Made by a program: the position numbers and the translations under genes. Positions 1-64,000 of a stretch of DNA of 64,000 bases are shown piece by piece. The DNA is from Pyrobaculum ferrireducens. GTDB taxonomy: Archaea; Thermoproteota; Thermoprotei; Thermoproteales; Thermoproteaceae. The stretch's first letter is position 1. The number at the start of each line of letters is the position of its first letter. The notes beneath the pieces were generated by a model. It ran no database searches and was not told where the DNA came from. It was given only the letters and a program-made list of their open reading frames with translations. The stretch spans positions 1,712,391 to 1,776,390 of the forward strand of contig NC_016645.1 in the NCBI RefSeq assembly GCF_000234805.1. Direction: 5' to 3'.

Positions 1-641
1 ATGTATACATACCCGGCCGTGGCGGGGTTGGCGAGATTGTAGGCGGCCACGACGCCGAAATTTGTGCCTAGTGTAGCCACGACGCCGGGGAGCCAGGCGG
101 CGGCGCCGGCCTTGACGAGCTCCCTCATCTTGGTTAGCGAGGGTGTGGCCCGGCTGGCCGCTATGCCCAGTGCCGTCAGTATGGCGCCGGGTATGGCGTA
201 GGTGGCCGCAAGGACGTCTGGGCCGTAGTGGGCGAGGAGTGGGGCGAGGGCTACCCTCGCCGTCTGTCCCGTCAGCGCGGCGATGAATATGGGGAAAGTG
301 TCCAGCCTCGCCTGGAAGTAGGCTCCGTAGTAGGTGGATAACATCCCTACTATGGTCAGAAGCGCTAGTGAGGGCCTCCACAAGGCCGTTGACGCCGCTA
401 CGGCGGCGCCGAATAAGGACAACGCAAGTGCACCTGATACGTATGCAGAGTCGCGGGTGGCTGGGTACAGCCTGGTGAGCGCCGTGGGCACGCCCAGCTC
501 GAGTGCGAAGGCTAGTATAGAGGCGGAGGCCACTAAGTACGCCACCTCCCCCAAGACGTCCGCCTTGACTGTGGCGGCGGCGGCGAACCAGAAGAGGTAG
601 CCCCCAAGTTGCGCGACGAGGTTAGAGGCGTATAGCCACAT
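1..641 (-). CDS. Flippase-like polytopic membrane protein (3' end beyond window)
   Basis: The minus-strand frame opens at ATG 641 (MWLYASNLVAQLGGYLFWFA) and stays open to base 1, so at least 213 residues are present and the C-terminus is outside the window. The visible part is a run of hydrophobic segments rich in Ala/Leu with short basic loops, of the sort seen in Wzx/MATE-like polysaccharide flippases (for example LGVPTALTRLYPATRD after the second segment). The family call is by general resemblance only. It is divergent from the DUF1616/MoxR operon and close to a GT2 glycosyltransferase, so a role in lipid-linked glycan export is plausible but inferred. Confidence 0.6.
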   Translation of the reverse strand, partial: MWLYASNLVAQLGGYLFWFAAAATVKADVLGEVAYLVASASILAFALELGVPTALTRLYPATRDSAYVSGALALSLFGAAVAASTALWRPSLALLTIVGMLSTYYGAYFQARLDTFPIFIAALTGQTARVALAPLLAHYGPDVLAATYAIPGAILTALGIAASRATPSLTKMRELVKAGAAAWLPGVVATLGTNFGVVAAYNLANPATAGYVY

Positions 642-701
642 CCCCGCTCTATATACAGCCACGGAGAGGCAAGTTTTATATTTAATATGTCTTGCGCCGT
701 T

Positions 702-1262
702 GTGGACGTTTTACAGCTGGTTAAGCAATGCTCCACTGTGGAGGAGGCTGTGGAGGAGGTGGCCAAGAGGACTGGCAAGTCTAAATACGAGGCGGCGTAT
801 GAACTCATGTTGCAGGTGAAGGCCGGGAGGCTGGCTGTAGAGTCGGGGGCCGACAACTTCCTTGCATACATCCTTGGGCCCGGGGGGGCGTGGCTTTGGC
901 TAATAACGGCGATCACAGCCGCCGTGGTGGCGCTGGTGTTTCTAGCTCAGAGCCCGCCGCTGGTCTACCTGCGGTACGTCTTAGGCGCCTTCTTCGTGCT
1001 GTTTCTGCCGGGGTACGTGCTGGTGGAGGCTCTGTACCCCCGGGGGGACGAGCTGTCTCCGCTTGAGCGCCTGGCCCTCTCCATTGGCTTAAGCCTTGCA
1101 GTTGTCCCGCTGGTGGGGCTTCTACTCAACTACACCCCCTTCGGCATCCGGCTGGCGCCGGTGACGGCCAGCCTCGCAGTCTTGACTCTGGCGCTCGCCA
1201 TCTACGCCACGTATAGGCGCTACAGGTTTGAGGCTTTGGGGGCTGTATGCGGGACGAGGTAG
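702..1262 (+). CDS. DUF1616 N-terminal-type membrane protein
   Basis: About 186 residues. An N-terminal helical, winged-helix-like stretch (LQLVKQCSTVEEAVEEVAKR) is followed by four hydrophobic segments carrying the DUF1616 hallmark FLPGYVLVEALYPRGDELSP. The soluble Ig-like C-terminal half of DUF1616 is absent here but is encoded separately at 6198-6974 on the other strand. A TATA-like box at 674-684 sits only a few bases before ATG 687, so GTG 702, 23 nt from the box centre, is the likelier leaderless start. The next gene overlaps its last 16 bases. Function unknown; DUF1616 proteins commonly sit beside MoxR/DUF58 genes, as here. Confidence 0.75.
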   Translation: MDVLQLVKQCSTVEEAVEEVAKRTGKSKYEAAYELMLQVKAGRLAVESGADNFLAYILGPGGAWLWLITAITAAVVALVFLAQSPPLVYLRYVLGAFFVLFLPGYVLVEALYPRGDELSPLERLALSIGLSLAVVPLVGLLLNYTPFGIRLAPVTASLAVLTLALAIYATYRRYRFEALGAVCGTR

Positions 1263-1915
1263 GGCCCTCCCTCGCCTTGATAGGAGCCGCCGCCACGCTC
1301 CTCGGCCTACTCCAGCCCAACCTCACGCCGCTGGTGGCTCTGGGCCTCGCCGCGTTGACAGTCGGCGTCTTGGCGTCTTGGGAGCCCGCGGCTAGGGAGA
1401 GGGTGGTGGCGAAGCTGGCGGAGGCTGGGTGGGAGAACACAGCCGCTCTTATACAAGCCATGGGCCTCCCCCCGAAGGCGTACTACGTACCGTCCGCCGT
1501 TGCGGGCAGGCCGGTTGCGGTGGTGGCCCAGGGACCGCCTCTAGAGGTGCCTAGAGGCGCCTTGACCTTCAAGACCCCAGGCGGCCCCGCGCTTGTGCTG
1601 GCGACGCCCGGCGGCAAGGCGCTTGAGCTGTGCGGAGAACTCCCGGGGGATCTGGGCGAGGCGTTGAGGACGTGCGTAGTGAACGCCCTCGGCCTCGCCC
1701 GCTCCGTGTCGGTGGCGGAGCGCGGCGGGGAGTATGTGGTGGAGTACTCCGGCGTTTCTGCGCCGGAGCTCTACGAGAGGCTTGTGGTGAGAAGCGCGCT
1801 TGGGGGGGTGGTGGCGTCGGTGACCGCCGCCGTCGCCGCCGAGGTGCTCGGCCGCCCCTTGGAGGTTGTGGAGGAGAGGCGGGTGGGGAGGAGGCTTGTG
1901 GTTGTGTTGAGATGA
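1247..1915 (+). CDS. Unknown protein, two membrane segments plus soluble domain
   Basis: 222 residues. Two hydrophobic helices span residues 8-45, followed by a soluble alpha/beta-looking region that ends in a basic strand (RRVGRRLVVVLR). I do not recognise a family. It starts inside the DUF1616 gene (16-nt overlap) and its stop overlaps the next start as ATGA, so it is translationally coupled inside the MoxR/DUF58 operon. Its likely role is as a membrane partner of that system. Confidence 0.7.
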   Translation: MRDEVGPSLALIGAAATLLGLLQPNLTPLVALGLAALTVGVLASWEPAARERVVAKLAEAGWENTAALIQAMGLPPKAYYVPSAVAGRPVAVVAQGPPLEVPRGALTFKTPGGPALVLATPGGKALELCGELPGDLGEALRTCVVNALGLARSVSVAERGGEYVVEYSGVSAPELYERLVVRSALGGVVASVTAAVAAEVLGRPLEVVEERRVGRRLVVVLR

Positions 1916-2157
1916 GGCTTCCCTATATCGCAATGGCGACGCTCGCCGGGTTGGCCTCCGCCTTCTTCATACACCTCGGCGTATCGACGGTGGACGTGGT
2001 GGTGTCTATATACGCCCTCATATACTGGGCGGTGGCGCCCTTCCTCAGACCGCTCCCAAGGCCGCTGGGGCTGTTGTATACAGTTATCGGCGCCGTCTTG
2101 TTGGCCGCCTTTGCCTACTTCGCCGCGTTGAGGATTCTCTCTATTCTGAAGCTATGA
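1912..2157 (+). CDS. Small three-helix membrane protein
   Basis: 81 residues, starting MRLPYIAMATLAGLASAFF. It begins at the ATG that overlaps the preceding stop (ATGA at 1912-1915) and overlaps the next gene by 4 nt. Three hydrophobic segments cover almost the whole protein. A longer open frame reaching back to 1630 is only a shadow inside the upstream gene. Unknown function, probably a subunit of the membrane assembly encoded by this operon. Confidence 0.65.
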   Translation: MRLPYIAMATLAGLASAFFIHLGVSTVDVVVSIYALIYWAVAPFLRPLPRPLGLLYTVIGAVLLAAFAYFAALRILSILKL

Positions 2158-3539
2158 GGTGGAGGCTGGCCGCGGCGGCCGCAGTGGCGGTTCTGCTCAC
2201 AGCCTTGTCAATCTACAAGCCATCGCCGCCTAAATTAGTTGCACCCGTAGACATAGAGAAGCTGGCGGAGCTTGTGAAGTCAGACCCAGCTCTTTTGGAA
2301 GAGGCTGTGCGCTACATGTCTGAACTCGGCGTAAATCTCACGCTGAGGGCTCCTCCGAAGCCTCAGCCCACCGCGATAACGATATCGATAAACGCCTCAT
2401 CTATCTGGGCTGGCGACCGCGTATTGGTTACGGGCGTGCTCACGTCACGTGGGAAGCCGCTGGCTGGGCAGACCGTCGCCGTGTTGGTAGACGGCGTCCC
2501 CGCGGCTGTGACGGTAACGGACAGCAGAGGCCGCTACAACGCAACTGTGGCGATCTCCGTATATAGGCCTCGTGTGAACGTCACGGCGGTGTACCTCCCA
2601 CTCCCCGGATCTCCCTACATGCCGTCCATGGCGTCGGCGCACCTCTCTGTATTGTACCACGCCACAACCATCGCTATCTCGGCGCCGAGTCAGGTGCTCT
2701 GGGGAGCGCCGCTGGCTCTGAACATCACACTTGACCCGCCAGCTGAAAGGAGGATAAACATAGTCCTGGGCAACGCCACTACAAGTATTCTATTAAGCCT
2801 CAAGGCACAGGGATCTGCCTCTGTGATAATCCCAACCGGCAACCTCACGCCGGGGACCTACAACCTAACCGTATATGTACCGGGTAAGGGGAGGCTGGGG
2901 CCGGCGACAGCTAGACGGACTGTGGACATAATTGCCGAAAGTCCAGTCATTTCTCTATCGGCGGCTGGGGTGGAGGTGGCTGGATTTCCCCCGCAGTTTG
3001 CTGTTAAGGTGGTGCCTGCGGTGAATATCTCGGTGTATCTCGGCGACAAGCCGCTAAAAGGCGCTATACCTCTAGACACACCAACGGGGTGGGCTGTCAT
3101 AAGGGCCGTGTCAATGCCGTCGCCGCCGTACGCCTCCGCCACAGCCTCCGCCTATGTGTTTGTGGTTAACCCGTTGCAGATATCCGCAGTGATCGCCGCC
3201 GTGTTGCTGGCGATGAAGTTTGTCCAAGGCCGGTTGCAGAGGGCCACTAACCTGGTTAGAGAGGTGGTGGAGGCGGCACCGAGGAGCCCTCGCAACGTGG
3301 TGGAGGAGGAGGCGCTGGCCGTCTTAGCCCGGGCTTTTTACAAACTCGGCGAGAGGTCGGGGCTTTGGTACAGTAGAAAAATGACCTATAGGGAATACGC
3401 CAGTAGTGTGGAGCCGTATGCCAAAGATCCTACCTGCCTCTGGCGCGTCGTGTATATAGCGGAGAAGGCGGCATATTCGCCCTACTCCCCCAGCGCGGTT
3501 GAGATTAGGGAAGCGTGGGTATGTACAGAGCGGCTATAG
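2154..3539 (+). CDS. Secreted Ig-like repeat protein with membrane anchor and DUF4129-like C-terminus
   Basis: 461 residues. An N-terminal hydrophobic signal/anchor (residues 3-20) is followed by extracellular beta-rich domains of bacterial-Ig type: the first has SIWAGDRVLVTGVLTSRGKP and later TDSRGRYNATV, typical of GKPLxGxxVxV / D.nGxY patterns, with many N-x-S/T sequons. A membrane helix lies near residues 338-355. The cytoplasmic tail contains LARAFYKLGERSGLWYSRKM and TYREYASSV, resembling DUF4129. This arrangement (outside Ig domains, inside DUF4129) is common in MoxR-DUF58-transglutaminase loci. It overlaps both neighbours, supporting one operon. Confidence 0.7.
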   Translation: MRWRLAAAAAVAVLLTALSIYKPSPPKLVAPVDIEKLAELVKSDPALLEEAVRYMSELGVNLTLRAPPKPQPTAITISINASSIWAGDRVLVTGVLTSRGKPLAGQTVAVLVDGVPAAVTVTDSRGRYNATVAISVYRPRVNVTAVYLPLPGSPYMPSMASAHLSVLYHATTIAISAPSQVLWGAPLALNITLDPPAERRINIVLGNATTSILLSLKAQGSASVIIPTGNLTPGTYNLTVYVPGKGRLGPATARRTVDIIAESPVISLSAAGVEVAGFPPQFAVKVVPAVNISVYLGDKPLKGAIPLDTPTGWAVIRAVSMPSPPYASATASAYVFVVNPLQISAVIAAVLLAMKFVQGRLQRATNLVREVVEAAPRSPRNVVEEEALAVLARAFYKLGERSGLWYSRKMTYREYASSVEPYAKDPTCLWRVVYIAEKAAYSPYSPSAVEIREAWVCTERL

Positions 3540-4165
3540 CTACGGCCGCCCTCGTACTGCTACTGCTATACCTAACCCCCTCTACGACGCCGTTTAGCCC
3601 CTACAACACAGGGCCAGACGGACTGTCTAAAGCCGTAGAGATGTGCCGCGTGGAGGAAGACGCCGATGTTTTTATAATTGCGCCGGGAGCCTCGGTGCCT
3701 GGGCTCAACGTGACCGCCAGCACCTCTAAAATAGTGGATCCGCTGACCAACGCCGGCGATCCCTACATCCCTCTGGCGAGTGTGGGGCAGTATGCTGTAA
3801 TCGCGCCAAACGCCACTCCCCTGAGGGGCCCTGGGCTGGTGGTTGTCTCCACAAGCCCCACGAGTTTTGCCGACACGTCTAGAGGACCATACGCGCTTGG
3901 CCTCGCCGTGGCTGTGGGCAACAGAACTATCTACATTTACCACGCCAGTCTCTTCACAAACAGAGCGGTTGACCGCAATCTCAAATTTATACAGGAGGTG
4001 TGCCGCAGACCCGTGAAGGTAGTGGTGGCTGGCGGCGACCTATCCCATACATTCCACGAAGCCGCGCGGGCAATCGGGAAATGGCTGGCGCCCATGCTTA
4101 TTACAGCAATAAGTTTATATTTGTTAAAAACGTGGCGGACGTGGCCTCGTCGCCGCGAGAGCTAG
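3521..4165 (+). CDS. DUF4350-like membrane-anchored protein
   Basis: About 214 residues from ATG 3521; a GTG six bases earlier is also in frame. An N-terminal hydrophobic helix (AAIATAALVLLLLYLTP) is followed by FSPYNTGPDGLSKAVEMC, which matches the start of DUF4350, a Rossmann-like sensor-type domain. A C-terminal helix (APMLITAISLYLLKTW) ends in a basic tail. It overlaps the preceding gene by 19 nt. In other prokaryotes DUF4350 genes stand with MoxR, DUF58 and DUF4129 genes exactly as here. Function unknown; family call moderately sure. Confidence 0.6.
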   Translation: MYRAAIATAALVLLLLYLTPSTTPFSPYNTGPDGLSKAVEMCRVEEDADVFIIAPGASVPGLNVTASTSKIVDPLTNAGDPYIPLASVGQYAVIAPNATPLRGPGLVVVSTSPTSFADTSRGPYALGLAVAVGNRTIYIYHASLFTNRAVDRNLKFIQEVCRRPVKVVVAGGDLSHTFHEAARAIGKWLAPMLITAISLYLLKTWRTWPRRRES

Positions 4166-5052
4166 TAAAGACGGTAAGTAAATACTTCTTCGGCAACATA
4201 TCTACAATCGAGATCGCTGTGGCTACTCTAATCGCCGGAGGCCATCTACTCCTCCTCGGCCCCGTTGGGGGCGGCAAGACAACTCTCGCCAAGGCCCTGG
4301 CGAGGGCGGTTGGGGGCTCCTTTGCACGGGTGCAGATGACTAACGAGACGTTGCCCTCGGACATCCTTGGATACGGGGTCTACGTCCAAGGCGAGATAAG
4401 AATTGTCAAGGGGCCTATTTTCAACAACGTGGTGCTAATAGACGAGATAAATAGGGGACCCCCTAGGACGCTCTCAGCCCTCATAGAGCCGATGCAGGAA
4501 CGGACCGTCACTATCGAGGGGGCGACGCTGAGGCTCCCCACCCCCCACATGGTGGTTGCCACCATGAACGTGACGGAGATAGCCACCGGCGCCACCGCCC
4601 CCCTACCCCTGGCGTTGCTAGATAGATTCACCGCGTCTCTACACGTAGATTACGTCGACCCTGCTAGGGAGAAGGAGGTTGTAAAAATGGCCGACTACTT
4701 AGACCAGCTAGACGGGAAGCCCCAGGCGACAACCCCCCTGACATTCGACATGGGGAAGGTATACGTAGCCGACGACGTAGTTGACTACATAATTAAACTA
4801 GTGGATGCGGTGAGGAGGGACGAGCGGGTGGCGGTGCCCCTTTCCACCAGGGCTCCCATTGCCCTGTACCGCCTCGCCAGAGCTATCGCGGTGCTGGACG
4901 GCAGAAACTACGTAATACCAGACGACGTGAAGAAAGCCGCGGTCCCCGCGCTGGCCCACAGAATTATTACAAAGCCCGAGTACTCCGACGTCGAGCCGGT
5001 AAGGATTGTGGAGGATGCCCTCCGGGAGGTGGAGCCTCCAACCCGTATATGA
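4141..5052 (+). CDS. MoxR-family AAA+ ATPase
   Basis: About 303 residues. Walker A is GPVGGGKTT, Walker B VVLIDEINRGPP, followed by the MoxR-typical LIEPMQERTVTIEG, sensor 1 region MVVATMNVTE, arginine finger region ALLDRFTASLHVDYVDP, and the lid domain with VPLSTRAPIALYRLARA. A TATA-like box at 4111-4121 lies inside the end of the upstream gene. GTG 4141 is 24 nt from its centre and gives the usual MoxR length, while GTG 4132 is also possible. MoxR ATPases act as chaperones with DUF58/vWA partners; the DUF58 gene follows directly and overlaps. Confidence 0.9.
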   Translation: MASSPRELVKTVSKYFFGNISTIEIAVATLIAGGHLLLLGPVGGGKTTLAKALARAVGGSFARVQMTNETLPSDILGYGVYVQGEIRIVKGPIFNNVVLIDEINRGPPRTLSALIEPMQERTVTIEGATLRLPTPHMVVATMNVTEIATGATAPLPLALLDRFTASLHVDYVDPAREKEVVKMADYLDQLDGKPQATTPLTFDMGKVYVADDVVDYIIKLVDAVRRDERVAVPLSTRAPIALYRLARAIAVLDGRNYVIPDDVKKAAVPALAHRIITKPEYSDVEPVRIVEDALREVEPPTRI

Positions 5053-6205
5053 GGCGGCTAGGCGGGCGGCCCCCCTCGCCTATCTAGCCATCGCCTGGCC
5101 AGAGTTCCCAGCCGCCGCGGCCGCGGTTTTGTTGCTGGCTTTGGAAAACACCTTGTTGCGGAGATTCCACACCCCGGCTGTGTTGCTTCACTACGCAGTG
5201 GCATCCCTATTGCCTCCCCCTAAGGCGCTTGCCCTGGCGGTTGCTCTGATACCACTGCTCCACTGGGCTAAGGTTGCGGATAACTATATGAGCTGGAGGG
5301 GCCACGCCGTTATTTTCACGGCCGCCGCCTTACTCAAGCCGCAACTCCTCCCAGCCCTTGTCTACACCCTCGCCGAGGCGGCGTGGTACTTTGCTAAATA
5401 CGCCAAGACGCAGCCGAGGGTGGAGGGGCCCCCCAAAATCGAGGCGGTGGCCGGGGCTCCTCTTTCATATAGGCTGAAGATTGCCACCGGCGCGCCTGCG
5501 GTTGTCCGCCTCCCCGACGGGAGGGAGGTGGAGGCGCTGGATGGCGAGGTCGAGGTGGAGGTTAAGACGAGGTTCGACGCCGCGGGGCTCTACACGCCGG
5601 AGGTTCAGGTGGTGTATGCAAACCCCACGCGGACCGTCCGGTTTAGGAAAGCGGTGAGGCACCCCCCGATATACGTGGCGCCTAGGTACCGACGCGCGGT
5701 GGAGCTAGGCGAGAAGATAATCGCCGGGGCTGTAGAGGAGGTGGCGGGGGCTAGGGAATACGTGCCGGGGGATCCCCTTAGGCGTCTGCACTGGAAGAAG
5801 ATGGCGAAGATACAGAAGCCTGTTGTTAAGCTTTTGGAGGGGCGCGCCGCGGGCGGCTTGAAAATTGCTGTACTGCTATACGCCACGTCCCCCAAGGCTC
5901 TTGACAGAGTGCTGGAGGCGGCGGCCTCCGCCGTGGCAACAGCCCTGGCCCGGTCAGATCACGTTGAGATATATGCAGTAACCCGACGAGGCGGCGAAAG
6001 AATCGTGGCTGAGCGGAGGACGTATAGAGAAGCTGTGGAGAGGCTTGTGTCGCTCGCCGAAGTTCTCCACGTCGAAGCCGCGGCGGCGCTGGACTACGCA
6101 AATGCCCTGCCAAAGGCTGAACTACCGCCGGCAGACATGGTGATAGGCGAGGCGGCTTTTGTAAAACCCCTCTGCAGGAGGGGGGCGGTCTGCCTCGCTA
6201 TTTGA
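5015..6205 (+). CDS. DUF58 domain membrane protein
   Basis: About 396 residues. Several hydrophobic segments occupy the first 130 residues. An Ig-like stretch follows, then the DUF58 signature REYVPGDPLRRLHWKKMAK near residue 250, and a vWA-like C-terminal fold. DUF58 proteins are the partners of MoxR ATPases; here the gene starts within the last codons of moxR. ATG 5015 is chosen; a TTG at 5006 is also in frame. Its 3' end overlaps by 8 nt the convergent DUF1616-C gene. Confidence 0.85.
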   Translation: MPSGRWSLQPVYEAARRAAPLAYLAIAWPEFPAAAAAVLLLALENTLLRRFHTPAVLLHYAVASLLPPPKALALAVALIPLLHWAKVADNYMSWRGHAVIFTAAALLKPQLLPALVYTLAEAAWYFAKYAKTQPRVEGPPKIEAVAGAPLSYRLKIATGAPAVVRLPDGREVEALDGEVEVEVKTRFDAAGLYTPEVQVVYANPTRTVRFRKAVRHPPIYVAPRYRRAVELGEKIIAGAVEEVAGAREYVPGDPLRRLHWKKMAKIQKPVVKLLEGRAAGGLKIAVLLYATSPKALDRVLEAAASAVATALARSDHVEIYAVTRRGGERIVAERRTYREAVERLVSLAEVLHVEAAAALDYANALPKAELPPADMVIGEAAFVKPLCRRGAVCLAI

Positions 6206-6974
6206 CATTTACCCACAGCTGGACGAACCTGCCGGTGTAGGCCAGCGTCCCGTTGGGATACACAGCCCAGAGCTCCGCCACAAGCCTCTGCCTCCCTGTT
6301 GAGTTGAATGAGACAGAAAACGGCTGCACCCACGACTCGTTGTGGAGAAGAAGCCTCTCTATCCTCAACACGGGGGGCGACGGCAGAGGAGGCTCGCCGC
6401 CGGCCCCCGCGATCTTTATATAAACCACGTACCACCTGGGCTCCCCCTCGTGGTTGTGTACATAGATAAACAGCCTTACGGGCACCCCCGCCGAGATGTT
6501 GGTGGGGTACCCCCCGATCCTCCCCTCTGGCCCCAGCAAGCCTAGGGCGGAGAAAGGCTCCGCCACAGCCGGCCTCAGCAGTAGAGCAACGGCGAGGGCC
6601 ACCCCGACTACGACCACCGCCGCCGCCACGGCCGAAACCTCCTCGTCGAATAGGAGGGTACGCGGCCTCCCCCCGCCATGCTTGAGGAGGCCCCGCCTCC
6701 ATACCAACAGCCAGAGGAATCCGATGACCTCCCTCCTCCGGCGGTATAGGAGGAGGAGCCCAGCCGCGGCCGCGGCCAGCGCCGCGAGCGCGAGAGCCGT
6801 CGACACGAGAGACTCCCACCGGGCCTCAGCCGCCAGCCTAGCCGCCAGCTCGCCGAACCCAGGCTCTAGGGATCCGCCGGCCAGCGCCTTGTTGAACATC
6901 TCGGCTAGGGGTCTAACGTCGGCCCCAGCCCTTGCGGCGTCTACAATAGCTCTATACGCCTCCAGCAAATCCAC
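6198..6974 (-). CDS. DUF1616 C-terminal-type membrane protein
   Basis: 258 residues. Membrane helices lie at about residues 58-80 and 112-132, then an extracellular beta-sandwich begins with LLGPEGRIGGYPTNISAGVP and VHNHEGEPRWYVVYIK. These are the diagnostic motifs of the DUF1616 C-terminal half, which binds no known ligand. GTG 6974 lies 23 nt from a TATA box (TTATAA, 6995-7000). It faces the MoxR/DUF58 operon tail to tail and complements the N-terminal-only DUF1616 gene at 702-1262. Confidence 0.75.
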   Translation of the reverse strand: MDLLEAYRAIVDAARAGADVRPLAEMFNKALAGGSLEPGFGELAARLAAEARWESLVSTALALAALAAAAAGLLLLYRRRREVIGFLWLLVWRRGLLKHGGGRPRTLLFDEEVSAVAAAVVVVGVALAVALLLRPAVAEPFSALGLLGPEGRIGGYPTNISAGVPVRLFIYVHNHEGEPRWYVVYIKIAGAGGEPPLPSPPVLRIERLLLHNESWVQPFSVSFNSTGRQRLVAELWAVYPNGTLAYTGRFVQLWVNVK

Positions 6975-7208
6975 CAGCTGGGGAAAGAGACCAGTTATAA
7001 ACTCTTGTGGTTGCCCTTCACTTACGACAACTCAAGCCAATAGCTAATCTCCGCACAAACCTATGCAAGGGGGTGACTGGCGAAGGCTAGGGAGCGTAGG
7101 GGCGCTGGGATCTGATTGTAGTGAGAGGTGGAGAGTGTGGGACGCTGTCACTTTAAGGGAACAACGTTATAGTGGTAATGGATATATAATGAGCCCATGG
7201 GGTAGGGT

Positions 7209-8195
7209 ATGGGGGCTTCTGAGGCGGAGTGGGGGCTTGACTACGTTGTTGTCCTCCCGACTCTGGACGAGAGGGAGGGGCTGGCTAAGACGCTGGATGA
7301 GTTGTTTTCAGTGGGGGTGCCCCCTGAGAAGATTATTGTGATAGACGGCGGCTCTAAGGATGGGACATGTGAGGAGGCTGTGAAACGCGGCGTGAGGTGT
7401 ATTCTGCAGGAGGGGAGGGGCAAGGCCGATGCGGTGAGAACTGCGATAAAAGTCACGGAGGTCCCTCACCTGGTGATTATGGATGCAGACTATACCTACC
7501 CGGCCAGGTACGTCCCCCAGTTGCTTCAGTTGCTGGGGCGTTGTGACGAGGTTATAGGCGCCAGGGCCCGCACTGAGAGAGGGGCCCAGAGGGCGGTATA
7601 CCGCCTGGGCAACCGGTTGCTCACCTCTCTCTTTAACCTCACCTTTGGCACGAGGCTCACCGATGTGCTGAGCGGCATGTATGCGGTGAGGAGAGAGGCC
7701 CTCGAGGGGCTGGAGAGAGCCTCGAGGGGGTTCGGCATAGAGTCGGAGATAGCGGCGCATGTGGCGTCGACGGGCGGGGAGATTTGTGAGGTGCCTATTG
7801 AGTACAGGAGGCGGGTTGGGAAGAAGAAGCTGAAGGTGAGACACGGGCTGTTGATAGCTGTCGATATGCTTCGCCTGGCTCTCCGCTACAACCCCACATT
7901 CTATATTTTTGCCGTAGCGGCTTTGTTGACTATTCCCGGTATCCTCATCGCAAGCTGGGTGGCTTACAAGTGGATTTTTCTAGGCGTGAAGCACTACGTC
8001 TGGGGTATCATAGCCGTGGCCATGACTGCGGGCGGGATCGCCTCTGCTACGATGGCCGTCCTCGCCCTTTACCTAAAGAGGATGGAGATTAGAATTCTGA
8101 GATCCGTGAAGCGGTACGTCGCCCATCCGCCGGCCCGCAACCGTCTAACAACCCCGGAGCAGGTGGCTCCTAATCAACAAGGCTCGCCAGGCTGA
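7209..8195 (+). CDS. GT2 glycosyltransferase, polyprenyl-phosphate sugar synthase type
   Basis: 328 residues. The GT-A domain (1-220) starts VVVLPTLDEREGLAKTLDEL. It carries VIDGGSKDGT and the metal-binding MDADYTYPA (D-A-D), and later TRLTDVLSGMYAVRREAL and EVPIEYRRRVGKKKL, as in dolichol-phosphate mannose synthase-like enzymes. Two membrane helices follow (230-290), then a short hydrophilic tail. This class transfers a sugar from a nucleotide donor to a polyprenyl phosphate carrier for surface glycans or N-glycosylation. The ATG is 23 nt after a TATA box (GATATATAAT, 7181-7190), so the mRNA is probably leaderless. Exact sugar unknown. Confidence 0.85.
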   Translation: MGASEAEWGLDYVVVLPTLDEREGLAKTLDELFSVGVPPEKIIVIDGGSKDGTCEEAVKRGVRCILQEGRGKADAVRTAIKVTEVPHLVIMDADYTYPARYVPQLLQLLGRCDEVIGARARTERGAQRAVYRLGNRLLTSLFNLTFGTRLTDVLSGMYAVRREALEGLERASRGFGIESEIAAHVASTGGEICEVPIEYRRRVGKKKLKVRHGLLIAVDMLRLALRYNPTFYIFAVAALLTIPGILIASWVAYKWIFLGVKHYVWGIIAVAMTAGGIASATMAVLALYLKRMEIRILRSVKRYVAHPPARNRLTTPEQVAPNQQGSPG

Positions 8196-8254
8196 TAGCG
8201 GTGGGATTGGGCGCCTGTGCGGCCTTGAGGCGAGGCGCATGGCTACTCCACTAG

Positions 8255-8268
8255 CGACACATGTGTCG
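8255..8268. promoter_or_regulatory. Perfect 14-bp palindrome
   Basis: CGACACATGTGTCG is a perfect inverted repeat standing alone in a gene-free region about 60 bp after the glycosyltransferase stop. It could be a protein-binding site. No adjacent promoter is evident, so a role is not established. Confidence 0.3.
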
Positions 8269-8539
8269 TTGTCTTCCACGTATTTACTGCTGAGTTGAGA
8301 GAATTTCCACGTTGAAAGTATGCGCCACGTTGCATCTATCAATAAGTTGTAAAGACCGCGTTCAGCACTTTCGTCGAAATCATGTCAGGCGTATTCAGCG
8401 GCGATGTCGCATCCTCTTGGAGATTGATAAGATGTACCAAAAGCCGCGCGCATGTGGTTAATTCCCCCATTGCCACGACCCGTGGAGTTACCGCTGAGTC
8501 AGCTAGAAACGGAAATATTTAGAAGCAAAGACCTAGCTC

Positions 8540-8640
8540 GCGGCGCCTAGCCGCACGCCGGAGGTAGGCGAGACGCAAGGCGCCTCTGCTCGGCGGCGTG
8601 CGCCGCGTAACTACCTCAGCCGTACCTCAGCACGGTGCGT
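8540..8640 (+). ncRNA. Candidate structured RNA with pseudoknot-like pairing
   Basis: The 9-mer CGCACGCCG (8552-8560) is perfectly complementary to CGGCGTGCG (8594-8602). The directly following GAGGTAG (8561-8567) is perfectly complementary to CTACCTC (8611-8617). The order A-B-A'-B' is that of an H-type pseudoknot. A TATA-like element lies about 30 nt upstream of the first stem. A further short hairpin CCGT/ACGG is possible at 8620-8635. It has no coding frame. I cannot match it to a known RNA family: the conserved blocks of RNase P or SRP RNA are not seen. Strand is inferred from the TATA position. Confidence 0.35.
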
Positions 8641-8672
8641 GGTCTGTTGGTTAACGCCTTCACGACTTTAGG

Positions 8673-9209
8673 CTACCTCCTTCTTAGCGTCTGGAGCGTT
8701 TTTTCAAGTTCTGGGCTCCACCTCACTCTGTCCTTTATCGCCTCGACCCTCTCCCCAAGCTCTCTCAATAGTAAGACCACGTCCCTCGCCGCCTCATCTC
8801 TCGTGCGGTATTTCGACCACGCCATGTCGGGATCAGGACCGTGATACTGGTACTCGTGGAGGCTCAGCGCTACAGAAGTCCACGCAGAAAAATCCTTATA
8901 CCCAACCCCAACAAGTAGATGAGACAGCGCCTTCATACGGTTCGTCGGCACTCTAGGCACGGCGGTTGTCTCCAGCCAGCGCCTCTCCTCGTCACTTTTG
9001 GCGACTTCCTTAAGCCTGTCCAGCTCGAGCCTGAGGAGTGCCGCCATCAGCGCTTTCCATGCCTGGAAGGCTTTGCCGGCGGCGTTTCTCACAAGGCCCC
9101 GCTTTAGGTACTCAAGAGCCAGCCCAGCCTCCACCAAAGCCTCTAGAAGACGCGCCGAGACGTAGTCCTCAGCGGAGGGCTTAGGGAGAGGCCTTTCAAG
9201 AACCTCCAC
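8673..9209 (-). CDS. PaREP1-family protein
   Basis: About 178 residues, helical. It carries the family pattern AGLALEYLKRGLVRNAAGKA-FQAWKALMAALLR, typical of the PaREP1 family that is repeated many times in Pyrobaculum genomes; the fold resembles HEPN-type four-helix bundles. A TATA box at 9231-9238 is too close to ATG 9221, whereas GTG 9209 is 24 nt from its centre and gives the family-like start VEVLERPLPKP. Function unknown; nearby toxin-antitoxin genes fit an accessory region. Confidence 0.8.
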   Translation of the reverse strand: MEVLERPLPKPSAEDYVSARLLEALVEAGLALEYLKRGLVRNAAGKAFQAWKALMAALLRLELDRLKEVAKSDEERRWLETTAVPRVPTNRMKALSHLLVGVGYKDFSAWTSVALSLHEYQYHGPDPDMAWSKYRTRDEAARDVVLLLRELGERVEAIKDRVRWSPELEKTLQTLRRR

Positions 9210-9284
9210 ATCCACGTACATGCGGCAGGTTTAAAATCTTCTGTGTGGACGCGTGAGGCGCCTCTTGTATCGTTGTTTGTATTG

Positions 9285-9992
<708 letters not shown>

Positions 9993-10000
<8 letters not shown>

Positions 10001-10016
10001 ACGTATATACGTAATA
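9993..10016. promoter_or_regulatory. Tandem ACGTAnAT operator at antitoxin promoter
   Basis: Three consecutive 8-bp units read ACGTACAT, ACGTATAT, ACGTAATA, covering the antitoxin start codon and running into the TATA-like sequence. Within it ACGTATATACGT (10001-10012) is a perfect 12-bp palindrome. This is a fitting site for a dimeric ribbon-helix-helix repressor. Autoregulation is inferred from the family. Confidence 0.5.
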
Positions 10017-10221
10017 TATAAACTTTTCGAGGTGACCAGCCGCCGCGTTGCTGGAAGGGCGTCTGATAACAGCCATGTCTCTAGCCAGCACCGAGTCTTG
10101 GGGCTTAAGCTGGACATCTTTTGACCCGCCGCCCCGCGGCTGGCGGCGAGTCCGGCCAATTAGTCTGCGCCGCGGCGCCCCCGTTGTGGTGATGTTTTTA
10201 TGGGTGATTCGGCTTTGTGTT

Positions 10222-10836
10222 GTGGAGTGTAGGGAGGTGAGGCTGGATTTGCCGTGGCCGCCTAACCAGGTGAGGGCGCACCGCTTTGTGGTGTACGACG
10301 TGTTTGACCCGCCGGAGGTTTCTTTTGACCAGCACGTAATCAGGGTGGTGGGGTTAGTGGAGAGGCCTCTGGAGATTCCATTGAGGGAGCTGGCGGCTAA
10401 GTATCCCTGTGTGGACGTCGTGGCGCCTTTCCACTGCGTCACAGGCTGGTCTGTGGAGAGAGTTGTCTGGAGGGGGGTGCAGACCAAAGTCTTGCTGGAG
10501 GAGGCGCGCCCCTTCGGCCGGTTCGCCCTCGCCTGGGGGGTGGACGGCTACAGCGCTACTCTCCCGCTGGAGGCTTTGATGGAGGAGGGGTCGGTCATCG
10601 CCTGGGCGATGAACGGGGAGCCCCTGCCGAGGAAGCACGGGGCGCCGGCGCGGCTGGTGGTGCCGACGCGCTACGCGTGGAAAAGCGTGAAGTACTTCGG
10701 CACCTTAGAGGTGCTTGAGGAGGCGGTGCCGGGGTACTGGGAGGCAGTGGGCTACTCCGTCAACGGCGACCCGTGGCGGGAGGAGAGGTTTGACTTCGGG
10801 CGACCTCAGATGAGAGGGCGGCGCGTCTCGCTGTGA
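10222..10836 (+). CDS. Sulfite oxidase-like molybdopterin-binding oxidoreductase
   Basis: About 204 residues of SUOX/MsrP (YedY)-type molybdenum-cofactor domain. The molybdenum-ligating cysteine is in VAPFHCVTGWSVERVVWRG. Further family motifs are GYSATLPLEAL and AWAMNGEPLPRKHGAPARLV. There is no dimerisation domain or haem domain, and no clear signal peptide in the chosen form. GTG 10222 is 24 nt from a TATA-like TTTTTAT at 10194-10200; ATG 10192 is an alternative that would add a short hydrophobic N-terminus. Substrate cannot be told. Confidence 0.8.
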   Translation: MECREVRLDLPWPPNQVRAHRFVVYDVFDPPEVSFDQHVIRVVGLVERPLEIPLRELAAKYPCVDVVAPFHCVTGWSVERVVWRGVQTKVLLEEARPFGRFALAWGVDGYSATLPLEALMEEGSVIAWAMNGEPLPRKHGAPARLVVPTRYAWKSVKYFGTLEVLEEAVPGYWEAVGYSVNGDPWREERFDFGRPQMRGRRVSL

Positions 10837-10849
10837 CCCGCCCCGCCAG

Positions 10850-10881
10850 CCCCAGCCGCTGGTGACAGCTGGGGGCTGGGG
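10850..10881 (+). terminator. Strong hairpin after the SUOX-like gene
   Basis: Starting 14 nt after the stop codon, CCCCAGCC pairs with GGCTGGGG, and inside it GCTG pairs with CAGC around a GTGA (GNRA) tetraloop, with a 4-nt bulge on the 3' side. No T tract follows directly. It could stabilise or end the transcript. Archaeal terminators are usually T-rich, so the role is uncertain. Confidence 0.35.
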
Positions 10882-11043
10882 GTGGAATCAGCGCGACGAC
10901 TATCCACGATCCGGGCGCTAGGTATGGACGCCGCCGACGTGGACGCAGTCGCGTTGGCTGAGCTGGCTGTGATCGGTGTGCCAGGGCCGCGCCGAGTTTC
11001 AATCATGCTTTTGACGTGGCTCAACCACTATGGAGTTGATTCC

Positions 11044-11340
11044 CTACTCACTGCTAAGGGCTGTGTGAGGTGATATCTGGGCTAGCCACTTGTCGAGTTT
11101 TGCCAGGGCCTCGGCTGTCTTGATCACCGCCTCGTTTTTGGCTAGTCTGTACAGCTTCATGCGTCCTATTTGTCTCACCTCCACCACTCCGTAACGGATT
11201 AGCTGATTTAGTTGCTCTATGGTGGTGCGTTGGGTTGTCCCCACCCTCTTCACCAGCTCAGTTAGGTTCATCTCGCCGTGTTGCAGAAGGGTGAGTATAA
11301 TCTTGATCTTGGTGGGGGATCCCAAAACCCGGTCAATCAC
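11044..11340 (-). CDS. ArsR-like winged-helix transcriptional regulator
   Basis: 98 residues. A clear winged helix starts VLGSPTKIKIILTLLQHGEM, continues NLTELVKRVGTTQRTTIEQL (helix-turn-helix) and has a wing GVVEVRQIGRMKLYRL. No metal-binding cysteines are seen, so the inducer is unknown. GTG 11340 is about 24 nt from a TATA-like AAATAAAA on the minus strand that overlaps the end of the CC1 gene. The target may be its own promoter or the neighbours; this is inferred. Confidence 0.8.
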   Translation of the reverse strand: MIDRVLGSPTKIKIILTLLQHGEMNLTELVKRVGTTQRTTIEQLNQLIRYGVVEVRQIGRMKLYRLAKNEAVIKTAEALAKLDKWLAQISPHTALSSE

Positions 11341-11362
11341 AGTGGGAAAAGGGGGGTGTTTT

Positions 11363-11533
11363 TTATTTCTTCTTTCCTAGGAGTCTGTAGACTTTTATGT
11401 TGGTGTAGGGGGACGTGGCCACTGCGAACATCATTGGGCCGCGGGCTGTATTCTTCTCAATAACCTCGTACTTGTCTGTTTCGAACGCCTTTTTTGCTTT
11501 TATGTCGTAGAATTTTAGTTTTTGTTTCGACAT
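11363..11533 (-). CDS. Crenarchaeal chromatin protein CC1
   Basis: 56 residues, starting MSKQKLKFYDIKAKKAFETD and ending in the basic YRLLGKKK. Length, charge and sequence match CC1, a small monomeric DNA-binding protein of Thermoproteales that binds single- and double-stranded DNA and helps compact the chromosome where histones or Cren7/Sso7d are scarce. ATG 11533 is 23 nt from a TATA box (CTTTTAAAAA, 11551-11560). The identification is from memory of the family sequence, but the resemblance is close. Confidence 0.85.
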   Translation of the reverse strand: MSKQKLKFYDIKAKKAFETDKYEVIEKNTARGPMMFAVATSPYTNIKVYRLLGKKK

Positions 11534-11643
11534 GCCTTCCGGCGCGTATCCTTTTAAAAAACCGTTGTTTATTTTAAAGGATTTTATGAAGAAAACTTGT
11601 CGTCCTTCGGGAAAGTTTATTAGGTGTAGTCAACCATTTATTT

Positions 11644-12135
11644 ATGCGTATTAGAAAACTTGCTTATGTGGCTGTTTTCACCGGGCTGGGGCTGGCGCTG
11701 GCCCCGCTTAGCTTCCCCGTGGGTCCCACAAGGGCTTTTCCAGGCCAGCACTTTGTAAACGGGCTGGCTGGGGTGCTTGTAGGCCCCTGGGCGCTGGTGG
11801 TCGCCTTTCTAATCTCAGCGCTGAGGAATATGCTTGGCTTGGGGACGTTGTTTGCCTTCCCCGGCAGTCTTCCGGGGGCTTTTGTTGTATGGCTAGCGGG
11901 GGCCGTCCTTAGGCGCTTTGGGAAGGCGCACTACGCACCGCTTTTCGAGCCCCTTGGCACCCTCGGGCTGGGGTTCCCCATGGCGGCGTATGTCGTGGCG
12001 CCGCTTCTGGGCGTCGGCGAGAGGTTCGCCGCGGGCTTTATACCTCTGCTGGCTGGGTGGGCGGCGTCTACCTTCTCCGGCAGCGTGGCGGCCTTCGCAG
12101 TCGCCTCTGCGTTGAGGAGGCTTGGCCGTCTATAG
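11644..12135 (+). CDS. thiW: ThiW-type ECF transporter substrate-binding (S) subunit
   Basis: 163 residues with five to six membrane helices. The signature PVGPTRAFPGQHFVNGLAGV-LVGPWALVVAF is that of ThiW, the S component proposed to take up the thiazole precursor of thiamine. ATG 11644 is 25 nt from a TATA box (GTTTATTA), so no leader and no riboswitch can precede it. It is followed by overlapping genes for a P-loop protein, a tandem ABC ATPase and the T component. thiDN lies 0.4 kb beyond the operon, agreeing with a thiamine role. Confidence 0.85.
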   Translation: MRIRKLAYVAVFTGLGLALAPLSFPVGPTRAFPGQHFVNGLAGVLVGPWALVVAFLISALRNMLGLGTLFAFPGSLPGAFVVWLAGAVLRRFGKAHYAPLFEPLGTLGLGFPMAAYVVAPLLGVGERFAAGFIPLLAGWAASTFSGSVAAFAVASALRRLGRL

Positions 12136-12631
12136 GCTGTTAATCGTGGGGGACGTTGGGAGGGGGAAGACTCTGTTGCTGGCCAAGATGTTGAAGGCGC
12201 TGGCGGCCCTCGGCATCTCTGTCACTATCCTGGACTTCGCGCCTGAGAAGATGGGGGTGGGGGCGAAGCTTACTAGGTACATGGACGTGGCGGGGGTTAG
12301 GTACTTGACGGACGTCTTCCGAGCTCCGCGTCTGGAGGGGAGGGACGAGGGGGAGGAGCTGGCCCTGGCGAGGGAAAACGCGGAGAGGGCGGCGGCGCTC
12401 ATTAGGCAGTTCTTGGCGAGCCCCACGCCGGTGCTGGCCGTCAACGACCTGACCATATACCTCCACGCCGGCGACCCGGCGCTGGTGGAGGAGGCGATTG
12501 ACTCGGCGGACGTGTTTATCGCCACTGCGTACTACGGCTCCGCGCTGAGGGACAAGGGGTCTGGCATCTCTGAGCGCGAGCGCCGCGCTGTTGAAGAGTT
12601 GATGAAGATGTGCGACGTGTTCCGGCTGTGA
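12122..12631 (+). CDS. P-loop NTPase of unknown role within the ECF operon
   Basis: 169 residues. The N-terminal LLIVGDVGRGKTLLLAKMLK is a Walker A loop. VTILDFAPEKMG resembles the second motif of SIMIBI/MinD-type GTPases, and VLAVNDLTIYLHAG may supply the base or Mg-binding loop. It starts at TTG 12122 inside thiW (14-nt overlap) and overlaps the ABC ATPase gene at its end, so it is co-translated with the transporter. ECF systems normally have no such subunit. I cannot assign its function. Confidence 0.7.
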   Translation: MAVYRLLIVGDVGRGKTLLLAKMLKALAALGISVTILDFAPEKMGVGAKLTRYMDVAGVRYLTDVFRAPRLEGRDEGEELALARENAERAAALIRQFLASPTPVLAVNDLTIYLHAGDPALVEEAIDSADVFIATAYYGSALRDKGSGISERERRAVEELMKMCDVFRL

Positions 12632-13725
12632 TAGAGGCCCGCTGCCTCACGGTGTACGCCGGAGGGGAGCTGGTGGTTAAATGCGCAAGTTTTAGTGTGG
12701 GGCCTGGGGAGCTGGCTGTTCTCTACGGTCCGACTGGAGGGGGGAAGTCTAGTATCGTGAAGGCCTTGGCCGGCATCTATAGGTACAGCGGGGAGGTCCG
12801 CCTCAAGAGGCCCTACTTCATATTCCAAGACGTGGATTTCAACCTCCTATTTGCCTACACAGACGAGGAGGCGAGGTCCGTGGCGTGTCGGCCGGCGGAG
12901 AGGCGGGAGATAGCCAAGATGTCGCCGGGGCAGCGACAGCTGTTTGCCGTCAGGCTCGCTCTGGAGTCCGGCGCGTCGGCTGTGGTGCTGGACGAGCCTC
13001 TCGCATTCCTCGACCCGGCCTCTGCGCTGGAGGTGGCCGAGGCAATCAAAAGGCTGAGGGACAGGGGCCTCGGCGTGCTCGTAGCGGAGCACAGACTGGA
13101 GTTTTTCCTAGACGCAGACCGCTTCTACCTGGTGGACGGGGGGGTGGAGGAGCTGGGGCTCGAGGATCTGCTTATAGAGGCGTCGAGGCGGGGCTACGGG
13201 CCCTACTTCACTCGCCGTAGCTTCAAGCTCCCGGCGGCGCCTAGGGGGGAGGGTTGCGGGGTGGAGCTCGGGGGGAGGCCCTACCCCCCTGGGTCAAAAA
13301 TCGCGTTGACGGGCCCCGTGGGGTCCGGCAAGACCCACACCCTCTACGCCCTGGCGGGGGTGGTGAAGAAGGCAGGCGTCCGGGGGTGCAGGCCGGCGGG
13401 CTTCGTGCCGCAGAACCCCTACCTCTACTTCGGCGAGGTGGATCTATCAAAGGCGCCTAGGGAGGTTCTGGAGTGGCTGGGGCTCGGCCCGGGGGACAGC
13501 CCCCTGCGCCTATCCTACGGCGAGGCCCGGCTTCTGGCTGTGCTGTGGGAGCTGTGGAGGAGGCCCCGCCTGTTGCTACTAGACGAGCCCACGGCGGGGG
13601 TGGACAGGCGCTACGCCGAGGCTGTTGGAGAGCTCATCTCCGCCTACGGAGGCACCGTGGTGTTCGCCACACACGACCCCGTATTTGCGGAGAGGTATGG
13701 GGAGTACAAGATCAGGCTTGGGTAA
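12628..13725 (+). CDS. ECF transporter tandem ABC ATPase
   Basis: About 365 residues holding two ABC domains in one chain. First domain: Walker A GPTGGGKSS, signature MSPGQRQLFAVRLAL, Walker B AVVLDEPLAFLDP. Second domain: Walker A GPVGSGKTH, weakened signature LSYGEARLLAV, Walker B LLLLDEPTAGVD, H-loop FATHDPV. Fused EcfA1-EcfA2 pairs energise uptake through the T subunit on the cytoplasmic face. GTG 12628 overlaps the preceding stop; a GTG at 12610 is also in frame. Confidence 0.88.
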   Translation: MIEARCLTVYAGGELVVKCASFSVGPGELAVLYGPTGGGKSSIVKALAGIYRYSGEVRLKRPYFIFQDVDFNLLFAYTDEEARSVACRPAERREIAKMSPGQRQLFAVRLALESGASAVVLDEPLAFLDPASALEVAEAIKRLRDRGLGVLVAEHRLEFFLDADRFYLVDGGVEELGLEDLLIEASRRGYGPYFTRRSFKLPAAPRGEGCGVELGGRPYPPGSKIALTGPVGSGKTHTLYALAGVVKKAGVRGCRPAGFVPQNPYLYFGEVDLSKAPREVLEWLGLGPGDSPLRLSYGEARLLAVLWELWRRPRLLLLDEPTAGVDRRYAEAVGELISAYGGTVVFATHDPVFAERYGEYKIRLG

Positions 13726-14320
13726 GCTCCTCCTGCTGATGTACCCGTTGCTAGACGTCTCCTCCCTAGCGGTGCTTGTACCCCTGTCTCTTCTGAGGCG
13801 GGAGGTTTTGAAGACGGTGGGTGTGTTCGCCGCCATGTTTTTCCTCTTTTCTCTATTGTCGGCCCCCGCCAGCGACGCGGCGGCGGCCTCCCTCGTCCTT
13901 TTTAAAAACCTCCTGGCGCTGGGGCTTTTCTTCCGCCTGCTGGAGCCTGGGGAGGTGGCGTGGTTTTTGGAGAAGCTCGGCGCGAGGGGGGCCTCCGCCT
14001 ACATACTCGTAATTTCGCTCAGGGCGGCGGACGTCCTGTCGAGAGAGGTTAGGGCCTTCACGGCGGCGCAGAGGGCAAAGGGCATTGGCGGCGTCGTGGC
14101 TATTCTGAAAAGCGGACTCCCGCTGGTTATCTACTCCATGGAGTACGCCGAGTACCTAGCCGTTCAACTGGGGCAACGCAATTTTAGATGCCTCTCTGAA
14201 AAGCCGCCGCTGTTTACAAAGCTAGACGTTTTAATCGCGTTGGCGACAGCCGTCGCCATTGTTATACACTGGGTTTCGGGGAGGTGGGCCTTCGCGTTGG
14301 CCGAAGCTGTTAAAATGTGA
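13697..14320 (+). CDS. ECF transporter transmembrane (T) subunit
   Basis: About 207 residues with several membrane helices and the coupling-helix-like stretch SREVRAFTAAQRAKGIG, equivalent to the Ala-Arg-Gly motif region of CbiQ/EcfT proteins. It overlaps the ATPase gene. The exact start is uncertain: ATG 13697, TTG 13718 and ATG 13739 are all in frame, and the first hydrophobic helix begins after the second. It completes an ECF module of S, A, A' and T components. Confidence 0.75.
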   Translation: MGSTRSGLGKLLLLMYPLLDVSSLAVLVPLSLLRREVLKTVGVFAAMFFLFSLLSAPASDAAAASLVLFKNLLALGLFFRLLEPGEVAWFLEKLGARGASAYILVISLRAADVLSREVRAFTAAQRAKGIGGVVAILKSGLPLVIYSMEYAEYLAVQLGQRNFRCLSEKPPLFTKLDVLIALATAVAIVIHWVSGRWAFALAEAVKM

Positions 14321-14642
14321 GGGGTGTGTACCCCTCGCCGAGCAGTCTGCTGAGCCTTTCTCCAAAAGAGGCTAGTCTTATGCCCCTCTTTGTGAGCTCG
14401 TCGGCGAGGCCCCAGCTCTCTGCATATCTGACACATGCAGAGTCCACGACGCCCGTGGCTAACAGTTCGCTTAAAATCTTGGCGTTCTCCCCATCGAGCT
14501 TAGCTAGCCTCCTCTGGCTGGGCCCGAAGAAGAGCATCTTTATGTCGTCGAATCTCTTGTTTAGATAGGAGCGGTAGGTAAACATAAGAGCTATGTCAAA
14601 CTTCTCATCGTCTGACAGCACCACAACGGCTATTTTAACCAT
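14310..14642 (-). CDS. DsrE/DsrF-like family protein
   Basis: 110 residues, alpha/beta. The start MVKIAVVVLSDDEKFDIALM, the KMLFFGPSQRRLAK strand-loop, and a cysteine in VVDSACVRYAESWG match the DsrE fold, in which a cysteine can carry persulfide sulfur. ATG 14642 is about 24 nt from a TATA-like TTTTTAAAAA on the minus strand. It lies between thiamine genes; a sulfur-carrier role for thiazole synthesis is possible but not shown. Its end overlaps the T-subunit gene by 11 nt. Confidence 0.7.
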   Translation of the reverse strand: MVKIAVVVLSDDEKFDIALMFTYRSYLNKRFDDIKMLFFGPSQRRLAKLDGENAKILSELLATGVVDSACVRYAESWGLADELTKRGIRLASFGERLSRLLGEGYTPLTF

Positions 14643-14728
14643 TAAAACGGCGGGTTTGCTATTTTTAAAAATTGTGCTTCCCAGCCGGGTTGGGCAAAAG
14701 TTATTAATTGGTATGTAATTGAGTTTTT

Positions 14729-16078
14729 ATGTGGAGGGTTGCTATAACAATTGCCGGGCTTGACTCCGGCGGGGGGGCGGGGATCCACGCCGATGTCAAG
14801 ACCTTCGCCGCGATGGGCGTCCACGGCGCGACGGCGCTGACGTGCGTAACGGCGCAGAACACCTACGAGGTTAGGGAGGTGCAGTGCCTCAGCCCGGCTA
14901 TGGTTAGGGCCCAGATACTCGCCGTGTGGGACGACATGGGGATAGACGCCGGCAAAACCGGTATGCTGGGGACGGGGGAGATAATTGAGGAGGTGGCGGC
15001 CACCGTGGAGAAGCTGGGCTTCCCCCTGGTGGTGGACCCGGTGATGGTGGCCAAGTCCGGCGCGCCGCTGATATCAGACGACGCGGTCGACGTGTTGAAG
15101 AAAAGGCTGTTGCCGGTGGCTAAGGTGGCGACTCCCAACAGGCCCGAGGCGGAGAGGCTCACCGGCATGTCCATAGCCTCGGAGAGGGACGCCGAGAGGG
15201 CGGCGGAGTACATCCATAGGGAGTACGGGACTGAGGTGGTTATTGTGAAGGGCGGCCACCTCCCTGGCGGGGAGGCGGTGGACGTGGTGTACTACAGAGG
15301 CGCAGTGCACAAGTTCTCCACCCCCAGGCTGGACTCCAGGGCGACCCACGGCACCGGCTGCGCCTACTCCGCGGCCATCGCGGCGGGGCTGGCGAAGGGG
15401 CTTGACCCCCTGGAGGCTGTCAAGACGGCGAAGCAGTTTATCTACACCGCTATTAAATACGGAGTGGCCAGGGGCAAGGGCCACTGGGCGGTCAACCCCA
15501 CCGCCTGGGTGGAGATACCCGCGGAGAGGTGGAGAGCTGTGGAGGAGCTGGAGGCCGCGCTTAAGCTGGTGAGGCGCAACGCGGAGAGGCTGGCCAAGGC
15601 CATCCCCGAGGTGCAGAGCAACCTCGGCTACGTAATCGACCCGCGCTACGCCCGGGACACGGGGGACGTGGCGGCGGTGCCTGGACGCATTGTGAATTAC
15701 ATGGGCGAGGCGAGGCCCTCCGGGCCGCCCACATTCGGAGCCAGTAGCCACGTAGCCAGAAAAATCCTGGCCCTCGCGTCGCGCGACCCCCGCGCCAGGT
15801 CGGCGATGAACATCCGCTACGATCCGGAGCTTGTGGAGAGGGCCAAGGCCCTTGGCTTCAAGATAGCGGTGGTGGACAGAAGGCGGGAGCCGGAGGAGGT
15901 GAAGAAGAGGGAGGGAGGCACCATGCAGTGGGTTGTGGAAGAGGCGCTGAGGCAGACAGGAGGGGTAGCCCCCGACTTGATTGTCGACTTGGGTGACTGG
16001 GGCAAGGAGCCGCAGATCACCGTCGTGGGGAAGACGCCGGCGGAGGTGGTTGAAAAGGTGCTGAAGATCCTGTCCTGA
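14729..16078 (+). CDS. thiDN: ThiD-ThiN fusion: HMP/HMP-P kinase and thiamine-phosphate synthase
   Basis: 449 residues. Residues 1-265 are ThiD ([55 protein letters not shown]), which phosphorylates hydroxymethylpyrimidine. Residues about 275-449 are the archaeal ThiN domain ([44 protein letters not shown]), which joins the pyrimidine and thiazole phosphates in place of ThiE. ATG 14729 is 24 nt from a TATA-like GTTATTAATT. It is cytoplasmic and partners with the adjacent ThiW transporter. Confidence 0.93.
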
Positions 16079-16137
16079 CAGCGCCGCTCAGCACACCCAC
16101 GCCACAGCTTTAAATCCTCGACTGTTGATTGACTAAC

Positions 16138-16488
16138 ATGTGGCGTGCGGTTGCAATCGCCATTGTAGCCGCGGTTGCCCTCGCCGGCTTGGTTTATCTA
16201 ATCAATTGGGCGGCTCCCTCCGCCATTAAATATGCCGACAGCTACGACAAAATCCTGGTGCTGGAGGTGAGCGCCAGCAACGTCCTTTTCGCAGACAGGG
16301 TCAGCGCGACCCTCCGAAATCTAAAAAACGGGAGCTTGGTGTATACAGTGGAGTGCACCCGCCACTCTATCTACGGCGGGTTTAGATACGCCAGATTTCT
16401 CTGCAACGCCAGCGCGGTTGAGCCCGGGATATATGCGATAGAGATCAGCTGGCCGCTACACCTCGAAGGGACCGTGGTGGTGAGGTAG
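16138..16488 (+). CDS. Small signal-anchored protein of unknown function
   Basis: About 116 residues. A hydrophobic N-terminus (AVAIAIVAAVALAGLVYLIN) is followed by a beta-rich extracellular part with two cysteines (VECTRHS and RFLCNAS) that could form a disulfide, and sequons. ATG 16138 is about 25 nt from a TATA-like CTTTAAATC; an upstream in-frame TTG would be too close. I recognise no family. Confidence 0.6.
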   Translation: MWRAVAIAIVAAVALAGLVYLINWAAPSAIKYADSYDKILVLEVSASNVLFADRVSATLRNLKNGSLVYTVECTRHSIYGGFRYARFLCNASAVEPGIYAIEISWPLHLEGTVVVR

Positions 16489-16489
16489 C

Positions 16490-16711
16490 TCACGGAATCC
16501 ACACCCCGGCCTCTCTCAACACCTCTATAAACTCCTCCAGCCCCAGCCCCGAGAGCCTCTGCGAAAGCCGCAGATCGCCTGTCTCAATGAAGAGAACGAC
16601 GGCCGCTCTGACCCTCGGCGGCAGGCCGTTTATAAAGTTCCAATTGGCCTCTCTCCTCCTCATCTCCCGGGCCTCCTCCTCACGCTCTACGTACCAGGCA
16701 GGTAGCGCCAT
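16490..16711 (-). CDS. Small antitoxin-like protein, paralogue of the gene at 17192
   Basis: 73 residues. The block EAREMRRREANWNFINGLPP followed by RVRAAVVLFIETGDL recurs with few changes in the 88-residue protein at 17192-17458. It overlaps the 3' end of the PIN gene by 25 nt and is last in a three-gene operon. Family unknown. The position beside a PIN nuclease suggests an antitoxin or a modifier of the nuclease. Confidence 0.65.
   Translation of the reverse strand: MALPAWYVEREEEAREMRRREANWNFINGLPPRVRAAVVLFIETGDLRLSQRLSGLGLEEFIEVLREAGVWIP
16629..16674. repeat. Copy of the antitoxin DNA repeat (partner at 17333-17382)
   Basis: About 46 of 50 bases from TTTATAAAG to CCCGGGCCTCC agree with 17333-17382. 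This is the DNA footprint of the duplicated antitoxin-like gene; it lies within the shared REANW-FIN protein block. Confidence 0.6.
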
Positions 16712-17202
16712 ATCCTCTCTAGATCTCTTCGCGGAAATTTATGTCTTGTCTCCAGTTCGTAAAGGAGGAAGTCGTCCCTACCCACGAGGCCCCGCCTCGC
16801 CAGCTCTCCCAAAACCTCAAGCGCCCTCCAAACCCTAGCCCTCGCGTAGAGGTGTTGCGACGCGTAGGCGGCGCCGTTCTCCGACAGCACAACATAGCCT
16901 CTGTCGCTGGCCACGGCGATGCAGTAAGCCTCTGGGTAGTCGAGCCGCCTCACTGGGTACCGGCCGCTCAGCTCCATTAGACGAAGCGCCTCCTCTCTGT
17001 AATTCGGCAACTCCGGAAACAGCGCAATTCTCCCCCGCGCCATGTTTTCAGACACCCACATCACCGTCCCCTCTGAGTGCAACTCGGCGAGCACAGGCTC
17101 CGGCACCCAAACAACCTCAAACACGTCAAATAATAAATCTCTCTTTCCAAATCTTGCCCAATCGATGAGGAAGGAGGCATCGGCGATGGCGTTAGTTGAC
17201 AT
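16687..17202 (-). CDS. PIN-domain protein, likely toxin nuclease
   Basis: 171 residues. AIADASFLIDWARFGKRDLL carries the first acidic residue (D8) of a PIN fold. VPEPVLAELHSEG and YPEAYCIAVASDRGYVVLSE supply further conserved acidic positions. It is longer than typical VapC (about 130) because of a C-terminal helical extension. ATG 17202 overlaps the end of the upstream antitoxin-like gene by 11 nt, and a second paralogous antitoxin-like gene overlaps its own end. Confidence 0.75.
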   Translation of the reverse strand: MSTNAIADASFLIDWARFGKRDLLFDVFEVVWVPEPVLAELHSEGTVMWVSENMARGRIALFPELPNYREEALRLMELSGRYPVRRLDYPEAYCIAVASDRGYVVLSENGAAYASQHLYARARVWRALEVLGELARRGLVGRDDFLLYELETRHKFPRRDLERIWRYLPGT

Positions 17203-17458
17203 GGGGGATGTTTGCCCTAATCCTCAGCTCGTTAAACTCCTCCATCTTCATCCCAGCTATTCTCGACGCCACGTATAAATCCCCGGTCTCGATGTAGTAT
17301 ACCAGCGCCGCCCTAAGCCGGGGAGGCAAGCTGTTTATAAAGTCCCAATTAGCCTCCCTCCTCCTCATCTCCCGGGCCTCCGCCTCGCGGGCGAGGATCT
17401 CCTCAATCTCCACGTATTGAAAGGCGCGCCGCCTTATAAGCTTTGTCTCTTCAGCCAC
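17192..17458 (-). CDS. Small antitoxin-like protein preceding PIN gene
   Basis: 88 residues. A basic N-terminus (MAEETKLIRRRAF) is followed by EAREMRRREANWDFINSLPP and RLRAALVYYIETGDL, shared with the 73-residue protein at 16490. GTG 17458 lies inside a perfect inverted repeat and about 22 nt from a TATA-like TTATATA, consistent with a leaderless autoregulated transcript. Family not recognised; role inferred from the operon with the PIN gene. Confidence 0.68.
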   Translation of the reverse strand: MAEETKLIRRRAFQYVEIEEILAREAEAREMRRREANWDFINSLPPRLRAALVYYIETGDLYVASRIAGMKMEEFNELRIRANIPHVN

Positions 17459-17470
17459 GTTGCTCGTGGC
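17454..17470. promoter_or_regulatory. Inverted repeat over antitoxin start codon
   Basis: GCCACG and CGTGGC form a perfect 6-bp inverted repeat with a 5-nt spacer that covers the GTG start of the 88-residue gene and sits just downstream of its TATA box (about 17474-17482). It could be an operator for autoregulation or an mRNA hairpin hiding the start. Confidence 0.4.
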
Positions 17471-17779
17471 TTTACGTATATAATGAGATGCGGCTGGCGC
17501 GCCCCGGCCTGCCCTCCGAGCGCTCCGGAGGATGCGGGGGCCTCTACAGACCCATATAAACGTACTGCTTATAAATTAGCTGAGGCGGGATTTTAGCCGC
17601 AGATCACATCAGGCGCTTCTCCCTACCTAATCTCTGGTTCTTTCTGAATTAGGAGGAGCGGCTGGCGGCTTTACATGGGGTTGCCGGAGCTTGGCTTTAT
17701 TTAGCCCATCTTAACAGTGTCTAGAAGAGGTAATCGCCACAGCCAGCATAAAATTAAAAATATTTAAAAGTGGCACGCC
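17471..17779. other. Intergenic stretch of about 310 bp
   Basis: It holds the divergent promoters of the PIN operon (minus) and the permease (plus, TATA-like AAATATTTAAAAG at about 17757-17769). Between them I see no coding frame and no clear RNA structure. Confidence 0.5.
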
Positions 17780-19090
17780 GTGGGGGAGCTGTCGCGTCAG
17801 TGGCTGAGGAGGAGGCTCGGCGTCTTTGACATATACGCCTTGGTGCATGCTGACGTGCAGAGCACCTTCTACTTCCTCGCTGGATACGTGGCGCTGGCGG
17901 CCGGGCTTTGGGGATTTGTAGGGACTGTGTATGGCGTTGTGCTTATGGCGGCCATAGCGCTCACTTACGGAGAGATGGGCTCCCGCTTTCCTGAGACTGG
18001 CGGGTCCTATTTATACGTCAAGTACTCCTTCGGCGCCGCCGTTGCCTACCTCTCAACATGGTTGCTCGCCTTTGATCAAGTGGTGATGATCGCCTACGGA
18101 ACGATAGACGCGGCTAAGGCGGTGCTGAAGCTTCTCCACGGCGCCACCGGGGCGTTTGAAGTCTTATTAGCCCTCGTCTTCTCTGGCGTGCTCTTCCTCT
18201 TAGCTCTCCTGGGGATTAGGGAATCAGCCTCGTGGGGTAAGGCGGTCGCTGTTATGGATCTCACCCTCATGTTTTCTCTCATAGTAACAGCCCTCGCCAC
18301 GAGGCCCTCGGCGCCCCCCTTTTTCAACTGGGGGGGCGTGGAGGCCGCAAACCTCTTCTTGGCCTTTTCCCTCCTCTCCAGAGGCTTTACCGGACTAGAC
18401 GCCCTCGGGCAACTGGCAGGAGAGGCTCGGGAGCCGCTTGTACAAGTGCCCAAGGCTACTGTGCTTTTGATAACCATCGGCGCGCTGGGCGCCCTAGGCC
18501 TCATGGCCTCTATCATGTCGGCGCTGACGCCTCATGACTTGACGGACCCCGCCATAGCGCCGGTTCTGCTCGCAGAAAAGATGCACCCAGTTTTGTACTA
18601 CCTCGTCGCGGCTAATATCATCGCCGTCATGCTCACAGCGGCTCTTACAGGCTACATCGCCTTCTCCCGGCTGACCTACATTTTAGCAGACGAGGGCCAC
18701 CTGCCCCCACACTTCTGGAGACTTCACAAAAGGTTTAGAACCCCCCACATATCCCTTACAGTTGCATTTACCGCCTCCCTCCTACTAATATACGTAGGGG
18801 AGATAAAGATTATACTCGCAATATACGCCTTGGGTTCCCTCATTAACTACCTACTAGTAGCCCTCGCCCTGGCCAAGGCCTCGAGAAGCGGGACGCTACA
18901 CGGCGCCTTCAGCACACCCCTCATCGCCGGAGTCCCCCTCTCCGTGTGGATGGCCATAGCGCTGATACCCATCGGCATCGCCCTGACCCTGATAGAGAAG
19001 TACCCCTACCTATGGGCGTGGGGCCTCTGGATAGCCGCAGGCGCCGTGCTGTACTACTACAGAAAGACAGCCGCTAGGAGCCGCCCCTAG
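17780..19090 (+). CDS. APC-family amino-acid permease
   Basis: 436 residues with about 12 membrane helices. The APC pattern begins after helix 1-2: LTYGEMGSRFPETGGSYLYV, followed later by GFTGLDALGQLAGEAREPLV, corresponding to the conserved helix 6 region with FxGxD and the loop E-x-x-P. Amino-acid uptake or exchange across the cytoplasmic membrane is the family role; substrate unknown. GTG start follows a TATA-like box by about 18-20 nt. Confidence 0.85.
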   Translation: MGELSRQWLRRRLGVFDIYALVHADVQSTFYFLAGYVALAAGLWGFVGTVYGVVLMAAIALTYGEMGSRFPETGGSYLYVKYSFGAAVAYLSTWLLAFDQVVMIAYGTIDAAKAVLKLLHGATGAFEVLLALVFSGVLFLLALLGIRESASWGKAVAVMDLTLMFSLIVTALATRPSAPPFFNWGGVEAANLFLAFSLLSRGFTGLDALGQLAGEAREPLVQVPKATVLLITIGALGALGLMASIMSALTPHDLTDPAIAPVLLAEKMHPVLYYLVAANIIAVMLTAALTGYIAFSRLTYILADEGHLPPHFWRLHKRFRTPHISLTVAFTASLLLIYVGEIKIILAIYALGSLINYLLVALALAKASRSGTLHGAFSTPLIAGVPLSVWMAIALIPIGIALTLIEKYPYLWAWGLWIAAGAVLYYYRKTAARSRP

Positions 19091-19388
19091 CCACAAGCTC
19101 CGACACTTTCCTCAAACCCCGCTCGATGTAAGGCACGCGGTCGGCCACGTCCTCCAGCGTAAGCCGCGCCTCGTGGAACCCCTTCACGTGCAGAAACCAG
19201 CCCTCTGCAAAAGCCAGCCTAAACTCCTCCCCCAGTGCCCCAGCCAGCTTTCTCACAGCTGAGAAAAAGATCCTCGCCTCCCACCTCCCCGCCCTCGCCG
19301 CCTCCCCGGCCTCTGGCAACCCTAAAACGACAGCCGCCGCCTTCACAGCCTCCTCCACAGCCTTGTACAGCTTCTCAGAGGCCTGCAC
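19074..19388 (-). pseudogene. PaREP1-family protein, N-terminally truncated
   Basis: 104 residues, matching the central and C-terminal part of PaREP1 proteins (QASEKLYKAVEEAVKAAAVV, HVKGFHEARLTLEDV). Upstream of GTG 19388 the same frame continues with family-like residues (YEEGKAQSDP) to a TGA, so the ordinary N-terminal helix of about 40-50 residues is missing. It may be a decayed copy or a short functional form. It ends 17 nt inside the permease gene, tail to tail. Confidence 0.55.
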
Positions 19389-19465
19389 CGGATCGCTCTG
19401 CGCCTTGCCCTCTTCATAAATACTTAAAGGTCATCTCTAAATGGATCCTCCCCTCTTCCGAAGGG

Positions 19466-19555
19466 TCAAGACTCAGAAGTGTAGCCAGCGTCCCTAGTGA
19501 TAACATACTCCACATCTATCCCCCTCGCCTTAGCCTCCCTCAACAGCGCCTCCAT
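19466..19555 (-). pseudogene. 29-codon remnant downstream of the Nudix gene
   Basis: Directly after the Nudix stop an ATG opens a 29-residue frame, starting MEALLREAKARGIDVEYVIT and ending RDAGYTSES. The RDAG-Y-T ending weakly recalls the end region of a Pth2-like peptidyl-tRNA hydrolase, but it is too short to assign. It may be a gene fragment left between the truncated PaREP1 and the Nudix gene. Confidence 0.25.
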
Positions 19556-19557
19556 GG

Positions 19558-20070
19558 CTACAGGAGGCCCCTGGCCCGCGCCGCGAGAAACGCTATTATC
19601 GTCTTGCTGTCCCTCACCTCGCCGCTCTCAATCATGCGGAGCACCTCCCCCGGCGTCTTGAAGACAACCTCCATATCCACCTCTCCGGGGTCCCTCTCCC
19701 CCACCCCCACGTACTCCAAGGCGTCGGTGAAGTAGAGCCTAATTAGCTCGTCGCTGAGGCCCGGGCTCGGGTAGAACTCCAGCAGGGGGACAAGCCTCAC
19801 CGGCCGGTAGCCAGTCTCCTCAACCATCTCCCTAACCGCCGCCTCCTCGGGGCTCTCCCCACCGTCAAGCGTGCCGGCGGGTATCTCCAAGGTCCAGCTC
19901 CTAAGCGCCGGCCTAAACTGCCTCACCAACACCGCCTTCCCATCTACCACCGCAAGGACCCCCACCGCACCTGGGTGGACCAGGTACTCCCCCCACACCA
20001 CGCGGCCTCCCACCTCCCTCGCCCTCTTCACCAGCGTAAACTTCCTCGCCCTGTAGATCACCTCATCCAC
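19558..20070 (-). CDS. Nudix hydrolase, ADP-ribose pyrophosphatase-like
   Basis: About 170 residues. The Nudix box is complete: [19 protein letters not shown] (G-x5-E-x7-R-E-x-x-E-E-x-G). It is preceded by [20 protein letters not shown], which is typical of ADP-ribose pyrophosphatases. It hydrolyses nucleoside diphosphate-linked compounds in the cytoplasm. GTG 20070 is 25 nt from a TATA box (CTTATAAAC on the minus strand, about 20090-20098), so the longer frame reaching back to 20256 is not used. Confidence 0.88.
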
Positions 20071-20537
20071 GCCGCAACCACAAACCCCGTTTATAAGCTC
20101 TGCTAGGCGCAAAACAAGCCAAGCATCCCCCAGACGGGCTCTAAACGGGCAAAGACAGCCAAGGCGTTCCTCCCTCAGCCCCCTTTTTATCAACATCCCC
20201 CCCCCCCTTTTTCCGTTATCCCTAGGGCGCTCAGCCATGCGACAGTTCCAATGCACCGGCCCCCCGGCGCCGTCCCTCGTAATCTGCCGACTAACCCTTC
20301 AATACGGCGCCACCCAGCCGCCAACCAAGGCTCGTAGCCGGATGTCCCCAACCTACCTAGAAATCAGCGACCAGAAACCGTCCCCATCCGTCGGCGCCCT
20401 GGGTATCGTCACCCACAGCCACGCAACACACGAAGTTTAAACCTTTCCTCAAATAAAACGCCGAGTTGCGGAGACGGCGGGGTTTGCCGAGTGATCACGG
20501 CGTCTACGCGGCCTCCGCGCTCACGCCGCTCTCCGCG
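20071..20537. other. Gene-free stretch of about 470 bp with a C11 run
   Basis: It contains the Nudix promoter and an uninterrupted run of 11 C at 20197-20207. No credible coding frame or RNA is seen on either strand. The codon bias of the frame extending the Nudix gene upstream is poor. Confidence 0.45.
20197..20207. repeat. Mononucleotide run, 11 C
   Basis: Eleven consecutive C, the longest homopolymer I noticed in the window, 127-137 bp upstream of the Nudix start. Long G/C runs were reported to vary by slippage in P. aerophilum, so length polymorphism is likely here. Confidence 0.8.
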
Positions 20538-20945
20538 TCATACCCCTCTGGGAAGCCAGCCGCTCCTCGTCCTTGTGAGCCCCCTCTCCTCCACATATCT
20601 AGAAACCCTCCTCTTCACCTCCTCAAAGATGGACGAGTCGCCGCACAGCGGCTTCCCATCAGCCACCGCGTCTAGGACAACCATCGACCACCCGAGCACC
20701 TCATCCAGCTTGTTGAGGGGGAGCCACACCACCTGTCCGACCCCCCTGTGCTCCACCCGGTAGTCGCCTCGCTCCACTATCGCCAGCAGATCCCAGTCGC
20801 TGAGAGGCGTGTAGTCACCCCTGGCTCTGGAGCCGAAAAGCGCAACCACCAGCGCCCTCCTGCAGAGCTCCTCCACAAGCCTGCGGGCCTCCTCCTCCCT
20901 AGCCCGCGAAACCTCACGCAAAGCCTCCAGCCACCTCTCGAACAT
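20538..20945 (-). CDS. MNT-type minimal nucleotidyltransferase
   Basis: About 135 residues. VVALFGSRARGDYTPLSDWD-L is the GSx10DxD nucleotidyltransferase motif. ATG 20945 starts MFERWLEALREVSRAREEEA; a longer frame would run into the HEPN gene. MNT partners of HEPN nucleases act as antitoxins, in several cases by adding AMP to the HEPN toxin. It overlaps the upstream HEPN gene by 32 nt. Confidence 0.82.
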   Translation of the reverse strand: MFERWLEALREVSRAREEEARRLVEELCRRALVVALFGSRARGDYTPLSDWDLLAIVERGDYRVEHRGVGQVVWLPLNKLDEVLGWSMVVLDAVADGKPLCGDSSIFEEVKRRVSRYVEERGLTRTRSGWLPRGV

Positions 20946-21300
20946 AGCCCCACACCACCTCCATACACTTAACAGCCTCCTCCGCCTCCCACCTCCTGTA
21001 GTCATTCAGCCGCGCGTCCGGATACCTAGCCTGCACGTAGTGAGACTCCAGACTCTCCGCACACCTCACAACATCCTCAGGAAGGGACCTCCCGAAGACC
21101 TTAGCCACGTAGCTAAGAAGCTCGGAGATGGAGTGAGACAGGGGCCTGGAGCCGGTGGCCCTGATCAACACGGCCTTAAGCAAAAACTCAGCCGCCTGCT
21201 GGGCGAAAAAAGCCGCCGAGTCGTACCTCCCACTCCTCAAATCCTCCCCAGCATACTCCCTAAACCTCAACGCCCTCCTCACCCAAGCTTCGTAACTCAC
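20914..21300 (-). CDS. HEPN-domain protein paired with MNT
   Basis: About 128 residues, helical. FREYAGEDLRSGRYDSAAFF and AQQAAEFLLKAVLI are the HEPN core, followed by SHYVQARYPDARLND with the RYPD motif seen in MNT-linked HEPN proteins. The catalytic R-x4-6-H of the RNase-active kind is not obvious. GTG 21300 has a TATA-like TATATAG about 22 nt upstream and a purine-rich GGGAGGTG before it. It forms a two-gene toxin-antitoxin-like module. Confidence 0.78.
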   Translation of the reverse strand: MSYEAWVRRALRFREYAGEDLRSGRYDSAAFFAQQAAEFLLKAVLIRATGSRPLSHSISELLSYVAKVFGRSLPEDVVRCAESLESHYVQARYPDARLNDYRRWEAEEAVKCMEVVWGYVREVAGGFA

Positions 21301-21648
21301 ACACCTCCCGACACACCAGATATATAGACTTACCCAGCCAGAACAAACCCCGAAACCGCCGGGGGCGCCTTCGGGGGGCAACAACCCCAGGAGCGGGCGC
21401 CTCCCGCAGACCCCTTAAGTGGCAAAAAACTATGAGCAGACACGGCGACGCAGAACTCCGCGAGGAGGCTTCCTAACACACCGCGCTGAGGACCCCCGGC
21501 GCCCCAGTCAATTATACAGCGCCTACATTTCCCCAGGAAGCCAGACGCGGAAAGTCTAGCAACGGGTGGTGCGCACGTACACAAAGCCCCAGCATATACA
21601 CCACTACGCCTCTGCATAAGGCGTACAACTCGAAACTGAATAGGAGAG
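21301..21648. other. Gene-free stretch of about 350 bp
   Basis: Lies between the HEPN promoter and the 3' end of tRNA-Ala. No coding frame with acceptable composition and no recognised RNA. The minus strand has several short GC-rich inverted repeats but no clear overall fold. Confidence 0.4.
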
Positions 21649-21740
21649 TGGTGGACCGGCCGGGATTCGAACCCGGGATCTCCCGCGTGCCCGGGGGAAC
21701 ACCGCGCGAGGCGGGCATCCTTCCGCTAGACTACCGGCCC
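21649..21740 (-). tRNA. tRNA-Ala(CGC) with a 17-nt intron
   Basis: 92 nt including an encoded CCA end. The acceptor GGGCCGG pairs with CCGGTCC, giving the G3-U70 pair that identifies alanine tRNA. The anticodon stem CCCGC/GCGGG encloses the loop CTCGCGC (anticodon CGC) once a 17-nt intron (21688-21704) is removed at the canonical position after base 37. The T-arm is CCGGG-TTCGAAT-CCCGG. Intron edges are shown by restoration of the 7-nt loop. The promoter lies in the TA-rich sequence just upstream (21741-21760). Confidence 0.93.
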
Positions 21741-22010
21741 TTTACATATATAGTACACGTTTTTAAGCTTTTCTCTCCTGGCAACTTATTCTGCGGCCAG
21801 GCTAGTTCATGTTCCGCGGGGGCTTTTCCCGTTCTCCTACGTCGTTTGTCGGCACGGCCGCTACATGATGTACTGGATTCTGGCGGATAGTAGTAATGTG
21901 AAAGCTCTTCATGGCGTGTGGGGGCTGGCTGTGTGGCTTGCGGCGTTAGGCGGGCGTGGCGGCCGCCTTGACTTCGGGGTGTGTTTTTATATATGGGTGT
22001 GGTGTTGTTT
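21741..22010. other. Intergenic stretch between tRNA-Ala and the next gene
   Basis: Holds the tRNA-Ala promoter and a TATA box (TTTTATATA, 21985-21993) 22 nt before ATG 22011. A sequence resembling a C box occurs near 21863, but the matching D, C' and D' boxes are missing. Otherwise empty. Confidence 0.4.
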
Positions 22011-23000
22011 ATGCCGTTTACCACTTATCATCTGGCTTCTTCTCTGTTGGTGGGCGTATTGCTTAGGGGGCGTGTGAATTGGCTGTCGTTCCTCATCGTG
22101 TCGACCTTTCTTGTGGATGTGGAGCCTTTGGCTAAGATGGTTCTGGATTTGCCGGGTCCTCTCCACGGGCTGGCGCATACGTTTGCCGCGGCGGCTGTGC
22201 TCGGGCCGGCGACTGGGCTGGCGCTGTACGCGGCGAGAGGCTTTCTGCGGCCTTTGTCCAACGCCTTTCTGCTCGAGGGGGCGGAGTCTCTGGGGGCGTA
22301 CGCCCTGGGTGGCGCCGCTGGGTGGGCTCTACACGTCTTTATGGACATGCCGCTGTACCCGGAGATGAAGCCCTTTTACCCTCTTGAGGGCAACCCGTTG
22401 CTATTGGCCTCGGTGGATCCCTTGGATAGCTGGCTCGGGGTGGCTTGGGTGTACGACCTTGTGCTTGCCTCTGGGTTCTTCGCCTACGCCGCTTATCTCT
22501 ACTTCTCGTATGGAGGTGGCGGGTCGGGGAGGGCGGCGGCGGGTTTGGCGCTAATGGCCTCTTTCTTCGCCTCTGTCTTTGCCACAGCCGTGGGGCAGAG
22601 CGTCCTGCTCCTGGGGGCGCTCGTGGGGGTCTTCCTGTTCTATTCTGCCCTCTGGGGGGCGGCGGGGCGCGGGGTCTTCCTCGCCGCGGCGGCTACCCTC
22701 CTCTCGGCTTCTCTGCTTCTCCTAGTGAGGCGGCTGGTTTTCGGCGATTTTGAGGTGTTTATCACTTCGTTTGTGTCTGACGAGTTTTACGTGGCGTCGT
22801 GGTACGTGCCGCTTGTGGCCGGCTTCGCCTTGACGTGGCCGGCGTTGCGGAGGGTCGGGGCTCCGCGGCTGTGGCTGTACGCAACGGCCGCCGGCGTGGC
22901 TACTCTGTGGATTCTGGTGGGCGGGGCGCTCCTCGCCGTGGGCCTGCTGGGCCTCTTGTCTTCGTTGCCCCGCAGACTGGCCGCCGGCGGGCAGGCTTAG
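22011..23000 (+). CDS. Polytopic membrane protein, DUF457-like (metal-dependent hydrolase family)
   Basis: About 329 residues with 8 or more membrane helices. The order H near the N-terminus (TTYHLASS), DVEP, LHGLAHTFAAAA, and ALHVFMDMPLYPEMKPFYP resembles the His/Asp pattern of the LexA-regulated, membrane-bound DUF457 hydrolases (YdjM-like). Start at ATG 22011 fits the TATA spacing; an in-frame GTG at 21981 precedes the box. Function beyond the family guess is unknown. Confidence 0.6.
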   Translation: MPFTTYHLASSLLVGVLLRGRVNWLSFLIVSTFLVDVEPLAKMVLDLPGPLHGLAHTFAAAAVLGPATGLALYAARGFLRPLSNAFLLEGAESLGAYALGGAAGWALHVFMDMPLYPEMKPFYPLEGNPLLLASVDPLDSWLGVAWVYDLVLASGFFAYAAYLYFSYGGGGSGRAAAGLALMASFFASVFATAVGQSVLLLGALVGVFLFYSALWGAAGRGVFLAAAATLLSASLLLLVRRLVFGDFEVFITSFVSDEFYVASWYVPLVAGFALTWPALRRVGAPRLWLYATAAGVATLWILVGGALLAVGLLGLLSSLPRRLAAGGQA

Positions 23001-23185
23001 GCGGCTCGACTTCTGTACTTTCAGTGTAGAACATCTCGCCGTTGTGGGCAACGGGCTCACCGACGTCAAGAGGGGCTTGCCTTTTCTGCGTTATTAACTA
23101 AGCCGTGCACGGAGCGTCTATATTCCCACACTGTCTTAATCGATGCCGTGCACAACATTTAAAAACTCAAATCATTGTTTGTGTC

Positions 23186-24157
23186 ATGTCCTCGGGTTCC
23201 GTATCCGCGCTCCGGGCGGCCGCCGCTTCTGTGACGCTTATCGCCTTGGTGCTGTCTGCTTTCACCAGCGCGGTGACTATCGTCGTTTCTTTTCCGGCGT
23301 ATAACATAGTGCTTGAGGAGGCTTTTCCACAGGCTCATGTGGTTCTGCTTACTAAGGGAGTGTCTGACCCCCATGAGTATCAGCTGACGGCGGGTGACGT
23401 GGAGTTTCTCCGTAGCTTAAACAGAAGTGATGTAGTGGTGTTGTCTATGCATGCGCCTTTTGAGCTGAGGATCGCCGAAATGGCTAAAAACGGCGAGATT
23501 AAGGCCAACGTAATCGACCTTACCAAAATCCAGCTTTATCTGACCTACGACGGGAGGCTCACCACGTACGGCCCTGGGGTCAACTCACACGACCACGGGT
23601 TGTTTCCGCCAAATGTTTTTAGGCTGGTTGACGCCGTGTCGAGGGCAACGGGTCTCAGACCTAATGAGGACTTCATGAGCCGCTTGAGTATGCTGAATGC
23701 CACATATTGTTGTAGGTTTTCTGGGAGGGCCATTGCATTGACGCCCGCCGCCGAGTACGTGCTCTATTGGCTTGGGTATAGGGACATCGCCGTGTTTATA
23801 AAAGAGCCGGAGGTGCCTCCCACGCCCGGGGATTTGCAGAGGGCGCTTCAATACGCTGGCCAGGGCGCGCCTGTGCTGGCTGTCGTTGTTGAAGGCGAGG
23901 CGCGGCGCATAGTGGATCAGTTTGTCCAGAAGGCTAGGGAGGCTGGTTTACAGCCTCACGTCGTCGTGGCAGACTTCTCCAAGGGGTATGTCAAGGTGCT
24001 TGAAAACGTCGCCGCGGAGATATCTAGACAGAGCACATCCACAGCCACGGCGCCGTTCAGCAACGCGACGGGGCAGGCAGACGAATGGCTTTTTGCGCTG
24101 GTCATAGCAGTGGTTGTGCTGTCTACCGCCGCTATTGTTCTCAAGAGAAGGAGGTAG
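23186..24157 (+). CDS. Membrane-anchored metal-binding SBP (TroA/ZnuA-like)
   Basis: About 323 residues. N-terminal hydrophobic signal (residues 8-35); a cluster A-I type fold follows with metal-ligand histidines in GVSDPHEYQLT and SHDHGLFPPN. The C-terminus has a membrane helix (ALVIAVVVLSTAAIVL) and a basic tail KRRR, so the protein is fixed to the membrane facing outward. ATG 23186 is 24 nt from a TATA box (ATTTAAAAAC). No ABC permease or ATPase follows. Instead an exchanger-type gene overlaps its operon, an unusual partner. Confidence 0.72.
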   Translation: MSSGSVSALRAAAASVTLIALVLSAFTSAVTIVVSFPAYNIVLEEAFPQAHVVLLTKGVSDPHEYQLTAGDVEFLRSLNRSDVVVLSMHAPFELRIAEMAKNGEIKANVIDLTKIQLYLTYDGRLTTYGPGVNSHDHGLFPPNVFRLVDAVSRATGLRPNEDFMSRLSMLNATYCCRFSGRAIALTPAAEYVLYWLGYRDIAVFIKEPEVPPTPGDLQRALQYAGQGAPVLAVVVEGEARRIVDQFVQKAREAGLQPHVVVADFSKGYVKVLENVAAEISRQSTSTATAPFSNATGQADEWLFALVIAVVVLSTAAIVLKRRR

Positions 24158-24160
24158 ACA

Positions 24161-25150
24161 TTGGCCTGGGTCTTATTTTTAAAGAGGTTTTTTCGACTGT
24201 ACGCATAGCTGAGGCGTCGTTGATTCCATCTATTGGGCCTCTGGGCGTGGCGGCCGGCGTGGTGCTGACACTTCTCTCCGGGTTGTTAATTGAGCAACTT
24301 GTCCACTTCATCTCATGGCGATATCAGCGGGCCGCGTCCGGCGTTGCGGCTATTTTCGCGCCTATAATTACCTCCAGCCCAGAGCTTGCTGTGTTCATCT
24401 TGGCTTTGCTGGGGGGCAGTTTGAAATCGCCTGGGGGTCTATCGTGGCGCAACCCTTCATGGCCTCTACGGTGATTTACCCCGCAGTGGTTCTGACGGCG
24501 CTTTTCTCATGGATGCTGGGGAGGCGGCGTTATAGGCTACCGCACGTCCACCGCATCGTCGCGGTGCCTCTTCTCGTGTTCACCATCCCCCTCCCGCCCA
24601 TCCTCTTTCTCCACCCGGAGAATACGGCCTCTACGGACAGCTCTACGGAGTGTTGCTCCTCGCGGTGTACTTCCTCTACGCCAAGTTTATGCTGAGGGAG
24701 GAAAAGGTAGAGAAAGGCCCGGCGGCTCTGTGGCTTAGAAACCCCGTTCTCCAGACCGCCGCCGCTCTCGCGGCGATGTTTTTCGGCGCCGAGTGGATGG
24801 TCTCTGGTATAAAAGAGCTCGGGGAGGCGGTGGGGCTGGACAAGCTGGCCCTCTCCGTGGTGCTTGTGCCCATAGCCACCGTCATACCTGAGTCCACTGT
24901 CGGCTTGATATTTATCGCCAAGGGGAGAGACGACGAGGGGGTAAGTGTCATTGTTGGGGAGAAGGCGCTTTACAGCACCTTCTACCCCGGCCTAGCCATG
25001 GCCCTCGGCGTCTATACACTTGAGGCGGCCGCCGCGGCGGCTCTTGAGCTGGCGATTATAGTTTCCATCTTCGAGGTGGTGGCCATATGGTTCGGCTACT
25101 TCGGCTTGACGGCGCCTATCGGCCTGGCGGGCTATCTCTACTACGTCTGA
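24161..25150 (+). pseudogene. Na+/Ca2+ exchanger-type membrane protein with apparent frameshifts
   Basis: Both alpha-repeats of the CaCA family are recognisable (APIITSSPELAVFILALLGG and VIPESTVGLIFIAKGRDDEG) but fall in different frames. Continuous protein is restored by adding one base at each of three places: the T6 run 24188-24193, the G6 run 24411-24416 and the CCCGG at 24614-24618. All three shifts are in the same direction. TTG 24161 has an excellent ribosome site (GGAGGT, 24150-24155) right after the SBP stop. The restored product is about 330 residues. Either a decaying gene or base-calling errors; the first shift is the least sure. Confidence 0.65.
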
Positions 25151-25463
25151 TGCTATACGCTACACGGAGCCTGTCCCATTTAATAAGATCCGGCCAGTTG
25201 TCGAGGAGGCGAAAGAATTCAGATCACGTCAGGGGGACACGGTATTTTTGTCACCACCTACTGAGAGGACGCGGTGAGCGAGATTTAGAGATATCCCCAG
25301 GCGGTGGTGCAAGCCGTTGCGGTGCTGTAAATCTATAGAGGCAGGCGGCAGTGTGTCTTCGGATGAATTCAGATGTTGTGCAGACAACGCCTTGCGTCGC
25401 GGCAACTTAGTTCTTCACATTGGACATCATATAATATTTATAAATGAGGCTGTTGTCCGGGGC
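25151..25463. other. Intergenic stretch of about 310 bp
   Basis: Carries a TATA box (AATATTTATAAA, about 25431-25442) for the next gene. Short open frames cross it (one from ATG 25149 to the TAG at 25338), but their composition is not protein-like. Nothing else seen. Confidence 0.4.
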
Positions 25464-25748
25464 ATGCATAGAGATAAGGCTATCGGCGTCGGGCTGATGG
25501 CTGTGGGGGTTGTGGGCATCCTCCTGTATGGATGGCTCGTATTTTTCTCGCCATGGCAGACGTTTATCCTGCAACTAACTGCGTTTGTGGCTGTGGCAAC
25601 TGTTTTGGGCATCCTTGCCTGGGTGGGCTATGCCCTAGCCACTACTCCGCCTCCGAAGCCTATTGAGGAGATTGAGAGAGAGGTTCAGAAGGCTCTTGAG
25701 GAGATCGAGAGGCAGATGAAGGAGGAGTCTCAGCAGACTTCTCAGTAG
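25464..25748 (+). CDS. Small two-helix membrane protein with acidic coiled-coil tail
   Basis: 94 residues. Helices at about 7-26 and 33-56 are followed by a proline linker (TTPPPKP) and a highly charged helix, IEEIEREVQKALEEIERQMK. ATG 25464 follows the TATA box by about 25 nt. Its last 89 bp overlap the 3' end of the convergent CDF gene. I recognise no family; a scaffolding role at the membrane is possible. Confidence 0.6.
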   Translation: MHRDKAIGVGLMAVGVVGILLYGWLVFFSPWQTFILQLTAFVAVATVLGILAWVGYALATTPPPKPIEEIEREVQKALEEIERQMKEESQQTSQ

Positions 25749-26622
25749 GTCGGCGGGGCTCCGGCTCTACGTGTACGGTGACCTCTCCGCCTAGCTCTTT
25801 TCTCAGCGTCTTCTCCACCTGGTCGGCTATTTCATGGGCCTCCCTGACGGTTAGGTTTTCGTCAACTGTTATGGTGATGTCTGCGTGGTAGATGCTTCCA
25901 GACTTCCTCACTTTGAGAGACTTAACGGATCGCACGCCGGCGACGCCGCCAGCCACGGACCTGGTCCTCATCACCACCTCTGGCGGGGCGTAGTCTAGGA
26001 GTTCTATCACCGAAGTCCGTAGAAGCGTCCAGCTGAGCTTTACGAAGTAAATTGTTATGAATATTGCGGTTAGCACGTCTAGCGGCGGGCCCCACTGCGC
26101 CATGATGTGCGGGGCGTGGGCCGAGGCAACGGCGCCGAATATGAGGAGCGCCATTATCGCCGCCGAGGAGGCTAGGTCTGTGGCGAAGTGGAGGGCGTCT
26201 GCCTCGAGGGCTCTGGAGACTCCTTGGAACCTCCTCAACACCATTACTCTGTTGAAGTCGACGAACATCGCAGTTGCGACTATTGCTATGCTCAGCGCCG
26301 TGGGGGTGTAGGGCTCCCAGTGTACTATCTTGTTTACGGCCTCGTATGCGATGAAGGCGGCTGAGGCCATCACGGCGAGGGATCCGCCGATGCCTCCGAG
26401 TGTCTCGGCCTTGTGGTGGCCGTAGGGGTGCTCCAGATCTGGCGGCTTGAGGCTGGCCCTCACGGCTAGATACGTGACGGTGACTGCCAGTAGGTCGACT
26501 GCGGAGTGGACCGCGTCTGCGAGGACCGCAACCGAGAAGCTCTGGGCCCAAGCCGCGATCTTCATCATCGTAACTGCAACGCCGGCGAGGAGGGAGGTGA
26601 GGGCGGCCTTTAGCTTGTCCAT
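25660..26622 (-). CDS. Cation diffusion facilitator (CDF) metal transporter
   Basis: 320 residues. Six membrane helices; the metal sites are visible in LADAVHSAVDLLAV (D-x3-H) and EADALHFATDLASS (D-x3-H-x3-D), with PDLEHPYGHHKAETLGG between. A cytoplasmic dimerisation domain ends the fold (YHADITITVDENLTVREAHE). It exports Zn2+, Fe2+ or similar by proton antiport. An extra proline/serine-rich tail of about 30 residues lies exactly where the gene overlaps the convergent small membrane protein. ATG 26622 has a strong ribosome site (GGAGGTGAT) and follows trpC. Confidence 0.9.
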   Translation of the reverse strand: MDKLKAALTSLLAGVAVTMMKIAAWAQSFSVAVLADAVHSAVDLLAVTVTYLAVRASLKPPDLEHPYGHHKAETLGGIGGSLAVMASAAFIAYEAVNKIVHWEPYTPTALSIAIVATAMFVDFNRVMVLRRFQGVSRALEADALHFATDLASSAAIMALLIFGAVASAHAPHIMAQWGPPLDVLTAIFITIYFVKLSWTLLRTSVIELLDYAPPEVVMRTRSVAGGVAGVRSVKSLKVRKSGSIYHADITITVDENLTVREAHEIADQVEKTLRKELGGEVTVHVEPEPRRPTEKSAETPPSSASRSPQEPSEPLSQSPQ

Positions 26623-26623
26623 A

Positions 26624-27373
26624 TCACCTCCGGGCTAGGCACCTCTCCGCCGCGTGTCTGAGCTCTTGTATTGCGGCGGGGTTTTTCATAAGTGCCGTCC
26701 CGATGAGGACCCCCTTGGCGTAGAGTAGACAGGCCTTCTCCACCTCCTCCGGCCGGGATATGCCGCTTTCTATTATAAACTCCACGTCGCCCCTCAGCGC
26801 CTTCGCGATTTCGAGGGCTCTCTGGACGCTCACCTCCAGTGTCTTCAAGTCGCGGGAGTTTATGCCGATGATCACCCTGCCGCCCCAGGTGGCGACCTCC
26901 TTGGCGTCCTGGACGTTGTCCACCTCGACGACTGGGGTGAGGCCCAGCCTCTCCGCGTACTCCGCGAGCTCCATGGCGCTCTCGCGCCCCACAAGGCGGT
27001 ATATGACCAACACGGCGTCTGCCCCGTATCCGTAGGCCGCGTCCACCTGCCTCTTGTCTATTACAAAGTCCTTCATGAGGACCGGCTTGAAGATCTTGGC
27101 TATGGGGATGAAGCGGTAGTCGCCGAGGAACCAGAAGGGCTCTGTTAGGACAGAGAAGGCGGAGGCGTGGTGGTGGAGCTGGGCGAAGTAGCTCCAAGGG
27201 GGCGTATCTAGGCGGATGACGCCCCGGGGCGAGGCCCGTTTATACTCAGCTATTATGCCAAACTCTCCGAGGGCCTTTCTGAAATCAACAAGCGGCGCCG
27301 ACCTCGCCGGGGGTAAAGGCTCGGTGGCCAGCCGAATTTCCACCGTCTTCCGCACCTCGGCGAGGAAGTCCAC
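26624..27373 (-). CDS. trpC: Indole-3-glycerol phosphate synthase
   Basis: 249 residues, TIM barrel. Signature blocks: IIAEYKRASPRG, PVLMKDFVIDKRQVDAAYGY, VVEVDNVQDAK, IIGINSRDLKTLEV, FIIESGISRPEEV and GVLIGTALMKNPA. It closes the indole ring in tryptophan synthesis. GTG 27373 is 23 nt from a TATA box (ATTTAAAAG, minus strand). No other trp gene is next to it; the CDF gene follows at 1 nt. Confidence 0.95.
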   Translation of the reverse strand: MDFLAEVRKTVEIRLATEPLPPARSAPLVDFRKALGEFGIIAEYKRASPRGVIRLDTPPWSYFAQLHHHASAFSVLTEPFWFLGDYRFIPIAKIFKPVLMKDFVIDKRQVDAAYGYGADAVLVIYRLVGRESAMELAEYAERLGLTPVVEVDNVQDAKEVATWGGRVIIGINSRDLKTLEVSVQRALEIAKALRGDVEFIIESGISRPEEVEKACLLYAKGVLIGTALMKNPAAIQELRHAAERCLARR

Positions 27374-27412
27374 GTTGGCGCCAAATTTTCCAACTTTTAA
27401 ATCCTATCCAAT

Positions 27413-27652
27413 CTAGTCAAATAAGTCCTCGAAGAATTCAAACACGCTTTTCCTCTTTTTGTGGTACTTGTACTCCTCTTCCCATCTCTTGTACACGTCG
27501 TGGCTGTAGTACTCGTCGCGGTACTCCTTGACGCGGGCCATGAGCTTCTGTAGCTCACCTCCGTCTAGCCACACACCGCCGCATTTAGGACACGCATCTA
27601 TTTCGATGTCGTACACAATACGCGGCTTTAGTTCTATCCCACAGAGGGGCAC
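27413..27652 (-). CDS. zf-TFIIB-type zinc-ribbon protein
   Basis: 79 residues. The second knuckle is intact (IDACPKCGGVWLDGGELQKL), followed by a charged helical tail (EYRDEYYSHDVYKRWEEEYK). The first knuckle reads only PLCGIELKP: the expected first Cys of CPxC is missing. One extra C in the C4 run at 27645-27648 would give TGC-CCC-CTC-TGT (C-P-L-C), but a TAG would then lie just upstream, after ATG AAG at 27655-27660. That ATG is at leaderless distance from a TATA-like TTTTTTAAAA. The 5' end is therefore probably altered. Function unknown. Confidence 0.65.
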   Translation of the reverse strand: MPLCGIELKPRIVYDIEIDACPKCGGVWLDGGELQKLMARVKEYRDEYYSHDVYKRWEEEYKYHKKRKSVFEFFEDLFD

Positions 27653-27754
27653 TACTTCATAGCATATGCTGTGTTGAAGCTTTTAAAAAATGCACTGCAA
27701 CTCCCGTGGCGCTAGCGGCGCCTATCCTTTTATACCGCCCTGATCCGCTGGGCT

Positions 27755-28531
27755 ATGCACCCGTTGATGTTAGTCTGGCTTGACGGCGAGGGCTATACGG
27801 CATACCTCCTCATAACCCGCCCTTGGAGGGAGGTGGTAGACGCGGTTTTGGCGTGGCTTTCTGCGCACCCGTTAGTCTTGGCTTGGCTCTACGGCGCCGT
27901 TCTCTACCTTTTTTACCTCCTCCTCATTTGGCTGTGGAGGGAGAGAGTGGACTCGGTTTTGGTGGGGCTTTTCTTCGGGACGCTGACCGCGGCTCAGTTC
28001 ATCGCCAACCGCCTCGTGGACTACGGGGTGGGCACGGCGCCGGCGGGCACCGTTATATTCATGACAAACGTCGCTCTGCTGGACGCATTGGCGGTGTTCT
28101 ACGGCCGCGCCTTCGCGCTTAGGGCTGTTAGGATGGGCTTCTTCTTCCAAGCCGCAGTGGCGTTCGCCGCGTGGGCCGCGACGACGCTACCCGCCCCGTC
28201 GTGGTTTCAAGAAAGGGCGGCGGTGGTGGACTCGGTAATAGCCCCCTCCGCCCAAATCGCAATAGCCTCCCTCACAGCGTATCTAATATCCTCCACCATA
28301 GATGTGTATATCGTCACCAGATGGCCTAGGCTACACCTGCTGGCTAGGGTGTACTCCTCCTCCCTCGCGGCGCAGGTTGTGGATAGCGCGGTGTTTATAA
28401 CCCTCGCCTTTGGGCCTCATTTAGAGATAATAGCGGGGCAAATCGTCGTTAAGTGGCTTCAGGTGCCGCTGGAGGCGATACTTATCTACGGGGCGAGGAG
28501 ATACGTGGCCTCTATTAAGAGCCGAGGGTAA
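27755..28531 (+). CDS. YhhQ/DUF165-type queuosine (archaeosine) precursor transporter-like protein
   Basis: 258 residues, polytopic. FMTNVALLDALAVFYGRAFA and SSTIDVYIVTRW followed by SSSLAAQVVDSAVFITLAF match the DUF165 family, which takes up 7-deazapurine precursors (preQ0/preQ1) for tRNA modification. The N-terminal 72 residues are two imperfect copies of a 35-residue hydrophobic unit. ATG start; a TATA-like CTTTTATA lies about 25 nt upstream. Its 3' end overlaps the convergent uppP by 17 nt. Confidence 0.75.
   Translation: MHPLMLVWLDGEGYTAYLLITRPWREVVDAVLAWLSAHPLVLAWLYGAVLYLFYLLLIWLWRERVDSVLVGLFFGTLTAAQFIANRLVDYGVGTAPAGTVIFMTNVALLDALAVFYGRAFALRAVRMGFFFQAAVAFAAWAATTLPAPSWFQERAAVVDSVIAPSAQIAIASLTAYLISSTIDVYIVTRWPRLHLLARVYSSSLAAQVVDSAVFITLAFGPHLEIIAGQIVVKWLQVPLEAILIYGARRYVASIKSRG
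27758..27970 (+). repeat. Two tandem imperfect 105-bp copies within the transporter gene
   Basis: Unit 1 (27758-27865) and unit 2 (27866-27970) both begin with CACCCGTT and share TGGAGGGAG and CGGTTTTGG at the same spacing. At protein level HPLMLVWLDG and HPLVLAWLYG start the copies, and WREVVDAVL matches WRERVDSVL. Confidence 0.6.
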
Positions 28532-29321
28532 TTCTTAGGATGCCTCCGGCGATGGCCAGGAGGCCGACGACGGCGTTTACAAGCACCACGTGTTTGCTCT
28601 TGGCGAATTCAAGCAAGGCCTTTATTGTGGCTATGCTCACCACCACGCCGAAGGCCATCGCCGCCAAGGCCTCTGCGGTGGCCACCCCGTCTCCCTCGGC
28701 GATGTAGGATAGGACTGTAGCGCCCAGCCCGGCTATGGGTACCAAGACGAAGGAGGCTTTGAAGGCCTCCTCTGGCTTGTATCCGAGGAGGAGTAGCGTC
28801 GTGGTGGTGGCCCCCGACCTGCTGACGCCGGGGAGCACCGAGAGGGCCTGGGCGAGGCCTACCAGAGCCATCTCGCGTAGAGACATCTGGCCGAAGCTCT
28901 TGAGCCCGGCGGCCGACTTTGCCCGTTGGAGGATGACGGCGTTTAGCATCACTGCGGCGCCGAGGGCTATCATTAGCCACCCGGCGCTCTGGCCCGCCAG
29001 TAGCGACTTCCTGGCTAAGTAATATAGAGGCACGCCGACGGCGCCGGTGACTATTGTGGTGACTACCATGTATGTGAGCCACCTCCTCCCCTCGCGATCG
29101 CCGAGGAGCCCCCTCAGCGCCTTTAGGTACAGCCCTCTGAAGTATATGAGGGCGGCGATAACTGAGGCGGCTTCTAGAAAGAGGCCTAGGGAGTAGGCGT
29201 ATTGAGGCGGCGATTTGAACAGAGCCGTGGAGATCAGCATGATCTGCGTCTTGCTACTTATGGGGAGCCACTCGGAAACGCCTTGAACCACGCCGAGGAG
29301 AAGGGCGTCGCCTAGGTTCAT
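28515..29321 (-). CDS. uppP: Undecaprenyl-diphosphatase-like polyprenyl phosphatase
   Basis: 268 residues, 8 helices. GVVQGVSEWLPISSKTQIML is the BacA motif with the catalytic Glu and Ser, and LSVLPGVSRSGATTTTLLLL is the second (PGxSRSG with the catalytic Arg). It recycles polyprenyl pyrophosphate carriers, here probably dolichyl-type lipids for glycosylation. ATG 29321 shares a short promoter region with the divergent gene at 29363. Confidence 0.92.
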   Translation of the reverse strand: MNLGDALLLGVVQGVSEWLPISSKTQIMLISTALFKSPPQYAYSLGLFLEAASVIAALIYFRGLYLKALRGLLGDREGRRWLTYMVVTTIVTGAVGVPLYYLARKSLLAGQSAGWLMIALGAAVMLNAVILQRAKSAAGLKSFGQMSLREMALVGLAQALSVLPGVSRSGATTTTLLLLGYKPEEAFKASFVLVPIAGLGATVLSYIAEGDGVATAEALAAMAFGVVVSIATIKALLEFAKSKHVVLVNAVVGLLAIAGGILRITLGS

Positions 29322-29337
29322 TGAAGGGTGTACATGT

Positions 29338-29343
29338 TATATA
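29338..29343. promoter_or_regulatory. Self-complementary TATA box shared by divergent genes
   Basis: TATATA lies about midway between the start of uppP (20 nt to the left) and of the DUF6884-like gene (22 nt to the right). Because the hexamer reads the same on both strands, one TBP site may serve both genes. A second possible box, TTTAAAA, lies at 29346-29352. Confidence 0.4.
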
Positions 29344-29362
29344 CATTTAAAAGTGGTGAGGC

Positions 29363-29881
29363 GTGTATGCGGTTGTTACTAACTGTACTAGAGAGAAGCT
29401 CGATTTCGCAAGTCCGGCTAGGGATCTCTACAGAGGGCCGTCGGTGCAGAGAGTGGTGAAGGTTGTCGACGAGGCCAGGTCACAGGGGATGCCCGTCTCT
29501 CTCTACATAATATCCGCACGCTACGGGCTGGTTGGGGAGCACGACGTGCTTGAGCCCTACGACGAGACTCTCAGCGGGAAGAGCCACGAGGAGATTAAGA
29601 GGTGGGCCCGCGCCGTGGGGTTGCACACGGCGTTTCGGAGGCTGGCGGAGGCAAACAAGGTGATTCTGGTGGTCACCAAGGCGTACTACATCGCGGTGGA
29701 AGACGTGGCGTGTCAATACGATGTGTACGTCCTAGCGCCTTTTAGGGCATGCGGGAGGTGGATAAAGACGGGCAACTTCGACAGACACATAGCGTTGAGA
29801 AAGTTGCTGAAGTCGCTCTGGTCGTCGGCCTCCCCAGAGGGCACCCGGCGACGGCGCAGAGGTTCTGGAGATAGAGAGTAG
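29363..29881 (+). CDS. DUF6884-like protein
   Basis: 172 residues. VVTNCTREKLDFASPARDLY then YIISARYGLVGEHDVLEPYD are the motifs of the DUF6884 group (C-x-x-x-K at the start, S-A-(K/R)-(H/Y)-G-L central). Some members are near tRNA-modification or phage genes, but their activity is not established. A basic tail of about 20 residues (SPEGTRRRRRGSGDRE) looks like an added extension. GTG 29363. Confidence 0.6.
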   Translation: MYAVVTNCTREKLDFASPARDLYRGPSVQRVVKVVDEARSQGMPVSLYIISARYGLVGEHDVLEPYDETLSGKSHEEIKRWARAVGLHTAFRRLAEANKVILVVTKAYYIAVEDVACQYDVYVLAPFRACGRWIKTGNFDRHIALRKLLKSLWSSASPEGTRRRRRGSGDRE

Positions 29882-30058
29882 GCCGCGGCATAGTGCAGAC
29901 GCGGCGGGGCGCCTAGGGCCGCTCGGCGTGTCCGTGGCGAGTGCCGTGCTTAGCTTTGAACGTCGGCGCAGGATGCCGTCCTCATCCTCAGCCCCATTTA
30001 TCTCGTCACCGAGTCACCTCGAGATACAGATTTATATCTATGTCTTTGCTTAACTAAA

Positions 30059-31213
30059 GTGATTCCAATCAGCGTCATGGTAACGGGGGTGGGCACTACT
30101 TCTTTTAGAGTTAAGGGGAGGTTTGGAGTGGATAGGCCGAGCGATTTCTCAGCCCCGTTTAGGCCTATCGTGAGCTGGAACATAACTAGGCGGTGCAACC
30201 TCAAGTGCATACACTGCTACATCGACGCTGGCCCAGCTGAGGCGGGGGAGCTAAGCACGAGGGAGGCCCTCGACGTGGTCGACCAAATGGCCGAGGTGGG
30301 GGTCCCCCTGATCCTCTTCACGGGGGGTGAGCCCTTGACGAGGCCGGACTTTTTCGAGATTGCTGGGTACGCGAGGGAGAGGGGGATTAGGCTGGTGCTG
30401 TCTACAAACGGTACACTGATAACTCCAGAGGTCGCGAAGAGGCTTAGGGAGGTTGGGGTGGTCTACGTGGGGGTGAGCCTCGACTCTGCGTCTGCTGACT
30501 TCCACGACAAGTTTCGGGGGGTAGGGGGTAGCTTCGCCGCGGCTCTGGCGGGCATTAAAAACGCAATCGCGGCGGGACTCGACGTGGGGCTCCGCTTCGT
30601 CGTCACAGCGAAGAACATTCACGAGGTGGGTAGCTACGTGGATTTTGCCGCCTCTCTGGGGGTGAGGCGCGTCACCTTCTACCACCTATCTGCGGCGGGC
30701 CGGGCGCAGAAGCTGGCAGAGGACTGGTGGTACACCCCCCGGCAGTACCAGGAGTTTATAGAGACTCTCATCGCCAAGGCTAGGCAGTACGCCGGGAGGC
30801 TTGAAATCGAGACGACCCTCGCGCCTTACGACGGGATCTACATAGCGCTCACCGTGGGTGGGGGCGACGCGAAATACCTAGAGTTTGTGGAGTCCACCGG
30901 TGGGTGCGGCCGCAAGATCATATCTATATATCCAAACGGCGACGTCTACCCGTGCCAGTTTATAGACTTCTACAAGCTGGGCAACGTGCGGGAGAAGAGG
31001 CTGAGGGAGATACTGACCCCGGAGAGGCTGGCCCTCTTCGTCGAGACTGATAAATACCTGAGGGGGCCTAGGTGCTCCGCCTGTCCGTATAAGAAGTTCT
31101 GCAAAGGCGGGGACAGGGCTAGGGCCTACTACATGTCCGGCGACATGTTCGGCGACGACCCCCTCTGCCCCATCCCGGCGTTGTTCGGCAATGAGGCTGG
31201 TGGTCGCAACTAG
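30059..31213 (+). CDS. ahbC: Radical SAM enzyme AhbC-like (didecarboxysiroheme side-chain removal)
   Basis: 384 residues. The radical SAM cluster is C46-x3-C50-x2-C53 ([13 protein letters not shown]), followed by [14 protein letters not shown]. The C-terminal extra Cys set ([13 protein letters not shown], with GGCGRK and YPCQ before it) is SPASM-like. AhbC turns 12,18-didecarboxysiroheme into Fe-coproporphyrin III. The NirJ (haem d1) homologue is the alternative, but neighbours for haem d1 are absent. GTG 30059 is 24 nt from a TATA box (TTTATATC). It overlaps hemC by 23 nt. Confidence 0.85.
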
Positions 31214-32078
31214 AGGGTCGAGGCTCAGCCTGCTACAGACAGAGGAGCTCCTCTCAAGGATAAAGGCGGTGGAGCCCGACGTACAGTTCGACATCAAGAT
31301 TGTAAAGACGACGGGGGACTTGGTGCAGGACAAGCCTCTCTACAAAATTGGGGTCAAGGGGATTTTTGAAAAAGAGGTGAATATGGCGGTGCTGAGGGGT
31401 GAGGCACACTTCGCCGTCCACAGCCTTAAAGATCTCCCGTCTGAGCTGGCCCCCGGTCTCGTCTTGGCGGGCTTCTCCAAGAGGGCCCCTCCCTACGACG
31501 CGCTGGTGAGCGCCACGGGCTACGACTTGGAGAGTCTGCCTAGGGGGGCGGTGGTGGGGACGTCGAGCGTGCGGCGTGCGGAGTTTCTAAAGGCGGCTAG
31601 GCCAGACGTCGAGGTGGTGCCTCTTAGAGGCAACGTAGATACCCGCGTAAAGAAGATCCTGGAGGGGCGCTACGACGCCGCCGTCATGGCCGCGGCCGGC
31701 ATAGTGAGGCTCTACGGCGACTCGCCCCCTGTAAAGATATATCCACTGCGCCCCGAGGTTATGCCGCCCCCGCCCGGCCAGGGCATCGTAGTAGCCGTCG
31801 CGAGGGAAGACGAGGGGTGGCTGGTGGACCTCCTCGACAAGGCAAGCGACCCAGTTGCCAAGGCGGAGGCTCTTGCCGAGAGGGAGTTCCTCCGGGCCGT
31901 GGGCGCCGGTTGCCACACGGCGGTGGGTGGCTTGGCGCGGCTTCTCCCAGCCGGCTCTATTGAGTTCACCGCGGGGTACGCAGATGGGGGGAGGGCGCGT
32001 GTGGTGAAGATCTATGGGGACGACCCTGTGGAGGTGGGGAGGAGGGCGGCGGCGCTTGTAAACGCCTTTAGGCGCTAG
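31191..32078 (+). CDS. hemC: Hydroxymethylbilane synthase
   Basis: 295 residues. [53 protein letters not shown] and [19 protein letters not shown] are all conserved. The cofactor cysteine is in [10 protein letters not shown] near residue 240. It polymerises four porphobilinogens to hydroxymethylbilane. ATG 31191 lies inside the end of ahbC, so the two are co-transcribed. Its stop overlaps the convergent ahbAB by 4 nt. Confidence 0.96.
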
Positions 32079-33052
32079 CCCTCCTCAGCGACTTTCTCCA
32101 CCCTCCTCGCCATTTCGCGGCCGCCGAGGAAGTCTCTGACGCTGTACAGCAGTCTGTAGTCCTCCACGCCGAGCCTCTTCATGGCGTCTTTTACATAGCT
32201 CTCAATGACGTCCCGAGACACGCCGTGCACCATGAAGTAGCAGGGGTACTCCCACCTGCCGGGCACGGTGTTGCGGAGCACCACGTGTGTGGAGATGGGC
32301 AGGTTAGCCACAGCCTCGCAGACGTCGCCCCTTCTGAGGACAACCATGGCGTTTTCCCTAAAGCCGACCCTCTCCCCGTCCAGCGTACCGTGCATATCCC
32401 TCAAGACGCCCCTCCCAATCAGCTCTCTGATTAGGGCGAGGGTTTCCGGCACGCTTCTCCCCACCACCGCGGCGGCTTCTCTAAAAGGCTCGGGGGTGAG
32501 GGGCAGGGACTTAATCTTGCTGAAAAAGGCGTGGGGTATCCCTAACTCGCTTATAGATGGCGGGTTTTCCGGCATTACGTAGCCCCTGGTCCAGGAGATG
32601 CCCCTCCTCAAGTCGAAACGGACATCTACCTTGTAGCTCCTCAGCGAGTAAAGCACTATGTAGTCCACGCCGTACCTCTTGGCGATGCCGGCCACCTTGG
32701 CCTCCAGCTCGTTGGCGCTCCCGGCCTTTGTCACGAACCATAGGTTGTATGGCTTGTAGTCTCTCTGGAAGTTGTGGCTTACGTAGGGGTCTCTGTTCAC
32801 CTCGGCGGCTACCTCTTCTATCAAGCCGTCGGGCACGGCCATGCCTACCAGCGCCGCCGTTAGACCTCTCGACCTGTAGTTCAGTATGGCGCCGATCCTC
32901 TTCAAAACCCCTTCTAGAACCGCCTCCCTTAGCCTTGCTATTACCCACTCCTCCTCGGCGCCGAGTCTCCGCCCCACCTCGGCGTATGGCCTCTCCACAA
33001 GTGGAAAATTGTATTGCACCTCCATGAGGAGGTCGACCACTCTCGAATCCAT
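32075..33052 (-). CDS. ahbAB: Fused siroheme decarboxylase AhbA-AhbB type
   Basis: 325 residues made of two Lrp/AsnC-like halves. Half 1 (1-155): [52 protein letters not shown]. Half 2 (165-325): [54 protein letters not shown]. AhbA and AhbB form a heterodimer that removes two carboxyls from siroheme; here both are in one chain. NirD-NirL fusions of haem d1 synthesis look similar, but the context is haem b. ATG 33052 is 24 nt from a TATA-like TTTTAATG. Confidence 0.85.
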
Positions 33053-33073
33053 GGGCTATCTCCGTTCTCTACA

Positions 33074-34084
33074 TTAAAATGGTGTTCCTTCTCTGAGCCA
33101 CCTCGCCGCGTCGAGGGCGTGGTACGTCAGTATCACGTCGGCGCCTGCCCTCTTGATTGCGGTGAGGATCTCAAGGGTGACGATCCTCTCGTCAATGTAG
33201 CCTTGGGAGGCGGCGGCCTTCACCATTGAGTACTCCCCGGATACGTTGTACGCGGCGAGTGGGGCCCAGGGGTAGTGCGTCTTTACCAGCCTAATGACGT
33301 CGAGGTAGGCGAGGGCCGGCTTCACCATCACTATGTCGGCCCCCTCTTCGAGGTCCATAGACACCTCTTTCAGCGCTTCGTAGGCGTTTCGCGGGTCCAT
33401 CTGGTATGTCCTCCTGTCGCCGAATTTCGGCGCCGAGGCCGCGGCGACTCTAAACGGCCCGTAGAAGGCCGAGGCGTACTTCGCGCTGTAGGCCATGATC
33501 CCTACTTCGTGGAAGCCGTGGGCGTCCAGCGCCTTTCTAATCTCCGCCACCTGGCCGTCCATCATGCCGCTGGGCGCCACGAAGTCCGCGCCTGCGTCTG
33601 CGTACACAACGGCCTCCCTGGCGTAGAGCTTCACCGTCTCGTCGTTGTCCACATACCACCTCCCCCCCTTCTGCCTAACCACGCCGCAGTGGCCGTGGTC
33701 CGTGTATTCGCAGAGGCACACGTCGGCAAACACCAGAAGCCTATCCCCGAAGGTCTCTTTGAGGAGGCGTATGGCCCTCGACACGACGCCGTGTGGGTCG
33801 TACCCCGGCGAGCCCACCGCGTCCTTCACCTCGTCTGGCACCACGCCGAAGAGGATAACCTTGTTGACCCCCAGGGAGAGAGACTCCTCTACGTGTCTAA
33901 CCAGCTCCTCCCCCACAGGCCAGCGGTACTGACCCGGCATCGAGGGTATCGGCTCCCTCCCCCCCGCCGGCTTTACAAATATGGGGTAGATAAAGTCTCC
34001 GGGATCGAGCCAAGTCTCGGCGATTGCGTCGCGTATAATCTTGCTCGCCCTAAGCCTCCTGGGCCTAGCCAGCGGAAACTTCAT
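33074..34084 (-). CDS. hemB: Porphobilinogen synthase
   Basis: 336 residues, TIM barrel. The Zn site is ADVCLCEYTDHGHCG. The two Schiff-base lysines lie in MAYSAKYASAFYGPFR and MVKPALAYLDVI. ALCGPPSG-type substrate motif appears as FVAPSGMMDGQV. It condenses two 5-aminolevulinates. ATG 34084 lies 24 nt after a TATA-like CTTAATTAT. Next on the same strand is ahbAB, 21 nt away. Confidence 0.97.
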   Translation of the reverse strand: MKFPLARPRRLRASKIIRDAIAETWLDPGDFIYPIFVKPAGGREPIPSMPGQYRWPVGEELVRHVEESLSLGVNKVILFGVVPDEVKDAVGSPGYDPHGVVSRAIRLLKETFGDRLLVFADVCLCEYTDHGHCGVVRQKGGRWYVDNDETVKLYAREAVVYADAGADFVAPSGMMDGQVAEIRKALDAHGFHEVGIMAYSAKYASAFYGPFRVAAASAPKFGDRRTYQMDPRNAYEALKEVSMDLEEGADIVMVKPALAYLDVIRLVKTHYPWAPLAAYNVSGEYSMVKAAASQGYIDERIVTLEILTAIKRAGADVILTYHALDAARWLREGTPF

Positions 34085-34130
34085 AAGACGACAAGACTGT
34101 GGATAATTAAGTTTTCAACACGCCCCAGAC

Positions 34131-34793
34131 CTACGGGCTGGGCTGTCTACCTGCCGAGAGCAGATCCCCCATGATCCGCCTCCCTCTGGCAAGCGCCTCT
34201 TGTATCCGCCCGTTTTTAACATAGTCGAGGAACTCGGCGTCTTCGCTAAGCGTCTGGTAGAATTTAAGCCGCGTCTTTACGTCGCCTATGGCCTCCTTCG
34301 CCTCTTTTTTCAGCTCTCTGTATACCTCGTAAAACGCCGGTATCCAGCTTTTTTTCAGACAGTTCTCAATTATGTCTAGGGATAGCCGCGCCGGCGCCCC
34401 GGCGGCGCCCTCGCTTGTCACAGCCACCCTAAGCCCGCTCACGGCTCTTTCATACGGCACCACGACGTGGGTCCTCGAGGCGTCTGTGGCGTCATTCACG
34501 AGCTTCCCGGCGGCCTCCGCAATCTTAAAGAGCCTCTCAGCCAGCGCGGGGTCGTTCACCGCGATTACGACAACGTCGGCCCACTCCACGTCCTCCGCAG
34601 GATCGTAATGGTAGAGATCCACCAGCTTAATCTCGACGCCGGCCTCCCTCAGCTCCGGCGTGGCTTCTCTAGTCAACACCCTCACCGACGCGCCGGCGGA
34701 GGCGAAGAACTTGGCCCTACGCGTCCCCACAGAGCCGCCGCCGAATACCAACACCCTTAGCCTAGACGCCTCAATCCAGAGTGGAATTTTCAC
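34131..34793 (-). CDS. Precorrin-2 dehydrogenase (CysG-N/Met8p-like)
   Basis: 220 residues. The Rossmann motif VLVFGGGSVGTRRAKFFASA, then DVVVIAVNDPAL, LVNDATDASRTHVVVP and the helical region SEGAAGAPARLSLDIIENCL are the standard siroheme synthase N-domain. It oxidises precorrin-2 to sirohydrochlorin with NAD+. Whether it also inserts iron is doubtful, given the separate CbiX-like gene at 41839. GTG 34793 is 24 nt from a TATA box (CTTTAAAAC). Confidence 0.9.
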   Translation of the reverse strand: MKIPLWIEASRLRVLVFGGGSVGTRRAKFFASAGASVRVLTREATPELREAGVEIKLVDLYHYDPAEDVEWADVVVIAVNDPALAERLFKIAEAAGKLVNDATDASRTHVVVPYERAVSGLRVAVTSEGAAGAPARLSLDIIENCLKKSWIPAFYEVYRELKKEAKEAIGDVKTRLKFYQTLSEDAEFLDYVKNGRIQEALARGRRIMGDLLSAGRQPSP

Positions 34794-34822
34794 TATAGGA
34801 AAAAAGGGGTTTGTTTTAAAGC

Positions 34823-35023
34823 CTACTTGGAGAGCCCCACCAGTTGCTTAACAGCGTCGAGCAGGCCGTTGAGGAAGTTGTTCGTGGCGTTGCGGAACCC
34901 CAGTATCTCGTTTACGGCGCCTTTCACAACCCCCGTAACGGTGAGCGCAAACGCGCTGATGAGCGCAATCGCCACCAGCAACAGGAGCACCTCCTCCACC
35001 AGAATCGCGCCCCTCTTCTTCAC
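34823..35023 (-). CDS. Type IV pilin-like small protein
   Basis: 66 residues. MKKRG is followed by AILVEEVLLLLVAIALISAF: a class III signal with a glycine before the cleavage site and Glu at mature position +5, as in archaeal type IV pilins. The remaining 25 residues are amphipathic. It stands between hemD and the precorrin-2 dehydrogenase gene on the same strand, with no other pilus genes. GTG 35023. It could instead be a simple single-pass membrane protein. Confidence 0.6.
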   Translation of the reverse strand: MKKRGAILVEEVLLLLVAIALISAFALTVTGVVKGAVNEILGFRNATNNFLNGLLDAVKQLVGLSK

Positions 35024-35040
35024 GTATATATCCCCCCTTT

Positions 35041-35682
35041 TTAAACAACTGACCCACCCCCCAGCGCCTTTAGGGCCGTCCTCACCGCGCTCTCAATAGT
35101 GGCCTCGTCAGCCGTGATATGCGGAATGCCGAGCTCGGCAAGCCTCTCCGCCGTCACCCTCCCAATAGCCACCACCACCCTACCCCTCAGATCCGCAACG
35201 CCGGCGACCAGCTCAGCCACCGTGGAGCTGGTGAGCACCACGGCCTTCGCCCTCGAGATGAGGGCAGCCGCCTCCCTCAACCGCGCCGTGTCCACCTTGA
35301 CGTCGTAAACCGGCACCTCCACTACGTTGGGAATCAGTTTCTTCAGAACTTCGTTCCCCCGGCTTGACCTCAGCACCACTACCCTCCCCGGCGCCAGTTC
35401 CTTCAGCAGGCGAGCGACGCCGTAGCTCGTATACTCCCGGGGAACCACGCAGTCCCCCACCCTCTCGGCAGTCGAGGGCCCCACACAGATGACGCACCTA
35501 AACTTCCGCCTCACCTCGGCGATATCCACAGCGTCAGCCACCACGGGGCTCATGACGACCAGATAGTCCCCATCTGGGATTTCCACACCCCTCTGGGGCT
35601 CCACGCCCCCCACCGCGATGCAGAGGGCCCCCTCGGGGCAGGGCCCCTCCTTGAGCCTTATCACCACCACCTGCGGCTCCAT
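35041..35682 (-). CDS. hemD: Uroporphyrinogen-III synthase
   Basis: 213 residues. Two Rossmann-like lobes are linked by two strands, with YLVVMSPVVADAV, CVGPSTAERVGD, VVVLRSSRGNEVLKKLI, VPVYDVKV, AVVLTSSTVAELV and VAIGRVTAERLAELGI. These match the (poorly conserved) HemD family. It cyclises hydroxymethylbilane with inversion of ring D. It starts 22 nt inside the end of the SUMT gene, so the two are coupled. Confidence 0.92.
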   Translation of the reverse strand: MEPQVVVIRLKEGPCPEGALCIAVGGVEPQRGVEIPDGDYLVVMSPVVADAVDIAEVRRKFRCVICVGPSTAERVGDCVVPREYTSYGVARLLKELAPGRVVVLRSSRGNEVLKKLIPNVVEVPVYDVKVDTARLREAAALISRAKAVVLTSSTVAELVAGVADLRGRVVVAIGRVTAERLAELGIPHITADEATIESAVRTALKALGGGSVV

Positions 35683-36389
35683 AGCGCAAGCCCCCTCTCC
35701 ACCACCCTGCCAATTACAATTATGCTCGGGCTGGGCACCGGGCCTAGGGAGCCGAGTGTAGTTTCTAGAAACCCCTCGTCGGGGCGGTACGCCGATTTTA
35801 TAACAGCCACCGGCGTATCCGGCGGCAGACCACCAGCGAGCAACTCTCCTGCGATCTCCCCGGCGGCGGAGGCGCCCATGTAGATAATAATCGTGTCCAC
35901 TGCCCCCGCCAGTTTTCTGAAATCCACCTGGCGCCTACCCTTTGAGGGTTCCTCCCTCCCAGTGACCAGCGCCACCGAGCTGGCGGTCCCCCTGACCACG
36001 GGGGGTATGTAGTACTTGGCCGGCGCCGCCAGCCCGCTGGTCACCCCCGGCACGAACTCGCACCGCACCCCCCTAGCCACCAGGTATTCACACTCCTCAA
36101 ACCCCCTCCCGAATACCAGCGGATCCCCGCCGTGGAGCCTCACCACCACGTCGTACAGCTGCGCATATTTATACAACAGCTCGTTTATCTCCTCCTGCGA
36201 GGGGCCCACGCCTCCGGGGCTCTTCCCCACGTCCACCACCAGCGCCCCGGGCTTAACTCTGGCGAGCAACTCCCTAGGGACAAGCCTGTCGTGAAGAACG
36301 ACATCGGCGGCTTCGATCAGGCGGAGTCCCCTAACAGTAATAAGCTCGGGATCCCCCGGCCCCGCGCCGACGATATACACACGGCCCAC
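35661..36389 (-). CDS. cobA: Uroporphyrinogen-III C-methyltransferase (SUMT)
   Basis: About 242 residues. VYIVGAGPGDPELITVRGLR, DVVLHDRLVPRELL, VVRLHGGDPLVFGRGFEE and FVPGVTSGLAAPAKYYIPPV define the family. It makes precorrin-2 with SAM. GTG 36389 (MGRVYIVGAG) is 23 nt from a TATA-like GGTTAAATA and matches the family start; GTG 36398 is also in frame. First gene of the leftward haem operon. Confidence 0.95.
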   Translation of the reverse strand: MGRVYIVGAGPGDPELITVRGLRLIEAADVVLHDRLVPRELLARVKPGALVVDVGKSPGGVGPSQEEINELLYKYAQLYDVVVRLHGGDPLVFGRGFEECEYLVARGVRCEFVPGVTSGLAAPAKYYIPPVVRGTASSVALVTGREEPSKGRRQVDFRKLAGAVDTIIIYMGASAAGEIAGELLAGGLPPDTPVAVIKSAYRPDEGFLETTLGSLGPVPSPSIIVIGRVVERGLALWSRRWW

Positions 36390-36491
36390 GACACGCACCC
36401 CTCACTTATTTAACCGCATACATAAGCCAAAAAACGTAATATTATTCGACAATTGCGTAAAAATAATTGTAGTTAAAAAACAAGCTACTTC

Positions 36492-36905
36492 ATGAGATAC
36501 TCATTACTGCTAGGGTTAGGTATTATAGCGATGGTGGCATACAGCCTCATGATGTCGACCTATTACATCAAAACTTGTCTCGACACCCCCAACGACCTCG
36601 ATGAATGGTCCACCACCGGCGCTCCGTTCTATATAACGGCGACACTAAACTCTCTGACGCGATACAGCGCCTACTATTGCCAGAACCCCGTGTACGTATT
36701 TTCTGGCGACCGAGTCTGGCTCGCCGTATTCGCCTCAGGCGCAAACGGCTACTACCAAGTATATGGACTCTGTAGATCCGTAGGCGAGGGCGTGGGGCTT
36801 TCAGTAGACGAGACGCTGGCAGAAATCCACGGCGTCAGAGTTGGAAATTTATGTGTAATCGCACCTTCGTATGATGTCGTTGAATATAAAGCATATTATA
36901 GCTAG
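36492..36905 (+). CDS. Secreted four-cysteine protein, copy 1 (type A)
   Basis: 137 residues. N-terminal signal/anchor (residues 4-22) then an extracellular domain with four cysteines (C29, C63, C94, C121). All four are conserved in the copy at 38141. Shared core: TTGAPFYITATLNSL, YYCQNPVYVF, DRVWLAVFASGA. I recognise no family. Four nt separate it from the type B gene, and both together are duplicated. Composition is more AT-rich than the haem genes on either side. Confidence 0.7.
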   Translation: MRYSLLLGLGIIAMVAYSLMMSTYYIKTCLDTPNDLDEWSTTGAPFYITATLNSLTRYSAYYCQNPVYVFSGDRVWLAVFASGANGYYQVYGLCRSVGEGVGLSVDETLAEIHGVRVGNLCVIAPSYDVVEYKAYYS

Positions 36906-36909
36906 GACT

Positions 36910-37818
36910 ATGCGTTGGCTAACTCTCATAGTGGCTATTGCGGTGAAAGTAGCCATATCGACTCTTGCCTTTGCTCCCGGCTCACCTGTGTTCAAAAAAG
37001 CTGATGGCAGATATTTAGTGATTGCCCACTTTCCGCCGTTTAAACAGGCAGAGTTAGAGAAGACGCTTGATGAGATTAAGCCGTATGTTATTTGGACCAG
37101 CTGGTACGGCGATGTGGGTCTCCCGCTAAAACCCGGCAGACAAGTCGTAGAAGAGATGTTTAGATCTCCGCTTGGAGGCGTTCTAATCCCCAAAATGAGG
37201 CAGATCGCCACTACCGAAGATGAAGAGAGTGTAATAGCCCGGATAACGAGCAGAGGGGACTTATACGTACTAGAGGTATACAACAGTAGCAAGCCTGCGA
37301 GGGTGGTGAATAAAAACGGCATACCTACTTTTGTTAACGACACAAACCCCATCTTAACGTACTCCAGCAGAGATTTAGAAGACGTGTTGTGGGTTGCCCT
37401 AAACGAGACAAAGAAAATCTACGGCTTCCCCGACCCATTCCTCGTGGAATTACTCTATAGCTACAAATACGACGTGCCTCTTATGTACGGCGCATTTGCC
37501 ATACCGTTTTGCAACGGCACCTACTACGGGCCGGATATGAGGCCACTTAGAGTCGTGCTAAACGGCGCGGTTAAGCTCCACATATTTCCCGAAAACCGGA
37601 CGGTAATCCCCATATCACTCCCCAGCGCTGTCTCTGTACGTAACTACACAAGAATGGGCGGGGAGTGGTACGGCCATTACGTCATTGACGCGTGCTTGTT
37701 GCCTAAAGTCGAAAAACAGGGGATCGTAGCAATAGTGGACGGAGGTAGATTGACAAAAGTTATTGAAATTCTAGAGAAATACATAGGGGAGGAGCCCCAC
37801 GTAAGGCCAATCTCTTAA
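36910..37818 (+). CDS. Secreted two-cysteine protein, copy 1 (type B)
   Basis: About 302 residues from ATG 36910. A signal/anchor helix (3-22) is followed by YLVIAHFPPFKQAELEKTL, a conserved SWYGDVGLPL, a long alpha/beta region, YGAFAIPFCNGTYYGPDMRP and YVIDACLLPKVEKQGIVAIV. Two cysteines (PFC and DAC) are conserved in the copy at 38564 and may form a disulfide. Unknown family. It always follows type A here, so the two products probably act together outside the cell. Confidence 0.7.
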   Translation: MRWLTLIVAIAVKVAISTLAFAPGSPVFKKADGRYLVIAHFPPFKQAELEKTLDEIKPYVIWTSWYGDVGLPLKPGRQVVEEMFRSPLGGVLIPKMRQIATTEDEESVIARITSRGDLYVLEVYNSSKPARVVNKNGIPTFVNDTNPILTYSSRDLEDVLWVALNETKKIYGFPDPFLVELLYSYKYDVPLMYGAFAIPFCNGTYYGPDMRPLRVVLNGAVKLHIFPENRTVIPISLPSAVSVRNYTRMGGEWYGHYVIDACLLPKVEKQGIVAIVDGGRLTKVIEILEKYIGEEPHVRPIS

Positions 37819-37841
37819 TTTTAAACCGCCCAGTTTTTTCT

Positions 37842-38057
37842 ATGCTCTACGAGCGGGCCAGGAAGGTGTTCCCAGGCGGCGTTAACTCGCCGGCCCGCGC
37901 CCTTAAGCACCTCCCATCTCCCCTAGTAGCCGAAGGGGCAGTGGGCGTCCATGAGTTGCCCCAGCCGAGGGGCGGGGAGGAGGCCAGAAGCTCGGGATCC
38001 CCCAGGCCTGGCGCCTACTATAAAGATCCGACCCACAAAAGGACAGAGATCTTATAA
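37842..38057 (+). pseudogene. hemL 5' fragment (remnant of duplicated hemL-ahbD)
   Basis: The first 35 codons match hemL: MLYERARKVFPGGVNSPARA against MLFERAKKIFPGGVNSPARA, about 29 of 35 identical. Many synonymous bases differ, so it had evolved as a real gene. After codon 35 the match stops. The end of the frame reads GAYYKDP, and GCCTACTATAAAGATCC resembles the end of ahbD (GCCTACTACAAAGACCC), suggesting an internal deletion joined hemL to ahbD. It keeps a promoter-like TTTTAAACC 20 nt upstream. Confidence 0.7.
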
Positions 38058-38140
38058 AGCATTTTTAATCGACACAAGACGAGATGTAGTTAGCCAAAAG
38101 ACGAAGTTTAAAAATTTAAGTTAAGTTACGTCTATTTGTC

Positions 38141-38560
38141 ATGTACAAAATGATGGTATATTTGATGGCTACGCTACTAGTCGCCGCGGTTGTATATGCC
38201 CTTATATCAAATACAGTGTATATTGAAGGCTGTCTTTACATGCCTGGTGCTTACATCAGGTACTCCACGTCTGGGGCTCCGTTTTATATAATTGCTACAT
38301 TAACTGATTTAATAAGATACGATGACTATTATTGCAGAAATCCTACGTATGCCTTTTCGTATGATCGGGTATATCTTGAAGTCTTCGCCTCTGGCGCCTC
38401 CTACTTTGAACGCTATGGACGATGTGTAGAGTTAGGCGAAAGCGTCGGCTTAAATGTGGACGCGTCACGCGCATCAGAACATGGCACTAGTGTTGTACAT
38501 GGGTGCACATCTGTTAAGTCATACTATGTCACGGTTAAATACACATCATATTATGATTAA
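38141..38560 (+). CDS. Secreted four-cysteine protein, copy 2 (type A)
   Basis: 139 residues, paralogue of 36492. Signal/anchor at 4-24; cysteines C31, C65, C95 and C122 align with those of copy 1. Shared: STSGAPFYIIATL, YYCRNPTYAF, DRVYLEVFASGA, GESVGLNVD. ATG 38141 (a second ATG, 38150, is in frame) follows a TATA-like GTTTAAAAATTT. Family and function unknown. Confidence 0.7.
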   Translation: MYKMMVYLMATLLVAAVVYALISNTVYIEGCLYMPGAYIRYSTSGAPFYIIATLTDLIRYDDYYCRNPTYAFSYDRVYLEVFASGASYFERYGRCVELGESVGLNVDASRASEHGTSVVHGCTSVKSYYVTVKYTSYYD

Positions 38561-38563
38561 GTC

Positions 38564-39373
38564 ATGAGGGCCATTGCCCTACTTGTAGCCGTAGCTTTTG
38601 TGGCTCTATTCATCACGGCGTACAGCTACTCCCTCGGTCAGGCAAAGGGCGGGGACTACTTAGTAATTGCGCGCTTCCCGCCGCATGCACTGGATAAAAT
38701 AGATAAGGCGCTTGAGGAGGTGAGGAGAGAGGCTAAGTGGGCTAGTTGGTATGGCGACGTAGACATACCCCTTGGACAAATGAGAGAGGTGCGAGAGAAG
38801 CTTATAGAGAACCACGGCATTGACGTCGAAACTAAGAATAAAGTTAGATATCGGATACACAAGAAGGCTGGGAAGTACAGGGTTGAGGTATATCACAACG
38901 ATAGGCTAAACTTTACCTATACGACAGACGACTTAGAGGATGCGCTGTGGGCTGCGGCGGAGAAGGGGGAGGAGCTCGGCGGAATTCCGCCAGAAATTAT
39001 TTCGAGTTTAATCGATTACAAACTTAACCCGCCGTTGTTATACAGCGCCTACGCCATACCCTTCTGCAACGGCACATACTACGGCCCTGGGGTGGATGCG
39101 CTTAAAATTGTAATAGATGGCGCTGTGCGTGTCGAATACTCAGTTAAGAACAGAACTATAACGCCAATACAGCTACCCAAGGCGGTAGTCGTCACCAACG
39201 TGACAAGGCTCGGAGAGAGGTGGTACGGGAAGTACGTAGTGGACGCATGTGCGTTGCCCAGGGTAGAGAAGCGGGGTGTAATAGCAATAGTGGGAAAAGG
39301 TAGCCTCCCCAACGTCATCGAAATTCTCAAGAAATACACCGGCGAGGAGCCGTACGTTAGACCCATTCCATAA
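38564..39373 (+). CDS. Secreted two-cysteine protein, copy 2 (type B)
   Basis: 269 residues, paralogue of 36910. Signal/anchor at 4-20, then YLVIARFPPHALDKIDKALE, SWYGDVDIPL, AYAIPFCNGTYYGPGVDALK, RWYGKYVVDACALPRVEKRG and a C-terminus YTGEEPYVRPIP (copy 1: YIGEEPHVRPIS). It lacks about 30 residues of the copy 1 middle. ATG lies 3 nt after the type A stop. hemL follows after 32 nt. Confidence 0.7.
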   Translation: MRAIALLVAVAFVALFITAYSYSLGQAKGGDYLVIARFPPHALDKIDKALEEVRREAKWASWYGDVDIPLGQMREVREKLIENHGIDVETKNKVRYRIHKKAGKYRVEVYHNDRLNFTYTTDDLEDALWAAAEKGEELGGIPPEIISSLIDYKLNPPLLYSAYAIPFCNGTYYGPGVDALKIVIDGAVRVEYSVKNRTITPIQLPKAVVVTNVTRLGERWYGKYVVDACALPRVEKRGVIAIVGKGSLPNVIEILKKYTGEEPYVRPIP

Positions 39374-39405
39374 GACGTACTTTTTTATACAGTCCCTAAT
39401 CTACT

Positions 39406-40677
39406 ATGCTCTTCGAAAGAGCCAAGAAAATCTTTCCAGGCGGCGTCAACTCCCCGGCGCGGGCTCTGAAGCACCTGCCCGCGCCTCTGGTGGCCCAAGG
39501 CGCCGAGGGGCCCTACCTCTACACAGACAGGGGGAGGCTCGTGGACTACTGCCTGGCGTTCGGCGCGGTGATCCTCGGCCACGGCCACCCGAGAGTGAGG
39601 GAGGCCGTCGAGGCCCAGCTGAGGCGGGGCTGGATATACGCACTCCTCACGGAGCAGGAGGTGGAGTTCGCCGAGAGGATCCGGCGGCACGTCCCCTCTG
39701 TGGAGAAGATGCGTATTGTAAACACCGGCACCGAGGCCACTATGAACGCCGTGAGGCTGGCCAGGGGCTACACCAAGAGAGACGTCATCATAAAGTTCGA
39801 CGGGAACTTCCACGGCTCCCACGACTACGTCTTGGTCAAGGCCGGGTCGGGAGCCGCCACCTGGGGGGTGCCCACAAGCGCCGGCATACCGCAGGACGTG
39901 GTGAAGCTCACGGTGGTTGTCCCCTACAACGACGTAGAGGCCTTCTATAAAGCGGTGAGGGAGGTGGGGGAGAGGCTCGCGGCTGTAATCGTGGAGCCCA
40001 TAGCAGGCAACTACGGCTTAATCATACCCGACCGCGACTTCATAAAAGCGCTGAGGGAGGAGACGGAGCGCGTGGGGGCCCTCTTGATATTTGACGAGAT
40101 AATCACAGGCTTCAGAGTGGGGCTCGGCGGCGCCCAGGAGCACTTCGGCGTCAGGCCTGATCTGACCACCCTGGGGAAGGTGATAGGCGGGGGCTTCCCC
40201 ATCGGCGTCTTCGGCGGGAGGGGGGACGTGATGGATCTGGTGGCCCCCAGCGGCCCGGTGTACAACGCCGGGACCTTCAACGCCCACCCAGTCTCGGTCG
40301 CCGCGGGCCTGGCGACGCTGAGGGAGCTTGAGACCGGCCAGCCCTACAAGACTGCGAACGAGGCGGCGGAGAAGATAGCCAAGGCCGTGGAGGACGTAGC
40401 TGGACGCGCCGGGTTCGACGTCGTGGTGAAGCAGATAGCCTCCATGTTCCAGCTCTATTTCAAAAAAGGACACGTGAAAACGCCACAAGACGTGAGAGAA
40501 AGCAACGAGAGGCTCTACCTCAAGCTCCACGAACTAGCTATTAAACACGGCGTCTACCTAACCCCCTCTCAGTATGAGGTGAATTTCACCTCGGCGGCCC
40601 ACACCGGGGACGTGGTGGAGGAGACCATAGCCGCCCTCGAGAGGGCCTTTACAGAATTAAAAAGCCAAATCGGGTAG
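39406..40677 (+). CDS. hemL: Glutamate-1-semialdehyde 2,1-aminomutase
   Basis: 423 residues, PLP fold type I. FPGGVNSPARALKHLPAPLV, NTGTEATMNAVRLARGYTKR, FDGNFHGSHDYVLVKAG, FDEIITGFRVGLGGAQEHFG and TLGKVIGGGFPIGVFGG (PLP lysine) are canonical. It converts glutamate semialdehyde to 5-aminolevulinate, the substrate of HemB. ATG 39406 is about 20 nt after a TATA-like TTTTTTATAC. ahbD follows after 5 nt. Confidence 0.97.
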   Translation: MLFERAKKIFPGGVNSPARALKHLPAPLVAQGAEGPYLYTDRGRLVDYCLAFGAVILGHGHPRVREAVEAQLRRGWIYALLTEQEVEFAERIRRHVPSVEKMRIVNTGTEATMNAVRLARGYTKRDVIIKFDGNFHGSHDYVLVKAGSGAATWGVPTSAGIPQDVVKLTVVVPYNDVEAFYKAVREVGERLAAVIVEPIAGNYGLIIPDRDFIKALREETERVGALLIFDEIITGFRVGLGGAQEHFGVRPDLTTLGKVIGGGFPIGVFGGRGDVMDLVAPSGPVYNAGTFNAHPVSVAAGLATLRELETGQPYKTANEAAEKIAKAVEDVAGRAGFDVVVKQIASMFQLYFKKGHVKTPQDVRESNERLYLKLHELAIKHGVYLTPSQYEVNFTSAAHTGDVVEETIAALERAFTELKSQIG

Positions 40678-40682
40678 TAGAC

Positions 40683-41816
40683 GTGCGGTCTGTAGAGGAG
40701 CTCATAAAACGCTTCCACCAGGCCCCCCTCCTAGTTTTCTGGGAGTCGACGAAGGCGTGTCCCCTCGCTTGTAAACACTGCAGGGCAGACGCCATTTTAA
40801 AACCCCTCCCGGGCGAGTTGACGACGCAGGAGGGGAAGCGGCTGATTGAGCAGGTGGCGGAGTTCGGAGACCCCAAGCCGCTCTTGATAATAACCGGGGG
40901 GGACCCCCTGATGAGGGCCGACCTCTTCGAGCTGGTGGACTACGCCAACTCACTCGCCGTCCCCGTCTCGCTGGCCCCGGCCGTGTCCCCCAACCTAAAC
41001 GCCGAGGTTATGAAGGAAATGAAAAACAGCGGCGTCAAGTCCATATCCATCAGCCTCGACGGCGCCGCGCCGGAGACACACGACGAGCTCAGAGGCGTAC
41101 CTGGGAGCTACAGAGAGACTATAAACGCCATCAAGACCGCCGTGGAGATAGGCCTCCCTGTCCAGGTGAACACCGTGGTGTGGAGGAAGTCCCTCCATGA
41201 GCTACCAGACGTGGCCCACCTCCTTAAGCAACTGGGGGTTAGGGTCTGGGAGGTCTTCTTCCTAATTGTGACGGGGCGCGCCAGGGAGGAGCTGGACATC
41301 ACTCCCGAGCAGTACGAAGCCGCGGTGCAGTTCCTCGTAGACGTGTCGACGTACGGATTCCAGGTGAGGACCGTCGAGGCCCCCTTCTACCGCCGGGCGA
41401 AGATGCAGAGGCTCAAGGGGGCGAGGTACGAGGACCCCCTCTACCAGAAGCTGGTGGAGAGGCTGAGGAGCCTCCTGGGGCCCCCGACCCGCGGCGTGGA
41501 CCCCACCGTGGTGCCAACCCGCGACGGCTTCGGCATAATATTCGTCGCCCACGACGGCACCGTGCACCCAAGCGGCTTCCTGCCGTACCCCCTGGGCAAC
41601 GTGAGGAGGCAGAGCCTCGCCAAGATCTACAGAGAGCACCCCCTCCTCCTAAAGATGCGGAGGGGGGAATTCGGAGGGCGGTGCGGCGTCTGCGAATACA
41701 GAGACATATGCGGCGGCTCCAGAGCCAGGGCCTACGCCTACTACAAAGACCCCCTCGCAGAGGACCCCGCCTGTATATACAAACCGGCAACCCAGACCCG
41801 CGCCGCTATATATTAA
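40683..41816 (+). CDS. ahbD: Radical SAM haem synthase AhbD-like
   Basis: 377 residues. Cluster C26-x3-C30-x2-C33 (CPLACKHCRADA), then LLIITGGDPLMRADLFELVD. The C-terminal second-cluster region is CGVCEYRDICGGSRARAYAY. AhbD decarboxylates the two propionates of Fe-coproporphyrin III to give haem b. The sequence is closer to AhbD than to AhbC/NirJ in KHCRADA and GGSRARAYAY. GTG 40683 follows hemL directly, in one operon. Confidence 0.87.
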   Translation: MRSVEELIKRFHQAPLLVFWESTKACPLACKHCRADAILKPLPGELTTQEGKRLIEQVAEFGDPKPLLIITGGDPLMRADLFELVDYANSLAVPVSLAPAVSPNLNAEVMKEMKNSGVKSISISLDGAAPETHDELRGVPGSYRETINAIKTAVEIGLPVQVNTVVWRKSLHELPDVAHLLKQLGVRVWEVFFLIVTGRAREELDITPEQYEAAVQFLVDVSTYGFQVRTVEAPFYRRAKMQRLKGARYEDPLYQKLVERLRSLLGPPTRGVDPTVVPTRDGFGIIFVAHDGTVHPSGFLPYPLGNVRRQSLAKIYREHPLLLKMRRGEFGGRCGVCEYRDICGGSRARAYAYYKDPLAEDPACIYKPATQTRAAIY

Positions 41817-41838
41817 AAATTCCACACGACTCCTCTCC

Positions 41839-42348
41839 GTGATACTCATCTTCCACGGGTCCCGCGACGCTGACCACAATGAACATGCGGCAGAGATAGC
41901 GCGGGCCATCGGCTTGCAATACGCGTTTCTATACGTCGAGCCCCGCTTCACAGGCGGGCCGGGCATACCCATGTTTATCTCGGACGGCGACGACTACAGA
42001 AAGGCCCTGGAGCTCTCCTCGATAAAAACGCCGCCTCTGATAAAGTGGCCAGGCTTTGTCGACTACCTCAAGTCGCTGGGGGCGGGGCTGTACATATTCC
42101 ACGGACCAGACAGAGGAGAGTCAGACCTGGGGCTACCAGTGGCATTTCTAGAAGGCGAGCCCAGCCTAGACGAGGCGCCGTGCGTAGAGACCGCCGCCCC
42201 CGTCGTCCTCACCCGGGGATACATATACAAGAAAATGGCCCAGAAATACGCCAGATGCAACGCAAAACTCCTGCCACCCCTCGGAGAGCAAGAGGCATTC
42301 CTCCAATACCTAAAGACAGCAATAAAACAAGTAGTTTCAAATCTATAA
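41839..42348 (+). CDS. CbiX-like sirohydrochlorin chelatase, two-half form
   Basis: 169 residues. It starts ILIFHGSRDADHNEHAAEIA, the CbiX/SirB pattern with the metal-site His (H6). A second similar half begins LYIFHGPDRGESDLG (H88) and continues VAFLEGEPSLDEA and LLPPLGEQEAFLQYLKT. The first half has AFLYVEPRF and TPPLIKWPGFVDYLKS at matching places. Classical archaeal CbiXS has one 120-130-residue domain. It would insert Fe2+ into sirohydrochlorin to make siroheme, the step otherwise missing from this locus. GTG 41839 is 24 nt from a TATA-like TATATTAAAAA. Confidence 0.7.
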   Translation: MILIFHGSRDADHNEHAAEIARAIGLQYAFLYVEPRFTGGPGIPMFISDGDDYRKALELSSIKTPPLIKWPGFVDYLKSLGAGLYIFHGPDRGESDLGLPVAFLEGEPSLDEAPCVETAAPVVLTRGYIYKKMAQKYARCNAKLLPPLGEQEAFLQYLKTAIKQVVSNL

Positions 42349-42753
42349 CATTTAACACAATAAATCAGAGTTTTGATAATCCACGACAAAAACTACATTC
42401 TATTACACTTGATGTCCAGCGTGGTACTTAAAAAGCTATCTTTTTGAGTAATTTCTGTTGACAAAGACAATACCACTAGTGTTGTTAGTTACAGCCCTTG
42501 TGTTAGCTATTGGGGGAGATGTTGTGGTGCTGGTAGAGGGGGATTTTGAGATACCGCCTCTCGCATATTACGACGGCCGTGAATACAAGCCTGTCCACGT
42601 GTCTTACGTAGGTGATTAGGGCAAGGCATAGAGAGGCAGACGGCGAACAAAAACAGAGAAACCTAAGCAGATAAAACTCGCCAGCGGCACCCTAGACACC
42701 CTCACACGCCTTGATACCGAGGAAAAACTTAAAAACACACACAAAATTTGTAA
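42349..42753. other. Mostly gene-free stretch of about 400 bp, AT-rich
   Basis: Contains one short promoter-bearing frame (42458-42619, listed separately) and the tRNA-Pro promoter (CTTAAAAAC, about 42728-42736). No repeats or other genes seen. Confidence 0.4.
42458..42619 (+). CDS. Possible 53-residue secreted peptide or gene remnant
   Basis: TTG 42458 opens a frame with a good signal peptide (TIPLVLLVTALVLAIGGDVV) and about 30 more residues (EGDFEIPPLAYYDGREYKPV region) before TAG. A TATA-like CTTAAAAAG lies about 26 nt upstream, the usual leaderless distance. The product resembles the N-terminus of a secreted binding protein cut short. No family recognised. Confidence 0.35.
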   Translation: MTKTIPLVLLVTALVLAIGGDVVVLVEGDFEIPPLAYYDGREYKPVHVSYVGD

Positions 42754-42847
42754 AGGGCCGTAGTCTAGCCTGGTAGGATGCGCGGTTCGGGTCCGCGTGA
42801 CCCCGGGTTCAGGGGCGACCCGCCTACAAATCCCGGCGGCCCCACCA
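42754..42847 (+). tRNA. tRNA-Pro(CGG) with a 17-nt T-loop intron
   Basis: 94 nt including encoded CCA. The anticodon stem CGCGG/CCGCG holds the loop TTCGGGT (anticodon CGG), with no intron there. Instead the T-loop is split: CCGGG-TTC, then 17 nt (42811-42827), then AAAT-CCCGG. Removal restores TTCAAAT. Boundaries may shift by one base. Acceptor: 3' CGGCCCC needs GGGGCCG, but the 5' end reads AGGGCCG, so pair 1-72 is A-C. One G may be missing from the run. Promoter CTTAAAAAC about 22 nt upstream. Confidence 0.9.
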
Positions 42848-42970
42848 AATCTCTTGTCGTAATTGTATTACCGGACGGTGTGTAGCTATTTTCGCATGGT
42901 CTGCGTCTCGCTGTGTTGCCTAGTGCGGTGGGCGTGGAGCTTGGTGGGTTTTGTGTGACATTGAATTTTT

Positions 42971-42986
42971 AAGTACTTTAGTACTT
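42971..42986. promoter_or_regulatory. Perfect 16-bp palindrome before antitoxin start
   Basis: AAGTACTTTAGTACTT is a perfect inverted repeat (7-bp arms, 2-bp centre) between a TATA-like ATTTTTAAG and GTG 42993. Very likely the operator bound by the ribbon-helix-helix antitoxin. Confidence 0.5.
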
Positions 42987-42992
42987 TTGGAT

Positions 42993-43250
42993 GTGGGTGA
43001 GAAGGAGGTTATTAAGGTTGAGATTCCGAGGTGGCTTGCGGAGAGGCTTAGGCGCTACGCCGCGGAGAGGTACGGCTTAAGGAGGGGGGCGCTTTCGCGT
43101 GCCGTCGCCGAGATTTTAGAGAGGGAGCTCGGCGGCCCGCCTGCGGGGGGTGGGCTGGAGCGGCTCGTTGGACTTGGCTTGGCTTCTGCTACGGAGTGGA
43201 GGGGGGAGGACTTGGGGGAGGCGTTGAGGAGGCGGTATGTATCTAATTGA
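42993..43250 (+). CDS. Ribbon-helix-helix-like antitoxin (VapB-type)
   Basis: About 85 residues from GTG 42993. KEVIKVEIPRWLAERLRRYA begins with a strand then a helix, and GALSRAVAEILERELGG is the second helix of a ribbon-helix-helix fold. The C-terminal part should bind the toxin. The upstream in-frame codons to 42951 lie in the promoter and palindrome. It overlaps the PIN gene by 14 nt. Confidence 0.78.
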   Translation: MGEKEVIKVEIPRWLAERLRRYAAERYGLRRGALSRAVAEILERELGGPPAGGGLERLVGLGLASATEWRGEDLGEALRRRYVSN

Positions 43251-43632
43251 TGCGAACGTCTTTCTGGAGGTTCTCTTCAAGAGACAGAGATGGGCGGACT
43301 CTCTCCGATTTCTCGAAAGGGTGAAGAGAGGTGAGGTTGGGGCTTACGTACTCCAGTTTGATCTCCACGGCATCTCTGCAATTCTGGAGAAGCCGGAACT
43401 CGTAAAGATCTTCCTGGGGGAGGTCTCTACGTGGCGCGGTCTAGAGGTCGTTAGGAGCGACCTCGCTGACGAGGTTAGGGCCGCCGAGGTTGCTGAAGGC
43501 GTCGGGCTTGATTTCGACGATGGTCTGCACTACTTCTACGCCAAGAGGCTTGGGTTAAGGCTGGTGAGTTTTGACAAGGATTTTGACAAGACAGATCTAG
43601 AGAGAGTTGAGCCGGGGGAGGTTGTCCAGTAG
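43237..43632 (+). CDS. vapC: VapC-type PIN-domain ribonuclease toxin
   Basis: 131 residues. MYLIDANVFLEVLFKRQRWA has the first catalytic Asp (D5). GVGLDFDDGLHYFYAKRLGL and LVSFDKDFDKTDL carry the other acidic residues, in the usual PIN order. ATG 43237 is inside the antitoxin gene. The pair is independent of the 9285-10000 pair in sequence. Confidence 0.87.
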   Translation: MYLIDANVFLEVLFKRQRWADSLRFLERVKRGEVGAYVLQFDLHGISAILEKPELVKIFLGEVSTWRGLEVVRSDLADEVRAAEVAEGVGLDFDDGLHYFYAKRLGLRLVSFDKDFDKTDLERVEPGEVVQ

Positions 43633-43672
43633 CTAGGGCGTCACACCCGCCGGCGCAGGAGGTGGACCGCTT

Positions 43673-44857
43673 TTATTGTTCTCTTCTAGTTGCGGCGTTG
43701 GTTATTATGTGGGCTATTTTCACTGCCTCTTCTAGCTGGCCGTCTTGTGCCATTTTCTTAAGCGTCTCTACGAGGGGTAGTAGGGTTCTCTTTACCGTGG
43801 TTTTCGCGGCGAGGGCCGCGGTTTGGCAACCTGCCCTCTGCCCCTCCTCCTCGGCTACCGCCATGGCGTGGGCCATTAGGCTGGATATCGCCTCTTCGAT
43901 GTGCCTCCTGGCGAGGTGTTGTGGCAGTTTTGCGAGCTCCTCCTCTACAATTGCCTCCGCCTTTACAGCCTCCTGCATCCTCAGGACGTTGTATTTCTCG
44001 GCCAGCTCTGCCAAGTCGCCTATCCTCACGATCTTCACGGGGAGGCCGGGGGCTACTGAGTAGGGAACGCCCAGGTCTATAATTAGCTTGACCGACGCAT
44101 CCTGGGGCACAGCGTCTATGACGTAGTCCAAGGTGTGGATTGAGGAAAACACCACGTCGCACTCCCTGAGACACCGCTCCACCTCCTCCCTGGTTAGGGG
44201 CCTCGCCTCGGCACCGATTTCAGCCGCCAGCTCAGCCGCCTTTTCGAAAGTCCTGTTTAGGATGTAGAGCTTCGCCACGCCCCTCTCCGCCAGCTCTCTG
44301 GCGAGCCCTGCGCCCACGGCCCCCGCCCCCAGCACCGCCACCTTCGCCCTGCCCAGGTCGACGAGTTGAGAGGCGTAGATTATGGAAAGGGCGCCGAGCC
44401 CCGCGGGGCCTCTGGAGATGCCCGTCTCTGTCCTCACCCGCTTCCCAACATGTATCGCCTTTTCCACGATTGTTTTGAGGAGGCCCTTGGTGTAGCCTGC
44501 CCGTACCTGTCTGGCAAACGCCTCCTCCACCTGGCCTAGTATGTCTGTCTCTCCCACGAGCATGGACTCAAGCCCCGCTGCCACTCTGAAGAGGTGCCTC
44601 GCCGCGTCGAGGCCTTTCAGCACCTTTACCGAATCAACATAGCGTCTGTACCGTGTGGCGACTGAGTTAACTTCCTCCTCCGAGGCGCCGTATAGATAAG
44701 CCTCCACTCTGTTGCATGTGTGGAGGACGAACATGGGCCTCCGGGGGCCCAGGACTTCGATGCAACCCCTCATCTCCTCGCCGACTTTGCCCAGCCTGTC
44801 GGCGTCGGCGTCTTTGTATGTTAAAATCACCGCCGAGAGGGGGGATAGGAGGTCCAC
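43673..44857 (-). CDS. hemA: Glutamyl-tRNA reductase
   Basis: 394 residues. The catalytic Cys (C48) is in [13 protein letters not shown]. Other motifs: [59 protein letters not shown] (NADPH site) and [14 protein letters not shown]-terminal dimerisation helix follows. It reduces glutamyl-tRNA to glutamate semialdehyde, the entry step of the haem pathway whose other genes lie at 30059-42348. GTG 44857 is about 25 nt from a TATA-like CTTAAATAG. Confidence 0.96.
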
Positions 44858-44930
44858 GTCTCTCCATATTTGTCCACTATTTAAGCGATATTACACGAAT
44901 TCTATACACATAACATGTTTAAACCCGGGC

Positions 44931-45983
44931 GTGCGCATCTGCGTGGTGTCTGTGGCGGTGCTGGCCTCCCACAGCGCCTTGGACGTGCTGGACGGCGCCA
45001 GGGACGAGGGTCTTAAGACAATTGCAGTGGCGAAGAGGGGGCGGGACAGGGCTTACAGAGAGTTCCCGGTGGTTGATAAGCTCATTGTCCTAGACGACTA
45101 TAGAGATATCTTGAAGATCGTCGACGAGCTCAGGAGGGAGGAGGCCGTCTTTGTGCCTAACCGCTCGTTCGCCGTCTACGTGGGCTACGACGCCATAGAG
45201 AGGGAGTTCGCAGTGCCTATATTTGGGAACCGCTACCTACTTAGGTGGGAGGAGAGAGTAGGGCCTCAGAACTACTACCGCCTCCTCGACGAGGGGGGTA
45301 TTAGGAGGCCGCGCACATTCCGCGTCGACGAGGTTGACCGCCCAGTCATTGTGAAGATGCCGGAGGCGGAGAGGCGGGTGGAGAGGGGTTTTTTCATCGC
45401 CCGGGATAGAGACGACTTGTTGAAAAAGGCGAGGAGGCTGGCCGACGCCGGCGTCATAAAGCTTGAGGACCTCCAGAGCGCCTCTATTGAGGAGCTTGTG
45501 CTGGGGGCCCACTTCAACGCCAACTACTTCTACTCCGTGGTGAGGAGGAGGCTGGAGCTCCACAGCTTCGACAGGCGGATACAGAGCGACCTCGACGGGA
45601 TCTACCGCCTCCCCGCCCGGGACCAGCTGGAGCTCGACCCGGAGGTGCGCTACGTGGAGGTGGGCCACGAGCCGGCGACTATACGCGAGTCTCTCCTTGA
45701 GAAGGTCTTCGACATTGGGTATAGATTCGTCGAGGCGGCTAGGAGGCTGGTGCCCCCCGGCGTAATCGGCCCATTTACGCTACAGTTTATCGTCACCCCT
45801 CAGCTAGACCTCGTCGTTTACGACGTGGCCCCGAGAATCGGGGGCGGCACAAATGTGTACATAGGGGTGGGCGGGCAGTACTCAAAGCTGTACTGGGGGA
45901 GGCCCATATCTATCGGCCGCCGTATAGCTATTGAAATCCGCGAGGCGGCGGAGAGGGGCTTTTTATCCGAAGTCACCACCTAG
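44931..45983 (+). CDS. purP: PurP-type FAICAR synthetase, first copy
   Basis: About 350 residues, ATP-grasp fold. It starts [20 protein letters not shown]; also [74 protein letters not shown] and [19 protein letters not shown]. PurP forms formyl-AICAR from AICAR, formate and ATP in archaeal purine synthesis. A second, diverged copy is at 47105. GTG 44931 chosen because the codons before it run into the hemA promoter. Its end overlaps the ferredoxin gene by 21 nt. Confidence 0.88.
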
Positions 45984-46193
45984 CCTCCTCCAGGTAATCC
46001 CACCGTTGGGGCAGGCCCTGGCGGCTCTCATGACGTTGGGCAACAGCTCCTCCCCCACGACGCCCTCGTCTATACGCCCGTCTAACCTATACTCCCTCCT
46101 CACGGCCGACAGGCCCTCAACCATTTCAAAAACGGCACCTTGACACAAGCCGCAACCAGTACACAGCCACCTATCAACCTTTACGTAAATCAC
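45963..46193 (-). CDS. Small ferredoxin
   Basis: About 76 residues with one cluster: [12 protein letters not shown] (C-x2-C-x2-C) and [10 protein letters not shown], so probably a single [4Fe-4S]. The usual second cluster is absent. GTG 46193 ([11 protein letters not shown]) is about 22 nt from a TATA-like ATTATTTATT at 46210-46220; the longer frame to 46235 begins before this box. Electron carrier, perhaps for the aldo/keto reductase next to it or for general use. Confidence 0.82.
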
Positions 46194-46239
46194 AGAGGTG
46201 TACACCCCCGGAATAAATAATTTTGTTTCTACCAACCGG

Positions 46240-47064
46240 TTAATACTGGAGTCTATATATGTAGAACTGCTTATCTATGAGTTTCCAGTCCTCTTCTTTT
46301 ATCTCCCAGCCGATGGACTGGGCAATCTCTTCAACGTGCCTCGCGTTCGAGGCCTTGACCACGGGCACCACGTTGGGTATCTTGGTGTACCAGTTAAGCG
46401 CGATCTGCACGGCGCTTTTCTCGTACCTCCTCCCAATACTCCCGAGGAGGGGGTCGAGGGCCAGGGCCCCCCGCTCAAGAGCGCTGTATCCCAGGTAGAG
46501 GAGCCCCTCCCTCTGGGCGAGGGGCAGGACGTCGAGCTCGTCTCTTCTATAGCGCAGGCTGTACCTATTCTCCACGGCGGCTGGCTGTAGCTTCTTCGCG
46601 CAGGTAAGCGCCGACGCCAGCTGGCTGTGGGTAACGTTGCTCAAGCCGTAGTGGTCGGCCAGCCCCCTAGCCACGGCGGCCTCGAGAACCTTGACGACGT
46701 CGCATATCGTGTAGCCGGCGGGCACCCAGTGCAACATGGCGATCCAAGGCCTCCTCCCCAGCCGCTCGGCCGAGCGGGACAGCCTCTTGAACACCTCCTC
46801 AGGCTCTAACGTAGTTGGGTGTATCTTCGACACGACTAACACCTCCTCGACGCCCGAGGCGGCGATTTTTATCAACTCCTCGGCGTGTCCGTCGCCGTAC
46901 AGCTCAGAGGTGTCGACGAGGCGGAGGCCCAGCTCAAAGCCCCGCCTCAGCGCCCTGACCCACTCAAAGTCGTTGGAATCGTCACGCCTCCAGAAATCAC
47001 CCCCAATGCCAAATGTGCCGAGCCCAATCTCGGGGACACACCACACTGATTTTACACACTTCAC
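46240..47064 (-). CDS. Aldo/keto reductase
   Basis: 274 residues, TIM barrel. Catalytic tetrad visible: GLRLVDTSELYGDGHAEELI (Asp and Tyr), VVSKIHP (Lys) and MLHWVP (His). GLSNVTHSQL and PVVKASNARHVEEIAQSIGW are NADP-binding segments. Reduces or oxidises a small carbonyl or sugar compound; substrate unknown. ATG 47064 lies about 25 nt after a TATA-like TTTAAAAAAG. Confidence 0.88.
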   Translation of the reverse strand: MKCVKSVWCVPEIGLGTFGIGGDFWRRDDSNDFEWVRALRRGFELGLRLVDTSELYGDGHAEELIKIAASGVEEVLVVSKIHPTTLEPEEVFKRLSRSAERLGRRPWIAMLHWVPAGYTICDVVKVLEAAVARGLADHYGLSNVTHSQLASALTCAKKLQPAAVENRYSLRYRRDELDVLPLAQREGLLYLGYSALERGALALDPLLGSIGRRYEKSAVQIALNWYTKIPNVVPVVKASNARHVEEIAQSIGWEIKEEDWKLIDKQFYIYRLQY

Positions 47065-47104
47065 ATTTTAACACATGTTATCACTTTTTTAAACTTTTCC
47101 ATCA

Positions 47105-48112
47105 TTATGTAAAAAGATGTTCTAATTTGCCGCTTTTAGCCGCCTCCCTAATTTCGTGGGCTATCCTCTCCCCCATGTCCATTGGCCTGTCGAAGTAAAG
47201 CACTGAGTAGGGCGAGCCGTAGCCCATGTAGATATTGGTACCAGCCACGATCCTCCCCGAGAATTCGAAAACCACTATGGACATGTCGTCTTTTATTATC
47301 GATTCAAGGCAGTAGGGCCCGGCCATCCTACAGCCGACCATCTCCTCCACGGCCTTTGCGAACCTCTCGCCGTAGTCCTGTATTCTCGGCAGGAGGGACT
47401 CCCTGAGCACCAGGGGGAGGTTGCCCACCACTACAAACGTCGGCTCTGCCCAGCCGAAGGTCCTCCCATCCACGTTGCTCTCGTACCTAATATCTGCGCC
47501 AAATATCTCCACTCTAGAATAGACGGGGGAAGCGAAGTAGTGGTAATACGCAGGTACGCCGAAGAGATACTCCTGTACTATATACGGCTCGGACACAGAC
47601 GCGAGCTTGCGGGCGAGCTCCTCTCTGTTCCGCGCCACGAAGTACCCCCTACCCCCCTTGGCTCCGAAGAGCTTGACGATGACAGGCCCCTCGGCCTCCT
47701 CAGCCGAGCGGTAGACCTTCGGAATGGGAATCCCGGCCTTCTCCAGAAGAGACATCTTCTTAAACTGATCAGCCTCCCACCTCAACAGCTCTCTACACCC
47801 AAGCGTGGGCACCGGGGCCTCCAGCGCCTGCCTCCACCCCACGTACTCTACATAGGATCCGTGGGGGATCAACACCGCGTTGCTGGAAGCCAGCTTCTCA
47901 GCCGCCTTTCTAAAGTTAGAAAAATCCGCGGTCCACACCTCGTCGATAAAACTAAACTGGCGGTAGAAACGCGCCGTCTCCTCCCCCCTGGCCACCGCAA
48001 TAGTCCGGAAGCCGTACTTCTTAGCTCCTCTTAATATCTGGAGAGCTGTGTGGGAAGCCACAGTAGCTATGGCGAGGTGGTCGAGGTCGTATTTTTTTAG
48101 TATTTGCGACAT
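47105..48112 (-). CDS. purP: PurP-type FAICAR synthetase, second copy
   Basis: 335 residues, ATP-grasp. LAIATVASHTALQILRGAKK, FIDEVWTADFSNFR, LIPHGSYVEYVGWRQALEAP, PTLGCRELLRWEADQFKKMS, KLFGAKGGRGYFVARNREEL, FGVPAYYHYFASPVYSRVEI and FEFSGRIVAGTNIYMGYGSP are typical PurP. It is closer to the family pattern than the copy at 44931. Many hyperthermophilic archaea keep two PurP genes. ATG 48112; the upstream region is AT-rich. Confidence 0.9.
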   Translation of the reverse strand: MSQILKKYDLDHLAIATVASHTALQILRGAKKYGFRTIAVARGEETARFYRQFSFIDEVWTADFSNFRKAAEKLASSNAVLIPHGSYVEYVGWRQALEAPVPTLGCRELLRWEADQFKKMSLLEKAGIPIPKVYRSAEEAEGPVIVKLFGAKGGRGYFVARNREELARKLASVSEPYIVQEYLFGVPAYYHYFASPVYSRVEIFGADIRYESNVDGRTFGWAEPTFVVVGNLPLVLRESLLPRIQDYGERFAKAVEEMVGCRMAGPYCLESIIKDDMSIVVFEFSGRIVAGTNIYMGYGSPYSVLYFDRPMDMGERIAHEIREAAKSGKLEHLFT

Positions 48113-48292
48113 GTGGCGAGTTGCTGTCCTAGTTTTATAGATTTATTTGGAGTCCCATAGCTGGTATTAAACCTTACTCTTTAATTTATTTCATAGTTTC
48201 TCATTTCTTTTTCAGAATTTTTAAAATTTCATAAATTATTTATTATACGTTCTTTATTTTTAATATTTAAATAGAGTTGTTATGACTCACAT
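48113..48292. other. AT-rich divergent promoter region
   Basis: 180 bp, strikingly AT-rich compared with the rest of the window, with many TTTA/TAAA blocks. A TATA box ATATTTAAAT (about 48264-48273) is 25 nt before ATG 48293. It may hold regulator sites. No coding frame. Confidence 0.5.
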
Positions 48293-49297
48293 ATGGGGAA
48301 GTATAAGATTGTCGTCTTGTCGCCTGTTCCAGAGGCATTGTTAAGGATGTGGGCCGCGCCCATTGCGCAGAAATACGGCATATCTCTTGAAGATGTTGAG
48401 GTAGTCACATTCTTTGAACCCAATTATGATGAGATTAGCCGAGAGGTTGCCAATGCTGACGTTGTTGTTGGGGATTACACTTTCCGGTTTAAAATCGATG
48501 CGTCTCTCTGTGGAAAAATGGCGAAGGTAAAATTAATACAGCAACCAAGTACTGGCTACGACCATATAGATGTAGAGTCTTGTGCAAAGAGGGGGATACC
48601 CGTGGCCAACATCGGAGGGGCTAACGCCATTTCAGTCGCTGAGCACACCATAATGCTTGCACTTATGTTGTTGAAGAGGGCTGTATATGCCCATGAGAGG
48701 CTTGTTGGCGGCCAGTGGACTCAAGGCGAACTTATGAACACAATTGGAGAGATATATGGCAAGACATGGGGCGTCTTGGGCATGGGTAGGATAGGTAGAG
48801 AGGTAGCCGTTAGGGCTATGAGCTTCGGCGCCAAGGTGGTATACTACGATGTGGTTCGTAAGGAGGATGTGGAGAAGCTAGGCGTTGAGTACAGGCCATT
48901 TAACAGACTTCTGACAGAGAGCGACATTCTCAGTATACATGTACCGCTTACCCCGCAGACCAAGGGGATGATAGGCGAGCGCGAGCTTAGGATGATGAAG
49001 CCCAGCGCGGTGCTTATCAACGTATCACGTGGAGAGATTACAGACGAGGCGGCGCTTGCAAAGGCGGTTAGAGAAGGCTGGATCGCGGGGGTCGGGGTTG
49101 ATGTATTTTCTACAGAGCCGCCGCCGCATGACCACCCGCTTCTGCAAGCCGCCAGGGAGGGGTTTAACGTTATTGTGACACCTCACATAGCCGGCGCTAC
49201 TAATGAGGCTAGGTTGAGGATTATAAACGTCACTCTTGAAAATGTGTTTAAGGTACTCGCGGGTCTGAAACCGGATAACGTCGTAAATATACCATGA
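48293..49297 (+). CDS. D-isomer-specific 2-hydroxyacid dehydrogenase
   Basis: 334 residues. NAD site GVLGMGRIGREVAVRAMSFG; catalytic Arg in LINVSRGEITDEAALAKA, Glu in DVFSTEPPPHDHPLL and His in VTPHIAGATNEARL. IQQPSTGYDHIDVESC and ISVAEHTIMLALMLL are family-typical. Interconverts a 2-keto acid and a D-2-hydroxy acid. The stop overlaps the start of the TPP-enzyme gene by 4 nt. Codon choice is AT-richer than in the flanking genes. Confidence 0.92.
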   Translation: MGKYKIVVLSPVPEALLRMWAAPIAQKYGISLEDVEVVTFFEPNYDEISREVANADVVVGDYTFRFKIDASLCGKMAKVKLIQQPSTGYDHIDVESCAKRGIPVANIGGANAISVAEHTIMLALMLLKRAVYAHERLVGGQWTQGELMNTIGEIYGKTWGVLGMGRIGREVAVRAMSFGAKVVYYDVVRKEDVEKLGVEYRPFNRLLTESDILSIHVPLTPQTKGMIGERELRMMKPSAVLINVSRGEITDEAALAKAVREGWIAGVGVDVFSTEPPPHDHPLLQAAREGFNVIVTPHIAGATNEARLRIINVTLENVFKVLAGLKPDNVVNIP

Positions 49298-50943
49298 ATG
49301 TAGCGCAGGTTGTTGTTAAGTGTTTGGAACAGCTAGGCGTAAAGAGAATTTACGGATTGATAGGTACATCAATTTTAGACTTCATAGACGCAGTTAGAGA
49401 CAGCGGTTTAAGGTACATCTCAACGCGCCATGAGCAGGTCGCCGTGTCGATGGCAGATGCCGAAGGGAGGGTAACAGGCAAGCCAGGCGTGGCCGCCGTG
49501 CATGCAGGCCCTGGCTTTTTAAATTCTCTAATCTCGGTGGCAAACGCATACAAAGACGTGTCGCCTCTATTGTTAATATCTGGCGCAGTTAAAAGAAGGC
49601 TCGGCGGGCTGGATTCGTGGCTAGAGGTGCCGCAGAGGGAGATTATCAAGCCTATCGTCAAGGCCGCCTATAGAATCGACAAGCCGCTAGACGCCGCCAA
49701 GATAGTGGCAGAGGCCTATTCTATCGCCGCCTCACCACCACAGGGGCCGGTCTTTATCGAAGTTCCAGAAGATGTATGGAGTATGTCGTCTGAATACATG
49801 CCGTGCCGGGCAGAGGTGCGCCCCCCTCCACCAGTTCCGGTGGATGGAGTTAAGAAGGTGGCGGAATTGCTGTCGAGGGCTAGGAGAGTGGTTATTCTTG
49901 CTGGTGGTGGTGTGAATAGCGAGGAGGGGTCAAGGCTTTTGCTACAGCTAGCGGAGAGGTGGCGAATACCGGTGGCTGTGACTGGAAATGGACGCGGTGC
50001 CTTCCCCGAGGATCACCCACTTTTCCTGGGGCGGGCTGGGTTTGGTGGGGGTAACATAGTTGCGGATCACGCATTGGCTAGGGCTGATTTAGTATTGGCT
50101 GTGGGGGCGGGGCTCTCCGACACGACTACCTACGGCTACAACTACGTCCCTAGGGGGGACATCGTCGTGGTTAACCTCGACCCGCTGGCTGAAAAGAAGC
50201 CTATTCCCTACACCATATATTTCTACGGCGACGCGGTCGATTTCTTGAGGAAGCTCCTAGCTACTGATCTAAATATAAAACTTGATGAAGATTGGTACAG
50301 AGAATTAGAGGGGGTGAGGGCGAATTGGAACACGTTGCTGGAAGAGGCGCTTTCAAGAAAGTACCAAGGTTTTGTAAATCCCTCGAAGTTCTTCCACAAA
50401 CTTGACAAGGCGCTTCCCAGGGAAATTGTAATGATTGGCGGGCAAGGATTGCACATAGTCTACACCTTCAGCTTCGTGAGGATAAGAGCGGTGCGGGGAT
50501 ACCTTGCAGCCTTTAACCTAGGGGCTATGGGCTTCGCCTTCCCGGCGGCGCTGGGGGCTAAACTGGCGATGCCAGAGCGCGATGTATATGCCGTGGTGGG
50601 CGACGGCGAGTTTATGATGACTGTGCAAGATCTAGAGACGGCGGTTAGGGAGAAGATTCCGGTAAAGGTTATAATCGTAAACGATAATTCTTACAGGGTC
50701 CTTTACGCTAGGCAAAAGGCGCAGAAAATGGGCAGAGTCTTCGGCACGCTCCACACAAATCCAGATTTTGTAAAACTAACAGATGCATTTGGTGTAGAGG
50801 CCATGTCGATAAACTCAGACGAAGAGATACCCAAAGCCGTGAAATATATCACGGAAAAAAGCGAAGGACCCAGAGTTCTTGAAATTAAGATCCATCCAGA
50901 CGATTTACCTCCAATGAATATAGAGGCCGCGTTGAGATTTTAA
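49294..50943 (+). CDS. Acetolactate synthase-like TPP-dependent enzyme
   Basis: 549 residues. The TPP-activating Glu is in RHEQVAVSMADAEGR; VHAGPGFLNSLISVANAY, then a central domain VILAGGGVNSEEG, then the TPP motif VVGDGEFMMTVQDLETAVRE ending in IIVNDNSY (GDG-x~26-NDN). The family includes acetolactate synthase, oxalyl-CoA, benzoylformate and sulfopyruvate decarboxylases. Coupling with a 2-hydroxyacid dehydrogenase suggests a 2-keto acid substrate. No regulatory small subunit gene is nearby, so a catabolic or specialised enzyme is likelier than IlvB. Confidence 0.85.
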   Translation: MNVAQVVVKCLEQLGVKRIYGLIGTSILDFIDAVRDSGLRYISTRHEQVAVSMADAEGRVTGKPGVAAVHAGPGFLNSLISVANAYKDVSPLLLISGAVKRRLGGLDSWLEVPQREIIKPIVKAAYRIDKPLDAAKIVAEAYSIAASPPQGPVFIEVPEDVWSMSSEYMPCRAEVRPPPPVPVDGVKKVAELLSRARRVVILAGGGVNSEEGSRLLLQLAERWRIPVAVTGNGRGAFPEDHPLFLGRAGFGGGNIVADHALARADLVLAVGAGLSDTTTYGYNYVPRGDIVVVNLDPLAEKKPIPYTIYFYGDAVDFLRKLLATDLNIKLDEDWYRELEGVRANWNTLLEEALSRKYQGFVNPSKFFHKLDKALPREIVMIGGQGLHIVYTFSFVRIRAVRGYLAAFNLGAMGFAFPAALGAKLAMPERDVYAVVGDGEFMMTVQDLETAVREKIPVKVIIVNDNSYRVLYARQKAQKMGRVFGTLHTNPDFVKLTDAFGVEAMSINSDEEIPKAVKYITEKSEGPRVLEIKIHPDDLPPMNIEAALRF

Positions 50944-50962
50944 TACCTGACATTTAACATCC

Positions 50963-51481
50963 ATGTTTTTTGGCAGACAGTACAGCGAGGAGGAGCTACG
51001 GCTTATCCGCTGTATTGAGGAGGTGGTGGCGGGCTCGGGGGGAGGTAGCGACGACAGGTGCCTCAGGGCCGCCGCCGAGTATCTGTGCCGGAAGAGGCTT
51101 GGCGAGGCGGCGTCGCTGGACAAGATAGCGGCTAGACACGGAGTTCAGCTACTCTGCGTCTATAGGTGGTACAGCAAGCTTTTCCAGATGGGGTACAGAT
51201 ACCCCAGAGACGAATTTGAACACCACCTAGAGACGGTGAGGAAGATCTACGGGGAGGCGGTAGCCGAGGAGGTGAGGAGGCTGTACGAATTTCTAAAGTC
51301 TAAGGGCGCCGTCCAGGGCCTGAAGCCTGGCGGCGTCGTGGCCGCCCTCCTGTACTACGCCGCTAAGAAACACCGCTTTAAATACGACGTGGTGAAGGCG
51401 GCGTATGAATTCGACACGTATCCAGAGACCGTGGAGAAAAACATAGTCCTCTTCCAGTGGTACATCCACGGAATCATCTAG
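50963..51481 (+). CDS. TFB-like protein with two cyclin folds
   Basis: 172 residues. Two helical repeats resemble the TFB/TFIIB core: repeat 1 with LRAAAEYLCRKRLGEAASLD-KIAARHGVQLLCVYRWYSKL, repeat 2 with GVVAALLYYAAKKHRFKYDV-VKAAYEFDTYPETVEKNI. The zinc ribbon and B-finger of genuine TFB are absent. It might be a truncated TFB paralogue that binds promoter DNA or TBP, or another cyclin-fold protein. ATG 50963 follows a TATA-like ATTTTAATA by about 23 nt. Overlaps the convergent serpin gene by 8 nt. Confidence 0.55.
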   Translation: MFFGRQYSEEELRLIRCIEEVVAGSGGGSDDRCLRAAAEYLCRKRLGEAASLDKIAARHGVQLLCVYRWYSKLFQMGYRYPRDEFEHHLETVRKIYGEAVAEEVRRLYEFLKSKGAVQGLKPGGVVAALLYYAAKKHRFKYDVVKAAYEFDTYPETVEKNIVLFQWYIHGII

Positions 51482-52712
51482 GGTCGACCACGTGGCCTAT
51501 GAAGTATATAGTCTTCGTGGACCTGTCGGCCAGCACGAATATAAACGGCTTATCTATAACGACGTGGCGGCCTCCCGTCTTGGCGCAGATAGGCTTCATA
51601 ACTACCCCCGTGGCCGCGCCCGCCACGACGCCGTTTTCGTCAGCCTTTATGAACGCGCCGTGGAAAACGTCGTCGATGTAGAGCCCCCCGTATTTCTTCA
51701 CGTCCACCATATGTGAGAAGTCCGCCTTGCCGGGGCTGAAGGCGTCCGTGACGCCCATGTCCATGAGGAGGGGCTTGATTGACTGCTTAAACTCGGCCTT
51801 GAAGAGGGGCATCTTCACACTCACCACCTCGTCTGGTAGCGTGGAGACGGCTTCTAGTAGCTTCTCGAAAGTCAGCGTCTCCACATATCTACGGAAATCC
51901 ACAGGCATGACTATGTACATGGCGACGTCTGTATCTCTGAAGAGCAACTCGACGACAACAACGTCTTCGGAGGCCCTCCCCCTAAGAGAGGGGTCACTAC
52001 AGCTCCCCAGACTCAGAGACATGTACTCCACGGGGCCGACCCCTCCAAACTCGGCCTTGCCCACTCTCACAAAACTCTCGGGCCACCAGCTCCCGTTGAA
52101 AAACAGCGTAGACACCAGCACTGCGTGCGGCACCCAACCGACTGGGTAGTCCTCTGGGATTAAGCCCTTGACTAGGCCCCTGGTCCTCTCCTCAATCCAC
52201 TTGTTGATATGCCTCAGAGCCCCCTTGACATCTCTTTTGAAATCCACCCTCCTCACCTCGGCGCCGATGCACCTCAGCCTCGACAAGTAGCTATCCGTAA
52301 CCGGCATATCCGCCTGGAGCCAAGCGGCCACGCCCTCCTCCACACCCCGTCCCGCCCTCGGCAACACACAGGAATCTTCGCCGAATCCCATCACCCTCTT
52401 GATCTCCTCCCTCGTGGCGCCGGAGGCCCCGGCGTACGCCATGGCAAAAGCCTTGTAGACTGTGTACGGCGAGATGACGAGATTCCTGTCCATCTCCTGC
52501 AGTGCAATCCTCCTGTACAGCTCAACGGCGAAGCGGCCGTAGGAGCTGTAGTTCACAACGCCGCCCCTCTCCGTTAGGTTGAGCGGGGGGCTCCCCGTCG
52601 GGGGCTCCGCGGGCGGGGCCTCGGAGCCGCCCTGTGCGGCGAGGTAAACCAGGTAGAGCGCCACTGCGATGACCGCCGCCGTCGCTATCGCCGTCAGCAC
52701 CGCGATCTTCAT
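51474..52712 (-). CDS. Serpin (serine protease inhibitor)
   Basis: 412 residues. N-terminal membrane anchor/signal (4-26) and a short low-complexity linker, then the serpin fold: NLVISPYTVYKAFAMAYAGA, LVSTLFFNGSWWPESF, MPLFKAEFKQSIKPLLMDMG, DFSHMVDVKKYGGLYIDDVF. The hinge is ADENGVVAGAATGVVM, with small residues needed for loop insertion. Counting from the hinge puts P1 near the Ile of KPICAKTGG. It resembles aeropin of P. aerophilum. Four cysteines after the anchor allow a disulfide. ATG 52712 is 24 nt from a TATA-like TATTAAAG. Confidence 0.93.
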   Translation of the reverse strand: MKIAVLTAIATAAVIAVALYLVYLAAQGGSEAPPAEPPTGSPPLNLTERGGVVNYSSYGRFAVELYRRIALQEMDRNLVISPYTVYKAFAMAYAGASGATREEIKRVMGFGEDSCVLPRAGRGVEEGVAAWLQADMPVTDSYLSRLRCIGAEVRRVDFKRDVKGALRHINKWIEERTRGLVKGLIPEDYPVGWVPHAVLVSTLFFNGSWWPESFVRVGKAEFGGVGPVEYMSLSLGSCSDPSLRGRASEDVVVVELLFRDTDVAMYIVMPVDFRRYVETLTFEKLLEAVSTLPDEVVSVKMPLFKAEFKQSIKPLLMDMGVTDAFSPGKADFSHMVDVKKYGGLYIDDVFHGAFIKADENGVVAGAATGVVMKPICAKTGGRHVVIDKPFIFVLADRSTKTIYFIGHVVDPR

Positions 52713-52760
52713 GGAGACGCGTGGACACCTGCTTTAATACCTAACGTACCGCCAGTACAT

Positions 52761-52997
52761 CTATAGAAGTTCGTCCAGGGCCCTCTCCAGGGCTTTTGCA
52801 ACTTCGTGACCCCTCTCCGTCAGCCTCACCGAGCCGTCCCTCTCCACCACCAGCTCCCTCTGCTTCAGGAACTCTAGATACTCGAGGAAGCGGGGGTAGT
52901 TGAGCCGGGTCCTCATGTATAGCTGCGTCCTCCCCATGGGGCCTTGGAGGAGGGCTAGGAGTATGCGGGCAATCACGTCAAGATCGTACTTAGCCAT
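52761..52997 (-). CDS. Winged-helix transcriptional regulator
   Basis: 78 residues from ATG 52997. MAKYDLDVIARILLALLQGP, RTQLYMRTRLNYPRFLEYLE and a wing LVVERDGSVRLTERGHEVAK match the small archaeal winged-helix (HTH_45-like) family. It starts inside the upstream membrane-protein gene (25-nt overlap). It may regulate the neighbouring divergent promoter, where a perfect 17-bp inverted repeat lies at 53745-53761. Confidence 0.8.
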   Translation of the reverse strand: MAKYDLDVIARILLALLQGPMGRTQLYMRTRLNYPRFLEYLEFLKQRELVVERDGSVRLTERGHEVAKALERALDELL

Positions 52998-53713
52998 ACG
53001 GCGAGCCTCCTCCTCGCCCGGTAGTAGTGCCAAACGCCCCACACCCCCGGCACGGCCAGAGCCGCATATAGGGGGCTTAGCGGGGCGAGGGAGGCGGACG
53101 CGGCTACCGTAGCCGCCGAGAAGGGCAGAATTGCCTTGAAGCGCCTCCATTTACACAAGGCGCCTTCGCAAGCCAGTGAGAGGTACACCGCGTAGATGTA
53201 CAAAGCTACCCCAGCCATGCCTGAGACGGCGCTCCACAGCGCCAGTACCCACCACAACCCCGGCACGTAGTTGCCAAGCGGGACGTACCCACCACCCTCG
53301 GCGGGCTTCGAGGTCGTATTGCTGTAATTTACATACTTTACGTCGTAGTTGACGTTCACCAGCACAACTGTCACATTAGCTCTGCACAGCGCCTTCTTTG
53401 CGGTGTCGTTGTAAAACGGCCAGGGAGCGGCTCCACCACTGCATATATCAACCGTGGCGGTGCGGCTGGCCGCCTCTGTCCAGTTCCCCTCCCTATTTTC
53501 CGCGGCGGGTCTTTTGGCTATAGTAGAGCCGTGATACACCTCGGACCTGTTAGCTGTCGCTTGGATCGCCGCGGTGTAGTGCTGGGCCGTGGGGGTGGCT
53601 AACAGGGCGTATGCCGATGTGGCTGTGTGTAGAGCCACCGCCACGACGCCGGCAGTCGCCAGGATGAACAAGTAGAATAGCCTCGCGCCGCCTAAAATTC
53701 TTGGGCGAGCCAC
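52973..53713 (-). CDS. Unknown membrane protein with extracellular loop
   Basis: 246 residues. A first helix (12-34) is followed by a large outside loop of about 110 residues with two cysteines (DICSGG and ALCRAN) and sequons (NRS, NWT, NDT, NVT, NYS, NTT). Three or four more helices precede a basic tail. No family recognised. GTG 53713 lies 23 nt from the TTTATAA box it appears to share with the divergent DUF488 gene. Co-transcribed with the wHTH regulator, so a sensor/regulator couple is conceivable. Confidence 0.65.
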   Translation of the reverse strand: MARPRILGGARLFYLFILATAGVVAVALHTATSAYALLATPTAQHYTAAIQATANRSEVYHGSTIAKRPAAENREGNWTEAASRTATVDICSGGAAPWPFYNDTAKKALCRANVTVVLVNVNYDVKYVNYSNTTSKPAEGGGYVPLGNYVPGLWWVLALWSAVSGMAGVALYIYAVYLSLACEGALCKWRRFKAILPFSAATVAASASLAPLSPLYAALAVPGVWGVWHYYRARRRLAVWLSTILT

Positions 53714-53732
53714 TTACCTACCGTGGTGGGGG

Positions 53733-53739
53733 TTTATAA
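53733..53739. promoter_or_regulatory. Bidirectional TATA box
   Basis: TTTATAA is centred at 53736, 23 nt from the GTG of the leftward gene (53713) and 24 nt from ATG 53760 of the rightward gene. Read on the minus strand it is TTATAAA, so it suits both directions. Confidence 0.5.
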
Positions 53740-53744
53740 GAGAG

Positions 53745-53761
53745 ATGTACTGGCAGTACAT
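53745..53761. promoter_or_regulatory. Perfect 17-bp inverted repeat at DUF488-gene start
   Basis: ATGTACTG-G-CAGTACAT, with perfect 8-bp arms, covers the first two bases of ATG 53760 and the region just after the TATA box. A half-site-like CCAGTACAT also occurs at 52753-52761, upstream of the serpin start. Possible operator of the adjacent wHTH regulator. Confidence 0.45.
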
Positions 53762-54812
53762 GGCGGTCTACACAATAGGCTACTCTGGCTTCTCCCCGGA
53801 GGAGTTTCTACACACCCTTGCTAAATTTGGCGTGGAGGCTGTGGTGGATGTTAGGCGCTATCCCCGTTCTAAAACCGCGTTCTACACGGCCAGTGTGCTG
53901 AGGGAGGAGCTGGGGAGGGTCGGCGTTGAGTATCTCTGGTTTGGGGAGCTGGGGGCCCTCGGCGTGAGGGGGCCCCGCGCGGGTTGCGTCGACTCGGCTA
54001 CCTTCGACATGTACGTGTGGAGGCTGTACCACTACGCCCCGGCGATCCTACAGCTGGACGAGCTGGCTAGGCTATCCGAGAGGCGCGTAGTGGCGCTGGT
54101 GTGTAGAGAGGAGGACTGGCGCAGTTGCCATAGGCAGTTCATCGCCGACTACCTGGCGAGGAGGGGCTTCCCGGTTCTCCACATAAGGAGGAGGGGGACG
54201 GAGGGGCACGTAAAGACCAAATGCGCGGAGGTTTTCGACCCGCCTCCCGTCGACGTCGTGAGGAGGGTGTACGAGGATTTTAGACACCTGTGCTCCGCCG
54301 GCCCCGTCTACCTCTTCGGCGGGGCGCTGGAGGGCTCCGCCGCAGATGTAGACGTGGTGGTGTACGGCCTGGGGGAGGGATTGCCGAGGGGCTACGACGC
54401 CCAGTTCATCCCGGCGCCTAGGGAGGACCTCTTCCACTTCCACGTCACGTACAACGGGGTCTTGATATGTGGAAAGCCCATCAAAATATCCTTCGAGAGG
54501 AGTCTCGCCAACGAGCTGGGCGAAACCGAGGAGAGGGTGAGGGCTTTTCTACACTCGGGCGACCCCGTTTTGGTTTGCAAAGCCGCTAAACAACTAGCCT
54601 TCGCCGTTGCGGCTGTGCTGTGCGGCCCGAGGACAAGCACGTGGAGGAGGGTAAAGCAGTGTCTAGAGGGGCACGGGCTGGAGCTCCCCCAGGCATTTAA
54701 AAACTGCCTGACGCCTCCACCCCCCGAAGTTTTGAAGCTACACAGATCCTTCGTAGAAAAAATTGCGGAGGTGCTGAGAGGTTTTCGGGCTAGTGAACCG
54801 CGGGGGAGGTAA
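53760..54812 (+). CDS. DUF488 domain fused to a nucleotidyltransferase-like and helical domain
   Basis: About 350 residues. Residues 1-160 are DUF488: [43 protein letters not shown] and [20 protein letters not shown]. Residues 183-245 look like a nucleotidyltransferase core ([22 protein letters not shown] then D-x-D), followed by [15 protein letters not shown]. The rest (255-345) is helical and could be HEPN-like. DUF488 is of unknown biochemistry. ATG 53760 suits the TATA box; ATG 53745 is too close to it. Overlaps convergent ilvD by 23 nt. Confidence 0.7.
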
Positions 54813-56478
54813 CGGCGCCTTTGTCGGCTTGTTGAACCAAGGCGGCGTATTTAGCCAGGAGGCCTCCCCTGTACTTGGGCGGGGGTGGTGTCCAGTTGGC
54901 GCGCCTCCTCTTCAGCTCCTCCTCGCCTACGTCTAGCGTGAGGCGTCCCCCCTCGCCGTCTATTACAATCCTGTCGCCGTCTTGGACGAGAGCTATTGGG
55001 CCCCCCACGGCGGCTTCCGGCGCCACGTGGCCGACCATTATCCCCCTTGTGGCTCCGGAGAACCGCCCGTCTGTTATCATAGCCACGTGCTCCCCTAGCC
55101 CCGCGCCGACGATGGCGGCGGTTACCTTCAGCATCTCCGGCATGCCGGGCGCCCCCTTCGGCCCCTCGTAGCGTATCACCACGACGTCCCCCGGCTTTAT
55201 CTCCCCGGCGGCCACCGCCTTGAAGGCCTCTGCCTCTCCGTCGAAAACCCTGGCCCTCCCCTCGAATCTCAACCTCTCCGCCGCCCCCACCTTCATCACA
55301 GCGCCGTCTGGGGCGAGGTTGCCCCGGAGAATTCTAATACCGGCGTAGGGCTTGTAGGGCCTCTCCACGTCGTACAGCACTCCGGCCTCCGGCACCGCAG
55401 GTGGTTGCCACCTCTCCAGCAACTTGCCGATGGGCTCTCCCTCCACCGTGAGGGCCTCCGGCCTCAGAAGGCCGGCTTTATAAAGCTTTTTCAATATCCT
55501 GGGGACCCCGCCCACCCTGTCCAGATCCTGCATTGCGTATGGGCCGGCCGGCCTCAAGGCGGCTATCACGGGGACTTTTCTACTAATCGCGTCGAAGTCG
55601 TCGAGGGTGAATTTCACCCCCGCCTCGTGTGCGATGGCGATTAGGTGGAGTATGGCGTTGGTGGAGCCGGCGGTGGCGAACAGAGCCACTGCGGCGTTGT
55701 GGAAGGCGTCGTAGGTCAGCACCTTGCGGGGGGTTATGCCCAGCTCCGCGGCTTTGAGAACCGCCCTGCCGGACGCCACTGCGTATGCCCTCCGCCTGGC
55801 GGAGGTGGCTGGCGGCGAGGCTGAGCCTAGGAGGGAGAGGCCGAGGGCCTCCCCCAGCATGGCCATGGTGTTGGCTGTGAACATGCCTTGGCACGTGCCG
55901 TATGTGGGGAAGGACAGCTCCTCAACCCGCTTAAGCTCCTCCATGGTGATTTTGCCAGCTACAAAGGCGCCGACGGCCTCGAAGACGTCTTCTATTGTGA
56001 GCTCTCTCTCGCCCATGAACCCAGCCTCCGCGGACCCGCCGTATAGATAGACGGCGGGGAGGTCGAGGCGGGCCATGGCCATCATGATGCCTGGCTGCGT
56101 CTTGTCGCACCCCCCTATCCCCACCCAGGCGTCTACTCCGTGAGCGTTGAACTGCGCCTCTATTGTATCAGCAATGAGATCTCTACTTATCAGCGAGTAC
56201 CTCATCCCAGGCGTCCCCATGTTTATGCCGTCGTTGACCACTATGGTAGGCGCGGCGAGGCCCACGCCCCCCGCCTCCTTGACCCCCTCCTTTACATACC
56301 TCACCAAGTCAAGAGTGTGGTAGTTGCAGGGCCCCAGCTCAGACCAAGACGCCAGCACCCCAACCAGAGGCCTCGCAATATCCTCGTCTGTTAGCCCTAT
56401 GGCCCGAAGGTAGGGGCGGTGGGGGGCGTTGTCCACGCCGTCGTACCACTGAGGGCTACGTATCTTCACCTTGACCAT
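54790..56478 (-). CDS. ilvD: Dihydroxy-acid dehydratase
   Basis: 562 residues. Fe-S ligands are in [26 protein letters not shown] and [16 protein letters not shown]. The substrate/active-site region [20 protein letters not shown] contains the catalytic Ser. It dehydrates dihydroxy-isovalerate/methylvalerate in valine and isoleucine synthesis; archaeal versions also act on sugar acids. ATG 56478 is 22 nt from TATATATC. No other ilv genes are adjacent apart from the distant TPP enzyme. Confidence 0.95.
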
Positions 56479-56506
56479 ATATTGACTATAGGGCTGATAT
56501 ATATCT

Positions 56507-57547
56507 TTATCTCCCCGCCGGGCGGGCTATGTAGATGTTGTGGCTATCCTCAATAACTTTTACACGCATCCGCCGCCCCACCATATCCTCAGACGCCCCG
56601 CTTCCTAACACCAGCGTCATCACTCTATCCCAAATCGCCGTGCCCCGCCTAGACGTCGGCACTGCCAGCAATTCGCCTTTGAAAATCCCCCTACCCACCA
56701 CTTCCACAGTTACGTAATCCCCCACCCTGTAGGGCTTTGGCAACTCCGGCGCCTTGTGTATTCTGTACTCCCCCGGCTTCGGTATCAGGGCGACGCCCAG
56801 CTCCCGCTCCATCTCCCTCAGCCTCTTCCAGAACTCCCCCCAGGACATGGGCCTCGTCTTTACACGCCTCCCCCTTTTGTGGGGAATGTACTTCTGTATC
56901 AAGACGGGGGTGCCTCCCCTCCCCACGCCGTGCTCCACCGCCCACTTCACGATTCTGGGCATCTCCGCGTCGTTCAGACCCGGCACCCAGACGGGGCTTA
57001 TCACCACGTTTATCCCAGCCTCCAGCGCCGTCTTTACGCGGCTGAACACAAGCTCCACGTCGTACCAGTCGGCGCCGGCCAGCTTTTTCGCCAGTTGTGG
57101 ATCCATGGCGTCGATACTTACGTTAAATCTGTCGAGGCCGGCCGCCGCGAGTTCCCTAATCCTCTCCACGTCCAGCATATATAGGCGGGTCTGCATGGAA
57201 ACCACGGCGACGCCGGGTATAGCCTTCGCCCCTCTTACCAGCTCGGCGAGATCCTTGAAGAGACCAGGATCCCCCATACCGTCGATGTGGACCTCCAAAT
57301 CGCCGGTGTTCTTGAACCTAACCACCTCCTCCAGCGCCGCCAGCAGAGCCTCGGGCTCCACAACGTACTCAGCCCACCTAGCCCTAGACAGAGGCCCCGC
57401 GTTCACTGAGCAAAACACGCAGTTCAAGGAGCAGAGGCTCGTAGGCCTCACCTCGACGACGTTGGTCCCCCTATCCACTATGCCGAAAGCCAGAGTACCC
57501 ACCAGGGGGGTCCCGGCCCCGATTACGTAAACAGGCCTGTCTCTCAC
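56507..57547 (-). CDS. Radical SAM protein with C-terminal TRAM domain
   Basis: 346 residues. Cluster CSLNCVFC (C-x3-C-x2-C) inside a complete radical SAM barrel ([58 protein letters not shown]). Residues about 275-340 are a TRAM-type beta barrel ([20 protein letters not shown]), suggesting RNA binding. This is an archaeal group of uncharacterised Fe-S oxidoreductases (COG2100-like). It may modify RNA. GTG 57547 overlaps the stop of the 92-residue gene, so it belongs to the nuo transcript. Confidence 0.8.
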
Positions 57548-57822
57548 CTAGGCGCCTCGCCGAGGCCGTGGATTGGGAATCTCCTGAAGGAAAGCGGCTG
57601 TTTTGTCTGGTTGGAGTAGGCCACTAGCTGATCCACGGTGGCTGCTGGCACGTACCAGATGCGCCGCCCGTCTTGGCTCACTCCGTATATAACCGTCTCG
57701 CGGCTAGACACCAGCCCCATCTCCCTCAGCTTTTCAATTATGGCGTTGGGATGCGCGCCGCCGTCCACCTCAAGCTCGACAACGCCGCCGCGGTCTAGAT
57801 CTAGCAACCTCACCCTCGTCAT
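57544..57822 (-). CDS. Unknown 92-residue protein coupled to nuoD
   Basis: Starts at ATG 57822, overlapping the proper nuoD stop as ATGA, and runs MTRVRLLDLDRGGVVELEVD to the end at 57544. Strands and helices alternate (AIIEKLREMGLV, VIYGVSQDGRRIWYVPAA). No cysteines, no membrane helix. Because of a frameshift in nuoD it now appears fused to nuoD, but the overlap shows it is a separate gene. It may be an accessory subunit of the complex I-like enzyme. Confidence 0.65.
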   Translation of the reverse strand: MTRVRLLDLDRGGVVELEVDGGAHPNAIIEKLREMGLVSSRETVIYGVSQDGRRIWYVPAATVDQLVAYSNQTKQPLSFRRFPIHGLGEAPR

Positions 57823-59040
57823 CGGTCCGCTTCGGGCGGGAAGTATCCAAACGACATGTAGACCGCCGGCATATCCGCAAGCCGCTGGCCCTTCATAGCC
57901 TCCACCATCCCCCAGGAGGTTGCGCCAGCTGGGCGTGACAACCCTCATCCTGTACACCCTCTGTAGGCCCGTGGTCCACAGGTGGGTCATGGATAGGCCC
58001 CTGGTGGCCTCGGCCATGCCCATCCACTCCCCCGGCTCCGGGTAGAGGTAGGTGTAGACGCCTAAAACCCCGGATATCCCCTCCCTCCTGTACTCGGGGT
58101 TTTTAAACAGGAGGGCGTTGTCTATCACGTCGCCGCCGGGTAGCTCCCTCAGCGCCTTCCTCACCAGCGCAATCGAGACCTGTATCTCCCCCCACCTCAC
58201 CACAGTCCTAGCCCACGCGTCGCCCCCCTTCTCAACCACCGGCTCGACGCCGAACTCTCTATAGGCGTCGTAGGGATATGCCTTCCTCACGTCGAAGTCC
58301 ACCCCCGAGGCGCGGGCGAAGGGCCCCACCACGCCGAGCTCAGTCACCCTCTTGGCGTCCAGCACACCCACATTCTCGAGCCTAGCCCTGGTCACGGGGT
58401 TGTCTAGAAACAGCGTTTTAAAGTCTTTAAGCTTCTCCTCGACCTTCCGCAACAGCCTCTCCACCGCCTCCACATGCTCCGGCTTGAAGTCCCTCCTGAC
58501 ACCCCCCGGCACTAGATACGCCGTAGTAGTCCTAGCCCCCGTTATCTTGGCGAACACCTCGGCGAAGAGGTCTTGCAGAGCGAAACCCCACATAAACGCC
58601 GTGGAGTGGCCGAGGAAAATGCCCAAGAGCGAGAGATCGTAGAGGTGGGTCCTGATCCTGGTCAGCTCGGCCATTATCAGCCTGAGGTACTGGGCCCTGG
58701 GAGGCGGCTCGAGGGCGAGGCCCTTCTCCAGCGCCAGCACAGTGGGGTATATAATATTCGCGCTGTCCATAATCGACGCCTTCTCCACCAGCGGAACCAG
58801 CATCCAGTACGGCCTGTTCTCCCCCAGCTTCTCTATACCCCTGTGCACAAAGCCGGGATCCGGCACCACGTCCACGATGACGTCTCCGTCCACCACGACG
58901 AACAGCCTCATGTGGCCGGAGCCCGGGTGCTGAGGCCCCACCACGAGGGTGAGGCCGCGGCGCCCGTTCACTAGAGCCTCCTCCTTCTCCAAGTAGTAGG
59001 TGGTGCCGAAGTTCAGGTTGAACGGCCACTCATCTAGCAT
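57819..59040 (-). CDS. nuoD: Complex I 49-kDa subunit NuoD-like, with a one-base frameshift near the end
   Basis: About 406 residues when corrected. LTLVVGPQHPGSGHMRLFVV, FVHRGIEKLGENRPYWMLVP, ELTRIRTHLYDLSLLGIFLG, FDVRKAYPYDAYREFGVEPV and YRMRVVTPSWRNLLG are NuoD hallmarks. The G5 run at 57909-57913 (C5 on the plus strand) has one base too many. With G4 the frame continues MVEAMKGQRLADMPAVYMSF and ends PPEADR, a normal NuoD C-terminus, with stop at 57819. The quinone-site subunit; no NuoC, E, F or G genes are in view. ATG 59040; TTG 59046 is also in frame. Confidence 0.88.
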
Positions 59041-59467
59041 GGCCAATCTCCTCCTGGAGCTCCTTCACCACCTTCAAGAGGGCCTCCGGGGTTGGGGGAC
59101 AGCCAGACACATAGCCGTGGACGGGGACGACCTTGGAGGCGGGGACCATATGGTAGCTCCCGTAGAAGACGCCGCCTTTAATCGCGCAGGCCCCCATCGC
59201 GATGACGTACTTAGGCTCTGGCATCTGATCCCAGACGTACTTCAGAAACTTCGCCATTTTCATGGTTATGGTGCCCTCGATCACGATTATGTTGCTCTGC
59301 CTGAGGCTACCCATCGGCAACATTCCGAAGCGCTCCGCGTCGTAGGCAGAGCCAAAGGCGTGGCCGAACTCCACGCCGCAACACGCAGTGACGAGGTGAG
59401 GCGGCCACAGCGACCACTTCACGCCCCATTTCCCAACCCTGTCTATGATTTTTGACAACGGCTTCAT
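59030..59467 (-). CDS. nuoB: Complex I 20-kDa subunit NuoB
   Basis: 145 residues. The N2 cluster ligands are visible: LVTACCGVEFG (adjacent CC), IAMGACAIKGGVF and YVSGCPPTPEAL. It relays electrons to quinone with NuoD. ATG 59467 is 24 nt from a TATA-like CTTATATG, so nuoB-D may have their own promoter in addition to read-through from nuoA. nuoD overlaps its end. Confidence 0.96.
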   Translation of the reverse strand: MKPLSKIIDRVGKWGVKWSLWPPHLVTACCGVEFGHAFGSAYDAERFGMLPMGSLRQSNIIVIEGTITMKMAKFLKYVWDQMPEPKYVIAMGACAIKGGVFYGSYHMVPASKVVPVHGYVSGCPPTPEALLKVVKELQEEIGHAR

Positions 59468-59557
59468 AAGTATAAATTTATTCTTCCCATATAAGTCTTT
59501 TTATCACTTTTTATCATTGTAAATTTGACCATGAGTAAATATGGATATTGCATTTAG
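59468..59557. promoter_or_regulatory. AT-rich promoter region of nuoB
   Basis: 90 bp between nuoA stop and nuoB start, rich in TTTA blocks, with a TATA-like box at about 59487-59495 (minus strand). T-rich tracts on the minus strand could also end the por-nuo transcript. Confidence 0.45.
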
Positions 59558-59902
59558 CTAACTCCATCTCCTCACATCTGCCAGCGTCTTTATGTGACTA
59601 GCAACGAACGCAGCCACTAATACAAGCGCCACTGCGAGGTACACCGCGAACTCCAGCGCGGCGGGTTTAGATAGATAGGCGACGATCATGAGGCCCACGA
59701 GTGCCTCCACCGCCGTCACGAGGTATATGTACCCGATGTACTGCATCAGCAGGCGCCTCTTCGCCTCGCCGAACGGCGGCCCACCTGCCTCAAAGCGTCT
59801 ATACTTGACGTCAGACGGCTTCTTCGGCGCGAGTACGTAGCCAATCGCCACTAGTAGCACTAAGGCCCCCAGCAGGGCTAGTAGAAATATTAGGAAGGCC
59901 AT
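59558..59902 (-). CDS. nuoA: Complex I subunit NuoA
   Basis: 114 residues with three membrane helices. YRRFEAGGPPFGEAKRRLLM and QYIGYIYLVTAVEALVG are the conserved loop and second helix of subunit A. ATG 59902 begins 13 nt before the end of nuoH. Part of the proton-channel base near the quinone site. Confidence 0.92.
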   Translation of the reverse strand: MAFLIFLLALLGALVLLVAIGYVLAPKKPSDVKYRRFEAGGPPFGEAKRRLLMQYIGYIYLVTAVEALVGLMIVAYLSKPAALEFAVYLAVALVLVAAFVASHIKTLADVRRWS

Positions 59903-60873
59903 ACCGCCCTCAGCAGAGCCGACAGAGCTACGGCGCCTAGGGAAATGGCTAACAGCTTGGTCCACCCAATTCTCAGCGCTTGGTCAATCCTGTACCTTGG
60001 GTATATAGCTCTGACCAATATCAGAGGCAGTACGAAGATTGCAAGTTTCAGAGCCGTAACGGTAGCACCTGTGATAGTGTCGGCGGCGGGTAGCCAGCCG
60101 CCTAGGAAGAGGGCGACGCCGAGTAGTGAAGTTGCGTACATCTTTACATATGTGCCGCCGAACGAGAGGATGAACAGCGTCGAGCCGTACTCTGTGTAGG
60201 GCCCCAGCACCACCTCCGGCTCGGCCTCCGGTATCTCAAATGGGAACCTGGTGGTGGACATCATGAGCGATATGTAGAACGCTATGAAGGCCAGCGGGTT
60301 GAGGATGATGCCCCACAGCCAGCTCTGCGCCTCGACAACTCCGAAGGGATCTGCGGTGTTGTACAGGATCACCATTGCCAGCACCGAGAGGAGTAGCGGC
60401 ACCTCGTACGCCGCGGTTAGCAAAATCTCTCTCACAGCCCCGATGTATGTCCACTTATCCGCCTCCGTCCACGCCATGGCCACCAGAAACACAGCCACCA
60501 GTAGCCACACGACGACGGCCAGCACAACGCCGTATTGGCTGTATAGAATCACCAGCCCGGGCGCCGCCGCGATGAAGACCACGGGGAGCGCCTCCGCGGC
60601 GAATAGAAGCACCGGCGTAGCCGCGAATAGAAACCGGTTGGTATGCCTGGGGATTACGAGCTCTGAGAACAACAGCTTCACCAAATCCGCTATTGGCTGG
60701 AGGAAGCCGCCGATCTGCTTGGAGACGTACAGAGGGCCGTATCTCCACTGCACCTTGGCCACAAGCTTCCTCTCCCCCCATATAGCCACTACTAAAAACC
60801 CGAAAAGCGCCAGTATTCCGGGAAACACCAAGGCGGCTATTAAGTCGGGGGTGAGGGGTATCGGAAACGCCAT
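59890..60873 (-). CDS. nuoH: Complex I subunit NuoH
   Basis: 327 residues, 8 helices. ERKLVAKVQWRYGPLYVSKQ, GGFLQPIADLVKLLFSELVI and RFPFEIPEAEPEVVLGPYTE are diagnostic (the last is the conserved acidic loop). Here WRYGPLYV replaces the common RxGPNxVG. Forms the quinone chamber with NuoB and NuoD. ATG 60873 is 2 nt after nuoI. Confidence 0.95.
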   Translation of the reverse strand: MAFPIPLTPDLIAALVFPGILALFGFLVVAIWGERKLVAKVQWRYGPLYVSKQIGGFLQPIADLVKLLFSELVIPRHTNRFLFAATPVLLFAAEALPVVFIAAAPGLVILYSQYGVVLAVVVWLLVAVFLVAMAWTEADKWTYIGAVREILLTAAYEVPLLLSVLAMVILYNTADPFGVVEAQSWLWGIILNPLAFIAFYISLMMSTTRFPFEIPEAEPEVVLGPYTEYGSTLFILSFGGTYVKMYATSLLGVALFLGGWLPAADTITGATVTALKLAIFVLPLILVRAIYPRYRIDQALRIGWTKLLAISLGAVALSALLRAVWPS

Positions 60874-60875
60874 GG

Positions 60876-61274
60876 CTACACCAGCGCCGCGGTCCCCCTC
60901 TCGGCCTTGACGGCCTCCGGCGTCATCTCCCTGGGCCTTCTGTAGGTATCAAGACTTCTCCAGGTAATCTCGACGTGGGCGGTGTGTTGCAGAGAGCCTG
61001 TGGGGCAGGCGTCTACGCAGTAGCCGCAGAGGATGCACCTACCCCAGTCAATGCCCGGGTAGCGCTTCCCGTCTTCCTCTAGGTGGAATTTAATCGCCTT
61101 TGCTGGGCAGACAGCCTCGCAGAGCTGGCACGAGATACATTTAGACTTGTCGTTTACTATAAACCCCCTTACCCTCTCCCCGTAGTCCCGCCTCTCCTCC
61201 GGCCATCTGACGGTCCACCGCTTCTCAAAGAGGTTTTTTACAGCAACTGCGAAGAGCTTTAGGTGTATGCTCAT
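60876..61274 (-). CDS. nuoI: Complex I subunit NuoI-like ferredoxin
   Basis: 132 residues with two [4Fe-4S] motifs: CISCQLCEAVCP and CILCGYCVDACPTGSL. VRGFIVNDKSKC and HTAHVEITWR frame them as in NuoI. It would accept electrons from reduced ferredoxin, since NADH-module genes are absent. Overlaps porB by 4 nt. Confidence 0.93.
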   Translation of the reverse strand: MSIHLKLFAVAVKNLFEKRWTVRWPEERRDYGERVRGFIVNDKSKCISCQLCEAVCPAKAIKFHLEEDGKRYPGIDWGRCILCGYCVDACPTGSLQHTAHVEITWRSLDTYRRPREMTPEAVKAERGTAALV

Positions 61275-62347
61275 CTCGCGCCGCGGGGCGTTATACAGGG
61301 CAGGCTCGGATCGACGGGTCCAATTACCTCTTTGCCCATTATCCTGTTTATCTCCTCGACGTCTCTATCTATCACCGCCTGTATTGCCTCCACCTCCTCA
61401 GGCTTTAGATGCTTGAAGCGGCCTTGTAGCTCCAGGAAGCACTTAACCGGCTTCCTCCTGGGCACTGGCAACGTCACTCTGAACTCTCCGTGGTCGATTT
61501 CGTAGTTGACCCAGTAGCCGGTCTCCGTGGCCAGCTCTAATACACGGATGGCGTACTTAGGCTCGAAGCGCCACCCCGGCGTGCAGGACTGCAGTATGTG
61601 GAGGAAGGCCGGGCCCTCGGCCTCGGCCGCCTTCTTAAATTTGTAAACCATGTCGTGGACGTACGCGGGGTTTGCTGTCGCGACGTATGGAATGCCGTGG
61701 GCCGCGGCTATGGCGGCCATCGGCTTCTTGTGAGTCACGTTACCCGGCACCTTCCTCCCCGCTGGCGCCGTGGTTGTGGAGGCGCCAAGCGGCGTGGTGC
61801 CGCTACGCTGAATCCCAGTGTTCATATACCCCTCGTTGTCGTACATGACGTAGATCACTTTGTGGCCCCGCTCAAGCAGCCCGCTCAAAGCCTGGAAGCC
61901 GATGTCAGCCGTGCCGCCGTCTCCAGCGAAAACCACTACGTTAATCTTCCGGTTTGGGTCTATTACGCCGCGTCTCTTTAACACCTTGATGGCCGCCTCT
62001 ATGCCGGAGGCCACCGACCCGCCGTTTCCAAACGCCACATGTATCCACGGCACAGCCCAGTTTGTCCTCGGATAAACCACGGTGGAGACCTCGGCGCAAC
62101 CAGTCGGGTTCACGACGACCGTGTCGGGGCCGAGGACCTTGAGCATGTGTCTAGCTATGACGCCTATTGTACAGCTGGCGCACAGGCCGTGGCCTGGGAG
62201 GAACAGCTCCTCCTGTGGGAGTTCGAAGTTTGCGTATTCGTACAGCCCCGGGTACTCCTCAGCCACCTTCATCCCCGGGAGCAACAACTGCGGCCGTCTG
62301 ATGTATATCTTCTCCTTTATCTCCTTGAAGCGGCCTTTCTCACTCAT
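61271..62347 (-). CDS. porB: 2-oxoacid:ferredoxin oxidoreductase beta subunit
   Basis: 358 residues. TPP motif VVFAGDGGTADIGFQALSGL, followed by MYDNEGYMNTGIQRSG. Cluster cysteines C56 and C59 (LCASCTIG), with others in NPTGCAEVS and LQSCTPGW. YANTGAQRSG-type motif suggests pyruvate or a branched 2-oxo acid. The C-terminus is about 40 residues longer than usual. It overlaps porA by 8 nt. Confidence 0.93.
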   Translation of the reverse strand: MSEKGRFKEIKEKIYIRRPQLLLPGMKVAEEYPGLYEYANFELPQEELFLPGHGLCASCTIGVIARHMLKVLGPDTVVVNPTGCAEVSTVVYPRTNWAVPWIHVAFGNGGSVASGIEAAIKVLKRRGVIDPNRKINVVVFAGDGGTADIGFQALSGLLERGHKVIYVMYDNEGYMNTGIQRSGTTPLGASTTTAPAGRKVPGNVTHKKPMAAIAAAHGIPYVATANPAYVHDMVYKFKKAAEAEGPAFLHILQSCTPGWRFEPKYAIRVLELATETGYWVNYEIDHGEFRVTLPVPRRKPVKCFLELQGRFKHLKPEEVEAIQAVIDRDVEEINRIMGKEVIGPVDPSLPCITPRGAR

Positions 62348-63545
62348 ACCCCCTCAAGCCCACCGTGTACGGCGTGTTGGGCACCCACAGCCCTCTGTGG
62401 ATTTTAACAACGGCGTCGTATATCATGTCGGAGTCTATTGCCCTCATGCCGATGGTGGCTAACACGTTGTACACCGGCTTCTGTATCGTCGCCGCTATCT
62501 CCACGGCCATGGGCCCGTACAGCGGCCCGCCGTGGTTAATCGCTCGGTCAATCACGGCGACCTTGTCCACGTGCTCCAGCAACTTCTTAAACATGTCACC
62601 GGGCCACGGACGTATCACCCTAAGCCTCAAAGCCCCCGCCCTGACGCCCTCGCGCCTCAGCCTATCCACAACCTTCTTCACCAGGCCGAAGATTGAGCCG
62701 TAGGCTACGATTGCCAGCTCCGCGTCCTCCAGCCTGTACGGCGTGAGGAGGCCGTAGCTACGCCCGAACACCTTTCCGTACTCCTCATCCGCCTCTTGAA
62801 TAACCTTCAGCGAGGCGCGGAGAGCCTCAACCGCCTGCCACCTAATCTCCCAGTACCACTCCGGCGTGCCCACCGCGCCGAGCTGAGCCGGGTTGTCGAC
62901 GTCCAGCTTCACCCAGCTCCTCGTAATGGGGGCGTAGCGCATCACCTCCTCCTCGTCCTCAGGTACGTCTAGTGGTTGTAGCACGTGGCTTGTCCAGAAG
63001 CCGTCGTAGGCCACGACGGCTGGGAGGTGGACTCTGGAGTCCTCGGCGACGCGGTACGCTTGTATCACGGTGTCGAAGGCCTCCTGGGCGTTCTGTGCGA
63101 TGTATATTATCCATCCCAGCTCTCTCATCGACATTACGTCGCTGTAGTCTCCCCACACGTTTATTGGGGCTGAGTACGTCCTCACCGCCATGCCCATTAC
63201 TATGGGTAGCCTCATGCCCACTGCTATTGGCAAGTTTTCGTACATATGGCCCAGGCCTTGGGAGGAAGTCTCCGTAAAGGTCCTTGCTCCCATGGCTGAG
63301 GCTCCGATCACCGCCGACATGGCAGAGTGTTCGCTCTCCACAGGTATAAACTCGGCGTCTAGCTCGCCGTTGTTTACATACTCAGCGAGCTTCTCCACCA
63401 CAGGGGTCTGCGGCGTGATGGGATAGGCAGCTATCACCTCGGCCCGGGCCATCTTGACCGCCAGCGCCACGGCGTGGTTGCCCGTAAGGGCGATGCGCTT
63501 CTGCGCAACTTTCCGCTCTTTTGGAGCTACAATCTGCGCCGTCAT
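62340..63545 (-). CDS. porA: 2-oxoacid:ferredoxin oxidoreductase alpha subunit
   Basis: 401 residues from ATG 63545. LTGNHAVALAVKMARAEVIA, AAYPITPQTPVVEKLAEYV, PVESEHSAMSAVIGASAMGA, TFTETSSQGLGHMYENLPIA and the domain III start IVAYGSIFGLVKKVV are standard. YPITPQ is the TPP/substrate motif. The start overlaps the stop of the delta gene (ATGA). Pyruvate is the most likely substrate. Confidence 0.94.
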   Translation of the reverse strand: MTAQIVAPKERKVAQKRIALTGNHAVALAVKMARAEVIAAYPITPQTPVVEKLAEYVNNGELDAEFIPVESEHSAMSAVIGASAMGARTFTETSSQGLGHMYENLPIAVGMRLPIVMGMAVRTYSAPINVWGDYSDVMSMRELGWIIYIAQNAQEAFDTVIQAYRVAEDSRVHLPAVVAYDGFWTSHVLQPLDVPEDEEEVMRYAPITRSWVKLDVDNPAQLGAVGTPEWYWEIRWQAVEALRASLKVIQEADEEYGKVFGRSYGLLTPYRLEDAELAIVAYGSIFGLVKKVVDRLRREGVRAGALRLRVIRPWPGDMFKKLLEHVDKVAVIDRAINHGGPLYGPMAVEIAATIQKPVYNVLATIGMRAIDSDMIYDAVVKIHRGLWVPNTPYTVGLRGYE

Positions 63546-64000
63546 AACTCCCTCACCATCTGGATTGCTCCTGTCGGACACACCTCGGCGCAGACGCCGC
63601 AACCCTTACAGTACTGGTAGTCGAAATCGATTGCCTTCATTCTGAACTTCCTCCCACGGGGCCCCTCCGCCTCTCTCCACGCCTCTATTATGGCGTCGTC
63701 TGGGCAGTAGAGCCAGCACTTCCTGCACATTATACACTTCGAGTGGTCGATCACCGGCTTATCGATACGCCACCCTCCTGTGGTGTAGAACAGGCTTGTA
63801 CCTGGGAAGACGGCACCCGCCTTATTCACCTCCCTCCACCCCACTATCTCGTACGGTCCTGTAAGGAACGCCGAGGTGGTTGAGATTATCCCCTTGGGCT
63901 TAGCCGAGGCGTCTACTCTAGCCGGCGGGATAACCACGGCTTTTTCATAAGCCTCCTTGGTGGCGGCGAAGTTCTGCTCCACCGCCTTGCCCAGTTGCGT
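63542..64000 (-). CDS. 2-oxoacid:ferredoxin oxidoreductase delta, probably gamma-delta fusion (5' end beyond window)
   Basis: The frame is open to the window edge. The visible part starts with TQLGKAVEQNFAATKEAYEK, typical of the end of a gamma subunit. The delta part follows: FLTGPYEIVGWREVNKAG, then two [4Fe-4S] motifs, CIMCRKCWLYCPDDAI and CKGCGVCAEVCPTGAI. In-frame GTG 63982 would make a short gene, but the sequence before it looks like protein, favouring a fusion. Electrons leave the enzyme through these clusters to ferredoxin. Confidence 0.85.
   Translation of the reverse strand, partial: TQLGKAVEQNFAATKEAYEKAVVIPPARVDASAKPKGIISTTSAFLTGPYEIVGWREVNKAGAVFPGTSLFYTTGGWRIDKPVIDHSKCIMCRKCWLYCPDDAIIEAWREAEGPRGRKFRMKAIDFDYQYCKGCGVCAEVCPTGAIQMVREL

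Follow-up and report, generated by a model that had tools for sequence, protein, structure and literature searches.

Paralogues of archaeal TFB are usually viewed as alternative initiation factors or, in the case of TFB3, as an activator that works in trans. TFB3 is reported to lack one cyclin fold (PMC3189178). The initial annotation of the locus studied here proposed a small protein that would compete with TFB at promoters, a mode of control that it considered not well described in crenarchaea. That statement holds in part: two reports on Sulfolobus do describe a TFS4 inhibitor (PMC5715097) and a trans-acting TFB3 (PMC7289017), whereas a description of a ribbon-less archaeal TFB was not found in the literature that we searched, which left out most subscription papers.

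We analysed a 64,000-nucleotide stretch of DNA (the window) from a Pyrobaculum genome of 2.47 Mb in one contig. The open reading frame under study encodes, from an ATG start as first described, a protein of 172 aa that we call M2 (Table 1). The sequence, profile and predicted fold all bear out the central claim made for it, namely that it carries two TFB-like cyclin repeats without the parts that recruit polymerase.

Table 1. Coordinates of M2, its parts and its neighbours in the window, and of ribbon-less TFB-type genes at loci (L) of other genomes (G)
Feature	Position	Strand	Evidence or remark
purP-like ligase (formate--phosphoribosylaminoimidazolecarboxamide ligase)	47105..48112	-	NCBIfam matches under curated cut-offs
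Acetolactate-synthase-like TPP enzyme	49294..50943	+	Upstream neighbour, 19-base gap to M2
TATA-like box ATTTTAATA	50937..50945	+	Begins 26 bases 5' of M2 start codon; overlaps end of upstream gene
M2 gene (ribbon-less TFB-core-like protein)	50963..51481	+	ORF; homologues; dN/dS
M2 cyclin repeat 1, aa 9-75, four helices	50987..51187	+	AlphaFold helices H9-24, H32-45, H52-58, H63-75; TFB-core alignment
Second helix of repeat-1 helix-turn-helix, aa 63-75	51149..51187	+	Alignment; L63 L64 in place of TFB basic pair
M2 cyclin repeat 2, aa 84-168, five helices	51212..51466	+	Holds PF00382 match; Pfam, AlphaFold, alignment
Second helix of repeat-2 helix-turn-helix, aa 154-168 (BRE-reading helix in TFB)	51422..51466	+	11/15 invariant; R286-equivalent E/V/A
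Serpin gene	51474..52712	-	Convergent; overlaps M2 3' end by 8 bases
Ribbon-less TFB core, G050, 214 aa	L112:1249-1893	-	1-2 bases behind canonical tfb
Ribbon-less TFB core, G053, 210 aa	L113:1776-2408	+	1-2 bases behind canonical tfb
Ribbon-less TFB-like protein, G047, 239 aa	L114:1143-1862	+	
Ribbon-less TFB-like protein, G018, first of three copies	L116:4682-5128	-	
Ribbon-less TFB-like protein, G018, second copy	L117:2030-2386	+	
Ribbon-less TFB-like protein, G018, third copy	L118 ~4338-5111	-	

M2 lacks the N-terminal zinc ribbon by which a TFB docks onto RNA polymerase. The ribbon family PF08271 found no Pfam match in any of the six members of the M2 family, while both controls (a Pyrobaculum TFB3 and a canonical TFB) were matched. 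CxxC pairs are likewise absent from all six, and the four cysteines of M2 are all single. Eight residues separate the start from the first core helix; the B-reader and B-linker are absent. Upstream of the ATG, the frame remains open for at most four more codons (176 aa), and therefore no zinc ribbon is concealed by a wrong start. We rejected a missed start on these grounds together with the position of a TATA-like run, at -26 in five of the six genomes and at -29 in the other. The four cysteines themselves (aa 17, 33, 42 and 65) are invariant across the family and lie within repeat 1, where they may form disulphides or bind metal.

Sequence comparisons connect the remaining protein to the TFB core. 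The sole Pfam match of M2 was the TFIIB repeat PF00382, at aa 98-140 (E 0.0014; 19.1 bits, under the 23.6 cut-off), and this family matched five of the six members at E up to 0.1. HTH_28 matched weakly in two of the six, lying over the repeat-1 helix-turn-helix in the two displayed. A phmmer search of the PDB with M2 ranked the archaeal TFB cores 1ais/1d3u first (E 0.005), and a profile of all six members recovered divergent ribbon-bearing TFBs elsewhere (E 1.3e-9 to 5.1e-5). When we compared the six-member alignment with Pyrobaculum TFB alignments by hhalign, the E-values were 2.8e-5 for TFB3 (probability 74%), 7e-4 for TFB1 (26%) and 0.003 for TFB2 (10%); the lowest among ten controls, one reversal and nine column shuffles with the same three alignments, was 0.017. 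M2 is homologous to the TFB core, with two cyclin repeats and neither zinc ribbon nor B-reader.

Within the genus, a canonical TFB is present in all 11 genomes, a divergent TFB also occurs, and a TFB3-type protein (ribbon plus one cyclin fold) was read in 10 of the 11. M2 is not a member of this TFB3 family, since it has two repeats and no ribbon, and the window's own genome carries a separate TFB3 gene (L051). One other genome (G002) holds two intact TFB3-type genes and a third, frameshifted copy (loci L047, L052 and L053, the last at G002:C1 ~21.7-22.2 kb).

The predicted structure agrees with this assignment. An AlphaFold model of M2, built on a two-sequence alignment, contains nine helices (4+5; pLDDT 86, pTM 0.58). 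Comparison with the TFB core, the check that the initial annotation had called for, found cyclin folds: the top Foldseek matches were 1ais_B and 1d3u_B (TMq 0.73 and 0.70, E 1.9e-4), and VIA-align superposed the model on the archaeal TFB core over 164 residues at 3.1 A (Z 15.5). The repeats are two in number and of TFB type, as proposed, but the first has four helices rather than five, lacking one of the N-terminal pair seen in a TFB repeat. TFB, TFIIB and Brf proteins occupy the top structural ranks and cyclins fall lower, at ~13 A rmsd with both repeats aligned, so we rejected a eukaryotic-type cyclin; in a viral structure library, TFIIB-like proteins also came first. A second model, of the homologue from Pyrobaculum sp. 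WP30, repeats the nine helices and again matches TFB-family structures best (pLDDT 84), but with a TMq of just 0.49 and an rmsd of ~10-12 A. Its inter-repeat arrangement differs from that of the M2 model, and the relative placement of the repeats is therefore not settled.

We then compared the residues by which a TFB contacts TBP and the BRE, using an alignment of 13 TFB1-type cores (11 from Pyrobaculum, with those of G050 and G053), 8 TFB2 cores (from the 11 genomes, only those with retrieved loci), 4 other ribbon-less cores and the 6 members of the M2 family. The equivalent of human R286, the BRE-reading arginine of TFIIB, is basic in all 25 other cores but is Glu, Val or Ala throughout the M2 family. 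The same division was found at the K188-equivalent (25/25 basic versus Leu or Phe in all six), at the basic residue that comes last in the BRE helix (25/25 versus no Lys or Arg), at the GKDP lysine position (25/25 versus 0/6) and at the TQK lysine (24/24, with one gap, versus 0/6). In repeat 1, a charged contact pair is replaced by hydrophobic residues in all six (L63/L64, or I or F). Only the R169-equivalent remains basic both in the 25 cores and in all M2 members, as K44. Six further positions (G153, R154, K189, R193, and the N and R after R286) were scored but unused; they vary among TFB groups.

Read from the alignment, this pattern speaks against TFB-like docking of M2 on TBP-TATA-BRE. 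Because the R169-equivalent stays basic, M2 may retain some TBP contact. Moreover, M2 shares only ~17% identity over aligned columns with Pyrobaculum TFB1/TFB cores, so its contact columns may be one off; the invariant K121 and K159 are immediate neighbours of basic positions that M2 has lost, and might make up for them in part.

M2 is a real gene under purifying selection. Its dN/dS with the nearest relative is 0.088, by which we rejected an artefact or pseudogene; across the family, the ratio could be computed for 7 of 15 pairs (0.088 to 0.264), the other 8 being without a dS estimate. The protein has 64 invariant positions among its 172, and helix 154-168 tops all helices (p 0.003 uncorrected, ~0.03 after correction for nine helices). 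As the most conserved helix, it is probably under strong selection for some role.

The family occurs in 6 of the 11 Pyrobaculum genomes including the window's own, with homologues 57-97% identical to M2 in the other five; in one genome counted as lacking it (G007) the contig ends at purP, and absence there is not judgeable. A scan of genome contigs returned one relative, that of Pyrobaculum sp. WP30 (CP012158.1). Viral contigs and plasmids held no relative and the sole phage match had an E of 0.8, and we set aside a virus or plasmid origin. In a sample of 300 genomes from the phylum, the M2 profile gave matches at E 1e-4 or better in 11. Six are the known M2 genomes; the other five matches are larger TFB-like proteins of other families, four with both N-terminal CxxC pairs and the fifth (L122) with a single pair in its called ORF. 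Strict orthologues outside Pyrobaculum were not found in these 300 genomes with this profile. A tree built from two proteins places genomes with M2 in each of its two main groups and pairs G002, which lacks M2, with G006, which has it, at low support; the distribution fits vertical descent with losses.

The purP gene is the conserved 5'-side anchor of M2 in all six genomes. It is directly divergent from M2 in three (G006, G004 and G009), and a dehydrogenase/TPP-enzyme pair lies between the two in the other three (G000, G003 and G008). A serpin gene is the convergent neighbour in four of the six. Two genomes (G002 and G010) have the purP-dehydrogenase-TPP stretch with M2 absent, and in two more (G005 and G001) purP is there and M2 was not found in the stretch. 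The purP and serpin neighbours give no hint of a regulon for M2. Upstream of the start codon, all six genomes have an A/T run of at least six bases at -33 to -20; across the window, 5.7% of all 14-base stretches hold such a run. The position of this interval was chosen after inspecting the sequences. The run points to a leaderless mRNA made from a promoter of M2's own. Of the TPP-enzyme gene, G006 has lost all but the last 57 bases (L055:7778-7834; 89% identity), which carry the TATA-like box; the remnant was perhaps kept because it holds the promoter of the gene that follows.

Elsewhere in Thermoproteia, at least four genomes (G050, G053, G047 and G018) also encode ribbon-less TFB-type proteins. 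These have PF00382 repeats and no ribbon match, measure 148-239 aa as scanned, and are not orthologous to M2 by position. The next gene in G050 and G053 is nucleotidyltransferase-like, a name given by eye. All five basic contact positions are kept in G050, G053 and G047, and four, with a gap, in G018. With their contacts mostly kept, these proteins are better candidates for TFB competitors than M2.

We regard it as an even call that M2 is a neofunctionalised TFB core that acts as a TBP-independent regulator. A TFB paralogue would have been cut down to two cyclin repeats before it was neofunctionalised. M2 would not recruit RNA polymerase, because the ribbon is absent, and would not dock in TFB style on TBP-TATA-BRE, because the BRE- and TBP-contact positions are changed. 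Its conserved second helix-turn-helix could then recognise another DNA site, or a protein, making M2 a small regulator, while the hydrophobic face left by the replaced contact residues of repeat 1 may form a partner or dimer surface. The competitor proposed by the initial annotation would instead take the place of TFB on TBP-TATA-BRE and block polymerase recruitment as a dominant-negative TFB, for which a TFB core fold without the recruiting ribbon is well suited and the basic R169-equivalent is favourable. This now seems unlikely: the K188- and R286-equivalents, basic in every other core, and three more basic positions carry no Lys or Arg in any M2 member, so that the proposal is left unsupported and weakened. 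In human TFIIB, R169E lowers TBP binding and R169E/K188E lowers it more (PMC6004067). Furthermore, the other ribbon-less cores retain their contact residues, and the contact loss in M2 is therefore no by-product of ribbon loss.

The hydrophobic residues that replace the charged contact pair in repeat 1 are equally what one would look for if M2 bound TFB, TFB3 or RNA polymerase through this face and modulated initiation without touching promoter DNA. All six M2 genomes do carry TFB3, and Sulfolobus TFB3 appears to act in trans with canonical TFB (PMC7289017). However, TFB3 is found across the genus whether or not M2 is present, the co-occurrence therefore says little, and we think this arrangement quite improbable. 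A non-transcriptional cyclin-fold protein, such as a scaffold, or a regulator of purine metabolism or of a neighbouring pathway, would be in keeping with a gene that stays near purP and often by the serpin gene, and with the cyclin folds of non-TFB proteins that Foldseek lists lower. It is highly doubtful when the best sequence and fold matches are TFB/TFIIB rather than cyclins and both helix-turn-helix elements are retained.

M2 keeps only the promoter-binding half of a TFB, with the charged contacts replaced, which suggests that the TFB core is reusable as a stand-alone module; the protein also offers a natural test of the role of each TFB contact. More broadly, we tentatively propose, as a possibility we would not yet expect to hold, that ribbon-less TFB cores form a recurring, undescribed class of regulators in Thermoproteia, in which the tfb-adjacent members with contacts would be natural competitors and the Pyrobaculum lineage without TBP/BRE contacts an independent DNA-binding regulator. 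The tandem of tfb and ribbon-less tfb in two genomes of another family makes the competition idea directly testable.

Among known systems, the core of Pyrococcus woesei TFB (1AIS/1D3U) is the best match in both sequence and structure and orders its two cyclin repeats as M2 does; M2 differs from this TFB by lacking the zinc ribbon, reader and linker, by a repeat 1 that is one helix shorter and by changed contacts. The TFB3 proteins of Sulfolobus, Thermoproteus and Pyrobaculum resemble M2 as truncated TFB paralogues that stand alongside a canonical TFB, but the truncation is opposite, Pyrobaculum TFB3 keeping the ribbon and M2 the two cyclin folds. Plant AtBRF5, too, belongs to the TFIIB family and has no N-terminal zinc domain, although this eukaryotic protein has a linker and one cyclin repeat (PMC7865254). 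Sulfolobus solfataricus TFS4 is a TFIIS-type protein of unrelated fold that inhibits RNA polymerase, and it provides a precedent for a crenarchaeal general-factor paralogue with a changed role (PMC5715097).
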